Assembly: GCA_945871905.1 (NCBI GenBank)
Contig: CAMBXL010000003.1
Location: 1-64,000 of the forward strand
Direction of reading: 5' to 3'
Source of the DNA: Chitinophaga pinensis
GTDB lineage: Bacteria; Bacteroidota; Bacteroidia; NS11-12g; UBA955
DNA length: 64,000 nucleotides
Shown here: positions 1 through 64,000 of the stretch, in pieces
How positions within the stretch are numbered: position 1 is the stretch's first letter
Layout of the letters: every line of letters starts with the position of its first letter
The notes under the pieces: generated by a model
The model's database searches: none
What the model saw: only the letters and a program-made list of their open reading frames with translations
Told to the model about the DNA's origin: nothing
Program-made: the position numbers and the translations under genes

Positions 1-1
1 A

Positions 2-1384
2 TTAGACATTATCTATATGATTGGAGCTATAAGCTTCATTTTTGGTATTAAAATGCTTGGAAATCCTGCTAAAGCAAAAAAAGGAAACTTAATTGCTGCT
101 TTTGGAATGACCATTTCTATTTTTGGAACTATTTTCCTCTATGAAGGCATAAAAACAAGTAATTACATTTGGATTTTTGCTGCTTTAATCATAGGAACTG
201 TTATTGGTACCATGATGGCAAAAAAAGTAAAAATGACGGGCATGCCTCAAATGGTTTCTTTCTTCAATGGAATGGGTGGCGCTTGTGCTGCGCTTATTTC
301 TTTGGTAGAATTCAACCATTTACAACACAACCCTGAAACGACTAGTTTAAGCACTTTGGCTATAATCTATTTAGGATTAATTATAGGTTCTATCTCTTTT
401 TCTGGAAGTATCATTGCTTATGGCAAGTTGGACGAAAAAATCAAAGACAAAACCTTACCCTTACAACAAGTTATCAATATAGGTTTATTACTTTTTATAT
501 TAGTCCTTGGCGGTTTGGCAGCTTATGGCATTATCTCTAACCCTATGATGATTTATGTGGTTCTGACTTTGTCTTTGTTGTACGGTATATTATTCGTGAT
601 GCCAATTGGTGGTGCCGATATGCCTGTTGTTATTTCACTACTAAACTCTTTTACTGGAGTGGCAGCGGCTATGGGCGGATTTTTGTATGGCAATATGGTG
701 ATGTTGGTTGGTGGGATATTAGTAGGAAGTGCAGGAACACTATTAACAGTGGTGATGTGTAAAGCCATGAATCGTTCATTAACCAATGTGTTGATTGGCA
801 ATTTCGGTGGCAACAAAACAGCAAGTGGTGAAGGCAAGGTGATTACAGGTTCTACCAAAGAAATTACTAAAACAGACTTGGCCGTTTTGATGAAATACAG
901 CAAAAAAGTAGTCATTGTTCCTGGATATGGATTAGCCGTTGCACAAGCGCAACACGTTTGTCACGAGTTGGAACTTGAGTTAGAAAAAGAAGGTGTTGAT
1001 GTAAAATACGCCATACATCCTGTTGCAGGTCGTATGCCTGGGCACATGAATGTATTGTTAGCCGAAAGTAATGTGAGTTATGACAAACTGATTGAGATGG
1101 AGGACATTAACCCTGAATTTAAAAATACAGATGTTGTTCTTATTGTTGGGGCCAATGATGTGGTAAATCCTGCGGCTAAAACCGACCCAAGCTCCCCAAT
1201 TTATGGAATGCCAATTCTTGATGTAGAAGATGCTGCTCACACTGTGGTTTTCAAACGAAGCATGAAAGCAGGTTATGCCGGCATAGAAAATGAATTATTC
1301 TACAGTCCTAAAAACAGCATGTTGTTTGGTGATGCTAAAAAATCATTAACAGAATTGGTAACAGAATTGAAGAATTTGGCATAG
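2..1384 (+). CDS. pntB: NAD(P) transhydrogenase subunit beta, 5' end cut by the window
   Basis: Beta subunit of the proton-translocating transhydrogenase, an inner-membrane enzyme that uses the proton gradient to transfer hydride from NADH to NADP+. About 260 N-terminal residues form closely spaced hydrophobic helices. The C-terminal part is the soluble NADP(H)-binding dIII domain, with GYGLAVAQAQ, HPVAGRMPGHMNVLLAE and GANDVVNPAA motifs typical of PntB. The frame is open to the window edge (codons L-D-I-I-Y precede the first ATG at 17), so the true start lies just outside. The visible length, about 460 codons, matches the family. The pntA genes should lie to the left. Confidence 0.96.
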   Translation, partial: LDIIYMIGAISFIFGIKMLGNPAKAKKGNLIAAFGMTISIFGTIFLYEGIKTSNYIWIFAALIIGTVIGTMMAKKVKMTGMPQMVSFFNGMGGACAALISLVEFNHLQHNPETTSLSTLAIIYLGLIIGSISFSGSIIAYGKLDEKIKDKTLPLQQVINIGLLLFILVLGGLAAYGIISNPMMIYVVLTLSLLYGILFVMPIGGADMPVVISLLNSFTGVAAAMGGFLYGNMVMLVGGILVGSAGTLLTVVMCKAMNRSLTNVLIGNFGGNKTASGEGKVITGSTKEITKTDLAVLMKYSKKVVIVPGYGLAVAQAQHVCHELELELEKEGVDVKYAIHPVAGRMPGHMNVLLAESNVSYDKLIEMEDINPEFKNTDVVLIVGANDVVNPAAKTDPSSPIYGMPILDVEDAAHTVVFKRSMKAGYAGIENELFYSPKNSMLFGDAKKSLTELVTELKNLA

Positions 1385-1390
1385 TCAGAG

Positions 1391-1969
1391 ATGGGGGAAT
1401 TAAGCATTACTTGTGAACTGTTAAAACGCAGGTCGCAAAAGAAAATAATGGGCTTACTTCTTGCTTACATTGCCTTTTTTATATTTGTCAGACTTCTGAC
1501 CCCTCATTATTCCAAAAATGGTGAAGTTTTATACCGTGGTTTACTCAGTCAATTTGACTATGGAGACTATATTATTTATGCCCAATACACTTATTATTTC
1601 CTCCTCATCTCCGCTCCTTTTGTTTTCACTATTATAATCAAAAACACATTGACCATCATTGGTGATATTACAATTACAGAACATAAAATCATTATTAGTC
1701 GCAAACAATCTATTCTTTACAAATTAAATGTGGCGAATCTAAATCATCTTGAAATACAATTTAATTACTTTAAGCGCAATGATTTTGAACCAAGAAGTAT
1801 GATTAAAGGCAATAACAATGTCATTGGTTTTAAAAAATTGGGTATTCCTTTTAACTTTGAATTTTTACTTCAAACCAAGGAAGAAGACGAAATCTGTAGA
1901 AACATACTTGACAAATGGACTGCAAACGGAATTTCTTATGAATACCGCACTGTTCTGTCAAAATTTTAA
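1391..1969 (+). CDS. unknown two-helix membrane protein
   Basis: I do not recognise this 192-residue protein. It starts six bases after the pntB stop and is probably co-transcribed with it. It has a short basic N-terminus, a transmembrane segment at about residues 20-36, a periplasmic-like loop, a second segment at about 66-86, then a soluble region of about 105 residues rich in beta-type sequence (TIIGDITITEHKIIISRK). This layout resembles membrane proteins with a PH-like cytoplasmic domain, but that is only an impression. No catalytic motif is visible. Confidence 0.65.
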   Translation: MGELSITCELLKRRSQKKIMGLLLAYIAFFIFVRLLTPHYSKNGEVLYRGLLSQFDYGDYIIYAQYTYYFLLISAPFVFTIIIKNTLTIIGDITITEHKIIISRKQSILYKLNVANLNHLEIQFNYFKRNDFEPRSMIKGNNNVIGFKKLGIPFNFEFLLQTKEEDEICRNILDKWTANGISYEYRTVLSKF

Positions 1970-2071
1970 TACCATTCAAACACCCTTTAAACGCCATTTA
2001 ATCTTTAATGAATTTACAAAAAAGCCGCTATTGATTTCGGACTTGTTGAAGGCGGCGGTATAGCTCACAGC

Positions 2072-2263
2072 CTATTGTGATTTAGTTTCTAAGTCTTTAA
2101 TTGTTTTTTTCAACTTTGTCACATGCCAAGATTGAAAAATTATCATACCTATGAGACTTAATAAAAAAATTTGATTCCCATAAGTTAAATGTAAAATTTT
2201 CATTAAAGCTCCCACAATTACTAATGCAGCACCAAGACCGTAAATTAAATTTTCTGATTTCAT
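2072..2263 (-). CDS. small membrane protein resembling the GldL N-terminus
   Basis: A 63-residue protein with two transmembrane helices (about 5-25 and 29-47) and a charged C-terminal tail. Its first helix, IYGLGAALVIVGALMKILH, closely follows the N-terminal motif of GldL, the inner-membrane motor protein of gliding/type IX secretion (YGLGAAxVIxGALxKIxH). GldL itself is about three times longer and has a cytoplasmic tail. I chose the ATG at 2263 because the GldL-like similarity begins there; the frame extends upstream without similarity. No gld genes are next to it, so its job is unknown. Confidence 0.6.
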   Translation of the reverse strand: MKSENLIYGLGAALVIVGALMKILHLTYGNQIFLLSLIGMIIFQSWHVTKLKKTIKDLETKSQ

Positions 2264-2290
2264 GATTTTTATTTTATATTTATTTGTCAT

Positions 2291-2332
2291 AAAAACATAG
2301 GCTTTCAACTAGTCGAAAGCCTATGTTTTTTT
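2291..2332. terminator. bidirectional hairpin terminator
   Basis: A perfect 16-bp stem (arms 2291-2306 and 2315-2330) around an 8-base loop, with an A tract on one side and a T tract on the other, so it could end transcripts on either strand. It most likely terminates the minus-strand gene at 2452-4050. Confidence 0.8.
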
Positions 2333-2451
2333 ATCGAGATATTTATTAGGATTAATTTATGTAGTAATACTATTTTTTATTATTTGCCCGTTTCTAATAA
2401 TGAGATAAACATTAATAATTGCGGCTCTTTTTGGTATAATAAGAGTTGATA

Positions 2452-4050
2452 TTAATCATTCAACGGCTCTAATCTTACGGTCAATTTCTTTTTGAAAGCG
2501 TAATACTCAAGTACCATCAAGTGATTTTTCTTTGCTGGATGAATACTAATGTTTCTTGTATTTACATCAATTGGGGTTCTATTGGTTTTAGGATCGCCTT
2601 CCCCTAAAGTTATACTTCCCACAACAGCATCATTTTTTTTCCCATCTTCACCTTTTCTATTTATATCAATGTAGTATGAAGTAAAGCCATTTCCATCTTC
2701 GTTGTTCGTTGAATATTGATAATCAAAAAGTCCGGCTGCTTTTAAATAATGGGCAATCATGGTTATTGAAGCATATTCATAACTTGCAGGTAAGTATACT
2801 TCTGAAAATTTCTTTTTAACAACTTCTTTTTGAACCAATTTAAAATCTTTGTTAAAAACCATGTAAACCATGTTGTATATTTTTATACTAAAACTACTCA
2901 TTCCAGTAGAACCTCCTCCTGCTGCTGCATTTAACAACTTCATACCTACAGCTGACGCTGACAATATCATTTTGTATTGCTCTGCAACTACGTATGTGTT
3001 TCCATCTTTTCCTATTTGAACTTTATGAATATAAAAACGCATGTTTTCTTTGGTTTGAGCACCGTCTGTTGTTGCAGTTAAATTGATTAAATCTTTTTTC
3101 CAAGTCAATTGCTCATTTTTAACCACATTGCCATCAATGTCTAATTTCATTAAATACAAACCTTCACTTTTATTATTGGTTGAATTTTTTCCTTTAGCAT
3201 AATATTCGCCATTTAAGTAAACCAATTTATTGGCATCATCAACATAACAACCATGAATGGTTATATCCTGCATTTTGTCTACGTCCAATTCAAACAGAGT
3301 GTTACCACTTTCTGCATCTATAAAGAAAAAGCTATTGGTTATATCTCTGGTTAGTTGATTCTTTTTGGTAGATTTTAAAACCCCAATAAATTTACTCGAA
3401 GAATACAATACATCTGCTGATTCTAATTCACTTGCTTTTGTATCTGATGCGCTCGTCCACATCAATTCCAACTTGTTGTTGTATCCTTCTAATACGTAAC
3501 CCATTTTTTTGTTACTAACCAATACTTGTCTAACAAAACCATAATCGCCCAATGAATTAATCGAAGAACTTATTGGTTCATCGCTACTCATTGCCGCTGA
3601 TATTTGAAAACTTTCGAATTTACTAACTTCAATTTCTTTTATTTCCCCCAATTGTTTTCCCTCTTTGGAAAAGGTAAATAAATCGACTCCTTTTCTACCT
3701 GCCATCATTACCATAAAGGCATTTCCATTGTAGTTCATTTCTATCAATTGAGAATTCTTGCCTGACTCTATTTCTATACTTCTTAAATAATTAAAATCGA
3801 CATCATAAATTTTAATTTCAAATTCGGCATTTCCATTTCCGGTTTTTTCACCTTTTGTGAAATAGTAATAGCCCACTAAAACATTTTTCTCAATAATATT
3901 ACCAAAATTGCGAACATCTTTGGCTCTAATTTTTTCCATTTGTAAAACAATATTTCCATCTGGATTTTTAGTATTGTTAGACTTTGAAATAAAGGGTGTT
4001 AACATCAATAATAGAGTTAACATGAACGAAATTATATTATTTTTTTTCAT
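2452..4050 (-). CDS. secreted protein of unknown function
   Basis: A 532-residue protein with a clear signal peptide (MKKNNIISFMLTLLLMLTPF). The rest is soluble and beta-rich, with phrases such as GNTYVVAEQYKMI and YMVFNKDFKLVQKE that suggest a propeller- or repeat-like exported protein. It may belong to an uncharacterised Bacteroidota family (possibly DUF6770, not verified). The ATG at 4050 starts the signal peptide and lies 12 bases below a TACCTTTG element, so the upstream in-frame TTG was rejected. Monocistronic: its own promoter, and a terminator at 2291-2332. Confidence 0.75.
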   Translation of the reverse strand: MKKNNIISFMLTLLLMLTPFISKSNNTKNPDGNIVLQMEKIRAKDVRNFGNIIEKNVLVGYYYFTKGEKTGNGNAEFEIKIYDVDFNYLRSIEIESGKNSQLIEMNYNGNAFMVMMAGRKGVDLFTFSKEGKQLGEIKEIEVSKFESFQISAAMSSDEPISSSINSLGDYGFVRQVLVSNKKMGYVLEGYNNKLELMWTSASDTKASELESADVLYSSSKFIGVLKSTKKNQLTRDITNSFFFIDAESGNTLFELDVDKMQDITIHGCYVDDANKLVYLNGEYYAKGKNSTNNKSEGLYLMKLDIDGNVVKNEQLTWKKDLINLTATTDGAQTKENMRFYIHKVQIGKDGNTYVVAEQYKMILSASAVGMKLLNAAAGGGSTGMSSFSIKIYNMVYMVFNKDFKLVQKEVVKKKFSEVYLPASYEYASITMIAHYLKAAGLFDYQYSTNNEDGNGFTSYYIDINRKGEDGKKNDAVVGSITLGEGDPKTNRTPIDVNTRNISIHPAKKNHLMVLEYYAFKKKLTVRLEPLND

Positions 4051-4062
4051 AATTGTATCAAA

Positions 4063-4070
4063 CAAAGGTA
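4063..4070 (-). promoter_or_regulatory. -7 promoter element of the 2452-4050 gene
   Basis: Minus strand reads TACCTTTG, an exact match to the Bacteroidota -7 consensus TAnnTTTG, 12 bases upstream of the ATG. Confidence 0.6.
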
Positions 4071-4099
4071 ATTGTAATTTTTAAATAATTGAAATAACA

Positions 4100-4731
4100 T
4101 TAAAAAACTGGCGCAAATTGATACATCTCTTTGATAGTAGCAAGACTTTTCTTCACTACTTTGATATTCATTTTTTGGTCAATATTTGGTTTGTTAGTAC
4201 TCATGTTTCTTGGTTGTTTAACAATAGAATCTGCGTATTCAATTCCTTTTATCACTTCACCAAAAACAGTGTATTCTCCATTCAAATGTGCCGTTCCACT
4301 GGTACTCACAGCAATGTAAAATTGTGACCCACTCGAAGCCTTTTCTGGATTAACATTGTTTCCTAATCTTGCCGCAGCTAAGCTTCCTTTTTTGTGCTTA
4401 ATATCTGTGAATATTTCGGCTGGAATCGTATATCCCGGACCACCAGAACATTCCCATCAGGATCGCCACCTTGAATCATAAAATTGGGAATAACTCTGTG
4501 AAATAACAAACCATCATAAAAACCTTGGTTAGCCAATTTAATAAAATTCTTTTTGTGCAGTGGTGTTTTGTCGTACAAATAAACAACCATCATCCCATAA
4601 GAAGTTGATAATTCAACCAACTCCACAGTATCTGCAGGATTAGTGTTAGCAATTGCTAAAGGTGTTGGCGTTTCATCTTCACAAGAAAACATAAACAGAG
4701 AGGCTACTATTAATAATCCTAGGTATTTCAT
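4100..4731 (-). pseudogene. cyclophilin-type peptidyl-prolyl isomerase lipoprotein, frameshifted
   Basis: Prolyl isomerase expected on a membrane lipid anchor in the periplasm. It begins [17 protein letters not shown], a lipoprotein signal with Cys17. The first frame carries the cyclophilin sequence [18 protein letters not shown] and then runs out of frame. The next frame continues at once with [23 protein letters not shown] and FGEVIKG, down to the stop at 4100. The span is 632 bases, one short of 211 codons; the missing base lies near 4449 (AAT-GT-TCT where AAT-GGT-TCT would restore G-S-G-G-P-G-Y). Every cyclophilin landmark on either side is intact, so this is either a very recent mutation or a single-base sequencing error. 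Confidence 0.85.
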
Positions 4732-4736
4732 AATCA

Positions 4737-4744
4737 CAAAGATA
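4737..4744 (-). promoter_or_regulatory. -7 promoter element of the cyclophilin gene
   Basis: Minus strand TATCTTTG, an exact TAnnTTTG match, ending only five bases before the ATG at 4731. Transcription would start at or next to the start codon. Confidence 0.55.
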
Positions 4745-4787
4745 TTTATTGTATTTAAATTTCCAATAAAAAATAGATATTTGCTCA

Positions 4788-6833
4788 ATGAAATTTAAAA
4801 TCTTACTAGGCTTGTCTATGGCATTGGTTTCTATGGCATTTGTGATTAACAAAGCTAACGAACCTAAAAAAGGATATTCCTCTTTAAACATGAACCATTC
4901 CGTTCATGCTTGCGATAATTTTTATGAATATGCCGTTGGTGGTTGGATGAAAAACAATCCTATTCCTAACACGGAAAGCCGTTGGGGTGCTTTTAACATT
5001 CTTCAAAAAGAGAATGAAATAAAACTTAAAAACATTCTAGATGGCATCATCAATCCTGCCGACCCCAAAGCAACTTACAAAAAAGGAAGTAATGAACAAT
5101 TATTAGGCGACTTTTATAAATCGACACTCGACACACAAACCATTAATAAACTTGGACATACCCCCATTTTAAATGAATGGAAAAAAATAGATGCGTTGAG
5201 AAAAATTCAAGATTTGGGCACATTGATAGGTTCTCAAAGATGGCGCGGTCATAGCAGCTTATTTAGTTCATACGTTAGTATTGACGCCAAAAACAGTCAA
5301 CGACATGTTGTGTACATGAGTCAAGGTGGATTGACTTTACCCGACGTAGATTACTACCTTAAAAACGACGACAAAAACAAAGCACTACGAGCAGAATACA
5401 CCAAACATATCAGCAAAATGTTCTCCTTGTGTGCACTTAGCAACACCGATGAAATAGCTTCTAAAATACTAGCCATTGAAACAGATTTAGCGCTTATCTC
5501 GATGAACCGAACCGAAAGACGCGACCCCGATAAAACCTATAACCTATACCAATATGAGAGATTTATCAAAGACTTTAACTACATCAATTGGGCTGCCTAT
5601 TTTAAAACAGCTCTTCCTAATGGATTTAAAGAAATGGTTGTTTCTCAACCAAAATTTTACGAGCAATTAGGGACTGTAATCAATAAATACTCTTTAAGCG
5701 ATTGGAAAAACTACCTAAAATGGCATGCTTTAAGCGGCAAAGCTTCTTTGCTTTCTAGTTCATTTCAAAAAGAAAACTTCCATTTTAATAGCACTATTTT
5801 AAAAGGAACCACCACCATGAAACCATTGTCTGAACGTTCTGTTAATATGGTGAATGCCTACTTGGGCGAAACCTTGGGACAGGAGTTTGTGAAATACCAT
5901 TTCTCTGAGAGCTCTAAACAAAAAGTTAGCGAAATGGTTGAAAATCTGAGAGCGGTTTTTAAAGAAAGAATTCAACAATTAGATTGGATGAGCGATTCTA
6001 CAAAAGCTAAAGCGATAGCCAAATTGGATGCCTTTACCTACAAAATTGGTTACACCGAAAAATGGAAAGACTACAGTAAAGCGGTGATAACCCAAAACTC
6101 ATTGTACAACAATGTCACTTCTATTTCGGGTATTTCATACGGCATGATGGTCAAAAAACTCAATCAAGCTATTGATAAAACTGAATGGGGAATGACCCCA
6201 CAAACGGTTAATGCTTATTACAACTCAAGTCGCAATGAAATCGTTTTTCCTGCAGGCATATTACAACCCCCTTTCTATTCTCCCGATGCAGATGATGCAC
6301 TAAACTATGGCGGCATTGGTGCTGTTATTGGTCATGAATTTTCACACGGGTTTGATGACAAAGGCAGTAAATACGACAAAGATGGTAATTTAAAAAATTG
6401 GTGGAGTGCTGAGGACCGCTTGAAGTTTGAACAAAAAACCAAAAAAATAGTAGAACAGTTCAACCGCTTCGAAGTATTAGACAGTGTTTTTATCAATGGA
6501 AGTCTTACTCAAGGTGAAAACATTGCCGATTTTGCAGGTCTAACTTTGGCATATTACGCCCTTAAAAAACAATACCAAAAAGAAACACCTAATGGCAAAG
6601 AATTGGATGGATTTACTTGGCAACAAAGATTTTTCTTAGGTTGGAGTTTGGTTTGGGCACAGAATATCAGTGAAAAGGAATTACGAAATAGAATTATTAC
6701 CGACCCTCATTCTCCTGGCATGTATAGAGTGTTAGGACCTTTGGCAAATATGCCTGAATTTTGGGAAGCATTTGCTTGCAACGATGAAACCAAAATGAAA
6801 GCAAAACCCGAGTATCTTGTTAAGATTTGGTAA
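4788..6833 (+). CDS. M13 family (neprilysin-like) metallopeptidase
   Basis: Zinc endopeptidase that cleaves oligopeptides in the periplasm or outside the cell. Residues 1-22 form a signal peptide. Residues about 35-410 are the N-terminal M13 domain ([17 protein letters not shown]), and the catalytic domain follows with [22 protein letters not shown], the zinc motif HEFSH (His516, Glu517, His520), and the third ligand in GENIADFAG (Glu577, Asp581). The 681-residue length is normal for PepO/neprilysin relatives. It is transcribed away from the broken cyclophilin gene. A near-consensus -7 box (GATATTTG, 4776-4783) ends four bases before the ATG. Confidence 0.95.
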
Positions 6834-6917
6834 TTTTTGAATTTCATCCATAAAAAACCTAAAACGAACTAATACTGACAACTAATTCAATTTTAATTTG
6901 TTACTTTGTAAGTAAGC

Positions 6918-8066
6918 ATGAATATAGGAATTGTCTGTTATCCAACTTTTGGCGGTAGTGGTGTGGTAGCTACCGAATTAGGTAAAGCTCTGGCTGCCAA
7001 AGGCTACTTTGTGCATTTTATTAGCTATAGTCAACCTGCGCGTCTTGATTTTTTTAATCCTAACGTGTTTTTCCACGAAGTTTCTATTTACAAATATCCT
7101 TTGTTTGAATATGTTCCGTATGAAACCATTTTGGCCAGTAAAATTGTAGACATTGTTAAACAAAATAAGCTCGACTTATTGCATGTACATTATGCCATTC
7201 CCCATGCCAGTGCAGCATTAATGGCTAAGAATATTTTAAGGGAACAAGGCATTAACATCCCTATTGTGACTACATTACACGGAACTGATATCACTTTAGT
7301 TGGGAAAGACCCTACTTATGAACCAGTGGTTTCTTATTCTATTAACCATTCGGATGCTGTAACAGCAGTTTCGGAAAGTCTGAAAAGAGACACCTATAAA
7401 AACTTTCATATTGATAAACCGATACACGTTATCCCTAACTTTATTGATTTTGAAAGGTTCACCAAACAGAAAAAAGAGCATTTCAAAAAAGCCATTGCAC
7501 CCAACGGTGAAAAAATTCTGGTTCACACGTCCAACTTCAGGAAGGTAAAACGTATTGAAGATGTAATCAAAGTATTTTGCATTGTGAGCAAACAAATAGA
7601 CAGCAAACTCCTTTTAATAGGCGATGGTCCCGAACGAACAAATATTGAAATTCTTGCCAAGGAACTGTGTGTGTATGAAAAAATTACTTTTTTGGGCAAA
7701 CAGGAGCAAATTGAGGAAATCTTATCCGTGTGCGACTTGTTTTTACTAACCTCTGAAACAGAAAGTTTTGGATTGGCAGCCCTTGAAGCAATGGCTTGTG
7801 AGGTCCCTGTTATTAGCAGCAATGCAGGTGGAATTCCCGAAGTAAATGAACATGGTTACTCTGGCTATTTAAGCAATGTTGGTGATGTCGAAGACATGGG
7901 TAAAAATGCCTTAAAAATTCTAGAAAATGAAGCAACCCTGAAACAGTTTAAATCGAACGCCTTAGCAAAAGCATTAACCTTCCATATTGATAAAATCCTA
8001 CCAATGTATGAAGATGTTTACAAAAGCTTAGTAGGTGAATTCACCAAATGTGCTACGGATGCTTAG
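6918..8066 (+). CDS. bshA: N-acetyl-alpha-D-glucosaminyl L-malate synthase
   Basis: First enzyme of bacillithiol synthesis: joins N-acetylglucosamine from UDP-GlcNAc to L-malate in the cytoplasm. A GT4 glycosyltransferase of 382 residues. It opens with IGIVCYPTFGGSGVVATELG, then LLHVHYAIPHA, TTLHGTDITLVG and VIPNFIDFERF, and has the nucleotide-sugar motif ETESFGLAALEAMACEVPV; all are characteristic of BshA. The last 39 bases overlap the convergent purM gene. bshC lies 29 kb away on the minus strand; no bshB was found in the window. Confidence 0.96.
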   Translation: MNIGIVCYPTFGGSGVVATELGKALAAKGYFVHFISYSQPARLDFFNPNVFFHEVSIYKYPLFEYVPYETILASKIVDIVKQNKLDLLHVHYAIPHASAALMAKNILREQGINIPIVTTLHGTDITLVGKDPTYEPVVSYSINHSDAVTAVSESLKRDTYKNFHIDKPIHVIPNFIDFERFTKQKKEHFKKAIAPNGEKILVHTSNFRKVKRIEDVIKVFCIVSKQIDSKLLLIGDGPERTNIEILAKELCVYEKITFLGKQEQIEEILSVCDLFLLTSETESFGLAALEAMACEVPVISSNAGGIPEVNEHGYSGYLSNVGDVEDMGKNALKILENEATLKQFKSNALAKALTFHIDKILPMYEDVYKSLVGEFTKCATDA

Positions 8067-9200
8067 TTGAGTTTTTTCTGAAGCCTTTACTCTACCAACC
8101 ACTTTTGCAGCCACGCCAAACGATTCAGATATCTTAATAATAGATTCTGCAAATTCTGGTTTCACATAAATTTCCATTCTGTGACCCATGTTAAACACTT
8201 GGTACATTTCTCTCCAATTGGTTCCACTTTGCGCTTGAATGGTTTTAAACAAAACGGGTGTTTCGAACAATTGGTCTTTGATAATGTGTAAAGGGGTTTT
8301 TACAAAGTGTAAAATCTTCGTTTGTCCGCCACCTGAGCAATGAATTAATCCATGAATTTCCGAACGATGATTTTCTAATATAGCTTTAATAATTGGAGCA
8401 TAAGTTCTGGTTGGTGATAACACCATTTTCCCTGCATCAATAGGCATATTCTCTACAGAATCTGTTAATTTAAGTTGACCAGTATAAGCCAAATCTTTAC
8501 TCAACAAATCATCGTAACTTTCAGGGTATTTTTCTCTGTAATCAGCAGCAAAAACATCATGTCTTGCGCTTGTTAAACCATTACTTCCCATGCCTGCATT
8601 GTAAAAAGATTCGTAGGTTGCTTGTCCATCGCTTGCCAAACCAATAATAACATCACCCGCTTGAATGTGGTGATTAGAGATAATGTCTGATTTTTTGGCT
8701 CTTGCTGTAACGGTACTGTCTACTATAATTGTTTTTACCAAATCGCCCACATCGGCAGTTTCTCCACCTCCACTAACGATATTGATTCCGTGTGGTTTCA
8801 AACTTTCAATAAAGGCTTCTGTTCCATTTATAATTTCGGCAATTACCTCGCCAGGAATTCTCTTTTTATTTCTGCCTATGGTACTTGAAAGCAAAAAATT
8901 ACTTGTTACGCCCACACACAATAAATCATCAAGGTTCATTACCAAAGCATCTTGTGCTATTCCTCGCCATACAGACAAGTCGCCAGTTTCTTTCCAATAC
9001 AAGTAGGCCAAACTACTTTTAGTTCCTGCACCATCAGCATGAATGATATTACAATAATCGTCATCACCACCCAACACATCAGGAATAATTTTGCAAAAAG
9101 CATGTGGAAATAAACCCTTGTCTAGGTTCGCAATGGCTTTGTGTACATCTTCTTTTTGCGAAGACACTCCTCTTTCATTGTATTTATCTGTTGGCTGCAT
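8028..9200 (-). CDS. purM: phosphoribosylformylglycinamidine cyclo-ligase (AIR synthetase)
   Basis: Closes the imidazole ring of FGAM with ATP to make AIR, in purine synthesis. The 390-residue protein shows PurM motifs: KYNERGVSSQKEDV near the N-terminus, NIIHADGAGTKSSLAYLYW, VMNLDDLLCVG, NIVSGGGETADVGDLV and GLIHCSGGGQTKILHF. This is the longer form usual in Bacteroidota. The ATG at 9200 was chosen because the frame's upstream codons have no family similarity and a -7 element ends eight bases before it. The stop lies inside the 3' end of bshA. Confidence 0.93.
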   Translation of the reverse strand: MQPTDKYNERGVSSQKEDVHKAIANLDKGLFPHAFCKIIPDVLGGDDDYCNIIHADGAGTKSSLAYLYWKETGDLSVWRGIAQDALVMNLDDLLCVGVTSNFLLSSTIGRNKKRIPGEVIAEIINGTEAFIESLKPHGINIVSGGGETADVGDLVKTIIVDSTVTARAKKSDIISNHHIQAGDVIIGLASDGQATYESFYNAGMGSNGLTSARHDVFAADYREKYPESYDDLLSKDLAYTGQLKLTDSVENMPIDAGKMVLSPTRTYAPIIKAILENHRSEIHGLIHCSGGGQTKILHFVKTPLHIIKDQLFETPVLFKTIQAQSGTNWREMYQVFNMGHRMEIYVKPEFAESIIKISESFGVAAKVVGRVKASEKTQLSIRSTFGEFTY

Positions 9201-9207
9201 GAATGTG

Positions 9208-9215
9208 CAAAAATA
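9208..9215 (-). promoter_or_regulatory. -7 promoter element of purM
   Basis: Minus strand TATTTTTG, an exact TAnnTTTG match; only seven bases separate it from the purM ATG. Confidence 0.55.
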
Positions 9216-9493
9216 AGTCAATAATTTGGTATTTGTAAACTAAGGTGATTTTATTGAATAATACAGATTAATACAACTATTAACATAAAACTTCCTATCA
9301 CCTTTTACACGCCGTTAATCGTGATTGAGAAATACATTCTGTAACTAGTTTGAGTCTTGTGGGATCTCCTCCCCTGCTGTCATGTCGACAAAGGAGACAT
9401 CTTTTCTTGAAAGCTTTTTGGAAACGTGGCTTTGATTGACTTTACTCAAATGTATTCGGTTTTTCATCAAAACTTTCATTTACTTCAAGTCTC

Positions 9494-9526
9494 TTTCTTA
9501 CTTTTTTATGGGAAAAAAGTAAGAAA
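9494..9526. repeat. 14-bp perfect inverted repeat (hairpin)
   Basis: Arms 9494-9507 (tttcttactttttt) and 9513-9526 are exact reverse complements around the loop atggg. The stem is mainly A-T, so it could be a terminator-like hairpin or part of a repeat element. Confidence 0.75.
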
Positions 9527-9534
9527 AAAGCCCA

Positions 9535-9616
9535 CCACGAATGAAAAACTTCAATTTGCCTTAACTCACACACCAACTCCCCAAGCTGTCAAATTGAAAT
9601 TTCGCGCCATTCGTGG
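9535..9616. repeat. nested two-part inverted repeat
   Basis: Outer arms CCACGAATG (9535-9543) and CATTCGTGG (9608-9616) enclose inner arms TTCAATTTG (9550-9558) and CAAATTGAA (9590-9598). Both pairs are exact and in register, giving one long hairpin with an internal bulge and a 31-base loop. Confidence 0.75.
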
Positions 9617-9818
9617 ACGCCTCCGCACAGTTTACGCTTAAACCCTCAAAAACCACCGCATTGAATGGCACGTTAGAAACCCAAGAAAGATTTTTGAATT
9701 TAAAAAACATTAACGATTAATCATTAACAAATAACTATTAACCCTTCAACCATTTAAACCCCTTAAACAATCACGCTAAACGGAGTGAAACATCTAAACA
9801 AATAAACACCTAAACAAC

Positions 9819-11303
9819 TCACTCCACGCCGCCTTGCATCATACTTGCAAATAAATCTCCGAAGGAATAACCTGTTTCTATTTCTTTGCGGTTTAATCTG
9901 GAAATACTCGCCAAACCGTGAAGAATTAATTCTTTTATCACTACTCTTTCTTGGTCGCTAATTATTAAATCTTTTTGCTTTTCTATCAAATCATCTAAAC
10001 CAGGAATGGCATTGATTTTTTTCACATACTCTTTCTCACTCATGTCAGAATAAATATTGAGTGTATTGCCTTTTTCAAACCACTCAATCACTTCCCTAAA
10101 ATAGTCGGGACCAGCTTCTTTCCCCTTTTTTCTAAGTTTAGTTACATTAGGAATCATGTCGGTAAAGACTTGTTTGATGCTTTGGATAATCAATGAAACC
10201 GCCACGTTGTAGGGACCTTCTTGTTCACCCTCGTACACCATTTCTATTTTACCAGTGATGGACGGAATAATACCTGCAAAATCGGCAACCCTAACCACGC
10301 CCTTATTCTCATTATTAATCAACATTCTGCGCTCTACCATACTCATTAAATTCTCATATGAGGTGATACTCATCCTTGCAGAAACGCCACTTTTATGGTC
10401 CACAAACTCACTCACCCTTGCCTTGAATGCGATATTTTCTAAAATGGTACTGATAAACTCAGGAACATAAATATTTTGCTTTTGAAACTCAGACAATCTA
10501 GCCTCTTGTTTGGTAACACTTTTGGCTGTTTCTATGCTTTTGGGATAATGCGTTAATATTTGACTGCCTATCCTGTCTTTTAATGGCGTAATAATACTTC
10601 CACGGTTGGTATAATCCTCGGGATTGGCGGTAAAGACAAACTGAATATCTAAATTTAAACGCAATTTAAATCCTCTTATTTGCATATCACCTTCTTGTAA
10701 AATATTGAACAATGCCACTTGAATACGGGGTTGTAAGTCGGGCAATTCATTGATGACAAAAATACTGCGATGACTGCGTGGAATTAATCCGTAATGTATA
10801 GCACTTTCATTTGAAAATGATATTTTCAAGTTTGATGCTTTAATAGGGTCTATGTCTCCTATTAAATCGGCAATAGAAACATCGGGAGTAGCCAATTTTT
10901 CAACATATCTTTCTGAGCGATGTAGCCATTCTATTGGCAATGACTCTCCTAATTCTTTGATTAAGGCTTTGGATGAATTGATTACAGGGCGCATTGGGTC
11001 TTCGTTCAACTCCGAACCTTTGATTACAGGAACCCACTCGTCCAACAGATGAACCATTTGACGGGCAATTCTGGTTTTCGCCTGACCTCTTAATCCCAAT
11101 AAATTGATATTGTGACCCGATAATATGGCTCGTTCTATGGCTGGAATTACGGTATCTTCATATCCTAAAATACCTTCAAATACATTTAAATTATTTTTTA
11201 ATTGATGAATTAAATTTTTCCTTAACTCTTCCTTTACACTCAGGGATTGGTAGCCTGATTTTACTAACTCACCTAGTGTTGATATATTGGGTTGATTGCT
11301 CAT
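9819..11303 (-). CDS. AAA+ ATPase of the Mg-chelatase subunit I (ChlI/MoxR-like) type
   Basis: ATP-driven remodelling enzyme expected to act with the VWA protein encoded just upstream. Residues about 40-270 form the AAA+ core: Walker A GLRGQAKT (70-77), a Walker B in which Asp is replaced by Asn (IFVINEL, Asn185-Glu186), and sensor-1 TANPED (225-230). An alpha-helical lid and about 200 extra residues follow. The GxRGQAK[TS] P-loop is typical of orphan ChlI-like proteins found outside chlorophyll pathways. It starts two bases after the VWA gene's stop. The target of the pair is unknown. Confidence 0.85.
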   Translation of the reverse strand: MSNQPNISTLGELVKSGYQSLSVKEELRKNLIHQLKNNLNVFEGILGYEDTVIPAIERAILSGHNINLLGLRGQAKTRIARQMVHLLDEWVPVIKGSELNEDPMRPVINSSKALIKELGESLPIEWLHRSERYVEKLATPDVSIADLIGDIDPIKASNLKISFSNESAIHYGLIPRSHRSIFVINELPDLQPRIQVALFNILQEGDMQIRGFKLRLNLDIQFVFTANPEDYTNRGSIITPLKDRIGSQILTHYPKSIETAKSVTKQEARLSEFQKQNIYVPEFISTILENIAFKARVSEFVDHKSGVSARMSITSYENLMSMVERRMLINNENKGVVRVADFAGIIPSITGKIEMVYEGEQEGPYNVAVSLIIQSIKQVFTDMIPNVTKLRKKGKEAGPDYFREVIEWFEKGNTLNIYSDMSEKEYVKKINAIPGLDDLIEKQKDLIISDQERVVIKELILHGLASISRLNRKEIETGYSFGDLFASMMQGGVE

Positions 11304-11305
11304 TT

Positions 11306-12403
11306 TTATTTGGTTCTTTTTCTTTTGTTTTTTTCGAAATCATGAAAGACATATTCACCTAAGCCTTGTAAGCTGGTATAAAATGCTTTGCCATTATTAG
11401 TTTCTGTAAATTCCTCCACAAACTGTTGCAAATAAGGGTCTTTTGCTATCATAAATGTGGTAATTTGTATCCCTAATCGTCTGCATGCTGCAGCCATATT
11501 GAGTGTTTTATTGACTATTTTACGGTCGAGCCCAAAACTGTTTTTGTAATATCCTCCGGCTTCTTTCAAGCAACTTGGTTTACCATCGGTAATCATAAAA
11601 ATCTGTTTATTGGAATTTTTTCTTCTTCTCAAAATATCCATTCCCATTTCAATTCCTGCAACAGTATTGGTGTGAAAGGGACCTACTTTTAAGTAAGGCA
11701 ATTCTTTGATAGTAATTTGTTGGGCATCGTCACCAAAAGTAACTATGTCTAAAGTATCCTTGGGATATTTTGTTTTAATCAATTCTGCCAAAGCCATGGC
11801 TACTTTTTTGGCGGGTGTAATTCTGTCTTCGCCATACAGTATCATGGAGTGTGAAATATCTATTAGCAATACCGTGCTGGTTTGACTTTTGTATTCTTTT
11901 TCAAACACCACCAAATCCTTCTCCGACATTTGAAAATCATTGATTCCACTCGATATTTGAGCATTCTTGATACTGTCAATAGCTGATATAGAATCGATGG
12001 TATCGCCAAACTCAAACGACCTCATTTCAGGTTGAATTTCATCCCCATTGCCCGAAAATTTAGTTTTGTGATTGCCTAATTTAGATTTTTTAAGTTTGCC
12101 AAAAATTTGGTCTAAACTGTCTTTTCTGATAATTTGCTCTGTTTTAGGAGTGATTTCAAAACTGCCATCCCCTTTATTGTCGTCTATCAAACCTTTCGAT
12201 TTAAGGTCTTCAATAAAATTACCCATTCCATAGGAGTTATCAGTAATTTTATACTTTCGGTCAATCTCATTCAACCAATCGAGTGCTTCAGTAAGATCCC
12301 CTGCGGTGTACAATAACAAATCCTTGAACAAATCGAAAATTTTATCAAAGGAAGGGTTTTTATTGTCTTTAAGTTTAAATTCAGAGAAGTGATAGCCTAG
12401 CAT
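11306..12403 (-). CDS. VWA domain protein (ChlD-like partner)
   Basis: A 365-residue cytoplasmic protein. About 170 mostly helical N-terminal residues precede a von Willebrand A domain with the metal-binding DxSxS motif intact (Asp182, Ser184, Ser186; DISHSM), a conserved Thr in HTNTVAG, and ITDGKPSC. This is the arrangement of ChlD-like partners that bind a ChlI/MoxR ATPase through the metal site. It ends in a strongly basic tail (KNKRKRTK). The ATPase gene follows two bases later; the FadL-like gene is 54 bases upstream. Confidence 0.85.
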   Translation of the reverse strand: MLGYHFSEFKLKDNKNPSFDKIFDLFKDLLLYTAGDLTEALDWLNEIDRKYKITDNSYGMGNFIEDLKSKGLIDDNKGDGSFEITPKTEQIIRKDSLDQIFGKLKKSKLGNHKTKFSGNGDEIQPEMRSFEFGDTIDSISAIDSIKNAQISSGINDFQMSEKDLVVFEKEYKSQTSTVLLIDISHSMILYGEDRITPAKKVAMALAELIKTKYPKDTLDIVTFGDDAQQITIKELPYLKVGPFHTNTVAGIEMGMDILRRRKNSNKQIFMITDGKPSCLKEAGGYYKNSFGLDRKIVNKTLNMAAACRRLGIQITTFMIAKDPYLQQFVEEFTETNNGKAFYTSLQGLGEYVFHDFEKNKRKRTK

Positions 12404-12457
12404 TTATATAGTTAACAAAAAAGGGTCATAGAATGTTTAAGAAAACTATTCAAATGT

Positions 12458-14008
12458 TTATTGATCAATATTTATTCCCAAACTAATAACGATATTGTTT
12501 GAACGGTTGTTGTTGGTGATAGTTTGATTGGCTTGGTTTGAATTCAAATTCTCTAAAGTATAAGGCACTCTGTAATTGGCACTTTGACTGTTTACATAAG
12601 CAAAATCAATGGAATACAAATTGGTTTTAATGCCTACGCCTAACGAATAAACATTGTTTGCTAAATCTCTAACATACGGCACGGCATTGTCTTTGAACTG
12701 ACTCGGATAGCGAGCATAACCAAAGCGGAATCGATACTGTTCGTGAATGTATTCTCCACCAATTCTTAAATTAACCGCGTTCGACCTTAACAAGTTTTTG
12801 ACTGATTCATTTTGATCCAAAAATGGTTCTTCCTTGGGGTCTCTCGGCTCTATAGCGCCTTGCGTGTAATTTACGGTTTCGACATCTACTGACAAAAAAC
12901 CAACATTTTTATCAACCAAAGCTAAGCTATACACATGTCTTGCAGGGGTGGTAATCCTGTATTTGTAATAAAACTGCTCACTAGTAACTCTTGCGTTTCT
13001 TCGGGGTTGTTTGAATGGATCAATTGAATTTGGATCAAACACGGTTTGCAGTGTATAGTTAAATGAATCTTTTAAATTCAACACTGTTGGGGAATGATAC
13101 GCATAGCCTAATCTTACCTTTTCATTGACATTGTAATTGATACCAAATTTTGAATTAAATCCCACACCCGTTGTGATAACATAATTGGTAAGTGTTAAAC
13201 TTTTTATATCTTTTTCATTGCTGGTTTTTAAATCTGTTTCTGTAATACTAAAATTCTCAATATGCCTAATAGACTGAACACCTAAGGATAGTCCAAAAAA
13301 CAACTTATGTTTGTAATTTGCTGCAATAGAAGCGTTGTAATCATTCATGGCTCCACGAGTTACGACTGACCCTTTTTGATTAACACGAATTGGTGAAGTG
13401 CCATAAGCAGAGATATATTTGGGCGTAAAAAAATTGGTATCAATATCTATCAAACTCGTAACATAAGCCAAATAATACAAGCTTAACTTTGAGAAAAACT
13501 CTGGATCCAAACCATCTTTACTGGCAGTTTCTGCCCAAGATTGGGTGATACTGGTGTTATTGTTGGCAGAAAAAAAACTCTTATTGTGAAAATTATTAAG
13601 TCGATTGACATTAAACCCAACTACAAAGTTGACAAAACCCTCTGGTTTTTTTTTCTCAAACCCTTCAGCAGGAATAATAAGAACCAGTCCTGCATTGGGA
13701 ACATTAAAATTGAATTTGGTATCAGAAATTGTTCTATCAATATAACTTGACTTTGTTTTGTTGTTGTAAAAGCTAGAACTGATAAAGAAATTATTTGTCC
13801 TGAATCGTCCCATACCGGCAGGATTAATAGCCGCACTTGACACATCTGCACCCACAGCACCAAAAGCCCCTCCAACACCATAGGAACGCGCAGTACTTCC
13901 TGGCTGTTGCATAGAATATCTTATAACATCTTGAATATTTTGTGCCTTTAAGGTATTAAAACTCTGACAAAACAATAAACTCAAAACCGCTAAACTATAT
14001 GATTTCAT
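12458..14008 (-). CDS. OMPP1/FadL/TodX-family outer membrane protein
   Basis: Outer-membrane beta-barrel of the family that takes up long-chain fatty acids and other hydrophobic compounds. 516 residues; signal peptide ending SFNTLKAQ (about residue 22), then the family's N-terminal hatch region (ARSYGVGGAFGAVGADVSSAAINPAGMG), followed by alternating aromatic beta-strands, and a last strand IVISLGINID. The Gly/Ala-rich N-terminal block decides the call. It follows the lipoprotein gene by seven bases. Confidence 0.88.
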   Translation of the reverse strand: MKSYSLAVLSLLFCQSFNTLKAQNIQDVIRYSMQQPGSTARSYGVGGAFGAVGADVSSAAINPAGMGRFRTNNFFISSSFYNNKTKSSYIDRTISDTKFNFNVPNAGLVLIIPAEGFEKKKPEGFVNFVVGFNVNRLNNFHNKSFFSANNNTSITQSWAETASKDGLDPEFFSKLSLYYLAYVTSLIDIDTNFFTPKYISAYGTSPIRVNQKGSVVTRGAMNDYNASIAANYKHKLFFGLSLGVQSIRHIENFSITETDLKTSNEKDIKSLTLTNYVITTGVGFNSKFGINYNVNEKVRLGYAYHSPTVLNLKDSFNYTLQTVFDPNSIDPFKQPRRNARVTSEQFYYKYRITTPARHVYSLALVDKNVGFLSVDVETVNYTQGAIEPRDPKEEPFLDQNESVKNLLRSNAVNLRIGGEYIHEQYRFRFGYARYPSQFKDNAVPYVRDLANNVYSLGVGIKTNLYSIDFAYVNSQSANYRVPYTLENLNSNQANQTITNNNRSNNIVISLGINIDQ

Positions 14009-14015
14009 ATTTCAG

Positions 14016-14951
14016 TTATCTTCTTGTACTACCGCCACCGCCTGATGAACTGCCCGCATTACTTCTAGAAGAAGAACCTGCATTACTTCTGCTTGGACTT
14101 GGGCTACTTGAACCTGAACCTACAGACCCTGAACCTGCAGATGAACGGCTATTCCCGTTTGAAACGCCTGAATTATTTTGATACCATTTTCCGCCTGAAG
14201 AATTTGATGGTGAGTTCCCGTATTGTGGGGCGTTGGTATTTGAATTTTGTGCAGGAATATTGTTAGAAGTTCCTGTTCTGCGTGAATAAGTAGCGGGCGT
14301 TGAATTTGCTCTTCGGTTAGGTTGATTGTTCCACTGATTATTCCATTGGTTGTAAGGATAATAATTGTTATAAGGATTAAAGCCAAATTGATTGAACCCG
14401 TAATTGTAATAAGGAGAAAAACCAAAATTATTAATACCGCAACCGGTCATTAAAAAAGGATTGTAAGTATAAAAAGGGGTGTAACCTGTCATCCAATAAC
14501 CACCCCAACCGGCTGAATAAAAGGGGTCATTGAAAGGCATATTGTAACCATAATAAGGAGAAAACGCACTGTTAAACTGATTCATGCCAAAAAAACGAGG
14601 ATCATTGTATGCAAAAGAAGCCTGCCATCCTGTAAATGGATTGTATTGAACTACAGGGACAATGACTGGTGTTGGTGTGTAGTAAAAAGAACGGTTGATA
14701 CCGAAATTCCTTAAGCGGTTTGAGTAAGTATTGGTATATGAACCCGCTCTTGAATTTGATTGTGCTGCTTGATTTTGCAAACTATTGGCACGTTGAGTTT
14801 CCAATTGATTGACCTTAGGTGCTTTTTTTCTTAAATCACTGATAGTAAAATAAGCTTCATCCGTTCTGCCCACTTCGTTAGAAGCTTGTTTAATGGATGT
14901 ACAACCCGTTAATAGCAAAACAAAACCAATTGTCATTAAAATTTGTTTCAT
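14016..14951 (-). CDS. lipoprotein with low-complexity Tyr/Asn and Gly/Ser regions
   Basis: A 311-residue exported protein: lipobox LLLTGC (Cys17), a short charged stretch, a Tyr/Asn/Phe/Pro-rich centre ([18 protein letters not shown]), then a Ser/Gly tail with two near-copies of RSNAGSSS. No known domain. The composition suggests a surface-exposed, flexible protein. I chose the ATG at 14951 because it gives the lipoprotein signal directly. It is the first gene of the minus-strand set lipoprotein-FadL-VWA-AAA and is divergent from proS. Confidence 0.8.
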
Positions 14952-14991
14952 AAGCACTGTTTTTTTTTGTGGCAAATGGTCACTAAAAAAT

Positions 14992-14999
14992 TACCTTTG
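14992..14999 (+). promoter_or_regulatory. -7 promoter element of proS
   Basis: TACCTTTG, an exact TAnnTTTG match, 39 bases upstream of the proS ATG at 15039; a TTTG about 22 bases further up may be the -33 part. Confidence 0.6.
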
Positions 15000-15038
15000 C
15001 ACTTTCAAAGTTACAAAAAACATTCCAAAAATTTAAAA

Positions 15039-16517
15039 ATGGCATTCGAAAAAATAAAAAGGAGCGAAAACTACAGTGAGTGGTATAACAATTTAGTTAA
15101 AAATGCGGATTTAGCAGAACACTCCGCAGTAAAAGGCTGTATGGTTATTAAACCTTATGGATATGCTATTTGGGAAAAAATGCAGCAACAGCTCGACAAA
15201 ATGTTCAAGGAAACGGGACATTCTAATGCTTATTTTCCTTTGTTTGTCCCTAAGAGTTTGTTTGAAGCTGAAGAAAAAAATGCAGAAGGTTTTGCCAAAG
15301 AATGTGCCGTTGTAACCCATTACAGGTTAAAAACCGACCCTAATAATCCTGGAAAACTTATCGTTGACCCTGAAGCAAAACTAACAGAGGAACTGATTGT
15401 TCGCCCTACAAGTGAAGCCATTATTTGGAATACTTACAAAGGATGGATAGAATCATACAGAGATTTGCCTATTTTGATTAATCAATGGGCCAATGTGGTA
15501 AGATGGGAAATGCGTACCAGATTGTTTTTAAGAACCGCTGAATTTTTGTGGCAAGAAGGTCATACCGCCCATGCTACTAAAGAGGAAGCGATAACAGAAA
15601 CGGTTCAAATGTTAGAAGTTTACACAGAATTTGCCGAAACGTTTATGGCAGTTCCGGTTGTAAAAGGTGTAAAAACCCCTAATGAAAGATTTGCTGGTGC
15701 AGATGATACCTACTGTATTGAAGGATTAATGCAAGATGGTAAAGCTTTACAAATGGGCACATCGCACTTTTTGGGACAAAATTTCGCCAAAGCATTTGAT
15801 GTAAAATACACAAATAAAGAGGGTAAACAAGAATTTGTTTGGGCCACAAGTTGGGGTGTATCCACACGATTGATGGGCGCTTTAATTATGGCACACAGTG
15901 ATGACGAGGGCTTGGTATTACCGCCTAATTTAGCACCAATACAACTTGTTATTGTTCCTATTTTCAGAAGTGATGAAGAAAAAGAATTGGTGTTTGCTGA
16001 AGCGGAAAAAATCAAAAAAAGTCTAACTCAAATTAATATTTCAGTAAAATTCGACAACCGTGAAACCCACAAACCTGGCTATAAATTTGCAGAGTGGGAA
16101 CTGAAAGGTGTGCCATTAAGAATAGGCATTGGACCAAGAGATGTTGCCAATCAAACACTTGAAATAGCACGTAGAGATACCAAAACTAAACAAATTATCA
16201 ATGCCAGTGAATTGTTAGATACCATTCCAATATTGTTAAAAGACATACAAGATTCCATGTACCAAAGAGCGTTACAATTCAGAAACGAAAATATAACTGA
16301 AGTAAATACATGGGATGAGTTTACAGAGGTATTGAATAGCAAAGCAGGTTTTGTATCGGCACATTGGGACGGCACATCGGAAACCGAAGAAAAAATCAAA
16401 GAATTAAGCAAAGCCACCATTCGTTGCATTCCATTAAACAATAAACAAGAAGAAGGTAAATGCGTATTAACCGGCAATCCTTCTTCACAAAGGGTGTTGT
16501 TTGCTAAAGCTTATTAG
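15039..16517 (+). CDS. proS: proline-tRNA ligase, archaeal/eukaryotic type
   Basis: Charges tRNA-Pro with proline. The 492-residue class II synthetase is the short type without the bacterial editing domain. It shows [38 protein letters not shown] (motif 2 region), [31 protein letters not shown] and [23 protein letters not shown] (motif 3). The C-terminus ends in Tyr, as usual for this type. The start at 15039 ([16 protein letters not shown]) matches the family; the frame is open further upstream but overlaps the promoter. Confidence 0.97.
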
Positions 16518-16778
16518 TTATTGGTTAAATTGTTGCATTGTTAAATGTTGCACTGTTAAATTGTTTAGGGTAGAGACGTGATGCATGGCGTTTGTTAGAA
16601 ATCTATTTCCCGACGATTGAAACCGTGGGCTATGTGATTTAAAAAAATAAAAATCTAAAATCCTCATTCCGAGAATTCTGAAAAAAGATATCACTCCTTT
16701 TCCCTCTATTGAAACCGTAAGAGATAGTTTTAGAAAATCAAAAAAACCTAATCCCCTATTCCTAATTCCTAATTCCTC
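16518..16778. repeat. intergenic repeat-derived region
   Basis: No gene. It contains a run of 'ttgttaaa/ttgcattg' words (16520-16565); a half copy of a palindromic motif (GTAGAGACGTGATGCATGGCG, from about 16570); two copies of attgaaaccgt (16616-16626 and 16708-16718) with similar flanks; and a cctaattcctaattcc tract (16747-16778) that ends at the ABC-transporter stop codon. Confidence 0.6.
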
Positions 16779-18527
16779 TTACTTATTCTTCCTTTCCCCT
16801 ATCTGTTGTCTCCACATGGCGTAATACAAGCCTTTTTCGTTCAGTAGCTCATCGTGTTTGCCATGTTCTACAATCTGTCCTTGTTCCAATACATAAATGC
16901 GATTGGCGTGCATGATGGTGCTTAATCGGTGGGCAATTAATATGGTAATGCAATTATGTTCTTCGTTGATTTTTTTGATGGTTTGGGTAATGTCGTCTTC
17001 GGTTAAACTATCCAAAGCCGAGGTGGCTTCATCAAATACCAACAAATCGGGGTCTCTTAAAATAGCACGTGCTATGGAGAGTCTTTGTTTTTCGCCACCA
17101 CTCACTTTCACTCCTCCCTCGCCTATCATTGAATTAATGCCATTGTCTGCCCTAGCCAATAAACTTTGACAACTCGCTTTGTTTAAAGCACTCAAAATAT
17201 CATCATCACTTGCTTGGGGATTAACGAATAACATGTTTTCTCTGATAGTACCTGAAAACAGTTGGGTGTCTTGGGTCACAAAACCAATTTTTTCTCTTAG
17301 TTCATCTAAATTAATTTCTTTGGCATCAATGCCATCGTATAGAATGTTACCAATTGCTGGTTGATAAAGCCCAACTAATAGTTTAACCAAAGTGGTTTTA
17401 CCCGAACCCGAAGGACCAACAAAAGCAATGGTTTCGCCTTTATTCACTCTAAAACTCACATCCGAAAGGGCATTGTTATTGGCAGTTTGATGTTTGAAAG
17501 ACACATTCTTAAACTCAAAATAATTCAAATCCCCTAACAAAGCAGGTTTAGCAGGCTTGTAATCAATAGGCGTGTCCATCAATCTCTTGAAATTGTCCAA
17601 AGAAACTTCGGCTTCACGGTGTATCAAAATAATATTACCCAACTCTTGCAATGGATTGAACAAAAAGAAAGAATAAAAGAGAAATGTAAAATATTGTCCT
17701 GGAGAAAGCGTGTTGTTAAAAATAAGAAACAACAACACAATAATCATGGTACTTCTGGTCAATTGCACGGTGGTACCCTGCAAAAAGTTTAAACTGCGGA
17801 TGTATTTTACCTTTTTAAGTTCTAAACCTAGAATTTTATAAGTGGTATTATTCAGTCTTTCGATTTCTTGATTGGCTAAACCCAAACTCTTCACTAATTC
17901 AATATTTCTCAAACTCTCTGTTGTGCTACCTGCCAAAGCGGTGGTTTCGCCAATGATGTTTTTTTGCATCACTTTTATTTTTTTACTCAACAAAGAACTG
18001 ATTAACCCAATCACAATTATTGCACCCACATAAACTAAAGCTACTTTCAAACTGACACTGATGGTAAAAATCATGACGAAAACAATACCAACGACCGATG
18101 TAAACAATATGCCAATAAAAGCAGTGATTAGTTTTTCGGTATCAATTCTCACTTTTTGTAGAATGCTTAAAGTTTCGCCACTTCTTTGGTCTTCAAACAC
18201 TTGATAAGGCAATTCAAGAGAGTGTTTCAGTCCATCAGCAAATATTTTAGCGCCTAGTTTTTGAACAATCACATTGGTGTAATAGTCCTGAAAGTTTTTA
18301 GCTATTCTCGAAATAAACGTAACACCAATCGACATACCCACCAACATCAAGGCTTTTTTAAGAAATTCATCACTGGTTAATGAGTCTTTTTTCATGATGA
18401 TTTCATCCACAATTCTACCTGTAATTTGAGGATCTAACAATGAAAATGTTTGGTTAATGGCTGCTAAAAACAAGGCTAACATGAGAATAGGCCATTGTAA
18501 TTTGAGGTATTTGATTAGTATTGACAT
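16779..18527 (-). CDS. ABC transporter, fused permease and ATP-binding (exporter type)
   Basis: Half-transporter of the MsbA/multidrug exporter class, working as a homodimer in the inner membrane. Residues 1-310 hold six transmembrane helices (TFSLLDPQITGRIVDEI, then the ERS-like loop). The nucleotide-binding domain has Walker A GPSGSGKT (371-378), signature SGGEK (476-480), Walker B LLVFDE (495-500) and the switch His in IAHRLS. The substrate cannot be told from sequence. It starts nine bases after the leuS stop, so the two form an operon. Confidence 0.93.
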   Translation of the reverse strand: MSILIKYLKLQWPILMLALFLAAINQTFSLLDPQITGRIVDEIIMKKDSLTSDEFLKKALMLVGMSIGVTFISRIAKNFQDYYTNVIVQKLGAKIFADGLKHSLELPYQVFEDQRSGETLSILQKVRIDTEKLITAFIGILFTSVVGIVFVMIFTISVSLKVALVYVGAIIVIGLISSLLSKKIKVMQKNIIGETTALAGSTTESLRNIELVKSLGLANQEIERLNNTTYKILGLELKKVKYIRSLNFLQGTTVQLTRSTMIIVLLFLIFNNTLSPGQYFTFLFYSFFLFNPLQELGNIILIHREAEVSLDNFKRLMDTPIDYKPAKPALLGDLNYFEFKNVSFKHQTANNNALSDVSFRVNKGETIAFVGPSGSGKTTLVKLLVGLYQPAIGNILYDGIDAKEINLDELREKIGFVTQDTQLFSGTIRENMLFVNPQASDDDILSALNKASCQSLLARADNGINSMIGEGGVKVSGGEKQRLSIARAILRDPDLLVFDEATSALDSLTEDDITQTIKKINEEHNCITILIAHRLSTIMHANRIYVLEQGQIVEHGKHDELLNEKGLYYAMWRQQIGERKNK

Positions 18528-18536
18528 GGGTGGAGA

Positions 18537-21290
18537 TTAAATAACTACATTTACAATTTTACCTTTAACAACAATGACTTTCTTGGCTGGTTTGCCTTCC
18601 AAATATTTTAAGGTTTGCTCATTGGCTAGTACTTCATTTTCTATTTCCTTAAGGTCTTTGTCTAAAGCGAATAAAAGATTAAATCTAACTTTTCCATTAA
18701 AAGAAATTGGATAGTTAAATTCGTTTTCTACTAAAAACTCAGGATTAAATTGTGGCCAATTTGCATAAACTATCGATTCTTTATGACCCGCTTGACGCCA
18801 TAATTCCTCACAAATATGTGGTGCATAAGGTGAAAGTAAAACAATTAAAGGTTCTAAAATTTGTTTTTTATTGCATTTAAGGTCTTGCAATTCATTTACA
18901 CAAACCATAAAGGCACTTACGGAGGTATTAAAACTAAAATTCTCGATATCCTCAGTAGCTTTTTTGATGGTTTTGTGCAGGATTTTCAATTCCGATTTAG
19001 TTGGTTCAGTGTCAGGAAGCAAGAAAGATTCATTTTCACCTTGGTGGAAGAGTCGCCACAGTTTACGCAAAAACCTCAAAACACCTTCAATCCCTTGGGT
19101 ACTCCAAGGCTTGGCATCTTGCAAAGGCCCCAAGAACATTTCGTACAAACGCAAAGTGTCGGCACCATATTCGTTGCACACATCGTCTGGATTGACAACG
19201 TTATGCCATCTTTTTGACATTTTGCCTACTTCAGCACTTGCTAAAAATAATCCATTTTCAAATTCAAATTCAGCATTTTCAAATTCACTTGGTCTCCATT
19301 TTTTTAACCCTTCAACATCTACTTCATTATTCTTGACTAGACTAATATCAATATAGACTGAAGATGTTTCAAAATTATTTTTCAAACCAACTGAGACAAA
19401 TTTATTGGTGTTATTTACTCTGTGAATGATGCTAGATATACCCTGAATCATCCCTTGGTTCACCAATTTTTTAGCAGGTTCATCAAAAGGCACAACACCG
19501 ATGTCGTGTAAAAACTTGGTCCAGAAACGGAAGTATAACAAATGTCCTGTGGCGTGTTCGCTACCTCCCACGTACAAATCGATATTTTGCCAATAGTCAA
19601 CCGTTTCTTTAGACAGCAAACAGTTTTCGTTTTGAGCATCCATGTAACGTAAAAAATACCAAGAACTACCTGCCCAACCCGGCATAGTGGTGGTTTCTAT
19701 TGGATAACCATTGTATGTCCATTCCTTAGCTCTAGACAAAGGCGGTTCTCCTGTTTCGGTTGGTAGATACTTGTCAATTTCTGGTAAAACCAAAGGCAAA
19801 TCCTTTTCGTCAAAGGTTTTTGGTATGCCATTTTCATAATACACCGGAATGGGTTCTCCCCAATATCTTTGTCGACCAAAAACCGCATCTCGCAATCTGT
19901 AATTGGTTTTTCCTTTTCCTATTTTCTTATCCTCAACGGCTTTAATAGCCGCTTTTATAGCCTCTTTGACCTCCAAACCATTTAAAAAATTAGAATTGAT
20001 AATTTTACCTTGCTTGGCTTCGTATACCTCAATAGAAACATCCCCACCTTGAACCACTTCTAAAATTGGCAATCCAAAATGCTTTGCAAAACTATAATCT
20101 CTGGCATCGTGAGCTGGAACGGCCATCACAGCTCCTGTCCCATAGCCTCCTAATACATAATCAGCTATCCAAATTGGAATTTTTTTCCCAGTAAATGGAT
20201 GATTAACATAAGAACCGGTAAAAGCACCTGTAATGTTTTTTACCTCCGATTGACGCTCTCTCTCGCTTCTGTTTTTAGCTTTTTCGGCATATTGAAGTGC
20301 CGCTTCTCGGTATTCAACTACACACAAATCATTCAACAACTCGTGTTCGGGCGCTATTGCCATGTATGAAACCCCAAAGATTGTGTCAGGTCGAGTTGTA
20401 AAGACTTCTAGGGAGTTTGGGAGGGCCTCATCGCCTTCAAACACTATCGAACAACCTTCACTTTTTCCTATCCAATTCCTTTGTGAATCCTTGATACTTT
20501 CTGTCCAATCGAGAGTATTTAAGCCTTGTAACAATCTTTCGGCATAAGCTGATATTCGCAAACTCCACTGGTACATCAATTTTCTCTCTACCGGATAACC
20601 TCCTCTTTCGCTCACTCCATCTTTTATTTCATCATTTGCCAATACTGAACCTAATGCAGGACACCAATTTACCATCGTTTCGCTCAAAAACGCCAATCTA
20701 AATTGCAATAAAATATCCGACTTTTTCTTTTCGTCAAATCCTATCCATTCTTCTGATGTAAACTGAAGTTCTTCCGACTGATAACCTTGTTTTTCAAACG
20801 TCGATACCAATTCAGAAATTGATTCTGCTTTATCGGTTTGGGGATTATACCAAGAATTGAATAACTGAATAAAAATCCACTGTGTCCATTTGTAATAATT
20901 GGGATCGGAGGTTCTTATTTCTCTTGACCAATCAAAAGAAAAACCAATTCTATCTAACTGTTCTTTATATCTTTTAATATTTTCTTCAGTGGTAATAGCA
21001 GGATGTTGACCCGTTTGTATGGCATATTGCTCGGCAGGTAAGCCAAAAGCATCATAACCCATAGGGTGTAAAACATTAAATCCTTTATTTCTTTTGTAAC
21101 GTGCTACTATATCACTCGCAATGTAACCCAATGGATGTCCAACATGCAAACCGGCACCACTTGGGTAGGGGAACATATCTAACACGTAATATTTGGGTTT
21201 ATCGCTTGTATTTTCAGCTTTAAAAGTCTGATTATTTGCCCACTCTTTTTGCCAATCTTTTTCTATCTTTTTATGGTCGTACTGTGACAT
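18537..21290 (-). CDS. leuS: leucine-tRNA ligase
   Basis: Class I synthetase that charges tRNA-Leu, with a CP1 editing domain. The 917-residue protein has FPYPSGAGLHVGHPLGY (HIGH-type motif HVGH at 49-52), the editing-domain segment EVFTTRPDTIFGVSYMAIAPEH, GSSWYFLRYMDAQN, and KMSKR at about residue 690. An insertion of roughly 35 residues around FETSSVYIDISLVKNNEVD lies before KMSKR, as in other Bacteroidota LeuS. A TACTTTTG element precedes the ATG by 13 bases. Confidence 0.98.
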   Translation of the reverse strand: MSQYDHKKIEKDWQKEWANNQTFKAENTSDKPKYYVLDMFPYPSGAGLHVGHPLGYIASDIVARYKRNKGFNVLHPMGYDAFGLPAEQYAIQTGQHPAITTEENIKRYKEQLDRIGFSFDWSREIRTSDPNYYKWTQWIFIQLFNSWYNPQTDKAESISELVSTFEKQGYQSEELQFTSEEWIGFDEKKKSDILLQFRLAFLSETMVNWCPALGSVLANDEIKDGVSERGGYPVERKLMYQWSLRISAYAERLLQGLNTLDWTESIKDSQRNWIGKSEGCSIVFEGDEALPNSLEVFTTRPDTIFGVSYMAIAPEHELLNDLCVVEYREAALQYAEKAKNRSERERQSEVKNITGAFTGSYVNHPFTGKKIPIWIADYVLGGYGTGAVMAVPAHDARDYSFAKHFGLPILEVVQGGDVSIEVYEAKQGKIINSNFLNGLEVKEAIKAAIKAVEDKKIGKGKTNYRLRDAVFGRQRYWGEPIPVYYENGIPKTFDEKDLPLVLPEIDKYLPTETGEPPLSRAKEWTYNGYPIETTTMPGWAGSSWYFLRYMDAQNENCLLSKETVDYWQNIDLYVGGSEHATGHLLYFRFWTKFLHDIGVVPFDEPAKKLVNQGMIQGISSIIHRVNNTNKFVSVGLKNNFETSSVYIDISLVKNNEVDVEGLKKWRPSEFENAEFEFENGLFLASAEVGKMSKRWHNVVNPDDVCNEYGADTLRLYEMFLGPLQDAKPWSTQGIEGVLRFLRKLWRLFHQGENESFLLPDTEPTKSELKILHKTIKKATEDIENFSFNTSVSAFMVCVNELQDLKCNKKQILEPLIVLLSPYAPHICEELWRQAGHKESIVYANWPQFNPEFLVENEFNYPISFNGKVRFNLLFALDKDLKEIENEVLANEQTLKYLEGKPAKKVIVVKGKIVNVVI

Positions 21291-21303
21291 AATTAATAAG
21301 TGG

Positions 21304-21311
21304 CAAAAGTA
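21304..21311 (-). promoter_or_regulatory. -7 promoter element of leuS
   Basis: Minus strand TACTTTTG, an exact TAnnTTTG match, 13 bases from the leuS ATG. Confidence 0.6.
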
Positions 21312-21512
21312 CGATTATATTTTATTTAATAAGAACCAAAATAGGTCATTTAAATGGGTTAAGTGATTAAAAACAGATTGCTTATTTTAAAAAAATATTC
21401 AAATTTAGTCAATATTCGTAAAAAAAACGCGTTGTAAAACCCCCAACAACCCAATAAAATAGACTAAAAACATGATAATAAGCAGTTATTAACAGAATAT
21501 CAATAAATACTA

Positions 21513-21542
21513 TTTGAATAATTGAATATTCATTTAAATTTG
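21513..21542 (+). promoter_or_regulatory. promoter of the glutamate dehydrogenase gene (-33 and -7)
   Basis: TTTG at 21513-21516 and TAAATTTG at 21535-21542 are separated by 18 bases, close to the Bacteroidota TTTG/TAnnTTTG promoter layout; the ATG follows 25 bases later. This is the most complete promoter in the window. Confidence 0.7.
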
Positions 21543-21567
21543 CATCCCATTATTATTTTCATACAAA

Positions 21568-22830
21568 ATGAGCCACTCAACAATTGAAAACAAATTGAAT
21601 CCATTAGATTCAATGATGAAACGCTTCGATGAAGCTGCTAAAATTATTGGTTTAGACGACGCCGTCTACAATACCCTAAAATATCCTGCTAAAAGTCTTA
21701 CCGTTCATTTACCTGTAATGATGGACAATGGCAAGGTTGAAGTTTTTGAAGGTCATCGCGTTCAACACAGTACAACCCTTGGACCAGCAAAAGGTGGCAT
21801 TCGTTATTCTATGGATGTTGACATTGATGAAGTAAAAGCTTTGGCTGCATGGATGACATGGAAAACAGCTATTGTTGGTGTTCCTTATGGTGGTGGTAAA
21901 GGTGGTATTAAATGTGACCCTAAAAAAATGAGCAAAGGTGAATTAGAAAGATTAACCCGTGCTTATGCTGCTGCTTTAAGTGATTTTATTGGACCAGACA
22001 AAGACATCCCTGCCCCAGACATGAACACTGGAGGTCAAGAAATGGCTTGGATTGTAGATGAATACTCTAAAATTAAAGGTGAATTTACACCTGCTGTAAT
22101 TACAGGTAAACCTATTTCTATGGGTGGTTCTTTGGGTAGAGTAGAAGCAACCGGAAGAGGTGTTATGGTTTGTACCCGTTCTGCTATTGCTAAAATGGGA
22201 TTGAGACCTGACGAATGCACTTGTGTTGTTCAAGGATTTGGAAACGTAGGTTCTATCTCTGCAAAACTAATAGAAATGTTAGGTGTTAAAATCATTGCTA
22301 TTTCTGATATTACAGGTGGATATTACAATCCAAACGGTATTTCAGTTTCTGATGCAATGAACTATTCACAAGAAAAAGGAAATTTAGAGGGTTTTACTGG
22401 TGGTAGTAAAGTTAGTAACTCAGAATTATTAGAATTAGATTGTACTATTTTAGTTCCTGCTGCTATGGAAGATCAAATTACCGACAAAAATGCTGCAAAT
22501 ATTAAAGCTAAATTGATTGTTGAAGGAGCAAACGGACCTACAAGTGCAAATGCTGATAAAATATTAAACGACAAAGGCATTATAGTTGTTCCTGATATTT
22601 TGGCTAATGCTGGTGGTGTTACTGTTTCTTATTTCGAATGGGTTCAAAATAAAATGGGCTACTATTGGACAGAAGAACGTGTAAACAGAAGAGCTGACAG
22701 ATTAATGAAAAGCGCTTTTGATACCGTTTTTGAAAATAGCAATAAATTTAACGTAAGTATGAGAACAGCTGCATACATCGTTGCAATTGAAAAAGTAGCT
22801 ACCACTCAAAGATTAAGAGGAACTTATTAA
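21568..22830 (+). CDS. gdhA: glutamate dehydrogenase (Glu/Leu/Phe/Val dehydrogenase family)
   Basis: Interconverts glutamate and 2-oxoglutarate plus ammonia with NAD(P). The 420-residue small hexameric type carries GPAKGGIRYSMDVDIDEVKALAAWMTWK, the catalytic stretch VPYGGGKGGIKCDP, APDMNTGGQEMAWI, and a C-terminal Rossmann domain with VQGFGNVGS. The pocket sequence fits glutamate rather than leucine or phenylalanine dehydrogenases, but cofactor preference cannot be told. A strong promoter lies upstream; psd starts one base after the stop. Confidence 0.93.
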   Translation: MSHSTIENKLNPLDSMMKRFDEAAKIIGLDDAVYNTLKYPAKSLTVHLPVMMDNGKVEVFEGHRVQHSTTLGPAKGGIRYSMDVDIDEVKALAAWMTWKTAIVGVPYGGGKGGIKCDPKKMSKGELERLTRAYAAALSDFIGPDKDIPAPDMNTGGQEMAWIVDEYSKIKGEFTPAVITGKPISMGGSLGRVEATGRGVMVCTRSAIAKMGLRPDECTCVVQGFGNVGSISAKLIEMLGVKIIAISDITGGYYNPNGISVSDAMNYSQEKGNLEGFTGGSKVSNSELLELDCTILVPAAMEDQITDKNAANIKAKLIVEGANGPTSANADKILNDKGIIVVPDILANAGGVTVSYFEWVQNKMGYYWTEERVNRRADRLMKSAFDTVFENSNKFNVSMRTAAYIVAIEKVATTQRLRGTY

Positions 22831-22831
22831 G

Positions 22832-23485
22832 ATGTTATTTCACAGAGAAGGTTTTAAAATCATTTTTTTCACTATGCTCATTTTGGGCGTAATCAATTTT
22901 TTGTCTTATCAATTTATTGGTGAAAACTGGATTAGTAAGTCTATTTTATTCGTATCTCTTGTCTTTTTTATTCTTATCCTTCAGTTTTTCAGAAACCCTT
23001 CTAGAAAAACTATCATCAATGATTCACATGTTATCGCTCCAGCTGATGGCACCGTAGTCGTTATTGAGGATGTTGAAGAAACAGAATATTTCAAAGACAA
23101 AAGAAAACAAGTAAGCATTTTTATGAGTCCTATTAATGTCCATGTTAATAGAAATCCAATTTCTGGTCTTGTAAAATATGCCAAATACCATCCAGGTAAA
23201 TATTTGGTGGCTTGGCATCCAAAATCTTCAACAGAGAATGAACGAACCACTGTTGTCATTGCAAATTCCAAAGCAGAAGTATTGTTTAGACAGATTGCAG
23301 GAGCTCTTGCCAAACGTATTGTTTACTACGTAAAAGAAGGAGACCAAGTTCAACAAGGTAATGAAATGGGATTTATTAAATTCGGATCTAGAATCGACTT
23401 ATACCTTCCTCTGACCGCTCAAATCAAAGTTCAATTGCAAGAAAAAACCCGTGGTGGTGAAACAGTTATCGCAACTTTGGCTTGA
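22832..23485 (+). CDS. psd: phosphatidylserine decarboxylase, short type
   Basis: Makes phosphatidylethanolamine from phosphatidylserine at the inner membrane. The 217-residue proenzyme has two hydrophobic helices (about 10-28 and 33-52), then FRNPSRK, APADGTVVVIEDV, SIFMSPINVHVNRNPISG, YHPGKYLVAWHPKSSTENER, and the self-cleavage motif FGSR (Gly185-Ser186), where Ser becomes the pyruvoyl group. This is the archaeal-like PSD form common in Bacteroidota. Directly behind gdh with one base between, so co-transcribed. Confidence 0.95.
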   Translation: MLFHREGFKIIFFTMLILGVINFLSYQFIGENWISKSILFVSLVFFILILQFFRNPSRKTIINDSHVIAPADGTVVVIEDVEETEYFKDKRKQVSIFMSPINVHVNRNPISGLVKYAKYHPGKYLVAWHPKSSTENERTTVVIANSKAEVLFRQIAGALAKRIVYYVKEGDQVQQGNEMGFIKFGSRIDLYLPLTAQIKVQLQEKTRGGETVIATLA

Positions 23486-23504
23486 TTTTTGAATAACTTT
23501 TTAT

Positions 23505-23512
23505 TAAATTTG
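23505..23512 (+). promoter_or_regulatory. -7 promoter element of the Cys-rich gene
   Basis: TAAATTTG, an exact TAnnTTTG match with a TTG 20 bases upstream (23482-23484); 13 bases before the ATG. Confidence 0.6.
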
Positions 23513-23525
23513 TAATTATAACATC

Positions 23526-23834
23526 ATGAAAAAATTAATTTTAACCTTATCATTATTCGTTGGAATGTCATTCGTTGCGAGTGCACAATCAGCTGCTTCT
23601 TCTACTGACCAACCCAAACCAGTTATTGCAACTCAACAACCTGACCAAGGAACTGTAAGCAAAGCAACTTCACAAGCTAAAGTAGAAGCTAGTACAGAAA
23701 AAAAATGTGCTGGTCAAACAAAAGCTTGTTGCAAAAGCAAAACTGAAACAACTTCAACGGCATCTTCTTGCAAGTCTAAATCTGAATCAGGTGCAGCTTG
23801 TTGCAAAAAGAAAGCAGACGCTAAAAAAGACTAA
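23526..23834 (+). CDS. small exported Cys/Lys-rich protein of unknown function
   Basis: A 102-residue protein: signal peptide MKKLILTLSLFVGMSFVASAQ, a Gln/Thr/Ser linker, then a C-terminal 45 residues with six Cys in a Lys/Ser/Thr background. Two Cys-Cys pairs (TKACCKS and GAACCKK) and two single Cys (KKCAG, SSCKS) form two imperfect repeats of single Cys followed by CC. No known domain. The pattern would suit metal binding or disulphide crosslinks. It has its own promoter and terminator. Confidence 0.8.
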   Translation: MKKLILTLSLFVGMSFVASAQSAASSTDQPKPVIATQQPDQGTVSKATSQAKVEASTEKKCAGQTKACCKSKTETTSTASSCKSKSESGAACCKKKADAKKD

Positions 23835-23848
23835 TTTTATCCCTATAT

Positions 23849-23884
23849 AAAAAAAGCGCAATTTCAAAAATTGCGCTTTTTTTT
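23849..23884. terminator. hairpin terminator after the Cys-rich gene
   Basis: Arms 23851-23864 and 23868-23881 (aaaaagcgcaattt and its complement) around a 3-base loop, followed by T's; A-rich on the other side, so it may serve both strands. Confidence 0.85.
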
Positions 23885-23906
23885 GCTTTATATTTAACTG
23901 GAATAA

Positions 23907-24449
23907 CTACAATACCGAAAATGGCAATGTGCAAGTAAAGTAAACAATACCTGGATCGCACTGACCGTTTTTAACACCTTTTTGATACTTTATAATAAAG
24001 GTCATGTAATCATTACCTGTTTGAGAAGAGGTAGTTAAGCTATTGACCAATCCAAGTGCATGTTGACCATCACTGTCTTTGGCACTCACTGCAATGCCTA
24101 ATGGTTCATTGATACAAATTCTGTAATCTTTGGCATTGGTTTTAATTTTTCCATTCAACACCACCGGAACACCTGTTTCATCTTCTATACGAAACGAAAC
24201 TTCATAATTTCTGTTTTTCTTTAATGAAAAACCGCCAAAAGTTGGTCTTTTTGGTCCAGGACCGTCTATGTCGGTGTAATTTGCAATAGTAGAGGTTGAG
24301 TCAACCATATCATCCAAATAAATCATAAAACTAGTAATAGAATCTTGTGGACCAGCAGGTAACACAACATCTGAAGAATCGGTAGGTTCTTTTTTACAAG
24401 CGCTAAATACTAAAATTAGGCAAGTAATACTTAAAAAAATTGGTTTCAT
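23907..24449 (-). CDS. lipoprotein of unknown function
   Basis: A 180-residue protein with lipobox LVFSAC (Cys18, then KKEPTDSSD). The body is beta-rich (NYEVSFRIEDETGVPVVLNGKI, NDYMTFIIKYQ) and carries a pair of Cys near the end (GQCDPGIVYFTC). I do not recognise a family. I set the start at the ATG at 24449, which gives the lipoprotein signal; the frame extends upstream into the nfu 3' end. It follows nfu by 34 bases, so it may be its operon partner. Confidence 0.72.
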   Translation of the reverse strand: MKPIFLSITCLILVFSACKKEPTDSSDVVLPAGPQDSITSFMIYLDDMVDSTSTIANYTDIDGPGPKRPTFGGFSLKKNRNYEVSFRIEDETGVPVVLNGKIKTNAKDYRICINEPLGIAVSAKDSDGQHALGLVNSLTTSSQTGNDYMTFIIKYQKGVKNGQCDPGIVYFTCTLPFSVL

Positions 24450-24483
24450 TTTGTTAAAAAAAAGCAAATATAGTAAAAAATTA

Positions 24484-25047
24484 CTATTCAGCTTCTGCCT
24501 CAACAGCCTCAACCTCAGGCACCATTCTTTTTAAAAGGTTTTCTATTCCTGCTTTTAAGGTAAACGTAGAAGAAGGGCAACCACTGCAACTGCCTTTCAT
24601 AACCACTGTTACAACACCATCTTTGAAAGATTTAAAACTAATAGCACCACCATCCATTTCAACTGCTGGTTTCACATGGTCGTCTAATAGTTTAACAATT
24701 TTAGCTTCTATTTCTCCTGCTTCTTCGGTAGAAATTGCTTTGTTTTTAAGTACTATCTCATTTTCTGACTCAATGTATGCCTTAATAAACTCCCTAATAC
24801 TTGTAATATGTTCGGCCCAATCTACACCAGGTAATTTGGTGATAGAAACAAAATTATTCATAATGAAAACACCATTGGCAAATAAAAATTGGTCGAATAT
24901 TGCGGTAGCCAAAGGAGAAACCCCTTCTGCCTTCTCTCTTGTTCTATAGTCTGCGCTGTCATTTGGTAAAATCATTTTACTGATTACAAATTTCATACTC
25001 TCAGGATTAGGAGTAGCTTCGGCATAGACGGTTATAAAATCACTCAT
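24484..25047 (-). CDS. NifU-like Fe-S scaffold (Nfu type)
   Basis: Carries and delivers Fe-S clusters to target proteins. The 187-residue protein has the Nfu N-terminal domain (EATPNPESMKFVIS, about 5-90) and the C-terminal NifU domain, with cluster-binding Cys154 and Cys157 in GSCSGCPSS. An acidic tail follows. The isc operon is 20 kb away. A TACTTTTG element lies 22 bases upstream. Confidence 0.92.
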   Translation of the reverse strand: MSDFITVYAEATPNPESMKFVISKMILPNDSADYRTREKAEGVSPLATAIFDQFLFANGVFIMNNFVSITKLPGVDWAEHITSIREFIKAYIESENEIVLKNKAISTEEAGEIEAKIVKLLDDHVKPAVEMDGGAISFKSFKDGVVTVVMKGSCSGCPSSTFTLKAGIENLLKRMVPEVEAVEAEAE

Positions 25048-25069
25048 TTTCTTATTTAGAATTATTCTA

Positions 25070-25077
25070 CAAAAGTA
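25070..25077 (-). promoter_or_regulatory. -7 promoter element of the nfu gene
   Basis: Minus strand TACTTTTG, an exact TAnnTTTG match. Confidence 0.6.
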
Positions 25078-25121
25078 AAACTCTTTGTTGAATTAAAATA
25101 TCATTTTGTTTTATAAGCCTA

Positions 25122-25652
25122 TCACTTTGAATTAAACAACTGATTTTCAATATACAATTTAGCTAAACTCACATAAGATTCTGCATTTTTAATAATCTTC
25201 ACTTTTTGTTCTGCTGTAATTGGTTTTATTATTTTAGCGGGCACTCCCATTACCAAACTGTGTGGAGGAATTTGCATACCTTCGGGTACCACTGCCCCTG
25301 AACCAATGATAGAAAATTCACCAATGCTAGCGCCATTCATTATGGTGGCGTGCATACCCACAAGTACATTATTGGCCAATGTAGCTCCATGAACAATGGC
25401 ACCGTGACCAATTATACAAGCATCGCCTATTTCACAAGGAAAGCCTGAGTCGGCGTGAATAACCGCATTGTCTTGAATATTGGAACACATACCAACACTA
25501 ATGGTTTCTGTATCACCTCTCAGCACAGCACCAAACCAAACACTCGACTGATCTTTTAATTGAACATCTCCAATAACTCTTGCTGTATCGGCAATAAAAA
25601 CTTCATTACCTTTGCTAACAGATTTTAATAAATGATTCGTAAAATTTAACAT
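25122..25652 (-). CDS. gamma-carbonic anhydrase-like hexapeptide-repeat protein
   Basis: Left-handed beta-helix trimer of the gamma-carbonic anhydrase/YrdA family. The 176 residues hold hexapeptide repeats throughout (IADTARVIGDVQLKD, VWFGAVLRGD) and the three zinc-ligand histidines in NAVIHAD and GHGAIVHGA. Many members have no proven carbonic anhydrase activity. The start at 25652 fits the family length. This ATG and the hutI ATG on the other strand share the bases CATG. Confidence 0.88.
   Translation of the reverse strand: MLNFTNHLLKSVSKGNEVFIADTARVIGDVQLKDQSSVWFGAVLRGDTETISVGMCSNIQDNAVIHADSGFPCEIGDACIIGHGAIVHGATLANNVLVGMHATIMNGASIGEFSIIGSGAVVPEGMQIPPHSLVMGVPAKIIKPITAEQKVKIIKNAESYVSLAKLYIENQLFNSK
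25607..25614 (+). promoter_or_regulatory. -7 promoter element of hutI, inside the gamma-CA gene
   Basis: TACCTTTG, an exact TAnnTTTG match, 36 bases upstream of the hutI ATG and within the carbonic-anhydrase coding sequence. Confidence 0.5.
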
Positions 25653-26874
25653 GTCTAAAAATATACTCATTACAAACATAGGTCAATTAATTGGAATTTT
25701 ACCAATAGAAACAACCCATTTGAAAGGGAGCGAAATGCAAAACATCAATTCAATTACTAATGCCTATTTAGTAGTCGAAAATGGTTTAATTGCCGACTTT
25801 GGCCCCATGTCTGAATGTCCTAGTTTGAACTTTGAAACTAAAAACCTAGAGGGCAAATGGTTGATGCCCGGTTTTGTAGATTCGCACACCCATGCGGTAT
25901 TTGCCTCTGCTAGACACCAAGAATTTGTGATGAGAATACAAGGTAAAACTTATGTTGAAATAGCCAATGAAGGGGGTGGTATACTTAACTCAGCAAAAAA
26001 ATTAAGAGAGATGGATGAGGAATTGCTCTACCAAAAAGCTTTAGTGCACATGAATAATGCCATGGCATGTGGAACTGCGGTAATGGAAATAAAAAGTGGT
26101 TACGGATTAAGTACTGATGCTGAGATTAAGATTTTAAGAGTAATTAAACGCTTAAAAAACACTTTGCCCATCAAAATTCTTTCTACTTTTTTGGGTGCAC
26201 ATGCCATTCCTGCCGAGTACAAAGAAAATCGACAAGCCTATATCGACCTTATTATCAACGACATGTTGCCTGTTATTGCCAAAGAAAATTTAGCCGATTT
26301 TATGGATGTATTTTGTGATTTTGGATTTTTTACTCCTGAAGAAACCGATTTGCTATTAAAAGCAGCAAAACAATATGGCATCAAAGCGAAAATACACGGC
26401 AACGAATTGGGTATTAGTGGCGGCGTTCAAGTGGCGGTAAAAAACAACGCTTTATCAGTAGACCACCTCGAACACATAGGACAAGAGGAAATTGACTGTT
26501 TGCTTAACAGTGAAACCATGCCTGTGGCATTACCGGGTAGTTCTTTTTTCTTAAAAATACCTTACACTCCATGCAGACAAATGATAGATGCAGGCTTGCC
26601 TGTTGCCATAGCGTCCGATTTTAATCCAGGCAGCAGTCCACATTTTAATTTATGGTTTACATGGAGTTTGGCTTGTTTATACAACGGCATGTTGCCCAAC
26701 GAGGGTTTCAATGCCCTTACCATCAACGCATCAAAAGCATTGGGCTTAGAAAAAGAATATGGCAGTATTACCAAAGGTAAAAAAGCTGCTTTTATCACAA
26801 CGCGCGCCTTTGATTCTATCAATGAAATGCCCTACTGGTTTAGCATGAACCATTGCTTGGAAAATTATTTGTAA
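25651..26874 (+). CDS. hutI: imidazolonepropionase
   Basis: Opens the ring of imidazolonepropionate in the third step of histidine breakdown to glutamate. The 407-residue amidohydrolase has metal ligands His79 and His81 (VDSHTHAVFA), the family segment GKTYVEIANEGGGILNSAKK, GAHAIPAEY, the mid ligand in KIHGNELG, DHLEHIG, and the late Asp in ASDFNPGSSP. No hutU, hutH or hutG lies next to it. It begins inside the divergent gamma-CA start codon. Confidence 0.96.
   Translation: MSKNILITNIGQLIGILPIETTHLKGSEMQNINSITNAYLVVENGLIADFGPMSECPSLNFETKNLEGKWLMPGFVDSHTHAVFASARHQEFVMRIQGKTYVEIANEGGGILNSAKKLREMDEELLYQKALVHMNNAMACGTAVMEIKSGYGLSTDAEIKILRVIKRLKNTLPIKILSTFLGAHAIPAEYKENRQAYIDLIINDMLPVIAKENLADFMDVFCDFGFFTPEETDLLLKAAKQYGIKAKIHGNELGISGGVQVAVKNNALSVDHLEHIGQEEIDCLLNSETMPVALPGSSFFLKIPYTPCRQMIDAGLPVAIASDFNPGSSPHFNLWFTWSLACLYNGMLPNEGFNALTINASKALGLEKEYGSITKGKKAAFITTRAFDSINEMPYWFSMNHCLENYL
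25673..25680 (-). promoter_or_regulatory. -7 promoter element of the gamma-CA gene, inside hutI
   Basis: Minus strand TATGTTTG, an exact TAnnTTTG match, 20 bases upstream of the carbonic-anhydrase ATG and within hutI codons 8-10. Confidence 0.5.
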
Positions 26875-26981
26875 AATCCCAATCCATTGATTTTCATACT
26901 AAAAAATGATAATTTATCACAAAGAAAGGGTTTATTAGTTAATGCCATTACAATGCTGTTTTAAAATTCAAATAAAACACT

Positions 26982-26989
26982 TATCTTTG
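26982..26989 (+). promoter_or_regulatory. -7 promoter element of guaB
   Basis: TATCTTTG, an exact TAnnTTTG match, 29 bases before the guaB ATG. Confidence 0.65.
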
Positions 26990-27018
26990 CACCGCAAATA
27001 ACCTATCTAACTATTTGC

Positions 27019-28509
27019 ATGGCTAAAACAACAAAAAATTCGTTTAGTATCCAAAACAAAATTATTTCTGACAGTCTTACTTTCGATGATGTACTAGTTC
27101 TTCCTCGTTACAGTGAAATACTTCCTAGAGATGTTAATACTCAAACGAAATTAACCAAAAATATTACTTTAAATGTTCCGATTATTTCGGCTGCTATGGA
27201 TACCGTTACGGAAAGTGGCATGGCTATAGCTGTAGCACGCGAAGGTGGTATAGGCATCATTCATAAAAACATGACTATTGCTCAACAAGCAAAAGAAGTG
27301 TCTAAAGTGAAAAGAAGCGAAAGTGGGATGATTCAAAACCCCATAACCCTTACAGGTGATTCTACCTTAAATGATGCACTGAAACTAATGAAAGAACACC
27401 ATATTGGTGGGATTCCAATTATTGATTCTAAAAACAATTTGGTTGGTATTATCACCAATCGTGATTTGAGATTTGAAAAAAACATTTCGAAAAAAATAGA
27501 TGAAGTAATGACCACTAAAGGCCTAGTTACAGGAGAAATTGGAACCGATTTAGCAAAAGCTGAGTCTATCTTACAAAAACATAAAATTGAAAAATTGCCA
27601 ATCATTGATAAAAAAGGCAAACTTGCAGGATTAATTACATACAAAGACATTCAAAAATTAAAAAGCCATCCTCGCGCTTGTAAAGACAAGTTTGGTCGCT
27701 TAATTGTTGGTGCTGCTGTAGGTATTACTGCCGACACTTTGGAACGTGTTAAAGCCTTGGTTGATGCCGAAGTTGACGTTATTACTTTAGACACTGCCCA
27801 CGGTCATTCTAAAGGGGTTGTTACAGAGTTGAAAAAAATCAAAAAGGCATTTCCAAAATTGGATGTTATTGTTGGCAATATTGCCACAGGTGAAGCTGCC
27901 TTAGAGTTAGCAAAAGCTGGTGCTGATGCTGTAAAAGTGGGTGTAGGTCCGGGTAGTATTTGTACCACAAGAATTATTGCTGGTATTGGAGTTCCTCAAC
28001 TAACCGCCATTATGAATTGTGCAGATGCTTTAAGAGACACTGGTATTCCTGTTATAGCTGATGGAGGTATTAGATACAGTGGTGACCTTGTGAAAGCCAT
28101 AGTGGCTGGTGCAAGTTCAATTATGGCTGGCGGTATGTTTGCTGGCACTGACGAAAGCCCGGGTGATACTAATATTTACGAAGGCAGAATGGTTAAATCA
28201 TACCGTGGTATGGGAAGCATTGAAGCCATGAAAGAAGGTAGTAAAGACCGTTATTTCCAAGATGCTGAATCTGAAATTTCAAAATTAGTGCCTGAAGGTA
28301 TCGTTGGCACAGTGCCATACAAAGGAAGGGTAAGCGAAGTGATTTACCAATATGTAGGCGGTTTAAAAGCTGGTATGGGTTACTGTGGCGCTGCTACAAT
28401 TAATGATTTACAAACTGCTCAGTTTATCAAAATCAGTAATGCAGGGATCAAAGAAAGCCATCCTCACGATATTAAAATTACCAAAGAAGCGCCAAACTAC
28501 AGTAGATAA
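27019..28509 (+). CDS. guaB: inosine-5'-monophosphate dehydrogenase
   Basis: Oxidises IMP to XMP with NAD, the committed step to GMP. 496 residues: N-terminal barrel with [14 protein letters not shown], two CBS domains in the middle (about 100-215, [23 protein letters not shown] and [18 protein letters not shown]), then the second half of the barrel with [17 protein letters not shown] (catalytic Cys315) and [10 protein letters not shown], and the flap [10 protein letters not shown]. It has its own promoter. Confidence 0.98.
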
Positions 28510-28567
28510 TTGCAGCTAATGACAATACTTTTTTGTCAAAACAATACTATTCTTTTTACACTTAAAT

Positions 28568-29596
28568 ATGTTCAATAAAAAAACGCTTGTTTTAATCATT
28601 ACCATTGTTGCCCTTGCTTTGGTTTATTTCATTTTTAACAACAAAAATGTATCTACGCTCAACAACAATGAGAAAGCTTTTGATTTTAAATCAACTGACA
28701 AAATAGATAAGATATTTATTACCAACAAATTCTCTAAAGAATACGTTACCTTAAGCAAGGTTAATGCTAAGGAATGGCTGATTAATAATGAACACAAAGG
28801 GAATATTTCTCAAATTGAGATTTTGTTGGAAACCCTAAGAAAAGTTAGAGTTAAAAAACCGGTTTCTAAAAAACAAATGAATCAGGTTATTAAAAACATA
28901 GCTTTAAACGGAACTAAAGTGGAGATTTACGAAAACAACGAGTTGATCAAAGTATTTTATGTCGGCAACAATACCAGTAACGAAATGGGCACCTACTTCT
29001 ACATGGATAAAGCTACTGAACCCTACATTTGCCACATTCCGGGATTTAATGGGTTTTTGAATACGCGTTTCTATACCGATGCCAAAGCTTGGCGTTCCAA
29101 AACTATTTTTGCAGCTACTGACGAACAAATTGAAAACATTCAAGTAAAATGGCACCAAAATGAGGAACAATCTTTTGAAATCAAAAATAGCAAAGGTCAA
29201 ACTCCTCAACTTATTGTTAAAGGGAATGCACTTGAAAACAATAAAATTGTCAACTTAAATAAACTTAAATCCTATTTAAAATTATGGGAGAATTTGGCTT
29301 ACGAAGGATTCCCTATCAACTTGTCTGACAAGCAAATAGATTCTATCTACAACACGCCTCCTCTTTTAACTTTATCGCTTACAGCTGCTGGAAAAACAAC
29401 CCAACTCAAAATTCACAAAAAAGGAATGTTTGAAGACACTAATATTCAGTTCGACCGTCAAGGGAATCCCTTGGAATACGACATTGAAAATTTTTATGCT
29501 TTCATTAACAATAACACTAAAGAAGTTGTTCAAATCCAAGACTATATTTTCGGGAAAGTAATGAAAACCAATAGGGAATTTTTGATAAAACCATGA
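28568..29596 (+). CDS. DUF4340 domain protein
   Basis: A 342-residue protein with one N-terminal membrane anchor (about 7-24) and a periplasmic body. The segments FKSTDKIDKIFITNKFSKEYVTL, EWLINNEHKGNISQIEILLETL and VGNNTSNEMGTYFYMDKATEPYICHIPGFNGFLNTRF match DUF4340. Relatives are sometimes found beside gliding/ABC-2 transporter genes, but no function is established. Its stop overlaps the apbE start by four bases (ATGA), implying translational coupling. Confidence 0.88.
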   Translation: MFNKKTLVLIITIVALALVYFIFNNKNVSTLNNNEKAFDFKSTDKIDKIFITNKFSKEYVTLSKVNAKEWLINNEHKGNISQIEILLETLRKVRVKKPVSKKQMNQVIKNIALNGTKVEIYENNELIKVFYVGNNTSNEMGTYFYMDKATEPYICHIPGFNGFLNTRFYTDAKAWRSKTIFAATDEQIENIQVKWHQNEEQSFEIKNSKGQTPQLIVKGNALENNKIVNLNKLKSYLKLWENLAYEGFPINLSDKQIDSIYNTPPLLTLSLTAAGKTTQLKIHKKGMFEDTNIQFDRQGNPLEYDIENFYAFINNNTKEVVQIQDYIFGKVMKTNREFLIKP

Positions 29597-30621
29597 TAAG
29601 ATTAATCGCTATAAGCACTTTGTTTTTTATGTTGTCTTGTTCTAACCACAAAACGGTTGACAAATTCACTATTTTGAAAGGCAAAACAATGGGTTCCACC
29701 TACGAAATAGCCTATGACAGTAGCATTAACATACAAGCTAAAATTGATTATATCCTAGGGTTTTACAGTTACTTAGTTAGTACATACGACAGCCAATCTA
29801 TTGTATCAAAGTTCAACAACAATCAAAGCTTAAATTCAGAAGATTCTATTTCTTACAACGAGTCTAAACATTATTTCGTAGCCTTAGACAGTATTTCTCG
29901 CCATGTATACAAACAAACTAATGGCAGTTTCAATCCTGGAATTGGAGCTTTGATAAATTATTGGGGATTTGGCAATAACAAACAAAATCCAGAGTTGATT
30001 GATCAAAAAATCGTTGATAGTTTAAAAAAATTAAACTACGGCTTTTTAGTTGATTTTAACGGCAAACTACCCCGAAAAGCAAACCCAAACCAACAAGTTA
30101 ATTTTAATGGCATTGCAGCGGGACATGTTGTAGATATTCTCGCACAATTGTTTGATTCGGTGTATCATTTCAAAAACTACTACATTAATATCAGTGGTGA
30201 AATAAGGGCAAAAGGAAACAATGGGCACGACTCATACTGGCCTATTAAAATTGAAAAACCTGTTCTTAACTCGCAGAAAAAAATTGAATTTTGTTCAATT
30301 CCACTTAAAAATTATTCATTAGCGACAAGTGGCAACTATAGAAATTTCTTTTTCAAGAACGGCAAAAGATATGGCCACAGCATAGATCCTATTTCTGGGT
30401 TTCCTGCACGCAACGAAATGCTCAGTGCAACAATTCTAGCACCTTCGGCAGCAGAAGCTGATGCCTACGCCACTGCGGCAATGGTAATGGGATTAAAAGA
30501 AGCCATTAAACTGTGTGAATTACACCCTGAATTGAAAGCCTTCTATATCTTTGAACAAGACAAGAAAATTAAGTTTTGGGCAAGCACCAACTTATCATAC
30601 GAGATTACTGACAAACCATAA
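29593..30621 (+). CDS. apbE: FAD:protein FMN transferase, lipoprotein
   Basis: Attaches FMN covalently to Thr/Ser residues of membrane redox proteins in the periplasm. 342 residues: lipobox FFMLSC (Cys16), GKTMGSTYEIAY, FNPGIGALINYWGFG, VDFNGIAAGHVVDILA-like core (NFNGIAAGHVVD), INISGEIRAKG, SLATSGNYRNFF, SIDPISGFPARN and the metal site AAEADAYATAAMVMG. No NQR or RNF genes are visible nearby, so the flavinylated target is elsewhere. Coupled to the DUF4340 gene. Confidence 0.95.
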   Translation: MIRLIAISTLFFMLSCSNHKTVDKFTILKGKTMGSTYEIAYDSSINIQAKIDYILGFYSYLVSTYDSQSIVSKFNNNQSLNSEDSISYNESKHYFVALDSISRHVYKQTNGSFNPGIGALINYWGFGNNKQNPELIDQKIVDSLKKLNYGFLVDFNGKLPRKANPNQQVNFNGIAAGHVVDILAQLFDSVYHFKNYYINISGEIRAKGNNGHDSYWPIKIEKPVLNSQKKIEFCSIPLKNYSLATSGNYRNFFFKNGKRYGHSIDPISGFPARNEMLSATILAPSAAEADAYATAAMVMGLKEAIKLCELHPELKAFYIFEQDKKIKFWASTNLSYEITDKP

Positions 30622-30648
30622 AAAAAACCGTCTTTTGGACGGTTCTTT
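30621..30648. terminator. hairpin terminator after apbE
   Basis: Arms aaccgtc (30626-30632) and gacggtt (30638-30644) with loop ttttg, A's before and a short T-rich stretch after. It lies between convergent genes and could serve both. Confidence 0.7.
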
Positions 30649-30667
30649 GACTCTTAATTGAAATTAC

Positions 30668-31723
30668 TTATTTGGCTTCTACCAATTCGGTATCAAAAAT
30701 CAATGTTGCGTATGGAGGAATAACTCCACCTGCACCACGTTCACCATATCCTAATTGATAAGGGATAATTAATTTATACTTTGCTCCAACTTTCATTAAA
30801 GCGATACCTTCATCCCAACCTGGAATGACTCTTCCTGTTCCTAATTTGAATGCAATAGGGTCATTGCGTTTGTATGAATTATCAAACTCAGTTCCATCAA
30901 TCAATTTACCTGCATAATGTACTTTTACATCATTACCAGCCACTGCTTGAGGACCAGTACCCTCTTGTTCAACAACATAATACAAACCACTGCTTGTTTT
31001 CTTTGCAGTAGGATATGTTTTTAAAACTAAATCACTGAATTCTTTGTCTTTTTTTTCTTTTTCAGCTTTCAATAAAGCTGCTTTTCTTTCTTCAACACTT
31101 GCTTTAAGTTTATCAAATTCAACTTGATTGGCAAAATATTTTTTAGCTACCGCGCCTTTTCTAATGATTTCAACTTTCACTAGCATATCATTAGTTCTTG
31201 AAGAATCTACGATAGATTGACCATCAACTACTTTACCAAAAATACTGTGTTTGTTGTCTAACCATGGAGTAGGTACTATTGTTACGAAGAACTGACTTCC
31301 GTTGGTATTAGGACCTGAGTTTGCCATAGACAAAAAACCTGGAGCATCGTGTTTTAAACTAGGGTGAAATTCGTCAGCAAAAGAATAACCCGGACCGCCC
31401 ATACCTGTTCCTTGTGGATCTCCACCCTGAACCATAAAATCTTGACCATCACCGTTGGCTTGACTAATTACTCTGTGAAATTTTAATCCATCATAAAAAG
31501 GAACACCGTCTGCTTTAGCTGAATTTTTTATTTTACCTTCAGCCAAACCAACGAAATTACATACCGTTAATGGGGCTTTATCTGGGAATAATTTAACTAA
31601 AAACGTTCCTTTACTTACGGTAAACTTGGCGTATAAACCGTCTTCTTGTTGTGCAATTGATTCTTCTAATGTCATCATTAATACTAAAGCTGCAAAAATA
31701 GCTCTTAATTTTATCATATTCAT
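30668..31723 (-). CDS. peptidyl-prolyl isomerase: cyclophilin-FKBP fusion
   Basis: Two unrelated prolyl isomerase domains in one exported chain of 351 residues. Signal peptide about 1-24. Cyclophilin domain about 28-195 ([49 protein letters not shown]). A Lys/Glu-rich helical linker about 205-240. FKBP domain about 245-350 ([63 protein letters not shown]). Both active-site signatures look complete. Such dual immunophilins are known from Bacteroidota. It should fold periplasmic or outer-membrane proteins. Confidence 0.94.
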
Positions 31724-31787
31724 AAACTTTATTTGTCAATATTTGTGCCAAATATAAATCTAAATATTTAGATAAGTTTCAATTTTT

Positions 31788-32864
31788 TTATCCTTGATAA
31801 ATAGTCATTAATTGTTTCGCGATAGACTCTTTGCTATATTGTTGTATGTGAGACGAATAATCAATTTTGTCTATTTCGCTAAGCGTTATTAATTGGTTTA
31901 ATAGTTCCTCTTCCTTCTGTAAATCATAGAACAACACCTCATTGGAAGCTATCTCTTTGAAAACCGGAATATTGGAAGCTAAAATTGGCAAATGACAAGT
32001 CATGGCCTCCAACAATGGAATTCCAAAACCCTCTTGAATACTTGGGTAAACAAACCATGATGCAGCATGGTATAAAACTGTCAATTCATGTTGTTCCACA
32101 TTGGGCAAAATGGTGACACGCTTCGATAAATCTAAGTCAGCTATTAACTTATTAACCGCTTCAAAACTATCGCCCAAGGAACCTGCCAACACCAAATGAT
32201 GGTTTGGGTTTGGGTATTTTTTAAATGTTTTTAATAAGAACAGATGATTCTTGCGTTGATTAAAACTGCTAACATACAGGAAAAAAGGATTATCAAGCTT
32301 GTATTTCTCTTTAAAAGCTTGGACCCTAGAACTCGTTACAGCTTGAATGAAAATCTCATTACAGGCTTGATAAACGACCTTAATTTTACTAGGCTCAATA
32401 GGGTAATACAATTGAATTTGTTGGGCAGTAAACTTACTTGTTGCTATAACAGTATCTGCTATAGTTGCTGCATGTTTGGTTTTAATATGGTAAATAGAAC
32501 TGTCAATAAACGAATAGTTTTGCGGATGGGATTTAAAAATCACATCGTGTATGGTTACAATTTTATTGACATGACTTGGATAATTACCAAACGGCAACTC
32601 GTTACTTAAACCATGATAAACGTCGAGCTTATGAAAAGCCTTTTCATTTAAAATTTGCTTGGCTCTCCACAAAAAGGGATTTTTACCACTTGACGGCAAA
32701 ACAAGTTCTAGAGGAGAATGTAATTCGTGCCCCCCTTTTTTATCAAATAAAAGATAATGATGTTCAGGGAAAAAAGTTGCAACAGCATTGACTAAATCTC
32801 TGCTGTAATTCCCTAATCCTGTTTGATTATGGAAAAAACGTTTTGCATCAAATCCAATATTCAC
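31788..32864 (-). CDS. glycosyltransferase family 4
   Basis: Retaining GT-B glycosyltransferase of 358 residues; acceptor unknown. It shows NQTGLGNYSRDLVNAV (N-terminal glycine loop), a middle KTKHAATIADTVIATSKFTAQQI, VSSFNQRKNHLFLLKTF at the start of the GT1 domain, and the donor-binding motif PSIQEGFGIPLLEAMTC. It starts with GTG, five bases after the dapD stop, so both are in one operon. A role in cell-envelope polysaccharide is a guess from context. Confidence 0.9.
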   Translation of the reverse strand: MNIGFDAKRFFHNQTGLGNYSRDLVNAVATFFPEHHYLLFDKKGGHELHSPLELVLPSSGKNPFLWRAKQILNEKAFHKLDVYHGLSNELPFGNYPSHVNKIVTIHDVIFKSHPQNYSFIDSSIYHIKTKHAATIADTVIATSKFTAQQIQLYYPIEPSKIKVVYQACNEIFIQAVTSSRVQAFKEKYKLDNPFFLYVSSFNQRKNHLFLLKTFKKYPNPNHHLVLAGSLGDSFEAVNKLIADLDLSKRVTILPNVEQHELTVLYHAASWFVYPSIQEGFGIPLLEAMTCHLPILASNIPVFKEIASNEVLFYDLQKEEELLNQLITLSEIDKIDYSSHIQQYSKESIAKQLMTIYQG

Positions 32865-32869
32865 AATAG

Positions 32870-33688
32870 TTAAACTGCTACATTGTGTTCTCTTAAAGCG
32901 TCATTCAGAGAAGTTTTAAGATCTGTGCTCGGTTTTCTTTTACCAATTATAATAGCACAAGGCACATGAAACTTACCTGCAGGAAACTCCTTTTCGTAGC
33001 TCCCAGGAATGACAACACTTCTTTCGGGTACGTAACCTTGGTAAGTTACTCTTTCTGGAGTAGTAACATCAATGATTTTGGTTGACTGAGTTATAGTAAC
33101 ACCTGCACCTAGAACTACTTCTTTGGCAATGTGTGTACCTTCAACAACTATACATCGTGAACCTATAAAACAGTCGTCTTCTATAATTACAGGGGCCGCT
33201 TGAACAGGTTCCAGAACACCACCTATACCAACTCCACCACTCAAATGGACATTTTTGCCAATTTGGGCGCAACTTCCTACTGTAGCCCAAGTATCAACCA
33301 TAGTTCCACTGTCCACGTATGCACCGATGTTTACAAAACTAGGCATTAGAATTACTCCTTTATTTATAAAAGAGCCATAACGAGCCACTGCGCCCATTAC
33401 AGAACGTACCGACTGCGATTCAAAATCAGACTTTAATGGAATTTTATCATAAAATTCATAAGCTCCCATTTTTTCAGTTTTATTTGCAGAAATCGGAAAA
33501 TACATGATTACGCCTTTTTTAATCCATTCATTTACTTGCCATTTGTTGTTTTCAATGGGTTGAGCTACTCTTAATTGGCCTTTATCAAGGAGCTCTATTA
33601 ATTGTAAAATTGCTTTTTGAGATTCTTCTGTTTTTAAAAGTTCTCTATTATCCCAAGTTTGTTCTATAATTTGTTTAAGTTGTTCCAT
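32870..33688 (-). CDS. dapD: 2,3,4,5-tetrahydropyridine-2,6-dicarboxylate N-succinyltransferase
   Basis: Acyl-transfer step of the succinylase route to meso-diaminopimelate and lysine, needed for peptidoglycan. 272 residues with helical N-terminus (IEQTWDNRELL) and left-handed beta-helix: VRSVMGAVARYGSFINKGVILMPSFVNIGAYVDSGTMVDTWATVGSCAQIGKNVHLSGG in successive coils, then GVLEPVQAAPVIIEDDCFIGSRC. Length and motifs are normal for DapD. First gene of an operon with the glycosyltransferase. Confidence 0.97.
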   Translation of the reverse strand: MEQLKQIIEQTWDNRELLKTEESQKAILQLIELLDKGQLRVAQPIENNKWQVNEWIKKGVIMYFPISANKTEKMGAYEFYDKIPLKSDFESQSVRSVMGAVARYGSFINKGVILMPSFVNIGAYVDSGTMVDTWATVGSCAQIGKNVHLSGGVGIGGVLEPVQAAPVIIEDDCFIGSRCIVVEGTHIAKEVVLGAGVTITQSTKIIDVTTPERVTYQGYVPERSVVIPGSYEKEFPAGKFHVPCAIIIGKRKPSTDLKTSLNDALREHNVAV

Positions 33689-33710
33689 TACTTGTTCGGT
33701 TTTATATTTA

Positions 33711-33745
33711 AAAAAAAAGCCTCAAGAAAATCTTGAGGCTTTTCA
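33711..33745. terminator. hairpin terminator after the OmpA-like gene
   Basis: Arms 33715-33727 and 33731-33743 (core agcctcaaga) with an aaa loop and an eight-A tract on the left that becomes a U tract on the minus strand. Confidence 0.85.
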
Positions 33746-33760
33746 AATATTATATATTAA

Positions 33761-35251
33761 TTATTTGATAATTAATTCAATTGTGTTTTTAGATTCAGTT
33801 CCAGCGTTGTAGTTGGTTATGATTCTGTCTCTAGAGATACCGAATTTTTCATTTAAGAATTTAACTATTTCTTCCATGCAACGAGTGTTACCAGCAGCGT
33901 TGTATTTAGAGCTTTTTCCTCCTGGACCGTTCAATACCAATTTGTTTTCAGGGCATTGTCTCATTTTGTCTGCAACAGCATACAACATGTTTTTAACTTC
34001 TTTAGTTAAGCAATTACTAGAAATAGAGATTGGAGGGAATGTAGCACCTTCACAGCTGCAGCACATTTTAATCTCGATACCATTAGCATCAACTAAAGCA
34101 CCTGGGCTAGAATTGTTTTCTCTGTCTCTGTGGTCAGCGATACCGTCACCGTCACTGTCAACTGAAGCACCTGCTGCATCAACAATAGCACCTTTGTCTG
34201 AGAATGGCTCAGCATCTTGACAATCTGGAACACCATCACCATCACTGTCAACAGCCATTCCATTACCGTATACCATACAAGAATCAGGAGTAGTATTGTC
34301 TTGGTCGAAACAATTAGACACGTGATCTTTATCATCATCAACACCTAAACAATCTGTTTTCTTTTTAATATCAGCAACTTGTTCGTAGATAGATTCTACT
34401 GGACTCAACCAATCATAGTGTTGTGCGTTTTTAGAACCAAATTTGTATGCGAAACTAGCTCTTAAGAAAGAGTAAGAATCCCACCATCTGTTAGCCCATA
34501 TTGCAGTGTTGTAAACATCAATATCATCAGATCTTAAGTAGGTGTAACGATACTCTAAACCTAAGTCAAAGCTTTTGCTAATGTAATGTTTGAAACCAAC
34601 ACCTAAAGGTATGATTAAATGTCTTCCTTCATATGATTCTGTTACTTTTTTACCTAAGTTTGGATTTGCAGTACCTCTACCTAAGTTTGTAGTAAAGTAG
34701 TAGTCCCCTGTAAATAAACGTTGGTCAACAAAGTATGCATTAGCTTTGTATGAACCTTGTCCAATACCTGCATATAAATACATTTGAGTTTTTCTAAGCG
34801 GTCTTAGGAATGATATATTACCTAAAGTAAAATGCGCTTGAATGTTCCAATCTTGTGTATTGGTTCTAAATCTGAAATTATCTTTAAAGAAAGTTGGGTT
34901 TTGATAATCACGCTCACCTCTTAACATTGCAAAGTTGTATTCACCTCTTAATGCAAATGTTTGTGAAATTGAATACTTTACAAATGGAGCAAAATTGTAT
35001 CCCATTTGTTTTTTGTCAGCATCACCATGCAAAGCTGAAATACCAGCTAACAAACCTACAGACCATTTTTTAGCTCTTCTATCTTGGAAATAAGAAGCTT
35101 GTAAAACTTGTCCTGAGTCAGCTGTTTTACCAGCAGACCATTTAGATTTGGCATAAGGATGATCTGCCATTTTCTCTTTTTCTTGTGCGTTTACAAACAA
35201 TGAAGCTGCAAACAAACAAAATCCTAGTACTAACGTTTTTCTTAAATTCAT
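33761..35251 (-). CDS. OmpA-like outer membrane protein with thrombospondin type 3 repeats
   Basis: Major-type outer-membrane protein of 496 residues. Signal peptide ends LFVNAQ; an eight-strand-like barrel follows (about 45-280, WSVGLLAGISALHGDADK, DLGLEYRYTYLRSDD, FAYKF). Calcium-binding type 3 repeats come next (DSDGDGVPDCQDAEP, DSDGDGIADHRD). A C-terminal OmpA-like domain follows a CCSC cluster, but lacks the usual Asp of the peptidoglycan site. I chose the ATG at 35251 because the in-frame ATG at 35269 is only ten bases below the -7 box. Confidence 0.88.
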   Translation of the reverse strand: MNLRKTLVLGFCLFAASLFVNAQEKEKMADHPYAKSKWSAGKTADSGQVLQASYFQDRRAKKWSVGLLAGISALHGDADKKQMGYNFAPFVKYSISQTFALRGEYNFAMLRGERDYQNPTFFKDNFRFRTNTQDWNIQAHFTLGNISFLRPLRKTQMYLYAGIGQGSYKANAYFVDQRLFTGDYYFTTNLGRGTANPNLGKKVTESYEGRHLIIPLGVGFKHYISKSFDLGLEYRYTYLRSDDIDVYNTAIWANRWWDSYSFLRASFAYKFGSKNAQHYDWLSPVESIYEQVADIKKKTDCLGVDDDKDHVSNCFDQDNTTPDSCMVYGNGMAVDSDGDGVPDCQDAEPFSDKGAIVDAAGASVDSDGDGIADHRDRENNSSPGALVDANGIEIKMCCSCEGATFPPISISSNCLTKEVKNMLYAVADKMRQCPENKLVLNGPGGKSSKYNAAGNTRCMEEIVKFLNEKFGISRDRIITNYNAGTESKNTIELIIK

Positions 35252-35279
35252 TACAAATTTGGTTTTCATTTTGAATTGG

Positions 35280-35287
35280 CAAAGGTA
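35280..35287 (-). promoter_or_regulatory. -7 promoter element of the OmpA-like gene
   Basis: Minus strand TACCTTTG, an exact TAnnTTTG match, 28 bases from the ATG at 35251. Confidence 0.65.
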
Positions 35288-35374
35288 TAAGATTTAAGTG
35301 CAAAAAACAAAACAATTAACCTTAAAATAATCTACAGATTAAAAAATTTTATTAATGCATTGATATTCAAGTTA

Positions 35375-36961
35375 TTAAATATTCAATAATAAACCTAAAT
35401 ACTTGTCTATTTGTGGCTTAAATGTTAATAAGCCTATTAGATTTGGATTTTTTAGTAGCCATTCTGCGCCAAATTGTTTGCGTTCTTGCAATGATTCTTT
35501 GGCAAAATTACTTTCAAACAAATCATTGATTTTAACAAGTTTATCATCTAATTCTTCACTTAATTTGTCTTGATAAAGTTGATTTATTTTCTTTAACAGT
35601 TTTGAATACTCTTTGCCTAATTCTACCAAAGTAGACATTTCATTGATGCCTGCTTTTCGCGTTTCACTTTGAATTTTGTCTTTTAATGCTTCAAATTCAA
35701 CATTCAAATCCTTGAATACTGTGTTTGATAAACTCAGATAATTTAAGAAATCACTTTTGTCATTGATTTCAAAAAAATGAATCGGGTCGAACGACAATGA
35801 ATTTAGCAACTTCTGTTGTTTGTTATTCAGTAACCACACACTTGTTCTCAATCTTATTTCAGGCGCGGCAGTATTATTTTCATCAAAAATCTCTTTCAAC
35901 TGCAACCAATAGTTAACTTCTGCATTACCCCCTATATAGGCCACATTGGGCAAAATGGTTTCTTGAAACAAGGGTCGTAAAACGGCATTTGGACTGAATT
36001 TTTCAGGTTCTGTTTCAATCAAATTCAAAAGTTCTGTTTCGGAAAACTTTAATTCTGTTCCTAAAACAGTATATAAATCTTCTTCTCTAACAATTCTGGA
36101 ACGCAATTGATTATCGAGGTAAAAAAAATTGATTTCTCTAGCACCCAATTGAAGGGAATATTTTTGCTCTTTCAGCTTTTCCGAAAAATGATTGAACACC
36201 TTATAATTAGTTGAGCTTAAAACATCTTTTTTAATAACAGGTATTAACTCTTGTTTTAATGCTTTTGAATCTCCATCTACAACAATTAACTTATCAAAAC
36301 CAAATATAGAATGAACCAATTTGGCTGTTGCTTCTGACATCGTTTGCGATTCTGAATAACAAGATTTCCAATCAATTAAAAGCCCTTTTTGCTCCTCATT
36401 TAATGAAATATTTTCAAGAATTTCATCCATTAAAGTTACAACTCCGTTGCTGCTAAATCTTCCAATTGCACCTGATTCACCCGATGTCCATTGAAATGTT
36501 TTGCCAAACAAATTTACATTTTTAACTTCGTCAAAATCATGGTCTTCGGAGGCCAACCAAAATACAGGAATAAAAGTAAGTTCAGGATAAACTTCCTCAA
36601 GCAATGTTGCATATTGTAGGGTGTCATTAATCTTATAAAGGACATACAAAGGACCAAGCAAAGGATGAAGTTGCTGACCAGTGGTGACTGTATAAGTATT
36701 GGGTGACAACAAGCATTCAATATTAGAAACGACCTGTTGACTATCAGTTGAGTTAAGATTAAGTTTTTTGTATTGATTTTTTAACTCCTCAACTAAAACA
36801 ACTCTGCGATTTTGAGAAAACGCTTTTTTGCCTTCTATGGCTTCATTGACTGAAAAATAAGAACTTTGTGATTCAAATAACTTAAGTAATTCTGGTTTTT
36901 TGTCAATAAAGGCTTTGGTTGCTGTACTTAAAAATGGTAGTTGATTGGCATTAAAAATCAT
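35375..36961 (-). CDS. bshC: bacillithiol biosynthesis cysteine-adding enzyme
   Basis: Last step of bacillithiol synthesis, adding cysteine to glucosaminyl-malate. 528 residues with VTTGQQLHPLLGPLYVLYKINDTLQYA (nucleotide-binding region near residue 95), PVFWLASEDHDFDEVKNV, LRPLFQETILPNVAYIGGNAEVNYWLQL, and a helical coiled-coil near 430-490. Matches BshC in length and motifs. It starts four bases after rimO and is the last gene of ftsY-rimO-bshC. Confidence 0.96.
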   Translation of the reverse strand: MIFNANQLPFLSTATKAFIDKKPELLKLFESQSSYFSVNEAIEGKKAFSQNRRVVLVEELKNQYKKLNLNSTDSQQVVSNIECLLSPNTYTVTTGQQLHPLLGPLYVLYKINDTLQYATLLEEVYPELTFIPVFWLASEDHDFDEVKNVNLFGKTFQWTSGESGAIGRFSSNGVVTLMDEILENISLNEEQKGLLIDWKSCYSESQTMSEATAKLVHSIFGFDKLIVVDGDSKALKQELIPVIKKDVLSSTNYKVFNHFSEKLKEQKYSLQLGAREINFFYLDNQLRSRIVREEDLYTVLGTELKFSETELLNLIETEPEKFSPNAVLRPLFQETILPNVAYIGGNAEVNYWLQLKEIFDENNTAAPEIRLRTSVWLLNNKQQKLLNSLSFDPIHFFEINDKSDFLNYLSLSNTVFKDLNVEFEALKDKIQSETRKAGINEMSTLVELGKEYSKLLKKINQLYQDKLSEELDDKLVKINDLFESNFAKESLQERKQFGAEWLLKNPNLIGLLTFKPQIDKYLGLLLNI

Positions 36962-36965
36962 TACT

Positions 36966-38282
36966 CTATGGATTAACGACAGTTCCCATTAAATCAAATG
37001 ATTCTGCTGAGGTGATTAAAACGTTGGCAAAATCACCAATTTTGACATACTGATTTTTGGCTTCAACCAAAACCTCATTGTCCACTTCGGGTGAATCTGC
37101 TTCTGTTCTACCTATAAAATACTCCCCTTCTTTTCTGTCAAATAACACCTTTAAAGTAGTTCCAACCTTTAGTTTATTTTTTTCAAGAGAAATTTCTTCT
37201 TGAATGGCCATTATTTCTGCCGCTCTAGTTTTTTTAATATGTTCAGGCACATCATCTTCGAATGAATGGGCGTGTGTATTTTCCTCGTGCGAATAAGTAA
37301 ACACACCAAGTCTGTCAAACTGAAAATCTTTAACAAACTGCTTTAACTCTTCAAAATCTTCTTCTGTCTCGCCTGGGTGACCAACCAACAAAGTTGTTCT
37401 TAATGAAATTCCTTGTACTTTTTCTTTTATTTCATTGAGCACCTCGTATGTTTTTCTTTTGGTAATACCTCTTCGCATTTTTTTCAAAACATTGTCTGAA
37501 ATATGCTGAACTGGCATGTCCAAATATTTGCAAATAGTTTGCTTAGAAGCCATTACAGGCAATATTTCGGAAGGAAACTGTGATGGATAAGCGTAGTGTA
37601 AACGAATCCATTCAATACCCTCAACTTCTGACAAGGCTTCCAATAATTCTTTCAACTTTCTTTCTCCATACAAATCAATACCATAATAAGTACTGTCTTG
37701 TGCAATTAGCATCAACTCTTTTGTTCCGTTTTTGGCTAAATTTTGAGCTTCAGTTACCACTTGTTCAATGGATTTACTCACGTGTTTTCCTCTCATTAAA
37801 GGGATAGCACAAAACGAGCAGGGTCTGTTACAACCTTCACTTATTTTTAAATAAGCAAAGTGTTGCGGTGTAGTGGTGAGTCTTTCTCCTATTAGTTCAT
37901 GTTTATAGTCTGCTCCTAATGTTTTCAACAAATTAGGTAATTCCAAAGTACCAAAATAGGCATCAACTTGAGGAATTTCATTTTCTAATTCGTCTTTATA
38001 TCGGTGAGACAAGCAACCTGTTACATACAATTTATCTATTCTACCTGCTTCTTTTTCATCAACATATTGGAGAATAGTGTCTATACTTTCTTGTTTGGCA
38101 TTGTCTATAAATCCGCAAGTATTGATAACAATAATATTGGCATCATCTTTTTCGGACTCGTGAGTGGCTTCCATGTCATTGCCTTTGAGTTGACTTAACA
38201 GAACTTCGCTATCGACCAAATTTTTACTACACCCAAGTGTAATTATATTTATTTTATTTTGCTTTAAAGATTTTGTTTTCAT
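36966..38282 (-). CDS. rimO: ribosomal protein S12 methylthiotransferase
   Basis: Radical-SAM enzyme that adds a methylthio group to an Asp of ribosomal protein S12. 438 residues: N-terminal cluster domain with Cys18, Cys56 and Cys90 (TLGCSKNLVDSEVL, NTCGFI, TGCLS), radical-SAM Cys151, Cys155 and Cys158 (CNRPCSFCAIPLMRGKH), and a C-terminal TRAM domain. TLGCSKN with the S12-type AIPLMRGK separates it from MiaB. The ATG at 38282 lies one base after the ftsY stop; an in-frame TTG upstream is less likely. Confidence 0.97.
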   Translation of the reverse strand: MKTKSLKQNKINIITLGCSKNLVDSEVLLSQLKGNDMEATHESEKDDANIIVINTCGFIDNAKQESIDTILQYVDEKEAGRIDKLYVTGCLSHRYKDELENEIPQVDAYFGTLELPNLLKTLGADYKHELIGERLTTTPQHFAYLKISEGCNRPCSFCAIPLMRGKHVSKSIEQVVTEAQNLAKNGTKELMLIAQDSTYYGIDLYGERKLKELLEALSEVEGIEWIRLHYAYPSQFPSEILPVMASKQTICKYLDMPVQHISDNVLKKMRRGITKRKTYEVLNEIKEKVQGISLRTTLLVGHPGETEEDFEELKQFVKDFQFDRLGVFTYSHEENTHAHSFEDDVPEHIKKTRAAEIMAIQEEISLEKNKLKVGTTLKVLFDRKEGEYFIGRTEADSPEVDNEVLVEAKNQYVKIGDFANVLITSAESFDLMGTVVNP

Positions 38283-38283
38283 T

Positions 38284-39252
38284 TTACACTTCAAATAAAG
38301 AATCTACAAAAGACTTAGCATTAAACAATTGAATGTCTTGCATTCCTTCACCAACACCAATTACTCTAACTGGAATTTTAAACTGGTCGCTTATACCAAT
38401 AACGACACCCCCTTTAGCTGTACCATCTAATTTGGTTAGTGCAAGAGAACTTACTTCAGTTGCAGCTGTAAATTGTTTGGCTTGTTCAAAAGCATTTTGC
38501 CCAGTGGAGGCGTCTAACACGAGCATTACTTCATTAGGAGCGTAGTCGTATATTTTTGACATTACTCTTTTTATTTTGCTTAGCTCGTTCATCAAATTCA
38601 CTTTATTATGCAGTCTTCCTGCGGTATCAACAATAACGACGTCATATTGTTCATTTTTTGCCATTTGCAGTGCATCAAAAGCCACAGCAGAGGGATCGGT
38701 ATTCATCCCTTTAGCAAAAAAACCACACCCTACCCTTTGACTCCAAATTTCTAATTGATCCACGGCACCTGCTCTAAAAGTATCAGCAGCTACCAACAAA
38801 ACCTTGTTTCCGTTTTTCACAAATTGATTGGCCATTTTACCAATAGTGGTTGTTTTACCAACCCCATTAACACCAACAACCATTAGGATGAATGGCTTAA
38901 CTTGACTGCTCACAGTAAAGTCAAAATCAGGTGTTTTTTTATTTTCAGTTAGTAAAAGATTAATTTCATCTCTTAAGATAGAGTGCAATTCGGCCGTGTT
39001 TAAGTATTTATCTTGTTTAACTCTGGTCTCTATTCTTTCAATAATTTTAATAGTGGTAGAAATACCCACATCGCTAGAAACCAAAATTTCCTCCAATTCA
39101 TCTAAAAAGGAGGCATCCACAGTTGATTTTCCAGCAACTGCTTTGGAGAGCTTTGTAAAAAAATTATCTTTCGTTTTTTCAAGTCCTTTCGAAATTTCAG
39201 GCGTTTGAGCCTCAACTTTTTTATTGGATTTGAAAATATCAAATATTGACAT
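38284..39252 (-). CDS. ftsY: signal recognition particle receptor
   Basis: GTPase that docks SRP-ribosome complexes at the inner membrane. 322 residues: short charged N-terminus, N domain (about 30-110), then G domain with P-loop GVNGVGKT (127-134), DTFRAGAVDQLEIW, DTAGRLHNKVNLM, TKLDGTAKGG and the GVGEGMQDIQLFN end. It lacks the long acidic A domain of E. coli FtsY, as usual outside Proteobacteria. First gene of an operon with rimO and bshC. Confidence 0.98.
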   Translation of the reverse strand: MSIFDIFKSNKKVEAQTPEISKGLEKTKDNFFTKLSKAVAGKSTVDASFLDELEEILVSSDVGISTTIKIIERIETRVKQDKYLNTAELHSILRDEINLLLTENKKTPDFDFTVSSQVKPFILMVVGVNGVGKTTTIGKMANQFVKNGNKVLLVAADTFRAGAVDQLEIWSQRVGCGFFAKGMNTDPSAVAFDALQMAKNEQYDVVIVDTAGRLHNKVNLMNELSKIKRVMSKIYDYAPNEVMLVLDASTGQNAFEQAKQFTAATEVSSLALTKLDGTAKGGVVIGISDQFKIPVRVIGVGEGMQDIQLFNAKSFVDSLFEV

Positions 39253-39274
39253 TTAGTTTATTGATTAAATGGTA

Positions 39275-39300
39275 AAAAAAAAGCCCCCGTTTCCGGAGGC
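39275..39300 (-). terminator. terminator of the rpmB-rpmG-DUF4295 operon
   Basis: Arms 39283-39289 and 39294-39300 with a four-base loop. The stem has one G-U pair when read as minus-strand RNA but a C-A mismatch on the plus strand, and a nine-A tract precedes it, so it works on the minus strand. Confidence 0.85.
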
Positions 39301-39321
39301 AATCTAAATATTATTTGTTTA

Positions 39322-39474
39322 TTATTTATTAAAATAAGTTTTCGCTTCCTCTCCAGTGATGATATCTTCCTTGAAAGAATAAGCACCGTTCTTGGATTTT
39401 ACTGCTTTGAAAACTTTAACAAAGTCTTTACCTTCTCCTGCTTTTTTTAATGTTGCAACAACTTTCTTTGCCAT
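39322..39474 (-). CDS. DUF4295 family protein
   Basis: A 50-residue basic protein (MAKKVVATLKKAGEGKDFVK...AYSFKEDIITGEEAKTYF) of the Bacteroidota-specific DUF4295 family, always seen near L33. Its start, composition and position suggest a ribosome-associated role, but that is inference. Begins seven bases after rpmG. Confidence 0.9.
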   Translation of the reverse strand: MAKKVVATLKKAGEGKDFVKVFKAVKSKNGAYSFKEDIITGEEAKTYFNK

Positions 39475-39481
39475 AATTTAA

Positions 39482-39664
39482 TTATTTAATTTCTTTGTGA
39501 ACGGTTACTTTTTTCATGAAAGGATTGTATTTTTTCAATTCAATTCTTTCAGTTGTATTTTTTTTGTTTTTAGTTGTAATATATCTGCTCATACCTGGTA
39601 CATCCGAATTTTTTTGTTCGGTGCATTCTAATATTACTTGTATGCGATTGCCTTTTTTTGCCAT
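39482..39664 (-). CDS. rpmG: 50S ribosomal protein L33
   Basis: 60-residue large-subunit protein: [40 protein letters not shown] and a KVTVHKEIK end are typical. It has a single Cys in place of the zinc-ribbon pairs, so it is the zinc-independent form. Two bases after rpmB. Confidence 0.97.
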
Positions 39665-39666
39665 GA

Positions 39667-39900
39667 TTATATTGTTCCTTTCTTGAATACTCTGTTTAAT
39701 GCTTCGGTAATGCCTATTTTGTTAATAGTTCTAATGGTTGAAGCAGATACTTTAAGGGTAATCCACTCTGCTGTTTCAGGTATAAAAAATCTTTTCTCAT
39801 GCAAATTTGGGTAAAACCTACGTTTAGTTTTACGGTTACTATGAGACACATTATTACCTGCTAACGCCTTTTTTCCTGATAAATCACAAACTCTTGACAT
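39667..39900 (-). CDS. rpmB: 50S ribosomal protein L28
   Basis: 77-residue large-subunit protein: [33 protein letters not shown] and [16 protein letters not shown] are diagnostic. Only one N-terminal Cys, so no zinc-binding set. First gene of the operon; a TACATTTG promoter box is 19 bases upstream. Confidence 0.97.
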
Positions 39901-39919
39901 ACGTTTTAAATTGGGAGTG

Positions 39920-39927
39920 CAAATGTA
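39920..39927 (-). promoter_or_regulatory. -7 promoter element of rpmB
   Basis: Minus strand TACATTTG, an exact TAnnTTTG match. Confidence 0.65.
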
Positions 39928-39991
39928 GTGAATAAATTGTCAATTATCCAAATTGTTTAGTAAAAAAAACTATTTATTTATAAAATAGCCC

Positions 39992-41167
39992 CTAATTTTG
40001 TGGATATAGCAGATATTTCGACCTTATTTCTTTATAAATATTTAATTCCTGTTTCCAAGATTGTCTAATTTCATAGACAGATTTACCTTCTATTATTTGA
40101 TTTCTTAGTTTATTTGTACCCGCTAATTTGTCAAAAAAACCATTTTTAATGAAAAAATTTTCTGGATCTTTGGAATAGTAATAACTCATAATTAATGGAT
40201 TTAAGTTCAACTCACTTTGTTCAAAGTGTCTTTTTTCACCATACAATGTCATGTCAAAACCAATACATGTATCATTTAAAAATTTGGGGGTTTCTGCAAC
40301 CCCTTTAATACTTCTGGGCACAAATTTGTAATTCCCAAACCCTAAATCAGGTGAACCAAAGCATTGGTAAGCCTTAACTGTTCCCTGACCTATACTTACA
40401 ACAGTTCCTTCAAAAAGGCCTATACTTGGGTATAAGTATATGGCACTTTGAGACATGAGGTTAGGCGATGGTTTTATGGGCAATTGATAAGGAGTTTGGT
40501 GGGTATAATTGGCCACTTTTACAACCTGTAATGAACAATTTAATCCTCCTTGCAACCATTTTTCGCCATTTATCATTTGCGCTAACTCACCTACTGTACA
40601 ACCGTGTACCAAAGGAATCGAGTGCATTCCAACAAAACTTTGAAACTCTTTTTGTAATACAGGTCCATCCACATAATGTCCATTTGGATTGGGTCGGTCT
40701 AATACTATTAATGGAGTGTTTAATTCGGCACAAGTTTCCATTACATAGTGCATTGTGCTGATGTAAGTATAAAAACGAACCCCCACATCTTGAATATCAA
40801 AAATGACATATTCTACATTTTGCATATCCTCTCTTGTGGGTTTTTTGTGGCTGCCGTATAAGGAAATTATTTTTATTCCGGTTTTGGCATCAATGTCGCT
40901 ATTGACGTGTGTACCTGCGCTTTTATCACCTCTAAAACCATGTTCAGGCGCAAAAATACAAGTAACTTGAATCCCCAAATTCATTAATGAATCAACCAAA
41001 TGGGTTTGGTTAATCAAACTAGTATGATTAACCACTAATGCCACTTTTTTACCCTGTATGAAGGGCAGATATAACTTAAATTGTGAAGCTCCGGATAAAA
41101 CTTGCGCACTAGAAAGCTTAGCTAATAGAAAAAAAAATGAAAATAAAATATTTTTGATTTTGCGCAT
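39992..41167 (-). CDS. namZ: DUF1343 protein, NamZ-type exo-beta-N-acetylmuramidase
   Basis: Exported glycosidase that removes terminal MurNAc from peptidoglycan fragments, for cell-wall recycling. 391 residues: signal peptide ending LSSAQ, then KKVALVVNHTSLIN, FAPEHGFRGDKSAGTHVNSDIDAKTGIKIISLYG, IFDIQDVGVRFYTYISTMHYVMET, VLDRPNPNGHYVDGPVL and SPNLMSQSAIYLYPSIGLFEGTVVSIGQGT. All are hallmark DUF1343 sequences. Confidence 0.92.
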   Translation of the reverse strand: MRKIKNILFSFFFLLAKLSSAQVLSGASQFKLYLPFIQGKKVALVVNHTSLINQTHLVDSLMNLGIQVTCIFAPEHGFRGDKSAGTHVNSDIDAKTGIKIISLYGSHKKPTREDMQNVEYVIFDIQDVGVRFYTYISTMHYVMETCAELNTPLIVLDRPNPNGHYVDGPVLQKEFQSFVGMHSIPLVHGCTVGELAQMINGEKWLQGGLNCSLQVVKVANYTHQTPYQLPIKPSPNLMSQSAIYLYPSIGLFEGTVVSIGQGTVKAYQCFGSPDLGFGNYKFVPRSIKGVAETPKFLNDTCIGFDMTLYGEKRHFEQSELNLNPLIMSYYYSKDPENFFIKNGFFDKLAGTNKLRNQIIEGKSVYEIRQSWKQELNIYKEIRSKYLLYPQN

Positions 41168-41596
41168 ACAATTCTACAAATAAAACGACCAATAAAACTA
41201 AATTCTACTTAAAAATACCAGTATTTTGAGTACCGTTCTTAATTTTATAACTTCCATTTTATGCTTCATTGAATATCGAATCGTTACTATTTATAAGGTC
41301 TATAAAAACCAAATCTTAACACATCAAAAGTAAGTGAGTATTTCAAATTAAACCTAACAGTGTTTTGGTTTTTTTTACACCTTATAGTAACAAAAACAAT
41401 AAGAATACCACAATTTAAATAAATGCGTCTTTTCAATTAAGTTTATATTATGTTTACTTATAATCACTTAAGCTTTTAAAATAGGACAATTTTACCATGT
41501 AAAATCACTCTTTTTTTATTGTCTATTTTAATAGAATAAACAACATAAAACAAGAACTAATCAACTGATATTTAACAATACACAGCTCATATAGAA
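41168..41596. other. gene-free AT-rich interval
   Basis: 429 bases with no reading frame of note. It may hold the namZ promoter at its left end (minus strand tcgttttatttg). No continuation of the propeller fragment to the right could be read in any minus-strand frame. I see no tRNA or clear hairpin cluster. Confidence 0.6.
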
Positions 41597-42271
41597 CTAA
41601 AATTGGTTGAAAAAATTAGTATTTTTAATTTTCAATATTTGTCCATTGAGCAAATCAACCCTTCCTGAATTAAAGGCTGTAAAGACATTTCCGAAATTAT
41701 CACACTCCATGCTTTGAAACCAATTTTTATACACAAAGACGGTTCTTGAAAGTTTGCCTTTTTTAATTTGAGTCAGATAGCCGTTTGACGGAAAATAATA
41801 AACAATGTTGTCAGTGGTTTTGCATAACCTATGCACGAAACCCAGTTTTTTATTTACATTTAAAAAAGTAAATTTGTAATTACTAGTATTAATTATAACA
41901 ATACCAGAGTCCGGAGAAGCCCAAACTTCATATTCAATATTAATGATTGACTTATATGCTTGCCATTTTAACTTTATTGGGCTATTGGTAGTAAAATTGA
42001 GAAATTGATAGGAGTCAAATTTTGAAATCCCATTTAATGTAGCCATCCACAAAAAACCCTTTTGGTCGAAAACCATTTCCTTAACCCAATTGTCTGGCAA
42101 CCCGTTGTCTATTTTGTATTTATTGCACTTAAAATGCAAAGGCGTATTATTCGCACTTAAATGCCCCATTAATACAAAATAAAGAATGAAAAATAAAGTT
42201 ACTCTTGCCAAAATGTACCCCTTAGAAAGAAAAGTGTTGCAATTCACTTGTTTTTCACTTCTTAAATTCAT
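41597..42271 (-). CDS. truncated two-component-regulator propeller fragment
   Basis: A 224-residue protein with a signal anchor (about 22-42) and the N-terminal segment of Reg_prop sensors: YKIDNGLPDNWVKEMVFDQKGFLWMATLNGISKFDSYQFLNF. Two or three further blades are weakly visible (GFVHRLCKTTDNIVYYFPSNGYL). Full sensors of this kind carry 14 blades, a YYY domain and a kinase or HTH part in about 900 or more residues, all missing here. It is either a gene remnant with an early stop or a short exported relative. Confidence 0.6.
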   Translation of the reverse strand: MNLRSEKQVNCNTFLSKGYILARVTLFFILYFVLMGHLSANNTPLHFKCNKYKIDNGLPDNWVKEMVFDQKGFLWMATLNGISKFDSYQFLNFTTNSPIKLKWQAYKSIINIEYEVWASPDSGIVIINTSNYKFTFLNVNKKLGFVHRLCKTTDNIVYYFPSNGYLTQIKKGKLSRTVFVYKNWFQSMECDNFGNVFTAFNSGRVDLLNGQILKIKNTNFFNQF

Positions 42272-42341
42272 AATAAATTAACTCATAAAAAGCAACAAAA
42301 TGAAAACATTTAACACCTTAAGTGAATATATAATACCGCCT

Positions 42342-42947
42342 TTAAACTTGATAAGGCACTCTTAAGGAGATAGATTTACCCAAAGTAATTTCATCTGCAA
42401 ACTCCAATTCACTTCCAATTGAAATTCCTTTGCTTATGGTACTGATTTGAACCGAAGCTGTTTTAAGTTTTCTTGCAATATAAAAAGTGGTGGTATCGCC
42501 TTCCACATTTGGATTTAATGCGATGATTACTTCTTCAAAATGTCCATTTTCAATTCGAGTCACCAATGAATTAATGTTAAGCGAATCGGGACCAACACCA
42601 TCCATAGGGGCTATAACGCCTCCTAATACATGATACAACCCATTGAATTGAGCTGTGTTTTCTATCGCCATTACATCTTGCATGTCTTCTACTACACACA
42701 ATTGTCTGTGATTACGATTTGGCGACTTACAGATATTACAAACCTCTTCATCACTGATGTTGTGACAAACACGACATGACTTTAAAGTAGTTTTTAGTAA
42801 CATCAATGACTCTGCCAACTGATTAACTTCCTCTTTGGGCCTTTTAAGTAAAAAAACAACCATCCTTAATGCACTTCGCGTACCAATTCCAGGGAAACCC
42901 GACAAGGCTTTTACTGCATTTTCAATTATTTTGGATGAATAGTTCAA
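42342..42947 (-). CDS. recR: recombination protein RecR
   Basis: Works with RecO and RecF to load RecA at gaps. 201 residues: helix-hairpin-helix (ALSGFPGIGTRSALRMV), a four-Cys zinc finger (Cys58, Cys61, Cys70, Cys73), and a Toprim domain (LCVVEDMQDVMAIENT, YHVLGGVIAPMDGVGPDSL). The start is TTG at 42947: the protein's conserved N-terminus begins there, and an in-frame stop lies shortly upstream with no ATG in between. Confidence 0.96.
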   Translation of the reverse strand: MNYSSKIIENAVKALSGFPGIGTRSALRMVVFLLKRPKEEVNQLAESLMLLKTTLKSCRVCHNISDEEVCNICKSPNRNHRQLCVVEDMQDVMAIENTAQFNGLYHVLGGVIAPMDGVGPDSLNINSLVTRIENGHFEEVIIALNPNVEGDTTTFYIARKLKTASVQISTISKGISIGSELEFADEITLGKSISLRVPYQV

Positions 42948-43146
42948 TTGGTATGCAAAGAAACAAAAAAATCACAGATAAATTTATCTTTTGATAACTG
43001 AATTAAGAACATGCTAGACTTACTTAAGAAACTTAATCTATAAGTAAAAATGAATACAAAAATCTTTGTATCTATATTTTAAGACAAAGAATTACATGTA
43101 TTAATTGTCTTGTGAACTGATATACCTCTTTTAAATGATAATTCCT

Positions 43147-43154
43147 TAAATTTG
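43147..43154 (+). promoter_or_regulatory. -7 promoter element of the yqeY-type gene
   Basis: TAAATTTG, an exact TAnnTTTG match, 18 bases before the ATG at 43173. Confidence 0.65.
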
Positions 43155-43172
43155 CAGTATAAAATAACAACA

Positions 43173-43625
43173 ATGAACTTAGTAGAAAAAATAAATAAAG
43201 ACTTAATCGACGCGATGAAAGCGAAAGATGAAATTCGTTTAAGAGCCATTCGTGCTATGAAATCAGCCTTTTTAATTGCTGGAACAGAAACAGGCAATAA
43301 GGACATTAATGACGAAATAGCGATGAAAGCTATGATGAAAATGGCCAAACAACGTAAAGACAGTATTGAAATTTTTGAAAAAGAAAACCGCAATGACTTA
43401 GCGCAAAAAGAAAAAGAAGAATTGAGCGTTATTGAAACCTATTTACCAAAAGCAATGAGTGAAAGCGAACTTATAGATGCCCTAAAACTTATAATCGCCG
43501 AAGTAGGTGCCAATGGCATGCAAGAAGTTGGTAAAATAATGCCCGTTGCTATGAAAAACCTAGCAGGAAAAACCGATGGGAAATCAATAAATGTAGCCCT
43601 TAAAAAAATCTTTGATAACAATTAA
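43173..43625 (+). CDS. GatB/YqeY domain protein
   Basis: A 150-residue helical protein related to the tail domain of the aspartyl/glutamyl-tRNA amidotransferase B subunit. LVEKINKDLIDAMKAKDEIRLRAIRAMKSAF, AKQRKDSIEIFEKENRNDLAQKEKEEL, YLPKAMSESEL, MQEVGKIMPVAMKNLAGKTDGK and the C-terminal VALKKIF match. It probably binds RNA or tRNA; no enzyme activity is known. The ATG at 43173 replaces an in-frame TTG inside the -7 box. Confidence 0.94.
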   Translation: MNLVEKINKDLIDAMKAKDEIRLRAIRAMKSAFLIAGTETGNKDINDEIAMKAMMKMAKQRKDSIEIFEKENRNDLAQKEKEELSVIETYLPKAMSESELIDALKLIIAEVGANGMQEVGKIMPVAMKNLAGKTDGKSINVALKKIFDNN

Positions 43626-43636
43626 AATCATTTATT

Positions 43637-43644
43637 TATCTTTG
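43637..43644 (+). promoter_or_regulatory. -7 promoter element of the 43672 lipoprotein gene
   Basis: TATCTTTG, an exact TAnnTTTG match, 27 bases before the ATG. Confidence 0.6.
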
Positions 43645-43671
43645 TTACTTAATTATTAAAATAATAACACC

Positions 43672-44202
43672 ATGAAACAACTTTTTTTAAATACCAGTCT
43701 AATCCTCTTTATTAGTGTGTTGACTATGGGTGGATGTCTTGAAAAATTAACAAGCATTAACTTTGATTACACCACTGAAGCAACTCTTTCTGTCGAAGCT
43801 ATCGAAGCTCCTGGTGAGTATGTGATAGGAGAATCTGTTTTAACGTCTTCGTTAAAACAAGAACTCGAAAAAAACAATACTTCGCTCGACTTATTGGATG
43901 AATTAACCCTTCGTTCTGCTAAAGTGAGTATTACTGACTCAACCTTAAATTTCAATTCTATTGAAAAAATAGAGTTATACATTGCAGCAGATGGAAATCC
44001 TGAAGTGCTTATTGCTTCAAAAAATCCAGTTTTAGACGATCAAAACAATTTGACTTTAACTGTTAATAGTAATGAAAATTTGGCCAATTATATTAAAGCC
44101 ACTACATTTACTTACAGAGTTAAAGGAGTAAGTTCAGGACCAATTCCTGCTATGGATTTAAAAGCAGATGTTGTTTGGACTATTAAAGCAAGTGCTAAAT
44201 AA
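43672..44202 (+). CDS. lipoprotein of unknown function
   Basis: A 176-residue exported protein: lipid signal MKQLFLNTSLILFISVLTMGGC (Cys22), then an all-beta-looking body (ATLSVEAIEAPGEYVIGES, LTVNSNENLANYIKATTFTYRVKG) that could be an immunoglobulin-like fold. No family recognised. It has its own promoter and ends at the terminator at 44223-44255. Confidence 0.75.
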   Translation: MKQLFLNTSLILFISVLTMGGCLEKLTSINFDYTTEATLSVEAIEAPGEYVIGESVLTSSLKQELEKNNTSLDLLDELTLRSAKVSITDSTLNFNSIEKIELYIAADGNPEVLIASKNPVLDDQNNLTLTVNSNENLANYIKATTFTYRVKGVSSGPIPAMDLKADVVWTIKASAK

Positions 44203-44222
44203 AACCTAATTGATATTCAACG

Positions 44223-44255
44223 AAAAACCTCCTTTCAGACAGGGAGGTTTTTTTT
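44223..44255. terminator. bidirectional hairpin terminator
   Basis: Arms aaaaacctcc (44223-44232) and its complement (44243-44252) followed by T's, between two convergent genes. It overlaps the last bases of the PAP2 gene. Confidence 0.8.
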
Positions 44256-44997
44256 ATTTATTCACTTTATGGAGCTTGTGCATTGTAAAAGAAGAAGCAA
44301 AGCCAACTAAATAACCACAAATAACATCACTCGGGTAATGCTTACCAGCTTTTACCCTAAGAATTGCCTCCACAGCTGGTAATGCAAAAGCACCAGTCCA
44401 CAATGCATAATTAGGTTTGTTAGGTGCATTATAAGTTTGGTATGCATAAGCAAAACTAAAACTCAGTGAAGAAACTGTTGTAGTATGTGCTGAAAAAAAT
44501 GACATTCTACTGTCAGACTTCATTTTTTTAGACATTTCTACCTCCGGATTATAAACAAGAGGCCGAGGTCTAAGTGTGAGTTTGAAGCTGTTTGATAATG
44601 CTTGAGATAACAATAAACTTTGAAAAGCGACACCAGCAATAGGAAAAACATTTTCTTTGCTATTTTTATCAAAACAGAAATACAAAAACATCAATCCACT
44701 TCCTACGGCTACTCCATCGCTGGTTCGTGCAATTGTGGGATTCCATTGATAAGTTGCAATTCTATCAAATCGATTGACATTATTTCTATTAAGACTCAAA
44801 ATATAATTTTCTGAAAGTGGTTTAACTTGATTTTGTAAATAAAAAGAAGACCCTAAAAAACCTGCAGATATTGCCCCTAAGTATGGATCAAATTTTTTGT
44901 ATGAATATTTATATTGAGCAGCAATATTTGTCGAACATAAAAAAAAGCCATATATTAATAATGGCTTTAGTTTATAAATTTTTTTTAAGAAACCCAT
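44254..44997 (-). CDS. PAP2 superfamily phosphatase
   Basis: Membrane-associated acid phosphatase-like protein of 247 residues, probably acting on lipid phosphates in the envelope. Signal peptide ends NIAAQ. The three PAP2 motifs are complete: KLTLRPRP (139-146), SFFSAHT (166-172) with His171, and RVKAGKHYPSD (214-224) with His220 and Asp224. The start overlaps the iscA stop by one base, so it is the last gene of the isc transcript. Confidence 0.92.
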   Translation of the reverse strand: MGFLKKIYKLKPLLIYGFFLCSTNIAAQYKYSYKKFDPYLGAISAGFLGSSFYLQNQVKPLSENYILSLNRNNVNRFDRIATYQWNPTIARTSDGVAVGSGLMFLYFCFDKNSKENVFPIAGVAFQSLLLSQALSNSFKLTLRPRPLVYNPEVEMSKKMKSDSRMSFFSAHTTTVSSLSFSFAYAYQTYNAPNKPNYALWTGAFALPAVEAILRVKAGKHYPSDVICGYLVGFASSFTMHKLHKVNK

Positions 44998-45332
44998 TAT
45001 ACCGCAAAACTTTCACCACAGCCACAGGTTCTTTTGGCATTAGGATTGATAAAATTAAATCCTTTACCATTTAATCCATCCGTAAAATCTAATTCTGTTC
45101 CTGCCAAATACAAGTAACTTTTTAAATCACAAACTACTTTAATTGAATTTGTAATAAATTCTTGGTCTCCATCTTTTGGCTCGTTGTCAAAATCTAAATC
45201 ATAACTTAAACCACTGCAACCGCCCCCTTTTACCGAAACCCTTACAAAATAATCTGGACCCATATTTTCTTGACTCATCAACTGTTTAACTTTGCCAAGT
45301 GCTCTATCTGTTATTGTTATATCTGCTGACAT
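44997..45332 (-). CDS. iscA: HesB/IscA-type iron-sulfur assembly protein
   Basis: A-type Fe-S carrier of 111 residues with the three cluster Cys: Cys39 (GGGCSGLSYDLDF), Cys103 and Cys105 (RTCGCGESF). YFVRVSVKGGG and NPNAKRTCGCG are family-typical. It lies 264 bases downstream of iscU on the same strand; the gap holds the CCTAA tract and no gene. It overlaps the PAP2 gene by one base. Confidence 0.94.
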   Translation of the reverse strand: MSADITITDRALGKVKQLMSQENMGPDYFVRVSVKGGGCSGLSYDLDFDNEPKDGDQEFITNSIKVVCDLKSYLYLAGTELDFTDGLNGKGFNFINPNAKRTCGCGESFAV

Positions 45333-45548
45333 AATTTATTTTATATTTTATAATTTTTGATTTTATGTGTTACTAATGCTTCGCGGTGGATTTTTTATAA
45401 TTTTAATGGTTCTTCTTAATTGATATTACAATTTTCATTCCATATCTATCAGATTGATTTTAATGTCATCAATTAATCTTTTCGTCCCACAACATTGGTA
45501 ACATTAAGGAAAATTCCTAACCCACTTGCTGAGCCTAGTCAAGGCTAA

Positions 45549-45595
45549 CCCCTAAACCCTAATTCCTAACTCCTAACTCCTAATTCCTAACTCCT
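45549..45595. repeat. CCTAA-type tandem tract next to the iscU stop
   Basis: About six 7-8 base units (cctaactc / cctaattc). On the minus strand it reads as TTAGGA-like, G-rich units beginning one base after the iscU stop codon. A related tract (16747-16778) abuts the ABC-transporter stop in the same orientation. Confidence 0.75.
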
Positions 45596-45596
45596 A

Positions 45597-46013
45597 TTAA
45601 TAGTGTTTTTTATCGTCCTCTATCGGTGCTAAACCATTTTTAACTCTGTAATCATTTATGGCAGACTTTATGGCATCTTCAGCCAATACACTGCAATGGA
45701 TTTTTACAGGAGGTAACGCCAATTCTTCAACAATATCCATGTTGTCGATTTTCAGTGCATCATCAACTGATTTACCTTTGAGCCATTCTGTTGCCAATGA
45801 AGAAGAGGCAATAGCGCTACCGCAACCAAATGTTTTGAATTTTGCATCTTTGATAATGCCTGTTACTTCGTCTACTTCTATTTGCAAACGCATAACATCA
45901 CCACACTCTGGTGCACCTACCAAACCCGTTCCAACTTCTTTTTTGTTTTTATCTAACGTTCCAATGTTTCTTGGATTGTTATAATGATCGATTACTTTTT
46001 CTGAATAAGCCAT
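45597..46013 (-). CDS. iscU: Fe-S cluster assembly scaffold
   Basis: Scaffold on which the cysteine desulfurase builds clusters. 138 residues: VIDHYNNPRNIGTLD, the three ligands Cys37 (GAPECGDVM), Cys64 (FGCGSAIASSS) and Cys107 (KIHCSVLAEDA), and the chaperone-recognition motif LPPVK. Typical IscU. It is separated from iscS by the four-helix-bundle gene. Confidence 0.97.
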   Translation of the reverse strand: MAYSEKVIDHYNNPRNIGTLDKNKKEVGTGLVGAPECGDVMRLQIEVDEVTGIIKDAKFKTFGCGSAIASSSLATEWLKGKSVDDALKIDNMDIVEELALPPVKIHCSVLAEDAIKSAINDYRVKNGLAPIEDDKKHY

Positions 46014-46020
46014 GATTTAT

Positions 46021-46518
46021 TTTTGATTTATGATTTTTGATTTATGATTTTAATAAATTAAAGTGATTAAATATTTATGATTTTTAATACCTTTATAATT
46101 TTTTATATTTTTAGATTTTCTTGAGTAGTGCTTTTGGTTTTTGACATTATCATTAATATTTCGTTGGTTTCTTTATGCAATTTTTCAAAGTCACTTTCGT
46201 TAATTTTTTTTGTTTCGTATAACAATTCCAACCAATATAATGCTTCATCTGCTTCTTCTATTACGACTGATATTTTTGATATGAAATCTGCTTTTGATTT
46301 ACCTCTTAAAGCTGAACGATAATTTGCACCTACATAAGTTACAGACTTGGTTAATTGCTTAACCAATACACTGGTAACATTTGAAAACTGAACATTCTCT
46401 AATACAGCTAATGCATTAATGGCCAATTGCTTGGTTCGGCTTTTCAAATTATCCGCAAATTCACTGTACATCTTTTATTATTTTAAAATCAAAATTCAAA
46501 AATCACAAAATCAAAAAT
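46021..46518. mobile_element. candidate inverted-repeat-flanked four-helix-bundle cassette
   Basis: The four-helix gene is bordered by similar AT-rich words in opposite orientation: ttttgatttatgatttttga at the left (46021-46050) and aaaatcaaaattcaaaaatc at the right (46485-46518), the complement of which reads ttttgattttgtgatttttg. The unit interrupts iscS-iscU. No transposase is present. Low-complexity convergence is an alternative. Confidence 0.4.
46103..46471 (-). CDS. four-helix-bundle protein (23S rRNA intervening-sequence family)
   Basis: A 122-residue all-helical protein; FADNLKSRTKQLAINALAVLENV, KQLTKSVTYVGANYRSALRGKSKADFISKISVVIEEADEALYWLELL and KINESDFEKLHKETNEILMIM match the family first described in 23S rRNA intervening sequences. 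Members occur widely in Bacteroidota between unrelated genes. The function is unknown; a role in binding nucleic acid has been suggested. It lies between iscS and iscU. Confidence 0.88.
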   Translation of the reverse strand: MYSEFADNLKSRTKQLAINALAVLENVQFSNVTSVLVKQLTKSVTYVGANYRSALRGKSKADFISKISVVIEEADEALYWLELLYETKKINESDFEKLHKETNEILMIMSKTKSTTQENLKI

Positions 46519-46519
46519 A

Positions 46520-47734
46520 TCAATGCTCCGCCCATTGAATAGATTTCAAATCAATCCCTTCCTTGAACATTTCCCACAACGGACTCATATCTCTCAACTT
46601 AATTACTGCTTCTTTTACGTGGTTTATCGCATATTCTACTTCCTCGTCGGTGGTAAACCTACTTAATCCAAATCGCAATGAAGAATGCGCTAACTCATCG
46701 TCTAAACCCAATGCTTTTAACACATAACTTGGTTCCAAACTAGCACTTGTACATGCTGAACCTGATGAAACGGCTATATTTTTAACACCCATTATCAATC
46801 CTTCTCCTTCAACATATTTGAATGACATATTGCTCACATGCGGCAATCTATGTTCTTTACTTCCATTGATGTATGACTCTTCAAGCACCAATAATTCTTT
46901 TTCTAAACGGTCTCTCATTTTAATGATACGTTCGGTGTCCACTTGCATTTCATTTTTACACAATTCGCAAGCTTTACCAAAGCCAACTATACCTGGTACA
47001 TTTAGCGTACCACTTCTCATTCCTCTTTCGTGACCACCGCCATCCATTTGAGCTGTAACCTTAACTCTTGGATTTTTTCTTCTTACATACAAGGCACCAA
47101 CTCCTTTAGGACCATACATTTTGTGACCTGTAAAACTCAACAAATCGATATTATCAGCAATTACGTCAACCATAATTTTACCAACTGCTTGGGTGGCATC
47201 GGTGTGAAACAAAACCCCTTTGGAATGACACAATGCCCCAATTTCTTTCATCGGTTGAATAACTCCAATTTCGTTATTGGCGTACATGATACTAACCAAA
47301 ATTGTATTGGGTTGTAACGCATCCTCAACTTGCTTTACTGTAATTAAACCTTGTTCGTTGGTTTTTAAGTAGGTAACCTTAGCTCCTAATTTTTCAATGT
47401 GTTTACAAGCATCCAATACCGCTTTGTGTTCAGTTTCAACGGTAATGATATGTTGACCCTTAGCCGCATACATTTCGAACACGCCTTTAATAGCTAAGTT
47501 GTTAGATTCTGTAGCACCACTGGTAAAAATAATTTCTTTTTCATCCGCATTAATAAGGGCAGCCACTTGCTCTCTTGCGTAGTCAACAGCCTCTTCAGCT
47601 TTCCATCCAAATGGATGATTTCTGCTCGCTGCATTTCCGAATATTTCGGTAAAATATGGCATCATAGCTTCCAAAACCCTAGGATCCATGGGAGTGGTAG
47701 CATTATTATCTAGGTAGATAGGAAGTTTTAACAT
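46520..47734 (-). CDS. iscS: cysteine desulfurase
   Basis: PLP enzyme that takes sulfur from cysteine for Fe-S clusters and tRNA thiolation. 404 residues: [53 protein letters not shown] Lys205 ([11 protein letters not shown]), and the catalytic Cys328 in [14 protein letters not shown], on the flexible loop typical of IscS (group I). First gene of the isc cluster; TATTTTTG promoter box 28 bases upstream. Confidence 0.97.
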
Positions 47735-47762
47735 AATTCTTATTTAGACTAATTCTATTGTG

Positions 47763-47770
47763 CAAAAATA
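47763..47770 (-). promoter_or_regulatory. -7 promoter element of the isc operon
   Basis: Minus strand TATTTTTG, an exact TAnnTTTG match, 28 bases before the iscS ATG. No IscR-like regulator gene is present. Confidence 0.6.
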
Positions 47771-47954
47771 ATGATATTTATCAGTTTTTTTACAATTTTC
47801 GATTAAAAAGATAACAAGCTGAATAAGAAAATGTTTGAAAATAGCCGTTTTTATGGGCAATAAATACTATTAATCCATAAATTCAAACCATTACTATTCT
47901 ACTTTTCTCTTTGGCTATTAGCAAAATAACTTAAACTTCTGCAAACAATCAATT

Positions 47955-48845
47955 CTAAAAAGTAAACTCTTTCATTGTTAAGCCCATTGCACCGAAAATA
48001 CCATAACCATTGATTATGTTGTTAGAAATAGGGGTCGGTTCGGCAAATGGATCAAACTCATTGTACTGTTGTAAATTAAATCTTCTCAAATATTCAAAGG
48101 TTGTTTTAGAGCAATTTGCAATACTTACTTCCATTTTGTTTTGTACACTTTGAATTCCATAAGCATATTCAATTGATTCTCTTCTTATACTAATTTGATT
48201 AATTTTCTGACCATTCGTTTTTATATACAACTTATTGTCGAAGTGTTCATATTCTAATGTTGCATTATTTAACTTCAAGCCAGTAAGGTCTTCATAAAAA
48301 TAAGAAGCACCATTGGTATCAATATCTACCGGTCTGTTGAATTCCAAAATAATGTAATCATTGTTTTGGTGTGTATTACTTAATATCAAGTCCATGTCTA
48401 AAGTTAAAGCACTAGAAAAGTCATAATTCTTAACTATTTTGCTTGATTTAACATCTACAATGTCTATAATTTCTGGCATGATGTCTTCTCCAGAAACTTT
48501 TGCAAAACCAGGAAAAAAGGCTTCAAAACGGTATTTAAAATTGGGTTTTGGGACAATTGCACTTTCTAAAAAAGTGTTATTATTAACTGTTCTAAAGCCA
48601 AAAGAATCAACCATCACTTCATTTTCAAATAATTTTACGAACGCCCTTGGGTGAACCAACTGCTTGAATGGAGCATTGTCCAATGGTGATAAACTTTTAG
48701 ATAGCATAAAATTAAAACCATTACTTTGTCCGAAAATGCAATTGGACACCAACAAACTTTTATGAGTTGGGTAATCTTCTATTTTCTCTGTTTTTTCGCA
48801 GGAAGAAAACACTAAAACAACTAGAATTATAACTAAATATCTCAT
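47955..48845 (-). CDS. DUF4249 lipoprotein
   Basis: A 296-residue exported lipoprotein: VFSSCEKTE (Cys16), then LLVSNCIFGQSNGFNFMLSKSLSPLD, VKLFENEVMVDSFGF and FRYRFEAFFPGFAKVSGED-like beta strands. This matches DUF4249, which is almost always encoded next to a TonB-dependent receptor, as here (the receptor stop is four bases from this ATG). It may act as a surface partner of the receptor. Start set at the lipoprotein ATG at 48845. Confidence 0.88.
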   Translation of the reverse strand: MRYLVIILVVLVFSSCEKTEKIEDYPTHKSLLVSNCIFGQSNGFNFMLSKSLSPLDNAPFKQLVHPRAFVKLFENEVMVDSFGFRTVNNNTFLESAIVPKPNFKYRFEAFFPGFAKVSGEDIMPEIIDIVDVKSSKIVKNYDFSSALTLDMDLILSNTHQNNDYIILEFNRPVDIDTNGASYFYEDLTGLKLNNATLEYEHFDNKLYIKTNGQKINQISIRRESIEYAYGIQSVQNKMEVSIANCSKTTFEYLRRFNLQQYNEFDPFAEPTPISNNIINGYGIFGAMGLTMKEFTF

Positions 48846-48849
48846 ATTT

Positions 48850-51219
48850 TTAAAATTTAAAACCAAGGTTAACGGATGGTAAAATCGGGAACAAACCCAC
48901 TCTGGTTATTTGCTTATTCCCTTTAAAATCTGTGCCTATTCTGTAATAAAATGGATTTATTCTGCTGTAGGCATTATACACACTAAAATTCAAATCTATC
49001 ATCCCCCATTTTTTCTTGTAATGTCGGGTAACACTTAAATCTAAACGGTGATAATCGGCAAATCGAAAATTATTTCTACCGGAATAGGTATAAACAGTGC
49101 CATAACCAAGACCAGAACCTGCCAAACCACCAATAACTGCTCCAGGATAAGCCCCTGTTGGCATGGTAAGTGCATTGCCTGTTCTGTATACCCAAACTAA
49201 TCCGTAGTCCCATTTTTCATTTTCCTTGTAATTTAGAACAAATGAAAAATCATGTCTGCTATCGTATTTGTAATAAAACTCTTTTCCAAAGTTTAATTCA
49301 GGAATGGTGCGTTTTACCCACGAAAGCGTGTAACCAATCCATCCTGTAAAATTCCCTGATTTTCTTTGTGCTAAAAACTCAAATCCGTAGGCTTCGCCAT
49401 TACCCACAGCCACTTTATTCTCCCACGAATTATTGACATTCAAAAAGGAAGCCCCTTCCTTGAACTCAATTACATTTTTCATTGTTTTATAATAGGTTTC
49501 AAACGTAAACTCATACTTCCCTATGGTTTTGGCAACTCCCATTGCTACTTGGTTCGACCGCATAGGTTTTATTAAATTGGTTGCAGGAACCCACAAATCA
49601 TTCGGTAAACCAATGGTATTATTAGTTAGTAAATGAATATTTTGAGACATGTTGGCAAACGAACCTTTTAATGACAGTGATTTATTGATGAGATAGCGAA
49701 CTGCCATTCGGGGTTGTATCGTTGGAAAAAAACTCTTTTTGTAGTTGTAAAGATTAAAATGCAAACCATAATTCACTTTGAATCGGGTCGACCAATCGTA
49801 ATCATCTTCCACATAAGCACTCATTTCCAATGAATTTGTTCTACCACTTCCAAAGGCAGTATCTATACTTCGCTCTCCTGTCTTTCTGTACACAACTTTA
49901 CTTTGCCCCGGCACAAACTGATGGTGAATGGCCGATAAACCAAATCTTAGGTAATGTCTTCCTTGGTTGTACTCAGCATCGCTTTTCAGTGTAATGTCAT
50001 TTATGCGACTCCCAAATCCATTGAAATTGTATTGTTCTGTTAAACCAGTATCGGTTTGTTCACTGTTGGATATTGACTCATCTATTTCATAAAAATATTT
50101 AGTCAGGTTGAGCTGTGTATTTATAAATAAATTTTTATTGACAATTTGGTTAAACTTAAGCGTTGCCAATTGATTCCCCCATTGATTACGCGCCAAACTT
50201 TGTTCTTTAATTACATTACCATCATACAAATAAGAATAGGGTTTATTTTCTTGATAAAACTTATCGATACCGTTGTAAAAACTTAAATACAATCTGTTTT
50301 TGGAATTCAATTTCCAATTTAATTTTGCATTAAAATCGGAGAAAAAATACCCTTGATTGAAGTTGGGATTCCCTGAACTTGCTTTCAATATGGGTTGTAA
50401 TATTAAATCCAAATAAGTTCGACGTGCTGACACCATAAAAGACACTTTGTCTTTGACGATAGGACCTTCAAATGTGAATTTACTTGCCAATGCACCTATA
50501 CTACCCTCTCCCTTAAATTTTTTCATATTGCCATCTTTCATGGTGATGTCCAAAACACTGCTTAATCGTCCGCCATATCTTGCAGGAAAACCCCCTTTTA
50601 GCAATTGCACATTGTTGATGGCATCGGTATTAAAAACCGAGAAAAAACCGAATAAATGTGAAGGATTGTAAACCATAGCCCCATCCAATAGGATTAAATT
50701 TTGGTCGGCCCCACCACCTCTTACATACAAACCTGAACTTCCCTCAGAACCTCCTTTTATACCCGGCATCAGTTGTATGGCTTTTATCAAATCTGTTTCC
50801 CCCATAAACCGTGGTAACATCTTTATTTGATTTGATGAAATATTGATGGTGCTCATCTGCACATCTTCCACCATTTTTGATTCTTTCTTTAATTTAAAGG
50901 TCACATTATCAAACATCACGCCTTCCTGAACTACAGGAATGGTGATAGGCATAGGCGTATTTTTATTAATAGAAATATATGTTTGTTTATATCCAATGTG
51001 TGAAATACTTAAAATAACGGTATCCTTATTGGCTTTCAGACTAAAATAACCATAATTGTTGCTAATAGTCCCTGAATTTCCATTGAGGATTTTAACATTC
51101 GTTCCTATTAACTTCTCCAATGAGCTAGAATCTTGAACATAGCCGTATATGATATATTGAGACTTTAAATGAGATACAACAAAAAAACAAAACACGAAAA
51201 CAATAAAATGTTTGAACAT
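48850..51219 (-). CDS. TonB-dependent outer membrane receptor
   Basis: Outer-membrane transporter of 789 residues with signal peptide (ends HLKSQ), a carboxypeptidase-like regulatory domain (about 22-100, VQDSSSLEKLIGTNVKILNGNSGTISNNYGYFSL), a plug domain (about 115-235, LPRFMGETDLIKAIQLMPGIKGGSEGSSGLYVRGGGADQNLILLDG), and a 22-strand barrel ending LPSVNLGFKF. The substrate is unknown. The DUF4249 partner gene follows immediately. Confidence 0.94.
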   Translation of the reverse strand: MFKHFIVFVFCFFVVSHLKSQYIIYGYVQDSSSLEKLIGTNVKILNGNSGTISNNYGYFSLKANKDTVILSISHIGYKQTYISINKNTPMPITIPVVQEGVMFDNVTFKLKKESKMVEDVQMSTINISSNQIKMLPRFMGETDLIKAIQLMPGIKGGSEGSSGLYVRGGGADQNLILLDGAMVYNPSHLFGFFSVFNTDAINNVQLLKGGFPARYGGRLSSVLDITMKDGNMKKFKGEGSIGALASKFTFEGPIVKDKVSFMVSARRTYLDLILQPILKASSGNPNFNQGYFFSDFNAKLNWKLNSKNRLYLSFYNGIDKFYQENKPYSYLYDGNVIKEQSLARNQWGNQLATLKFNQIVNKNLFINTQLNLTKYFYEIDESISNSEQTDTGLTEQYNFNGFGSRINDITLKSDAEYNQGRHYLRFGLSAIHHQFVPGQSKVVYRKTGERSIDTAFGSGRTNSLEMSAYVEDDYDWSTRFKVNYGLHFNLYNYKKSFFPTIQPRMAVRYLINKSLSLKGSFANMSQNIHLLTNNTIGLPNDLWVPATNLIKPMRSNQVAMGVAKTIGKYEFTFETYYKTMKNVIEFKEGASFLNVNNSWENKVAVGNGEAYGFEFLAQRKSGNFTGWIGYTLSWVKRTIPELNFGKEFYYKYDSRHDFSFVLNYKENEKWDYGLVWVYRTGNALTMPTGAYPGAVIGGLAGSGLGYGTVYTYSGRNNFRFADYHRLDLSVTRHYKKKWGMIDLNFSVYNAYSRINPFYYRIGTDFKGNKQITRVGLFPILPSVNLGFKF

Positions 51220-51257
51220 AGATTTTTTACAAACGCAAATAAAACGAAATTATTACA

Positions 51258-51265
51258 TACTTTTG
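51258..51265 (+). promoter_or_regulatory. -7 promoter element of mce
   Basis: TACTTTTG, an exact TAnnTTTG match, 15 bases before the ATG. Confidence 0.6.
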
Positions 51266-51280
51266 TCTTTATATTTTTAA

Positions 51281-51685
51281 ATGAATAAAATTGAACATAT
51301 TGGCATAGCGGTTAAAGACATTGAAGCGTCTAATCTATTATTTTCCAAACTTTTAAATACGCAACCTTATAAAACCGAAGAAGTGGAAAGTGAAGGCGTT
51401 ATTACCAGTTTTTTTATGGTTGGTGACACTAAAATTGAATTACTTCAAGCTACAAAACCTGAAAGTGCCATTGCCAAATTTATTGAAAAAAAAGGCGAGG
51501 GTATTCACCACATTGCTTTTGGCGTTGATGATGCCGCTGAGGAAATTAAACGTTTGAAAATAGAAGGCATAGAAATGATACACGAGGCTACTAAAAACGG
51601 CGCCGATAATAAATCAATTGCCTTTGCACACCCCAAAAGCACCAATGGTGTTTTAATAGAAGTTTGTTCGGATATTAAACAATAA
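51281..51685 (+). CDS. mce: methylmalonyl-CoA epimerase
   Basis: Glyoxalase-fold enzyme converting (S)- and (R)-methylmalonyl-CoA in propionyl-CoA use. 134 residues: IEHIGIAVKDIEASNLLFSKLLN, IELLQATKPESAIAKFIEKKGEGIHHIAFGVDD, and the C-terminal HPKSTNGVLIEVCS. The metal ligands (His6, Gln55-like, His81, Glu127-like) are in place. Motifs are those of MCE rather than generic glyoxalase I. No mutase genes in view. Confidence 0.93.
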   Translation: MNKIEHIGIAVKDIEASNLLFSKLLNTQPYKTEEVESEGVITSFFMVGDTKIELLQATKPESAIAKFIEKKGEGIHHIAFGVDDAAEEIKRLKIEGIEMIHEATKNGADNKSIAFAHPKSTNGVLIEVCSDIKQ

Positions 51686-51690
51686 GGCAC

Positions 51691-51698
51691 TAAATTTG
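51691..51698 (+). promoter_or_regulatory. -7 promoter element of the WG-repeat gene
   Basis: TAAATTTG, an exact TAnnTTTG match, 23 bases before the ATG at 51722, within the short mce-WG spacer. Confidence 0.55.
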
Positions 51699-51721
51699 TA
51701 ATTAATGTGTCTATTAAGCTC

Positions 51722-52864
51722 ATGAAAAATATTCTACTTTATATCATTTGTTCTTTTTCCCTCACTGCATCTTGGGCTCAACTTATTCCATACAGGGTCA
51801 ATGATAAATGGGGTTACAGTGACACTTCTGGCAAAATTATCATTGAACCACAATACGAAGAAACTGAATTTTTTACCGAGGATTTTGCTTTCATAAAAAT
51901 TGACACTCTTTTTTACGGCATCAACTCTACAGGCAAAATAATAACAGAAGCTTATCGTTTTCATGGAGAATTTAGCGAAGGCCTTTGTCATGTTCAAAAC
52001 ACCAAATTCAAATCCTTTTACATAAACACTTTGGGTCTGTCCGTTTTCAACAAAACTTACGATGCCTTGGAGAGTTTTTCGGAGGGTTTAGCAGTTGTTT
52101 CTGTAAACAAAAAACTGGGCATTATTAATCGAAATGGCGATTGGGTTAGACCTCCTAATTTTGACACTAGTTCCCAAAAATTTCAGTCTGGTTTTTTGTT
52201 GGGTATAAGCAAGGGCAAATACTTTTACATAGACAAACAAGGCAAAACATTATCTTTACCTGATAGCATCATTCCTGCGGGTATTTTCTCGGAGGGAATA
52301 GCGCCAGTTTATGTAAAAACCAGAAGCAAAATTGCTCCTTATGGATTAACCTACGTCCTGCAATTTATAGACAGTAGCGGTCAAGTCATTATGCGTGATT
52401 TTATTAACGACAGTATTGATTATTCCGAATACATTACCATTGAAAAAGAATTCAGAGATGGTAAATGTGTGATTAAAAACAGAAATGACATAGGTTGGGA
52501 TTATTACTTCCTCGACAGACAAAAACGATTTTCTCCCTTATTTTCTTATGCCAAACACATAGGTGATTCATTGTATTTGGGTATTTTGGGAATGTATATG
52601 CCTGATTTAAGAATTATGGATAAAAACTTTTATGTGATGGGGCAATTCCAAACCAAACCTACCCAAGTGGGTGAAATAGGCAATGGCCTGATTCCCGTTA
52701 GAGACAAGGAAGGAAAATGGGGCTACATGAACTCTAATTGCAGACTTTTAATACCCCACCGTTACGACGGGGCTTCTGCCTTTAAAAATGGCTATGCCAT
52801 GATTATTTTAAACCAAAAACGTGGTGTCATTAACACCCAAGGGAAACATTTTTTTAAAGATTAA
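51722..52864 (+). CDS. WG-repeat protein, exported
   Basis: A 380-residue protein with signal peptide ending TASWAQ and about five WG/FxEG repeats spread along its length (DKWGYSDTSGKIIIEPQYEE, FSEGLCHVQNTKFKSFYINTLG, FSEGLAVVSVNKKLGIINRNGDWV, EGKWGYMNSNCRLLIPHRYDGA, KRGVINTQGKHFF). WG repeats form beta-meander solenoids that bind other proteins. Function unknown. The start was moved from an in-frame GTG to the ATG at 51722. folA follows two bases later. Confidence 0.88.
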   Translation: MKNILLYIICSFSLTASWAQLIPYRVNDKWGYSDTSGKIIIEPQYEETEFFTEDFAFIKIDTLFYGINSTGKIITEAYRFHGEFSEGLCHVQNTKFKSFYINTLGLSVFNKTYDALESFSEGLAVVSVNKKLGIINRNGDWVRPPNFDTSSQKFQSGFLLGISKGKYFYIDKQGKTLSLPDSIIPAGIFSEGIAPVYVKTRSKIAPYGLTYVLQFIDSSGQVIMRDFINDSIDYSEYITIEKEFRDGKCVIKNRNDIGWDYYFLDRQKRFSPLFSYAKHIGDSLYLGILGMYMPDLRIMDKNFYVMGQFQTKPTQVGEIGNGLIPVRDKEGKWGYMNSNCRLLIPHRYDGASAFKNGYAMIILNQKRGVINTQGKHFFKD

Positions 52865-52866
52865 CT

Positions 52867-53364
52867 ATGAAAATATCGCTTATAGCTGCCATCGACAAAC
52901 ACTTTGCCATAGGGGCAGCCAACCAATTGATGTGGCACTTACCCGATGATTTTAAATGGTTTGTAAAACATACCAAAGGCAAACCCATGTTGATGGGCCG
53001 AAACACCATGAACTCTCTAGGTAAGCCCTTGCCTAAGCGTTTGAATTTGGTTATTTCTTCCAAAAACGAAGACATCATTGATGGTTTTGTGCATGTTTTT
53101 TCTATCGAAGAGGCCATAAAAGCACTTCCTGAAAACACCGAAGAATTGATGATTATTGGCGGTGGACAAGTGTATCGTGAATTGATTCAAATAGCCGATT
53201 GTTTATACATTACTATTGTGAACCACGTGTTTGACAATGCAGACACGTTTTTCCCTGAGTGGAACCCCGAGGAATGGCAACAATCCTTCTCGGAACATCA
53301 CCCGAAAGACGAAAAACATTTGTATGATTTTGAGTTTGTTGTCTTAGACAAGATAAAACGATAA
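52867..53364 (+). CDS. folA: dihydrofolate reductase
   Basis: Reduces dihydrofolate with NADPH for thymidylate and purine synthesis. 165 residues: ISLIAAIDKHFAIGAANQLMWHLPDDFKWFVKHTKGKPMLMGRNT, with catalytic Asp28 aligned to E. coli Asp27, and IIGGGQVYRELIQIADCLYIT. Two bases after the WG gene, so translationally close. Confidence 0.96.
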   Translation: MKISLIAAIDKHFAIGAANQLMWHLPDDFKWFVKHTKGKPMLMGRNTMNSLGKPLPKRLNLVISSKNEDIIDGFVHVFSIEEAIKALPENTEELMIIGGGQVYRELIQIADCLYITIVNHVFDNADTFFPEWNPEEWQQSFSEHHPKDEKHLYDFEFVVLDKIKR

Positions 53365-53380
53365 TACGTTTACAATCTAA

Positions 53381-54055
53381 CTATTTTTCGAATAAATGGT
53401 AGTTGATAGTAAACAAGGCTGAACGAACAATAGCCCCATTTATACCCGATGTATTATTGTTATTGTTGTTAGTTAAGTCAGTAAATTTATTTTTATAAAA
53501 ATAAATCGAGAAGTTGGTTTCTATCCCTATTGACAATTGTGATTTTGGTCTGTATTTAAATCCAAATGAGGGCATAATTCCGATTCTGTTTGACACATTA
53601 TTGTAGGACCTTTCTAAATAGGTTCCTCTAAACCCTCCCCAATCAGCAAAAACTCCCTCTGACGAAGATTTTGCATAAAAAAGGTCACCAGCAGCATAAG
53701 GGGATAATTTACTTGGAAAAAATACTTTTTCAATCCCCACCCTAAGAGTTGTTAACTTATATGTGCCACTGTCTTTACTTCCATAGGTATTTCCGACAAC
53801 ATTAAACTCAAAAGGCCCTCTGTTATGATTAACACCTGCTCTAATTATGAATTTTGGGAAATGTTTTTTGACCATAAACCCATTGAAAATTGTTTTACTT
53901 AAAGGGTATTCAAACATGATGTTTGAAGTAAGCCCAATTTCGTATTGCGGAAAAAAAATGCCCGAATCCGCGCTACACATACACATTTTACTTTGTGCTT
54001 TTATTGGATTTGTAACGACTAAAAAAGCGGCAATTATAAGTAGTTTTATTTTCAT
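53381..54055 (-). CDS. outer membrane beta-barrel protein, unknown
   Basis: A 224-residue exported protein: signal peptide (ends NPIKAQS), then short alternating strands ending in an aromatic residue (FTINYHLFEK), the layout of an eight-strand barrel. It starts nine bases after the beta-helix lipoprotein stop. No family beyond outer-membrane barrel is recognised. Convergent with folA, 16 bases apart. Confidence 0.72.
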   Translation of the reverse strand: MKIKLLIIAAFLVVTNPIKAQSKMCMCSADSGIFFPQYEIGLTSNIMFEYPLSKTIFNGFMVKKHFPKFIIRAGVNHNRGPFEFNVVGNTYGSKDSGTYKLTTLRVGIEKVFFPSKLSPYAAGDLFYAKSSSEGVFADWGGFRGTYLERSYNNVSNRIGIMPSFGFKYRPKSQLSIGIETNFSIYFYKNKFTDLTNNNNNNTSGINGAIVRSALFTINYHLFEK

Positions 54056-54064
54056 CTTTAAATA

Positions 54065-55486
54065 TTAAAATTCGTAAGCTCCAATATCTGGCTCACTGTC
54101 TCGGGTTTTACCATCCAAATCGGCAGGAACAGAGAAAGTTACATTGGCTTTGTTAATAGCTGATGAACCTGCGTTTAATTTGAAATCGGATGTACCAATT
54201 TGCTTAAACAATGGATCGGTATTAAACAACAAATCGTTTCCACCAAAGATTATTTTAGAACGTATAATGCTCGATCTAAATACTGCAAAATCAGGAACTA
54301 CATTCGTGTTGATGTCAAAACCAATTTCTGTTTGATTAGGCCCCCAAATAATGGTATTGAAAAAAGCATAACCTACAGGGAATGTTCTAATCACTACATT
54401 TTTATCATTGCGCAATTGATTATTAATAATCAAATGTGGGTCTCTTCTGCCCCCACCTGCATAAAAGGTGCAATGTCTGAAAGTGTAATATCCTCCCCAA
54501 TAACCTAGCACTGTGTTGGCACCGCAATTGGCAACCACACTATTTTCCATATAAATTTGTGCAGTTAGTCCTAACACACCATAAGCACTGATGTTTTTAA
54601 TAATGGTATTGTATATTTTGAGATTCTCTTGTGTGTTTTCCGACAAGGAATCTACCCATACGCCAATGGTTGCGTTTTTTATAACAGAATGACGTATTTC
54701 GTTGTTTACGCTCCCTTTATAAAAACGAATACCTCTCCATTGTCCTGGAAGGTCTTTGAATTTTACGTCCAATCTGTCCCCTTCAAAAATAACAGGATTA
54801 TCGGCAGTTCCATTTACTTTCAAAGTCCCTAATACATTGATTGCACTAACATTGATAATTCTATTGGGATTGCTTACAAACACCGAATTAGCAGTATTGT
54901 AAATGTGAACCCCAGGACCAATGGTCATTGTAACACCCTCATCTACAAAACAGGTATTGACTATCACGTAAGGTTTGTCAGTTTTTGTTAATGTAACATC
55001 TTGTTCAAATAAGGTATCGTTGAAATAATAGGCGTCCCATCCATAAGCGGCCAATTGCACATACTGTCTATTGCCATTGGTTTCGAATTCAATACTATCG
55101 CGCACTATGGCAGGTTGTGTTAATTGATTGGGTTCCAAAGTACATTCCACAAACACCCAAGCACTGTCTTTGGGCAATATTTCTATGTCTGCTATTTCTT
55201 TCCCAAATCGTCCGTCCACATTGAAACGGTAGGATGAAGCACTGCCTCCCATGACCCTTGCATTTACAAAAACGGTTTCTTTGTAAGGGTTTCTTATCAT
55301 AAATCTTTTGTTGATTGACCTAGGATAAGCTGTATTCGGCAAGCGAGTGAAAACAGTGTCAAAAAATACGGTATCTTTTGAAAAACCTAGTGTTCCCGCT
55401 GATTTTAAAACCGCATCGTCCTTGCGACACGATTCCATTAAAACCAAAGAAATAAAAATAACACAGAGTTTCGTCCAGAATTTCAT
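54065..55486 (-). CDS. exported lipoprotein with parallel beta-helix
   Basis: 473 residues: lipobox SLVLMESC (Cys20), an N-terminal about 150 residues of Ig-like strands (TVFVNARVMGGSASSYRFNVDG), then right-handed beta-helix turns (VIFEGDRLDVKFKDLPGQWRGIRFYKGSVNNEIRHSVIKNATIGVWVDSL) and a terminal PDIGAYEF. The C-terminus matches choice-of-anchor-type proteins that are surface-exposed in Bacteroidota. Polysaccharide binding is possible but not shown. The ATG at 55486 gives the lipoprotein signal. Confidence 0.82.
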   Translation of the reverse strand: MKFWTKLCVIFISLVLMESCRKDDAVLKSAGTLGFSKDTVFFDTVFTRLPNTAYPRSINKRFMIRNPYKETVFVNARVMGGSASSYRFNVDGRFGKEIADIEILPKDSAWVFVECTLEPNQLTQPAIVRDSIEFETNGNRQYVQLAAYGWDAYYFNDTLFEQDVTLTKTDKPYVIVNTCFVDEGVTMTIGPGVHIYNTANSVFVSNPNRIINVSAINVLGTLKVNGTADNPVIFEGDRLDVKFKDLPGQWRGIRFYKGSVNNEIRHSVIKNATIGVWVDSLSENTQENLKIYNTIIKNISAYGVLGLTAQIYMENSVVANCGANTVLGYWGGYYTFRHCTFYAGGGRRDPHLIINNQLRNDKNVVIRTFPVGYAFFNTIIWGPNQTEIGFDINTNVVPDFAVFRSSIIRSKIIFGGNDLLFNTDPLFKQIGTSDFKLNAGSSAINKANVTFSVPADLDGKTRDSEPDIGAYEF

Positions 55487-55544
55487 ATTTAAAACAAAGT
55501 TAATCATTTTTTATTAAAACAATAAGAACTCTAAAATAAGAATT

Positions 55545-56252
55545 TTATTGTACAGATTTAGGACCTTTGGGTTGCAATGGCCTTACTTCCAAATTCACTT
55601 GATGGAAATTGTCGGGAGTTTTTAATGAATACACAATCATGGCCGCAACATCATCGGGCATCAACATGTAGTCATGTGGCTGAATAGAAGGACTGTTTCT
55701 GAAAAAATCTGTTTTTACACTACCTGGATAAACACAAGTCACCTTGATTTTGAAATCTCTAAGCTCTTTCCACAAACTTTCACTGAACCCTTTTACTGCC
55801 CATTTTGTAGCACAATAGGCACTAACCATAGGCATTCCTTCCAAACCGGCCGTGCTCGAAATATTGATAATATGTCCTACCCCATTGGCTTTCATTACAG
55901 GCACCACTTTGCGTGTGCAATAAAACATGCCGTTGATATTGGTTTGAAACATTTCATCCCATTGTTCAAGTGGCAAATCTTCTACGTTGCCAAAGTAACC
56001 CAAACCGGCATTGTTAATTAAAATATCTATTTTCCCGTGTCTGCTAGCCAAAACCTGTTCAATGGCCGCATTTACCTCACTCACATTGCGAACATCGGTG
56101 GGAATAAATTGGTAATTTTCATGTTGAATGGCATTGTTATTTCTTCCCAATCCTATTACAACACAACCTTCTGTAAGCAATTGTTTGCAAAGAGATTCTC
56201 CTATGCCTTTACTTACACCCGTAATAATGGCTATTCTATTTACTAATTTCAT
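55545..56252 (-). CDS. SDR family oxidoreductase
   Basis: A 235-residue NAD(P)-dependent short-chain dehydrogenase: TGVSKGIG (11-18) cofactor loop, NNAG (80-83), catalytic Ser132 region, Tyr146 and Lys150 (SAYCATK). Substrate unknown; VYPGSVKTDFF after the active site is the usual SDR extension. Start at the ATG at 56252 rather than the in-frame GTG at 56276. It overlaps the prmA stop by 17 bases. Confidence 0.92.
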   Translation of the reverse strand: MKLVNRIAIITGVSKGIGESLCKQLLTEGCVVIGLGRNNNAIQHENYQFIPTDVRNVSEVNAAIEQVLASRHGKIDILINNAGLGYFGNVEDLPLEQWDEMFQTNINGMFYCTRKVVPVMKANGVGHIINISSTAGLEGMPMVSAYCATKWAVKGFSESLWKELRDFKIKVTCVYPGSVKTDFFRNSPSIQPHDYMLMPDDVAAMIVYSLKTPDNFHQVNLEVRPLQPKGPKSVQ

Positions 56253-57105
56253 CTTCGTTTTTCTTAAAAGCGGCACTCATCCAATTGTTTTTGGTTTTAC
56301 TGTTTACAAATACACAATTATTTTGTTGACATACAGCATCTATCGCATCAAAATCTTCTTTGTAAAAACCACTCAATAACAAGACACTGTTTTTCTTCAT
56401 GGCTTTGACATAGTATTTAATATCTGAAATCAAAATGTGTCTGTTAATGTTTGCAATTACAATGTCAAAAGTAGCAGGATATGATTTAAGTAAACCGGCA
56501 TCCCCTAAAATAATTTCGGCATTGTGTATGTTGTTTTTTTCTAAATTCTCTTGAGCATTCTCATAACACCAACTGTCATTGTCTATCCCAATAACTTTGC
56601 TACAACCCAACATACTTGCCAATATCGCTAGTATTCCCGTTCCAGTTCCCATGTCAAGCACGGTTTTGTCTTTCATTGGGATTTCCAATAAAAATTCAGC
56701 CATCATGCTTGTGGTTTCGTGGTGACCCGTTCCAAAACTCATTTTTGGGTCAATCACTATTTCATAATTGGCTTTAATATCGGTTTGGTGAAAACTACTT
56801 TTAATCAAACATTGTTCACCAATTAAAATAGGTTGAAAATAATTTTTCTCCCATTCTTCATTCCAATTTTTAGGGGCTATTAATTCAATGGTATACGTTG
56901 GCTCAATTAAGTTTTTTTCGATCAATTGTTCAACCAATATTACTATTTCATCATCGCCCATCAACTCCTCAGCGATGTAGGCTTTTATGATTTCATCTTC
57001 GGCTGAGCCTTCAAAACCAAATTCACCTAAATAAGCAGAGATAATATCTACATTTTCATCAAACGGTTCCTTTGCGGTAAGCGCAAGTTCTTTGTATATG
57101 GTCAT
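56236..57105 (-). CDS. prmA: ribosomal protein L11 methyltransferase
   Basis: SAM-dependent enzyme that trimethylates ribosomal protein L11. 289 residues: N-terminal substrate domain, then a linker with NWNEEWEKNYFQPILIGEQ, PKMSFGTGHHETTSMMAEFLLE (residues about 128-150), and the SAM site VLDMGTGTGILAILASMLG, IGIDNDSWCYENAQENLEKN. The start touches the kynU stop (adjacent bases). Confidence 0.95.
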   Translation of the reverse strand: MTIYKELALTAKEPFDENVDIISAYLGEFGFEGSAEDEIIKAYIAEELMGDDEIVILVEQLIEKNLIEPTYTIELIAPKNWNEEWEKNYFQPILIGEQCLIKSSFHQTDIKANYEIVIDPKMSFGTGHHETTSMMAEFLLEIPMKDKTVLDMGTGTGILAILASMLGCSKVIGIDNDSWCYENAQENLEKNNIHNAEIILGDAGLLKSYPATFDIVIANINRHILISDIKYYVKAMKKNSVLLLSGFYKEDFDAIDAVCQQNNCVFVNSKTKNNWMSAAFKKNEDEISK

Positions 57106-58374
57106 TTATTTATAATTCATTAATAAGGCTCCAAATGTGTAAATATCTTGGTAAGTATTATACATTGGAACGGGTGCTAAACGGATAACATTTGGATTTC
57201 GCCAATCGGCAATCACCCCATTTTGGGTTAAATAATCAAAAATCATTTTGCCATTATCATCTGTCAACAAACTGATTTGACAACCTCTTTCGGGATAAGC
57301 AGGCGTTATAATTTTAAAATTCAATATGGCATTATGTTTCATCGCCTCTTCTATCACAAATTGCAAATAGGCATTTAAGTTTTTACCTTTTTCTGTCAAT
57401 GCAGACATTCCCGCAGCCTCAAACAAATGAAGTGCTTCGCGGTGAACAGCCATGCTAAAAACAGGGGCATTGCTCAACTGCCAACCTGCAGCGCCCTCTT
57501 CGGGAACAAACCCTTTTAACATTTTGAATCGCTCTTGTTCATCGTGTCCCCACCAACCTGCAAATCTTGGTAAACTGGAATCTTTAGCGTATTTTTCGTG
57601 AACAAATGCACCTGCCACTCCGCCTGGACCAGAGTTTAAATATTTGTAACTGCACCAAGCCGCAAAATCCACATTCCATTCGTTCAACTTTAACTCAATA
57701 TTACCGGCAGCATGTGCCAAATCGAACCCTACAACGGCACCGCAAGCATGTCCCTTTTCTGTAATTTCTTTGATATTAAACACCTGACCACTGTAATACT
57801 GAACCCCACTAAAAAACACCAAAGCAAGTTCGTCTTTGTGCGCTTCGATAGTGTCCAAAATATCCTGATGACGGAGCGTGTGTTCTCCTTCACGTGGCTT
57901 AACCTCAACAATAGCCTCATTGGGATTGAACCCATGAAACTTTACCTGAGATTCCACCAAATACATGTCACTTGGAAATGCACCCGCTTCCATTATGATT
58001 TTAAACCTTTGTTGGTTTGGACGGTAAAAACTAACAAATAAAAAATGAAGATTAGAGGTCAGTTGATTCATTACCACAACTTCGATGGGTTTGGCCCCAA
58101 CTACTAAAGCAGCGCCATTGGTCAAAAACTTGTGGTAGTGAAACCAAGGGTTTTTGCCATGAAAATGCCCTTCGACACCCAAATTTTTCCAATCTTCCAA
58201 CTCCGTTTGTAGAGCTGACAATACTGACTTGGGTTGTAATCCCAAGGAATTACCTGTAAAATAAAGCGCTTCTTTCCCGTTAACTTGAGGGATAAAATAC
58301 TTTTCTCTAAAGGATTGAAGACTGTCGCTACTGTCTAACTTCTTTGCAAAAGCAAGCGAATTTTCAAAATTCAT
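57106..58374 (-). CDS. kynU: kynureninase
   Basis: PLP enzyme that splits kynurenine into anthranilate and alanine in tryptophan breakdown (or 3-hydroxykynurenine in NAD synthesis). 422 residues: LYFTGNSLGLQPKS, EGHFHGKNPWFHYHKFL, VVVMNQLTSNLHFLFVSFY, FDLAHAAGNIELKL, and PLP Lys244 in CSYKYLNSGPGG, then AGWWGH. A promoter box ends four bases before the ATG. The other kyn genes are not present. Confidence 0.96.
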   Translation of the reverse strand: MNFENSLAFAKKLDSSDSLQSFREKYFIPQVNGKEALYFTGNSLGLQPKSVLSALQTELEDWKNLGVEGHFHGKNPWFHYHKFLTNGAALVVGAKPIEVVVMNQLTSNLHFLFVSFYRPNQQRFKIIMEAGAFPSDMYLVESQVKFHGFNPNEAIVEVKPREGEHTLRHQDILDTIEAHKDELALVFFSGVQYYSGQVFNIKEITEKGHACGAVVGFDLAHAAGNIELKLNEWNVDFAAWCSYKYLNSGPGGVAGAFVHEKYAKDSSLPRFAGWWGHDEQERFKMLKGFVPEEGAAGWQLSNAPVFSMAVHREALHLFEAAGMSALTEKGKNLNAYLQFVIEEAMKHNAILNFKIITPAYPERGCQISLLTDDNGKMIFDYLTQNGVIADWRNPNVIRLAPVPMYNTYQDIYTFGALLMNYK

Positions 58375-58378
58375 GCTG

Positions 58379-58386
58379 CAAATATA
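58379..58386 (-). promoter_or_regulatory. -7 promoter element of kynU
   Basis: Minus strand TATATTTG, an exact TAnnTTTG match, four bases before the ATG. Confidence 0.55.
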
Positions 58387-58461
58387 AGGATATGAACGCT
58401 TATGTATAACCCAAATTAAGCATTAAAGCCTAAGACAACCAAAATGCCATTACCGATGTAG

Positions 58462-59382
58462 TTAAAAACGCCTTTCCACCATCCAAATTTTTCCAGTTTT
58501 AAAATCGTAGCGGCTGTGAAAAATAATCACATCATCCACCATTGTTTTAATGTAGTAAATCCTGTTTTGGTATTCAGAAGCATCAAAACTATACCCTACA
58601 GACTGTTTGCCTTTTGGCAAAGCATTGTTAACATAAAGTTCCCTTACACAAATATTAGCGGAATCAAACAGACCAATTTGAACTTTATTGCTGCGAGGAC
58701 CTTGCAAATTAACTTGCCCTCTTATGGTTCGTTTAGGACGGTAATCGATAGCGTAATAATTGCGTTTATAATCATTCTTAGAAGGTGGTGGAGGCATTGG
58801 CTTTCCAGTTAATTTAGACATAAATTTGTGAAGTTTGCGAGTGCTTACCGTATCAAAACCTATTACATCATCCAAAGATTGATTGTTGACCAAAACCCAC
58901 AGTGCATTTTGCCCTTCGTAAGTCCCTTGCAAATTTTCCTTTGAGATAAAATCGACCATAGAACACACTTTTGGTTCGGCTTTTTTGCCCAACTGATAGC
59001 TTATTTTTTTACTCCCTGGCGCGGCATCGTACGATTCAACACAAAATCCATACAGCAACTGACTGCTTTTTTCTTGAAGTGCAGCCAAGGGCATTTGAAC
59101 ATCGTTGCTTATGATAATGGTTTGGTATTGCGGCAAATCAGGCTCTATCAAACTGCCTTTTTCAACCTTTAGTTTGACAGGATAATTCTTTAGGTTCGTT
59201 ACTTGCAATTGAATAGGTTGCCCATAATGGGATGACTTGGTATTGTTATAAAACTGCACCGAAATCAACTTTTTGGCAAGCGCCTCAGACAGGGTGTATT
59301 CGTTTGAATGGTTAGTGACAAAAGCACTTAAAAGTACTATGACCACGATTGGCATCGAAAAAAATAGAAGTTTGTAGTTCAT
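58462..59382 (-). CDS. exported protein of unknown function
   Basis: 306 residues with signal peptide or anchor (MNYKLLFFSMPIVVIVLLSAFV) and a body without known domains. A beta-rich N-terminal half (KSSHYGQPIQLQVTNLKNYPVKLKVEKGSL) is followed by a proline turn (GKPMPPPPSKND), then a second beta region (RPKRTIRGQVNLQGPRSNKVQIGLFDS). Four or five Cys residues are spaced without motif. Monocistronic, with 87 bases to kynU. I do not recognise a family. Confidence 0.7.
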   Translation of the reverse strand: MNYKLLFFSMPIVVIVLLSAFVTNHSNEYTLSEALAKKLISVQFYNNTKSSHYGQPIQLQVTNLKNYPVKLKVEKGSLIEPDLPQYQTIIISNDVQMPLAALQEKSSQLLYGFCVESYDAAPGSKKISYQLGKKAEPKVCSMVDFISKENLQGTYEGQNALWVLVNNQSLDDVIGFDTVSTRKLHKFMSKLTGKPMPPPPSKNDYKRNYYAIDYRPKRTIRGQVNLQGPRSNKVQIGLFDSANICVRELYVNNALPKGKQSVGYSFDASEYQNRIYYIKTMVDDVIIFHSRYDFKTGKIWMVERRF

Positions 59383-59578
59383 GGCGTGTAAAATTTAAAA
59401 ATCCATGTAGTTCTACTTTCATTGTTATACTAACGCTAGATGGAAATAAATATTGTAAACAGCAGAACCCACAAACGAGCCACAGAAATAAAATTCATTT
59501 GAAAATTGCTTGAAATATGTTTATGTTTGAATCGAAGCAAAAAAATGGATTGGGAGATGTTTGCTTTGAACTAAAGAA

Positions 59579-59761
59579 ATGAAAACATTTAAAATCGAAG
59601 TAAAAGAAACTCTTTCAAGGATTATTGAAATCAATGCTAATTCTATTAATGAGGCATTAGAAAATGTTCAAAAAATCTACAAAAACGAGGAACTTATTTT
59701 AGATAATGATGACTTTGTTGAGGTTGACTTTATAAACCATATTGACTCTCAAAATCAATAA
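59579..59761 (+). CDS. DpnD/PcfM-like small protein
   Basis: A 60-residue protein: MKTFKIEVKETLSRIIEINANSINEALENVQKIYKNEELILDNDDFVEVDF fits the DpnD/PcfM family, first seen in the DpnII restriction operon and a conjugative plasmid. The function is unknown. The strong start and protein-like codon usage support a real gene. It stands alone, convergent with the GNAT gene at 59787. Confidence 0.75.
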   Translation: MKTFKIEVKETLSRIIEINANSINEALENVQKIYKNEELILDNDDFVEVDFINHIDSQNQ

Positions 59762-59786
59762 ATTATTCTTAAAAAACCACAACCCA

Positions 59787-60275
59787 CTAGGATTCAAAAA
59801 CCATTACAAAATCGTTCATAACATAGCCGTTTCCAATATCGAAATCGGCAACGGTTTGGATTTTGAACCCTAATTTAAAGTAAAAATTAATGGCTTTGTA
59901 ATTTTGTCGATTCACGGTTAAAGTTAGTTTGCTGTGTGAATGTTTTTCTTTAATCAAATCAAACACTTGCTCGCCATACCCTTTGTTTTGTTCGCCTATT
60001 TTTAAGTAAAACTTATTGATAAAAACACTCAATTCTTCCTGACTGCTTAAAGCCACAAAACCTAAGATTTCCGTTTGACTTTTAACCAAATAAAAACGTT
60101 GTCCTTCTTTTACTTGCTCAAGCAGTACAGCAGCAGAATAAAACTTTTGGAGCATGTACGTTACCTGTTCTTCCCCAATAATAGGCGGATAGTAGGCCGA
60201 CCATATTTGCGCTGCCAATTGAGCAAGCTCATCCAGTTCTGTGTCAGAAATAGCCGGTACTAATATCAGTTTCAA
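59787..60275 (-). CDS. GNAT family N-acetyltransferase
   Basis: A 162-residue acetyl-CoA-dependent acetyltransferase. It has ILGFVALSSQEELSVFINKFYLKIGEQNKGYGEQVFDLIKEKHSHSKLTLTVNRQNYKAINFYFKLGFK, with the acyl-CoA loop (E-x-N-KGYG-E variant) and a C-terminal FYFKLGFKIQ. Substrate unknown. The start is TTG at 60275: an in-frame TAA lies shortly upstream and no ATG occurs before residue 41. The peptidase gene lies six bases upstream of this start, so they are co-transcribed. Confidence 0.88.
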   Translation of the reverse strand: MKLILVPAISDTELDELAQLAAQIWSAYYPPIIGEEQVTYMLQKFYSAAVLLEQVKEGQRFYLVKSQTEILGFVALSSQEELSVFINKFYLKIGEQNKGYGEQVFDLIKEKHSHSKLTLTVNRQNYKAINFYFKLGFKIQTVADFDIGNGYVMNDFVMVFES

Positions 60276-60281
60276 TCGCGA

Positions 60282-61484
60282 TTAAATGGTTTGGGTTATG
60301 CCTAATTTTTTGGCCAACTCTTTAGGCAAAGCATTTTTATGCAAATAAATATTGATTGTTTTGTGCCTAAAATACGGCATAGAGCAATACAAGTACCCTT
60401 GGCAATCATTGCCACTACCCCAACTGTTCTTAATTTTAAAATAATTGTAACCTAATTGGTCAGTGTATAATCCGGTGGCATGCATGCCGTGGTCGTCAGT
60501 AGTTTGGTAATTATCAAACGCTTCCTGACGAAGAGTAGGTGTAATTTCTTTTTCGGGCATCGGTTGGTTGAAAGCAGCACCTGTTCTATCAGCTCCAGCA
60601 TTGTTAAACCCTTTACTGTCTTTGCCATGTTGCGCTATCAATGAATCGTGAGTAGGCACTATGGCTACACCGTTTTTAAATGAAAATCCTTTTTCACTGA
60701 CATCGGCACCCCAAGCCCAAGTGTAACCTTTGCTTAGTGAATAAACCGCTGTATTTTGCAAATCTTCTAAAGTAACATTATAGCTTTGTACCATGGCCCA
60801 ATTGTCTTGCACCTCAATGGCAAATTGTGTGTAATAGGGATGGTGTGTAAATGAAGTTAAAGACACATAATCGTCCATATTTAAACCCAAAGCATTTGAA
60901 AAAGTAAGGGGCGTATATTCTTTCCCTTGGTAAGTAAACTTTTCGGGTATTTTACCCAAATAGGCATCAATAGCACCTTCAAAAGCACCTTTCCAAGCGG
61001 AAGTAAGTTTACCTTGAGGATTGTCTTTAACGGCATCCACAATTCCTTTCAATACTGCATCTAATTCGGCATGATTGTGTTTATCAAAGCCGTAGTTCAA
61101 ACCTTTATAAGCCTCTTCGGGTACGATACCATAACGGCGTATAACCCAAGGCAAGTCGTGGAAAGCACCACCTGGACCGAAATTGTGTAAGCCCATCATT
61201 CGTACATACATATCAGCTTTACCAACGTATGCATTGCGCACCACAAACATTTCGCTTAAATTGTGTTTCCCTTTCCCCATTCTTATCAATTCACTTTCAA
61301 AAAACGACAAAGAAGAAAAACTCCAACAAGTGCTTGTTCTATTTTGGTCTTGAACGCTATTGGTTTCCAATTCAGCCATTTTTTTAAATAAATAACCTCC
61401 ATTTTTTTTATTTCGGATGGTATCCTGAGCAAAAAGAGAAAGCGTTAATGTGAGACAAACAATGGTCAATAATTTTTTTTTCAT
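60282..61484 (-). CDS. C1-type (bleomycin hydrolase-like) cysteine peptidase, exported
   Basis: Papain-fold aminopeptidase of 400 residues with signal peptide (MKKKLLTIVCLTLTLSLFAQ). The catalytic set is complete: Gln47, Cys53 (TSTCWSFSS), His335 (HGMHATGL) and Asn353 (KNSWG). KGYTWAWGADVSEKGF and SEMFVVRNAYVGKADMY are typical of the PepC/bleomycin-hydrolase branch. The in-frame upstream extension to 61571 was rejected because the signal peptide starts at 61484. Confidence 0.93.
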   Translation of the reverse strand: MKKKLLTIVCLTLTLSLFAQDTIRNKKNGGYLFKKMAELETNSVQDQNRTSTCWSFSSLSFFESELIRMGKGKHNLSEMFVVRNAYVGKADMYVRMMGLHNFGPGGAFHDLPWVIRRYGIVPEEAYKGLNYGFDKHNHAELDAVLKGIVDAVKDNPQGKLTSAWKGAFEGAIDAYLGKIPEKFTYQGKEYTPLTFSNALGLNMDDYVSLTSFTHHPYYTQFAIEVQDNWAMVQSYNVTLEDLQNTAVYSLSKGYTWAWGADVSEKGFSFKNGVAIVPTHDSLIAQHGKDSKGFNNAGADRTGAAFNQPMPEKEITPTLRQEAFDNYQTTDDHGMHATGLYTDQLGYNYFKIKNSWGSGNDCQGYLYCSMPYFRHKTINIYLHKNALPKELAKKLGITQTI

Positions 61485-61652
61485 GCGTCGAATGATTGAT
61501 TTTAAAGTTTCAAAAGTGCAAAAAAACGATGACTTTTTTATACTTTTTTTAAAGGTATGTTTCTTTTTCAAAAAGATAAAACTTCAGTTACTTTCTTAAA
61601 CGAATGTTACTCTTAGCAAATAATCAAAAGACATACTATTGTTAAAATTGTG

Positions 61653-61660
61653 TAAATTTG
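61653..61660 (+). promoter_or_regulatory. -7 promoter element of the 61681 GNAT gene
   Basis: TAAATTTG, an exact TAnnTTTG match, 20 bases before the ATG at 61681. Confidence 0.65.
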
Positions 61661-61680
61661 CCTTTCATTTATACTTACTC

Positions 61681-62109
61681 ATGCGTTGCGAAATACTCTC
61701 CTTTGGTGGTCCCGAACAAAATTTCTCTATTCAGTTGAGAAGGGAAATATTGAGAACTCCCTTAGGTTTGGATTTTACCAATGAGGAGTTGGAACAAGAA
61801 TCCTCTCAGGTGCACATAGGTTGTTATCTTAATACCCAATTGGCAGGAGTGCTATTATTAAAAAACAGCGCTGACCATACCCTAAAAATGAGACAGGTTG
61901 CCGTTAAAAATGAATTTCAGAAGATGGGTGTTGGCAAAGAAATGGTAGTGTATGCCGAAAAATGGGCCCGTGATAATGGCTATAAAACTATGGAACTCAA
62001 CGCCCGACAAACCGCTGTTCCCTTTTACCTCAAACTCAATTATACCATCCAAGGAAGCGAATTTACAGAAGTGGGCATTCCTCACTCAAAAATGGCAAAA
62101 CAACTGTAA
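61681..62109 (+). CDS. GNAT family N-acetyltransferase
   Basis: A 142-residue acetyltransferase with the GNAT core MRQVAVKNEFQKMGVGKEMVVYAEKWARDNGYKTMELNARQTAVPFYLKLNY: the acyl-CoA loop Q/R-x-x-G-x-G appears as QKMGVGKEM. The N-terminal part (GPEQNFSIQLRREILRTPLGL) matches the ElaA/YjaB-like subgroup. Substrate unknown. The start at 61681 follows the promoter box; an in-frame TTG at 61639 is upstream of it and rejected. Confidence 0.9.
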   Translation: MRCEILSFGGPEQNFSIQLRREILRTPLGLDFTNEELEQESSQVHIGCYLNTQLAGVLLLKNSADHTLKMRQVAVKNEFQKMGVGKEMVVYAEKWARDNGYKTMELNARQTAVPFYLKLNYTIQGSEFTEVGIPHSKMAKQL

Positions 62110-62181
62110 GTAATCTTCTGCTATTTTAGATAAACAAGCGTATTTCTCTGTAAATTAATTTTCAAAACCTTATTTTTTATC

Positions 62182-62189
62182 TATTTTTG
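62182..62189 (+). promoter_or_regulatory. -7 promoter element of the M16 peptidase gene
   Basis: TATTTTTG, an exact TAnnTTTG match, 21 bases before the ATG at 62211. Confidence 0.6.
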
Positions 62190-62210
62190 AAATCCTTTTT
62201 ATTCATCAAA

Positions 62211-64000
62211 ATGAACAAATTTTTATTAATCTGCTTTGTATTGCTTGGTTTTCAAGTCAATTCACAAACCCGCTATTCTACCTACGGTAAAACATCGAAC
62301 GGAAAATACACCTATACCAAAGTGGCAAACGACCCAACTGGTGCAAGATGGTATGTCCTTCCCAACGGACTTACTGTTATTTTATCTGTAAACAAAGAAC
62401 AACCAAGTGTTCAAACATTAATTGCCGTAAAAGCAGGTAGCAAAAATGACCCTGCCGACAATACCGGATTAGCCCATTACTTGGAACACCTTTTATTTAA
62501 AGGTACCGACCAATATGGCACTCAAGATTATGCCAAAGAAAGTATTTACTTGAAACAAATAGACCAACTTTACGAAAAATACAATCAAACGAAAGATGAA
62601 AAATTGAGAACTTCTATCTACAGACAAATAGACAGTATCAGTAGCATTGCTTCACAATTCAGTATTGCCAATGAATACGACAAAGTTTGTCAGTCAATAG
62701 GTGCACAAGGGACCAATGCTTTTACTAGTGTTGAACAAACAGTGTATGTTAACAATATCCCTTCTAACAGAATACACCAATGGGTACAATTGGAGGCTGA
62801 AAGATACCGTCAACCAGTATTCAGATTATTTCACACTGAACTAGAAGCTGTTTACGAAGAAAAAAATATTTCATTGGACAACGACATGAGCAAAGTTTAC
62901 GAGGGTTTATTTGCCAGTTTGTTTCGCCAACATCCTTATGGAACTCAAACAACTATTGGTACAGTTGATCATTTAAAAAACCCTTCTTTGGTCAAAATTA
63001 GAGAGTATTACAACACCTATTATGTTCCTAATAACATGGCAATTATAATGGTAGGCGATTTTAACCCTGATGAGTTAATTGAAATGATAGACGAACATTT
63101 TTCGTACATGAAACCTTCCACAGTTCCAGAATTTAAGTCCCCAATAGAATATCCAAGAGGTCGCCCTGACAGCATTTCAATTACTGGACCAGATGAAGCA
63201 AGCCTGGTGATGGGATGGCGTTTTGACGGTATTTCGAGCAGAGAAGCATTAATGGTAAGAGTTATTGATTTGTTATTAAGCAATAGCAAAGCTGGTTTGA
63301 TAGATTTGAACTTGGTGAAACAACAAAAAGCATTGAATGCTGGATGTTCGCCTGAATTTATGAAAGATTATTCTGTTCACTTATTTTATGGTTCTCCCAA
63401 ACAAGGTCAGTCATTGGAGGAATTAAGAGAACTGATTTTATCACAAATTGAAAAAATTAAAAAAGGCGAATTTGATGATGAATTACTAAAAGGGATTATT
63501 ACCAATAACATGGTTGACGAAATTAAAAAATATGAACAGTATGAAAGTGTTGCCTACTCCTTATTAGATGCTTTTGTTACCGACCGCAAATGGATAGATG
63601 TGTTGAATGACAATTTCAAAATGAGCATTGTAACTAAACAGGAAATAATGGACTTTGCCAATGAATATTACAACAATGGTTATAGCGTTATATACAAACG
63701 TACAGGTGAAAAACCCAAAATTGCAAAAATAGAAAAACCTGCTATTACCGAAGTGTCGCTCAACAGAGATAAAACTTCTTTATTTGTCAATGATTTATTG
63801 AGCGAAGAAGCGGATTCTATGCTTCCTGTTTTTGTAGATTACCAACAAAGTTTACAAACAGAAAAAATTGCTGGTCTAGATTTTTATTACAAAAAGAATG
63901 AAGACAATCAGTTGTTTACATTGTATTATGTTTTAGACATGGGACGTTTTAACAACAAAAAAATGCCTTTAGCAATTGAGTATTTGCAATACATAGGAAC
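62211..64000 (+). CDS. M16 family metallopeptidase, 3' end beyond the window
   Basis: Inverzincin-type zinc peptidase, exported. Signal peptide MNKFLLICFVLLGFQVNSQ. The inverted zinc motif HYLEH gives His89, Glu92 and His93, with a downstream Glu in ELEAVYEEKN completing the site. GLAHYLEHLLFKGT, PSNRIHQWVQLEAERY and HPYGTQTTIG are typical. The frame stays open to the window edge with at least 596 residues, so this is the first half of a two-domain M16 protein of about 900 residues. Confidence 0.94.
   Translation, partial: MNKFLLICFVLLGFQVNSQTRYSTYGKTSNGKYTYTKVANDPTGARWYVLPNGLTVILSVNKEQPSVQTLIAVKAGSKNDPADNTGLAHYLEHLLFKGTDQYGTQDYAKESIYLKQIDQLYEKYNQTKDEKLRTSIYRQIDSISSIASQFSIANEYDKVCQSIGAQGTNAFTSVEQTVYVNNIPSNRIHQWVQLEAERYRQPVFRLFHTELEAVYEEKNISLDNDMSKVYEGLFASLFRQHPYGTQTTIGTVDHLKNPSLVKIREYYNTYYVPNNMAIIMVGDFNPDELIEMIDEHFSYMKPSTVPEFKSPIEYPRGRPDSISITGPDEASLVMGWRFDGISSREALMVRVIDLLLSNSKAGLIDLNLVKQQKALNAGCSPEFMKDYSVHLFYGSPKQGQSLEELRELILSQIEKIKKGEFDDELLKGIITNNMVDEIKKYEQYESVAYSLLDAFVTDRKWIDVLNDNFKMSIVTKQEIMDFANEYYNNGYSVIYKRTGEKPKIAKIEKPAITEVSLNRDKTSLFVNDLLSEEADSMLPVFVDYQQSLQTEKIAGLDFYYKKNEDNQLFTLYYVLDMGRFNNKKMPLAIEYLQYIG

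Follow-up and report, generated by a model that had tools for sequence, protein, structure and literature searches.

In the window, by which we mean the whole 64,000-nt stretch of DNA that was analysed, four genes form a co-directional run on the minus strand: iscS, an ORF coding for a cysteine desulfurase (46520-47734; TIGR02006, 653.8 bits), a gene for a 122-aa protein of the 23S_rRNA_IVP or four helix bundle type (46103-46471; hereafter IVP gene), iscU for the Fe-S scaffold (45597-46013; TIGR01999, 217.2 bits) and, as the next gene in the run, one for an iscA-type Fe-S assembly protein (44997-45332; TIGR00049, 119.9 bits), with the three isc matches over their cut-offs. The claim of the preliminary description that an IVP gene parts iscS from iscU was borne out by the ORFs and the HMM names (IscS, IscU and 23S_rRNA_IVP).

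The IVP gene lies in a cassette with iscS on its 5′ side and iscU on its 3′ side, the spacers being 48 nt between iscS and the IVP gene and 89 nt between the IVP gene and iscU. Inverted-repeat search, tandem-repeat search and RNA folding recognised in each spacer an array with a 7-nt period. The upstream (U) arm (46474-46519, minus strand), reading TATTTTTGATTTTGTGATTTTTGAATTTTGATTTT... on the coding strand, begins immediately after the iscS stop codon; the downstream (D) arm (46017-46062, minus strand) is complementary to it and terminates shortly before the iscU start codon. Another array, of the CTAACTC type (GAGTTAG on the coding strand), was found by tandem-repeat search at 45545-45596 on the minus strand, in the widened iscU–iscA gap, where it is not accompanied by an IVP gene. 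The genome (G000) comprises 2.5 Mb in 31 contigs and holds, besides the isc copy, two more IVP copies, between sdhA and sdhB and behind the aconitase gene (names by HMM).

IVP Protein

The 122-aa protein matched PF05635 with 50.4 bits (cut-off 33.8) and TIGR02436 with 64 bits (cut-off 24), and an AlphaFold2 monomer model made from ten related sequences revealed a four-helix bundle at a pLDDT of 87.9; both the profiles and the fold place the protein in the PF05635/TIGR02436 family. Foldseek analysis returned 2rld (BT_0352, S23 family) as the best match (TMq 0.74-0.80, E 5e-6 to 5e-5), conforming with a sequence match to the same protein (E 2.4e-23), followed by 2gsc (Xcc0516; TMq 0.77-0.82, E 0.002-0.01) and, weakly, by Avd as 4dwl (TMq 0.73-0.76, E 0.03-0.14), with 8ub7 (Avd) also matched. 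Xcc0516 has been reported to be a homopentamer (PMC4990558). According to the available text of two reports, the function of S23/IVP proteins has been obscure ever since 23S rRNA intervening sequences (IVSs) were first described, and the way in which the IVSs spread is likewise unsettled (PMC4990558, PMC11270868).

RVT_1 reverse transcriptases were matched in only 6 of the 59 genomes searched, G000 not being among them, whereas IVP genes were present in 46 of the 59. An Avd-like helper that needs a reverse transcriptase in the same genome was rejected on these counts. The cassette does not require such an enzyme in its own genome; a transient reverse-transcriptase partner is conceivable.

Pairing of the Arms at the isc Locus

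As a measure of pairing, the upstream flank was scored locally against the reverse complement of the downstream flank, and arms were called at a score of at least 20. The isc flanks scored 33 when inverted and 14 in direct orientation, the mean of dinucleotide shuffles being 16.2 (z 6.4). The inverted repeat (46020-46062 and 46474-46516) measured 43 nt with 79% complementarity, an overlapping alternative pairing reached 88% over 24 nt, and tandem-repeat search revealed a 7-bp period in both flanks. For the RNA duplex of the flanks, −31.2 kcal/mol was calculated, compared with −16.1 ± 2.9 kcal/mol after shuffling, and none of the 200 shuffles was as low. When the 512 nt spanning the iscS stop to the iscU start were folded in silico, the downstream arm paired with 37 of the 51 upstream nucleotides, in a predicted stem that starts with the iscS stop codon and ends just ahead of the iscU ATG. 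A known RNA family in the arms was rejected, as Rfam had no match between 44500 and 48500 at E values up to 1.

The inverted-repeat flanks of the preliminary description were thus confirmed, by the length and complementarity of the repeat as well as by both kinds of shuffle, and the likeness of the flanks survived the control for composition. The flank words given there proved roughly right, while the pairing extends slightly beyond the proposed borders of 46021-46050 and 46485-46518.

Occurrence of Arms across IVP Loci

In G000 and its relatives (59 genomes together), 134 IVP matches were found and 116 used; the 18 that were omitted comprised nine short fragments over the cut-off and nine matches below it, and two rows below the HMM cut-off (G028:C15 and G025:C1) were retained. 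Comparison of the two 150-nt flanks gave an inverted score of at least 20 for 59 of the 116 loci and a direct score of that size for 12, compared with 1.9% of cross-locus pairs; 57 loci remained below 20 and 48 below 18. In the control set of 326 other genes, taken from 20 stretches of 20 kb and from the window, 8 reached 20, as did 4 of the 107 control genes with gaps of at least 25 nt on both sides. An inverted score of at least 25 was found for 22 of the 116 IVP loci and for none of the 326 control genes. Four loci were later dropped because of internal stops or a length below 90 aa, upon which 56 of 112 had arms (Fisher p 1.7e-30 versus the controls). For 38 loci, the own downstream flank ranked top among all 116. 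Taking one random member per cluster, a mean of 35 of 76 loci reached 20 at 70% identity and 14.6 of 36 at 50% identity; the excess of arms is not due to near-copies.

Among the loci below the threshold, some appear patterned by eye, such as that of G004 between sdhA and sdhB, where TATAGGG faces CCCTAAC at a score of 11, and some plainly have no arm pattern, for instance the aconitase copies. In one control stretch (L155, 11648-11995), a 115-aa ORF was noticed between near-identical direct flanks (score 137 of 150), which contain the palindrome CCCACGGTTTCAACCGTGGG.

A wider sample of named loci with isc-type IVPs contained 80 loci, two of which were omitted (flanks below 70 nt); of the remaining 78, 22 reached 20 inverted and 7 direct. 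In a phylum-wide draw the score was reached by 9 of 30 loci inverted and 3 direct. The cross pairs for these two samples reached it in 2.4%. Three single-contig genomes gave 7 of 15, 4 of 11 and 2 of 7 (13 of 33 inverted, 0 of 33 direct), three fragments among the ten IVP matches of G181 having been omitted; therefore, draft assembly is not the cause of the arms. The wider samples are weaker than the 59 of 116 above, but controls and cross pairs remain at 2-3%. Outside Bacteroidota proper, as judged from the titles, 6 of 20 loci reached 20 inverted and 0 of 20 direct, the six being from Neorhodopirellula pilleata (score 41), four Verrucomicrobia and one ‘Proteobacteria’ MAG.

Seven-Nucleotide Words

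The 7-nt period was found to be general: the excess of identity within the arms was 0.17, 0.14 and 0.10 at lags of 7, 14 and 21, respectively, whereas 171 control intergenic stretches gave values of about −0.01 to −0.02. The 33.6 kb of IVP flanks contained 41 strict 7-nt arrays and the 464 kb of other DNA contained 6, all intergenic and one of them the D arm of the window itself, corresponding to an about hundredfold higher density at the IVP flanks. On the coding strand, the upstream arm contained more G than C at 55 of 65 loci. Most loci carry an individual word that matches within the locus and differs even inside one genome; G+C-rich words, for example in G008, behave alike.

In the window, TRF revealed further 7-bp arrays, CCTAATT and CATTAAC, at 16747-16777 and 9708-9754, and locus L004 (G000:C2:13888-16900) holds many degenerate 7-nt words of the CTTCTGA type and a longer repeated unit, ‘CAGTGGGTGGTCGCCACC...’.

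Sharing of words was compared for the 65 loci with arms. Of 37 IVP pairs with normalised bits of 0.5-0.8 at non-homologous sites, 17 had a common word that was oriented alike and none had one in the opposite orientation, compared with about 1% of distant IVP pairs; the sole pair above 0.8 had no common word at the threshold (15). Recurrence of a word is chiefly seen in IVPs that are closely related. For pairs at 0.4 or above, the mean word score was 12.6, against at most 10.6 across 2000 permutations. A GGTTATT-type word recurs at the sdhA–sdhB, carA–eno and pntAA–pntAB junctions, and a TTTGAAA-type word is present in genome G044 both between scoA and scoB and ahead of a nucleotide-sugar dehydrogenase gene. 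Within the three single-contig genomes, recent copies with the same word were not seen, except for one pair of identical IVP loci in G248 (G248:C1, 1766 and 3724450; L324 and L326), which lie near both contig ends and probably represent an assembly overlap and not a new copy.

At orthologous junctions with IVPs less than 85% identical, 40 of 46 pairs showed a better fit between the arms of one locus than between arms of the two loci (mean fit 18.7 versus 12.3), implying that the two arms change in concert. Selection for pairing could account for this, as could slippage combined with template switching between the arms; template switching could keep complementary arms matched without selection.

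Placement in Operons

For 103 loci both neighbours were known, and the IVP gene was located in sense orientation between co-directional genes in 73 of them and antisense in 7; of the control genes, 158 of 326 were flanked by two co-directional neighbours. At 44 loci with clear arms, the outer arm ends had median distances of 1.5 nt to the upstream stop codon and 5.5 nt to the start codon that follows, both ends lying within −20 to +25 nt at only 17 of the 44.

Junctions were counted by IVP cluster over 253 loci, of which three had been entered twice (L285, L293 and L301). The sdhA–sdhB junction accounted for 15 loci from four IVP clusters, one of them outside Bacteroidota, pntAA–pntAB for three loci from three clusters and carA–eno for four loci from two clusters; iscS–iscU and the thiolase–acyl-CoA dehydrogenase junction had two clusters each. 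The sdhA–sdhB cluster of seven loci is from Verrucomicrobia and one ‘Proteobacteria’ MAG, with arms of at least 20 at three of the seven. It consists of isc-type IVPs (L227, L232 and L259, also L223, L234, L236 and L239), and in this non-Bacteroidota cluster the D arm extends into the sdhB start codon (CGTAAATCGTAAATG). A tree had been tried as a test for single entry, giving one change for the six sdh rows, and was discarded, as these were compared with the isc rows only while 103 others were ignored; in the drawn tree, the six fall into two separate starred clades, and the junction-by-cluster count was used instead.

Empty and Occupied Junctions

The iscU survey of the 59 genomes gave 55 matches, of which 30 loci were read; one had no iscS in reach, leaving 29 junctions. 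The IVP gene was absent from 26 of these, with gaps of 13 to 181 nt, and present in three (G000, G003 and G028). In G001, the iscS of which is nearest to that of G000 among these genomes (90.8%), the junction is empty of an IVP gene yet has a 7-nt array with a different word. Between sdhA and sdhB, 6 of 30 junctions were occupied and 24 empty, array remnants persisting at some empty ones, most clearly in G007 and G009. G006 is occupied here and G011 empty, with the sdhA and sdhB ends 93.8% and 95.8% identical between the two; their gap sequences are too different for placing the insertion point. A target-site duplication was not recognised at the isc or sdh junctions, where occupied and empty gaps have strongly diverged.

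The sdhA–sdhB copy of G000 has inverted flanks (score 20, z 5.2) with its own word, whereas the aconitase copy (L002) scored 14 (z 1.0) and has no paired arms; it has a local upstream hairpin instead. The hairpin behind aconitase (L002, 1390-1890; L129) is self-complementary, consists of 7-nt words and is similar in G000 and G018. The idea of one genome-wide flanking word was dropped, as TGATTTTTGATTT occurs five times in G000 (twice for the reversed-pattern control), with none of the five at the other two IVP genes.

The preliminary description had suggested a mobile cassette and proposed searching for an empty iscS–iscU site in relatives and for other four-helix genes with the same flanking words. 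The former was found; of the latter, the inverted flanks recur at the sdh copy, but the word is a different one. Two outcomes were named there as speaking against insertion, namely that all relatives keep the gene while other copies lack such flanks, or that the flank likeness vanishes once AT composition is controlled for. The gene is missing from most junctions, and neither outcome was obtained, because the likeness survives the composition control and the sdh copy has inverted flanks. The proposed mobility is strengthened by the empty sites, the several IVP clusters per junction and the tracking of the IVP by the word; on the other hand, the cassette has no enzyme inside, and in the genomes compared no identical recent copies were present at different sites.

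Discussion

By its protein, the isc cassette belongs to a known family; by its architecture, it is IVS-like, yet outside the location that defines an IVS. In the 23S rRNA IVS of Coxiella burnetii, of about 0.4-0.5 kb, the complementary termini form a 28-bp stem, which has the S23p ORF in its loop and is cut by RNase III; tandem heptamers are found directly upstream of the S23p start (PMC4990558). The isc cassette resembles it in the protein family, the ORF looped by complementary termini, the similar size and the heptamer repeats. A stem around the S23p ORF is common to both, but the isc cassette lies between protein genes of an operon and not within an rRNA gene, and each of its arms is an array that repeats a locus-specific 7-nt word. 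Excision by RNase III is known for the Coxiella IVS and would apply to the isc cassette by analogy. With transposons and MITEs, the isc case has in common the occupied and empty homologous sites, but not terminal inverted repeats conserved across copies. The Avd protein of diversity-generating retroelements (PMC10053308) has the same fold class, as reflected by the weak 4dwl match, but unlike in these retroelements, an RVT_1 match is missing from G000.

IVP genes within CRISPR-cas loci, for example between cmr3 and cmr2, were presented in 2013 as having a CRISPR-associated function (PMC3936711). They are likewise situated between genes that belong together, and the available text of that report does not describe flanking arms; by analogy, the fold-out pattern may offer an alternative reading of these genes. 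TAACTGA heptamers of Beggiatoaceae, Cyanobacteria and some Bacteroidetes form intergenic direct arrays, mostly just upstream of starts (PMC4679880). They share with the isc arms the intergenic 7-nt array, but are direct repeats of one fixed word, and term counts in the main text of that report gave no occurrence of S23, four helix or intervening. Among the openly licensed PMC papers searched, none was found to describe operon IVP genes as flanked by complementary 7-nt arms, which is weak evidence of absence.

The explanation that we favour, with somewhat better than even confidence for the whole, is a fold-out cassette, in which an IVP gene and complementary arms of 7-nt words have repeatedly entered operon junctions. 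A long stem, built from two complementary arrays of the locus-specific word, would carry the IVP gene in its loop, and the cassette would be placed sense-wise in the gap between two operon genes. In the mRNA, the arms are predicted to pair and to juxtapose the upstream stop and the downstream start codon, and the operon would tolerate the insert because the paired arms bring these codons together. Cleavage of the stem by RNase III is probable, by analogy with the 23S rRNA IVS. The IVP, a helical bundle with the Avd/S23 fold that is putatively oligomeric, probably recognises the arms of its own locus, as the tracking of IVP relatedness by the word suggests. IVP and arms are probably a single mobile, selfish unit that enters operon junctions repeatedly, in view of the empty sites, the patchy occurrence, the repeated entry into the same junctions and the shared words at unrelated ones. 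The best reading of the isc cassette, by analogy, is that of an mRNA counterpart of the 23S rRNA IVS. The strongest tie between the two is provided by the heptamers of the classical IVS, which suggest a single kind of element with an rRNA and an operon form. Against the fold-out cassette stand the 57 of 116 loci below the arm threshold, the lower proportions in the wider samples, the aconitase copy with no paired arms, the target-site duplication that was looked for and not recognised, the lack of recent same-word copies in the single-contig genomes and the arrays that have no IVP gene, which represent either losses or arrays not tied to the IVP.

Other explanations of the IVP gene and its arms were weighed against this cassette. 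That the flanks resemble each other by chance is next to impossible: they are AT-rich and shuffles alone average 16.2, but the z of 6.4, the 0 of 200 duplex shuffles, the 8 of 326 control genes and the G+C-rich words elsewhere (G008) contradict it, and shuffles, cross-locus pairs and control genes together refute it for the isc locus. A MITE-like element that is moved as DNA by a transposase acting in trans, and of which the arms would be the terminal inverted repeats, would fit the short body between inverted ends and the empty sites; it is very improbable in view of the missing common end sequence, the words that differ among copies even in one genome, the strong sense bias and the lack of a recognised target duplication.

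Two remaining accounts are unlikely to a lesser degree. The arms may not be parts of an element at all, if 7-nt arrays arise by slippage in loose intergenic DNA and become complementary through template switching during replication, with IVP genes just happening to lie in gaps of this kind. Both slippage and the correction of quasipalindromes are established phenomena, and arrays without an IVP gene occur in the window and in G001. Heptamer arrays have also been reported from other bacteria (PMC4679880). We nevertheless regard this account as improbable, given the about hundredfold density of strict arrays at IVP flanks relative to the 464 kb of other DNA, the 4 of 107 control genes with gaps of at least 25 nt on both sides that reach 20, the tracking of IVP relatedness by the word at unrelated sites and the presence of arms in several phyla. 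Alternatively, IVP and stem could be a domesticated regulator for local control of the operon, inherited with it and not mobile, in which the stem would determine how much IscS is made relative to IscU, or how the two are coupled, and the IVP would bind the stem as feedback. The absence from 26 of 29 iscS–iscU and 24 of 30 sdhA–sdhB junctions tells against such a regulator, as do unrelated IVP clusters at one junction and related IVPs at unrelated junctions, although the sense bias (73 versus 7), the coincidence of arm ends with stop and start codons and the core-operon hosts, often with the gene between enzyme subunits (sdhA–sdhB, the two PntA halves, scoA–scoB), speak for it; it keeps a small share of plausibility.

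Beyond the fold-out cassette at single junctions lies a broader reading, which we consider conceivable but doubtful: a class of mobile elements consisting only of a helical-bundle protein and mutually complementary arms of 7-nt words, which would enter transcribed junctions in sense orientation. On this still tentative reading, the elements would have no fixed ends and no nuclease, transposase or reverse transcriptase of their own, and each lineage would read its own word. If it were true, the classical 23S rRNA IVS would be one special case. If IVP genes bring fold-out arms into operons, rRNA would not be their main home, and the arms would be a readable address tied to the protein, making binding and movement testable. 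This would also explain why ‘four helix bundle protein’ genes are met with among core metabolic genes, and perhaps among cas genes, in whose functions they would take no part. With many IVP relatives framed in the same manner by other words, the old question of how the family spreads would become testable.

The neighbouring iscU–iscA gap (45333-45596) measures 264 nt in G000, compared with 174 nt in G001, 145 nt in G016 and −1 to 86 nt at the other 27 of 30 loci. The gap contains 7-nt arrays and no IVP gene both in G000 and in G001, and these arrays are perhaps relics of a lost cassette.
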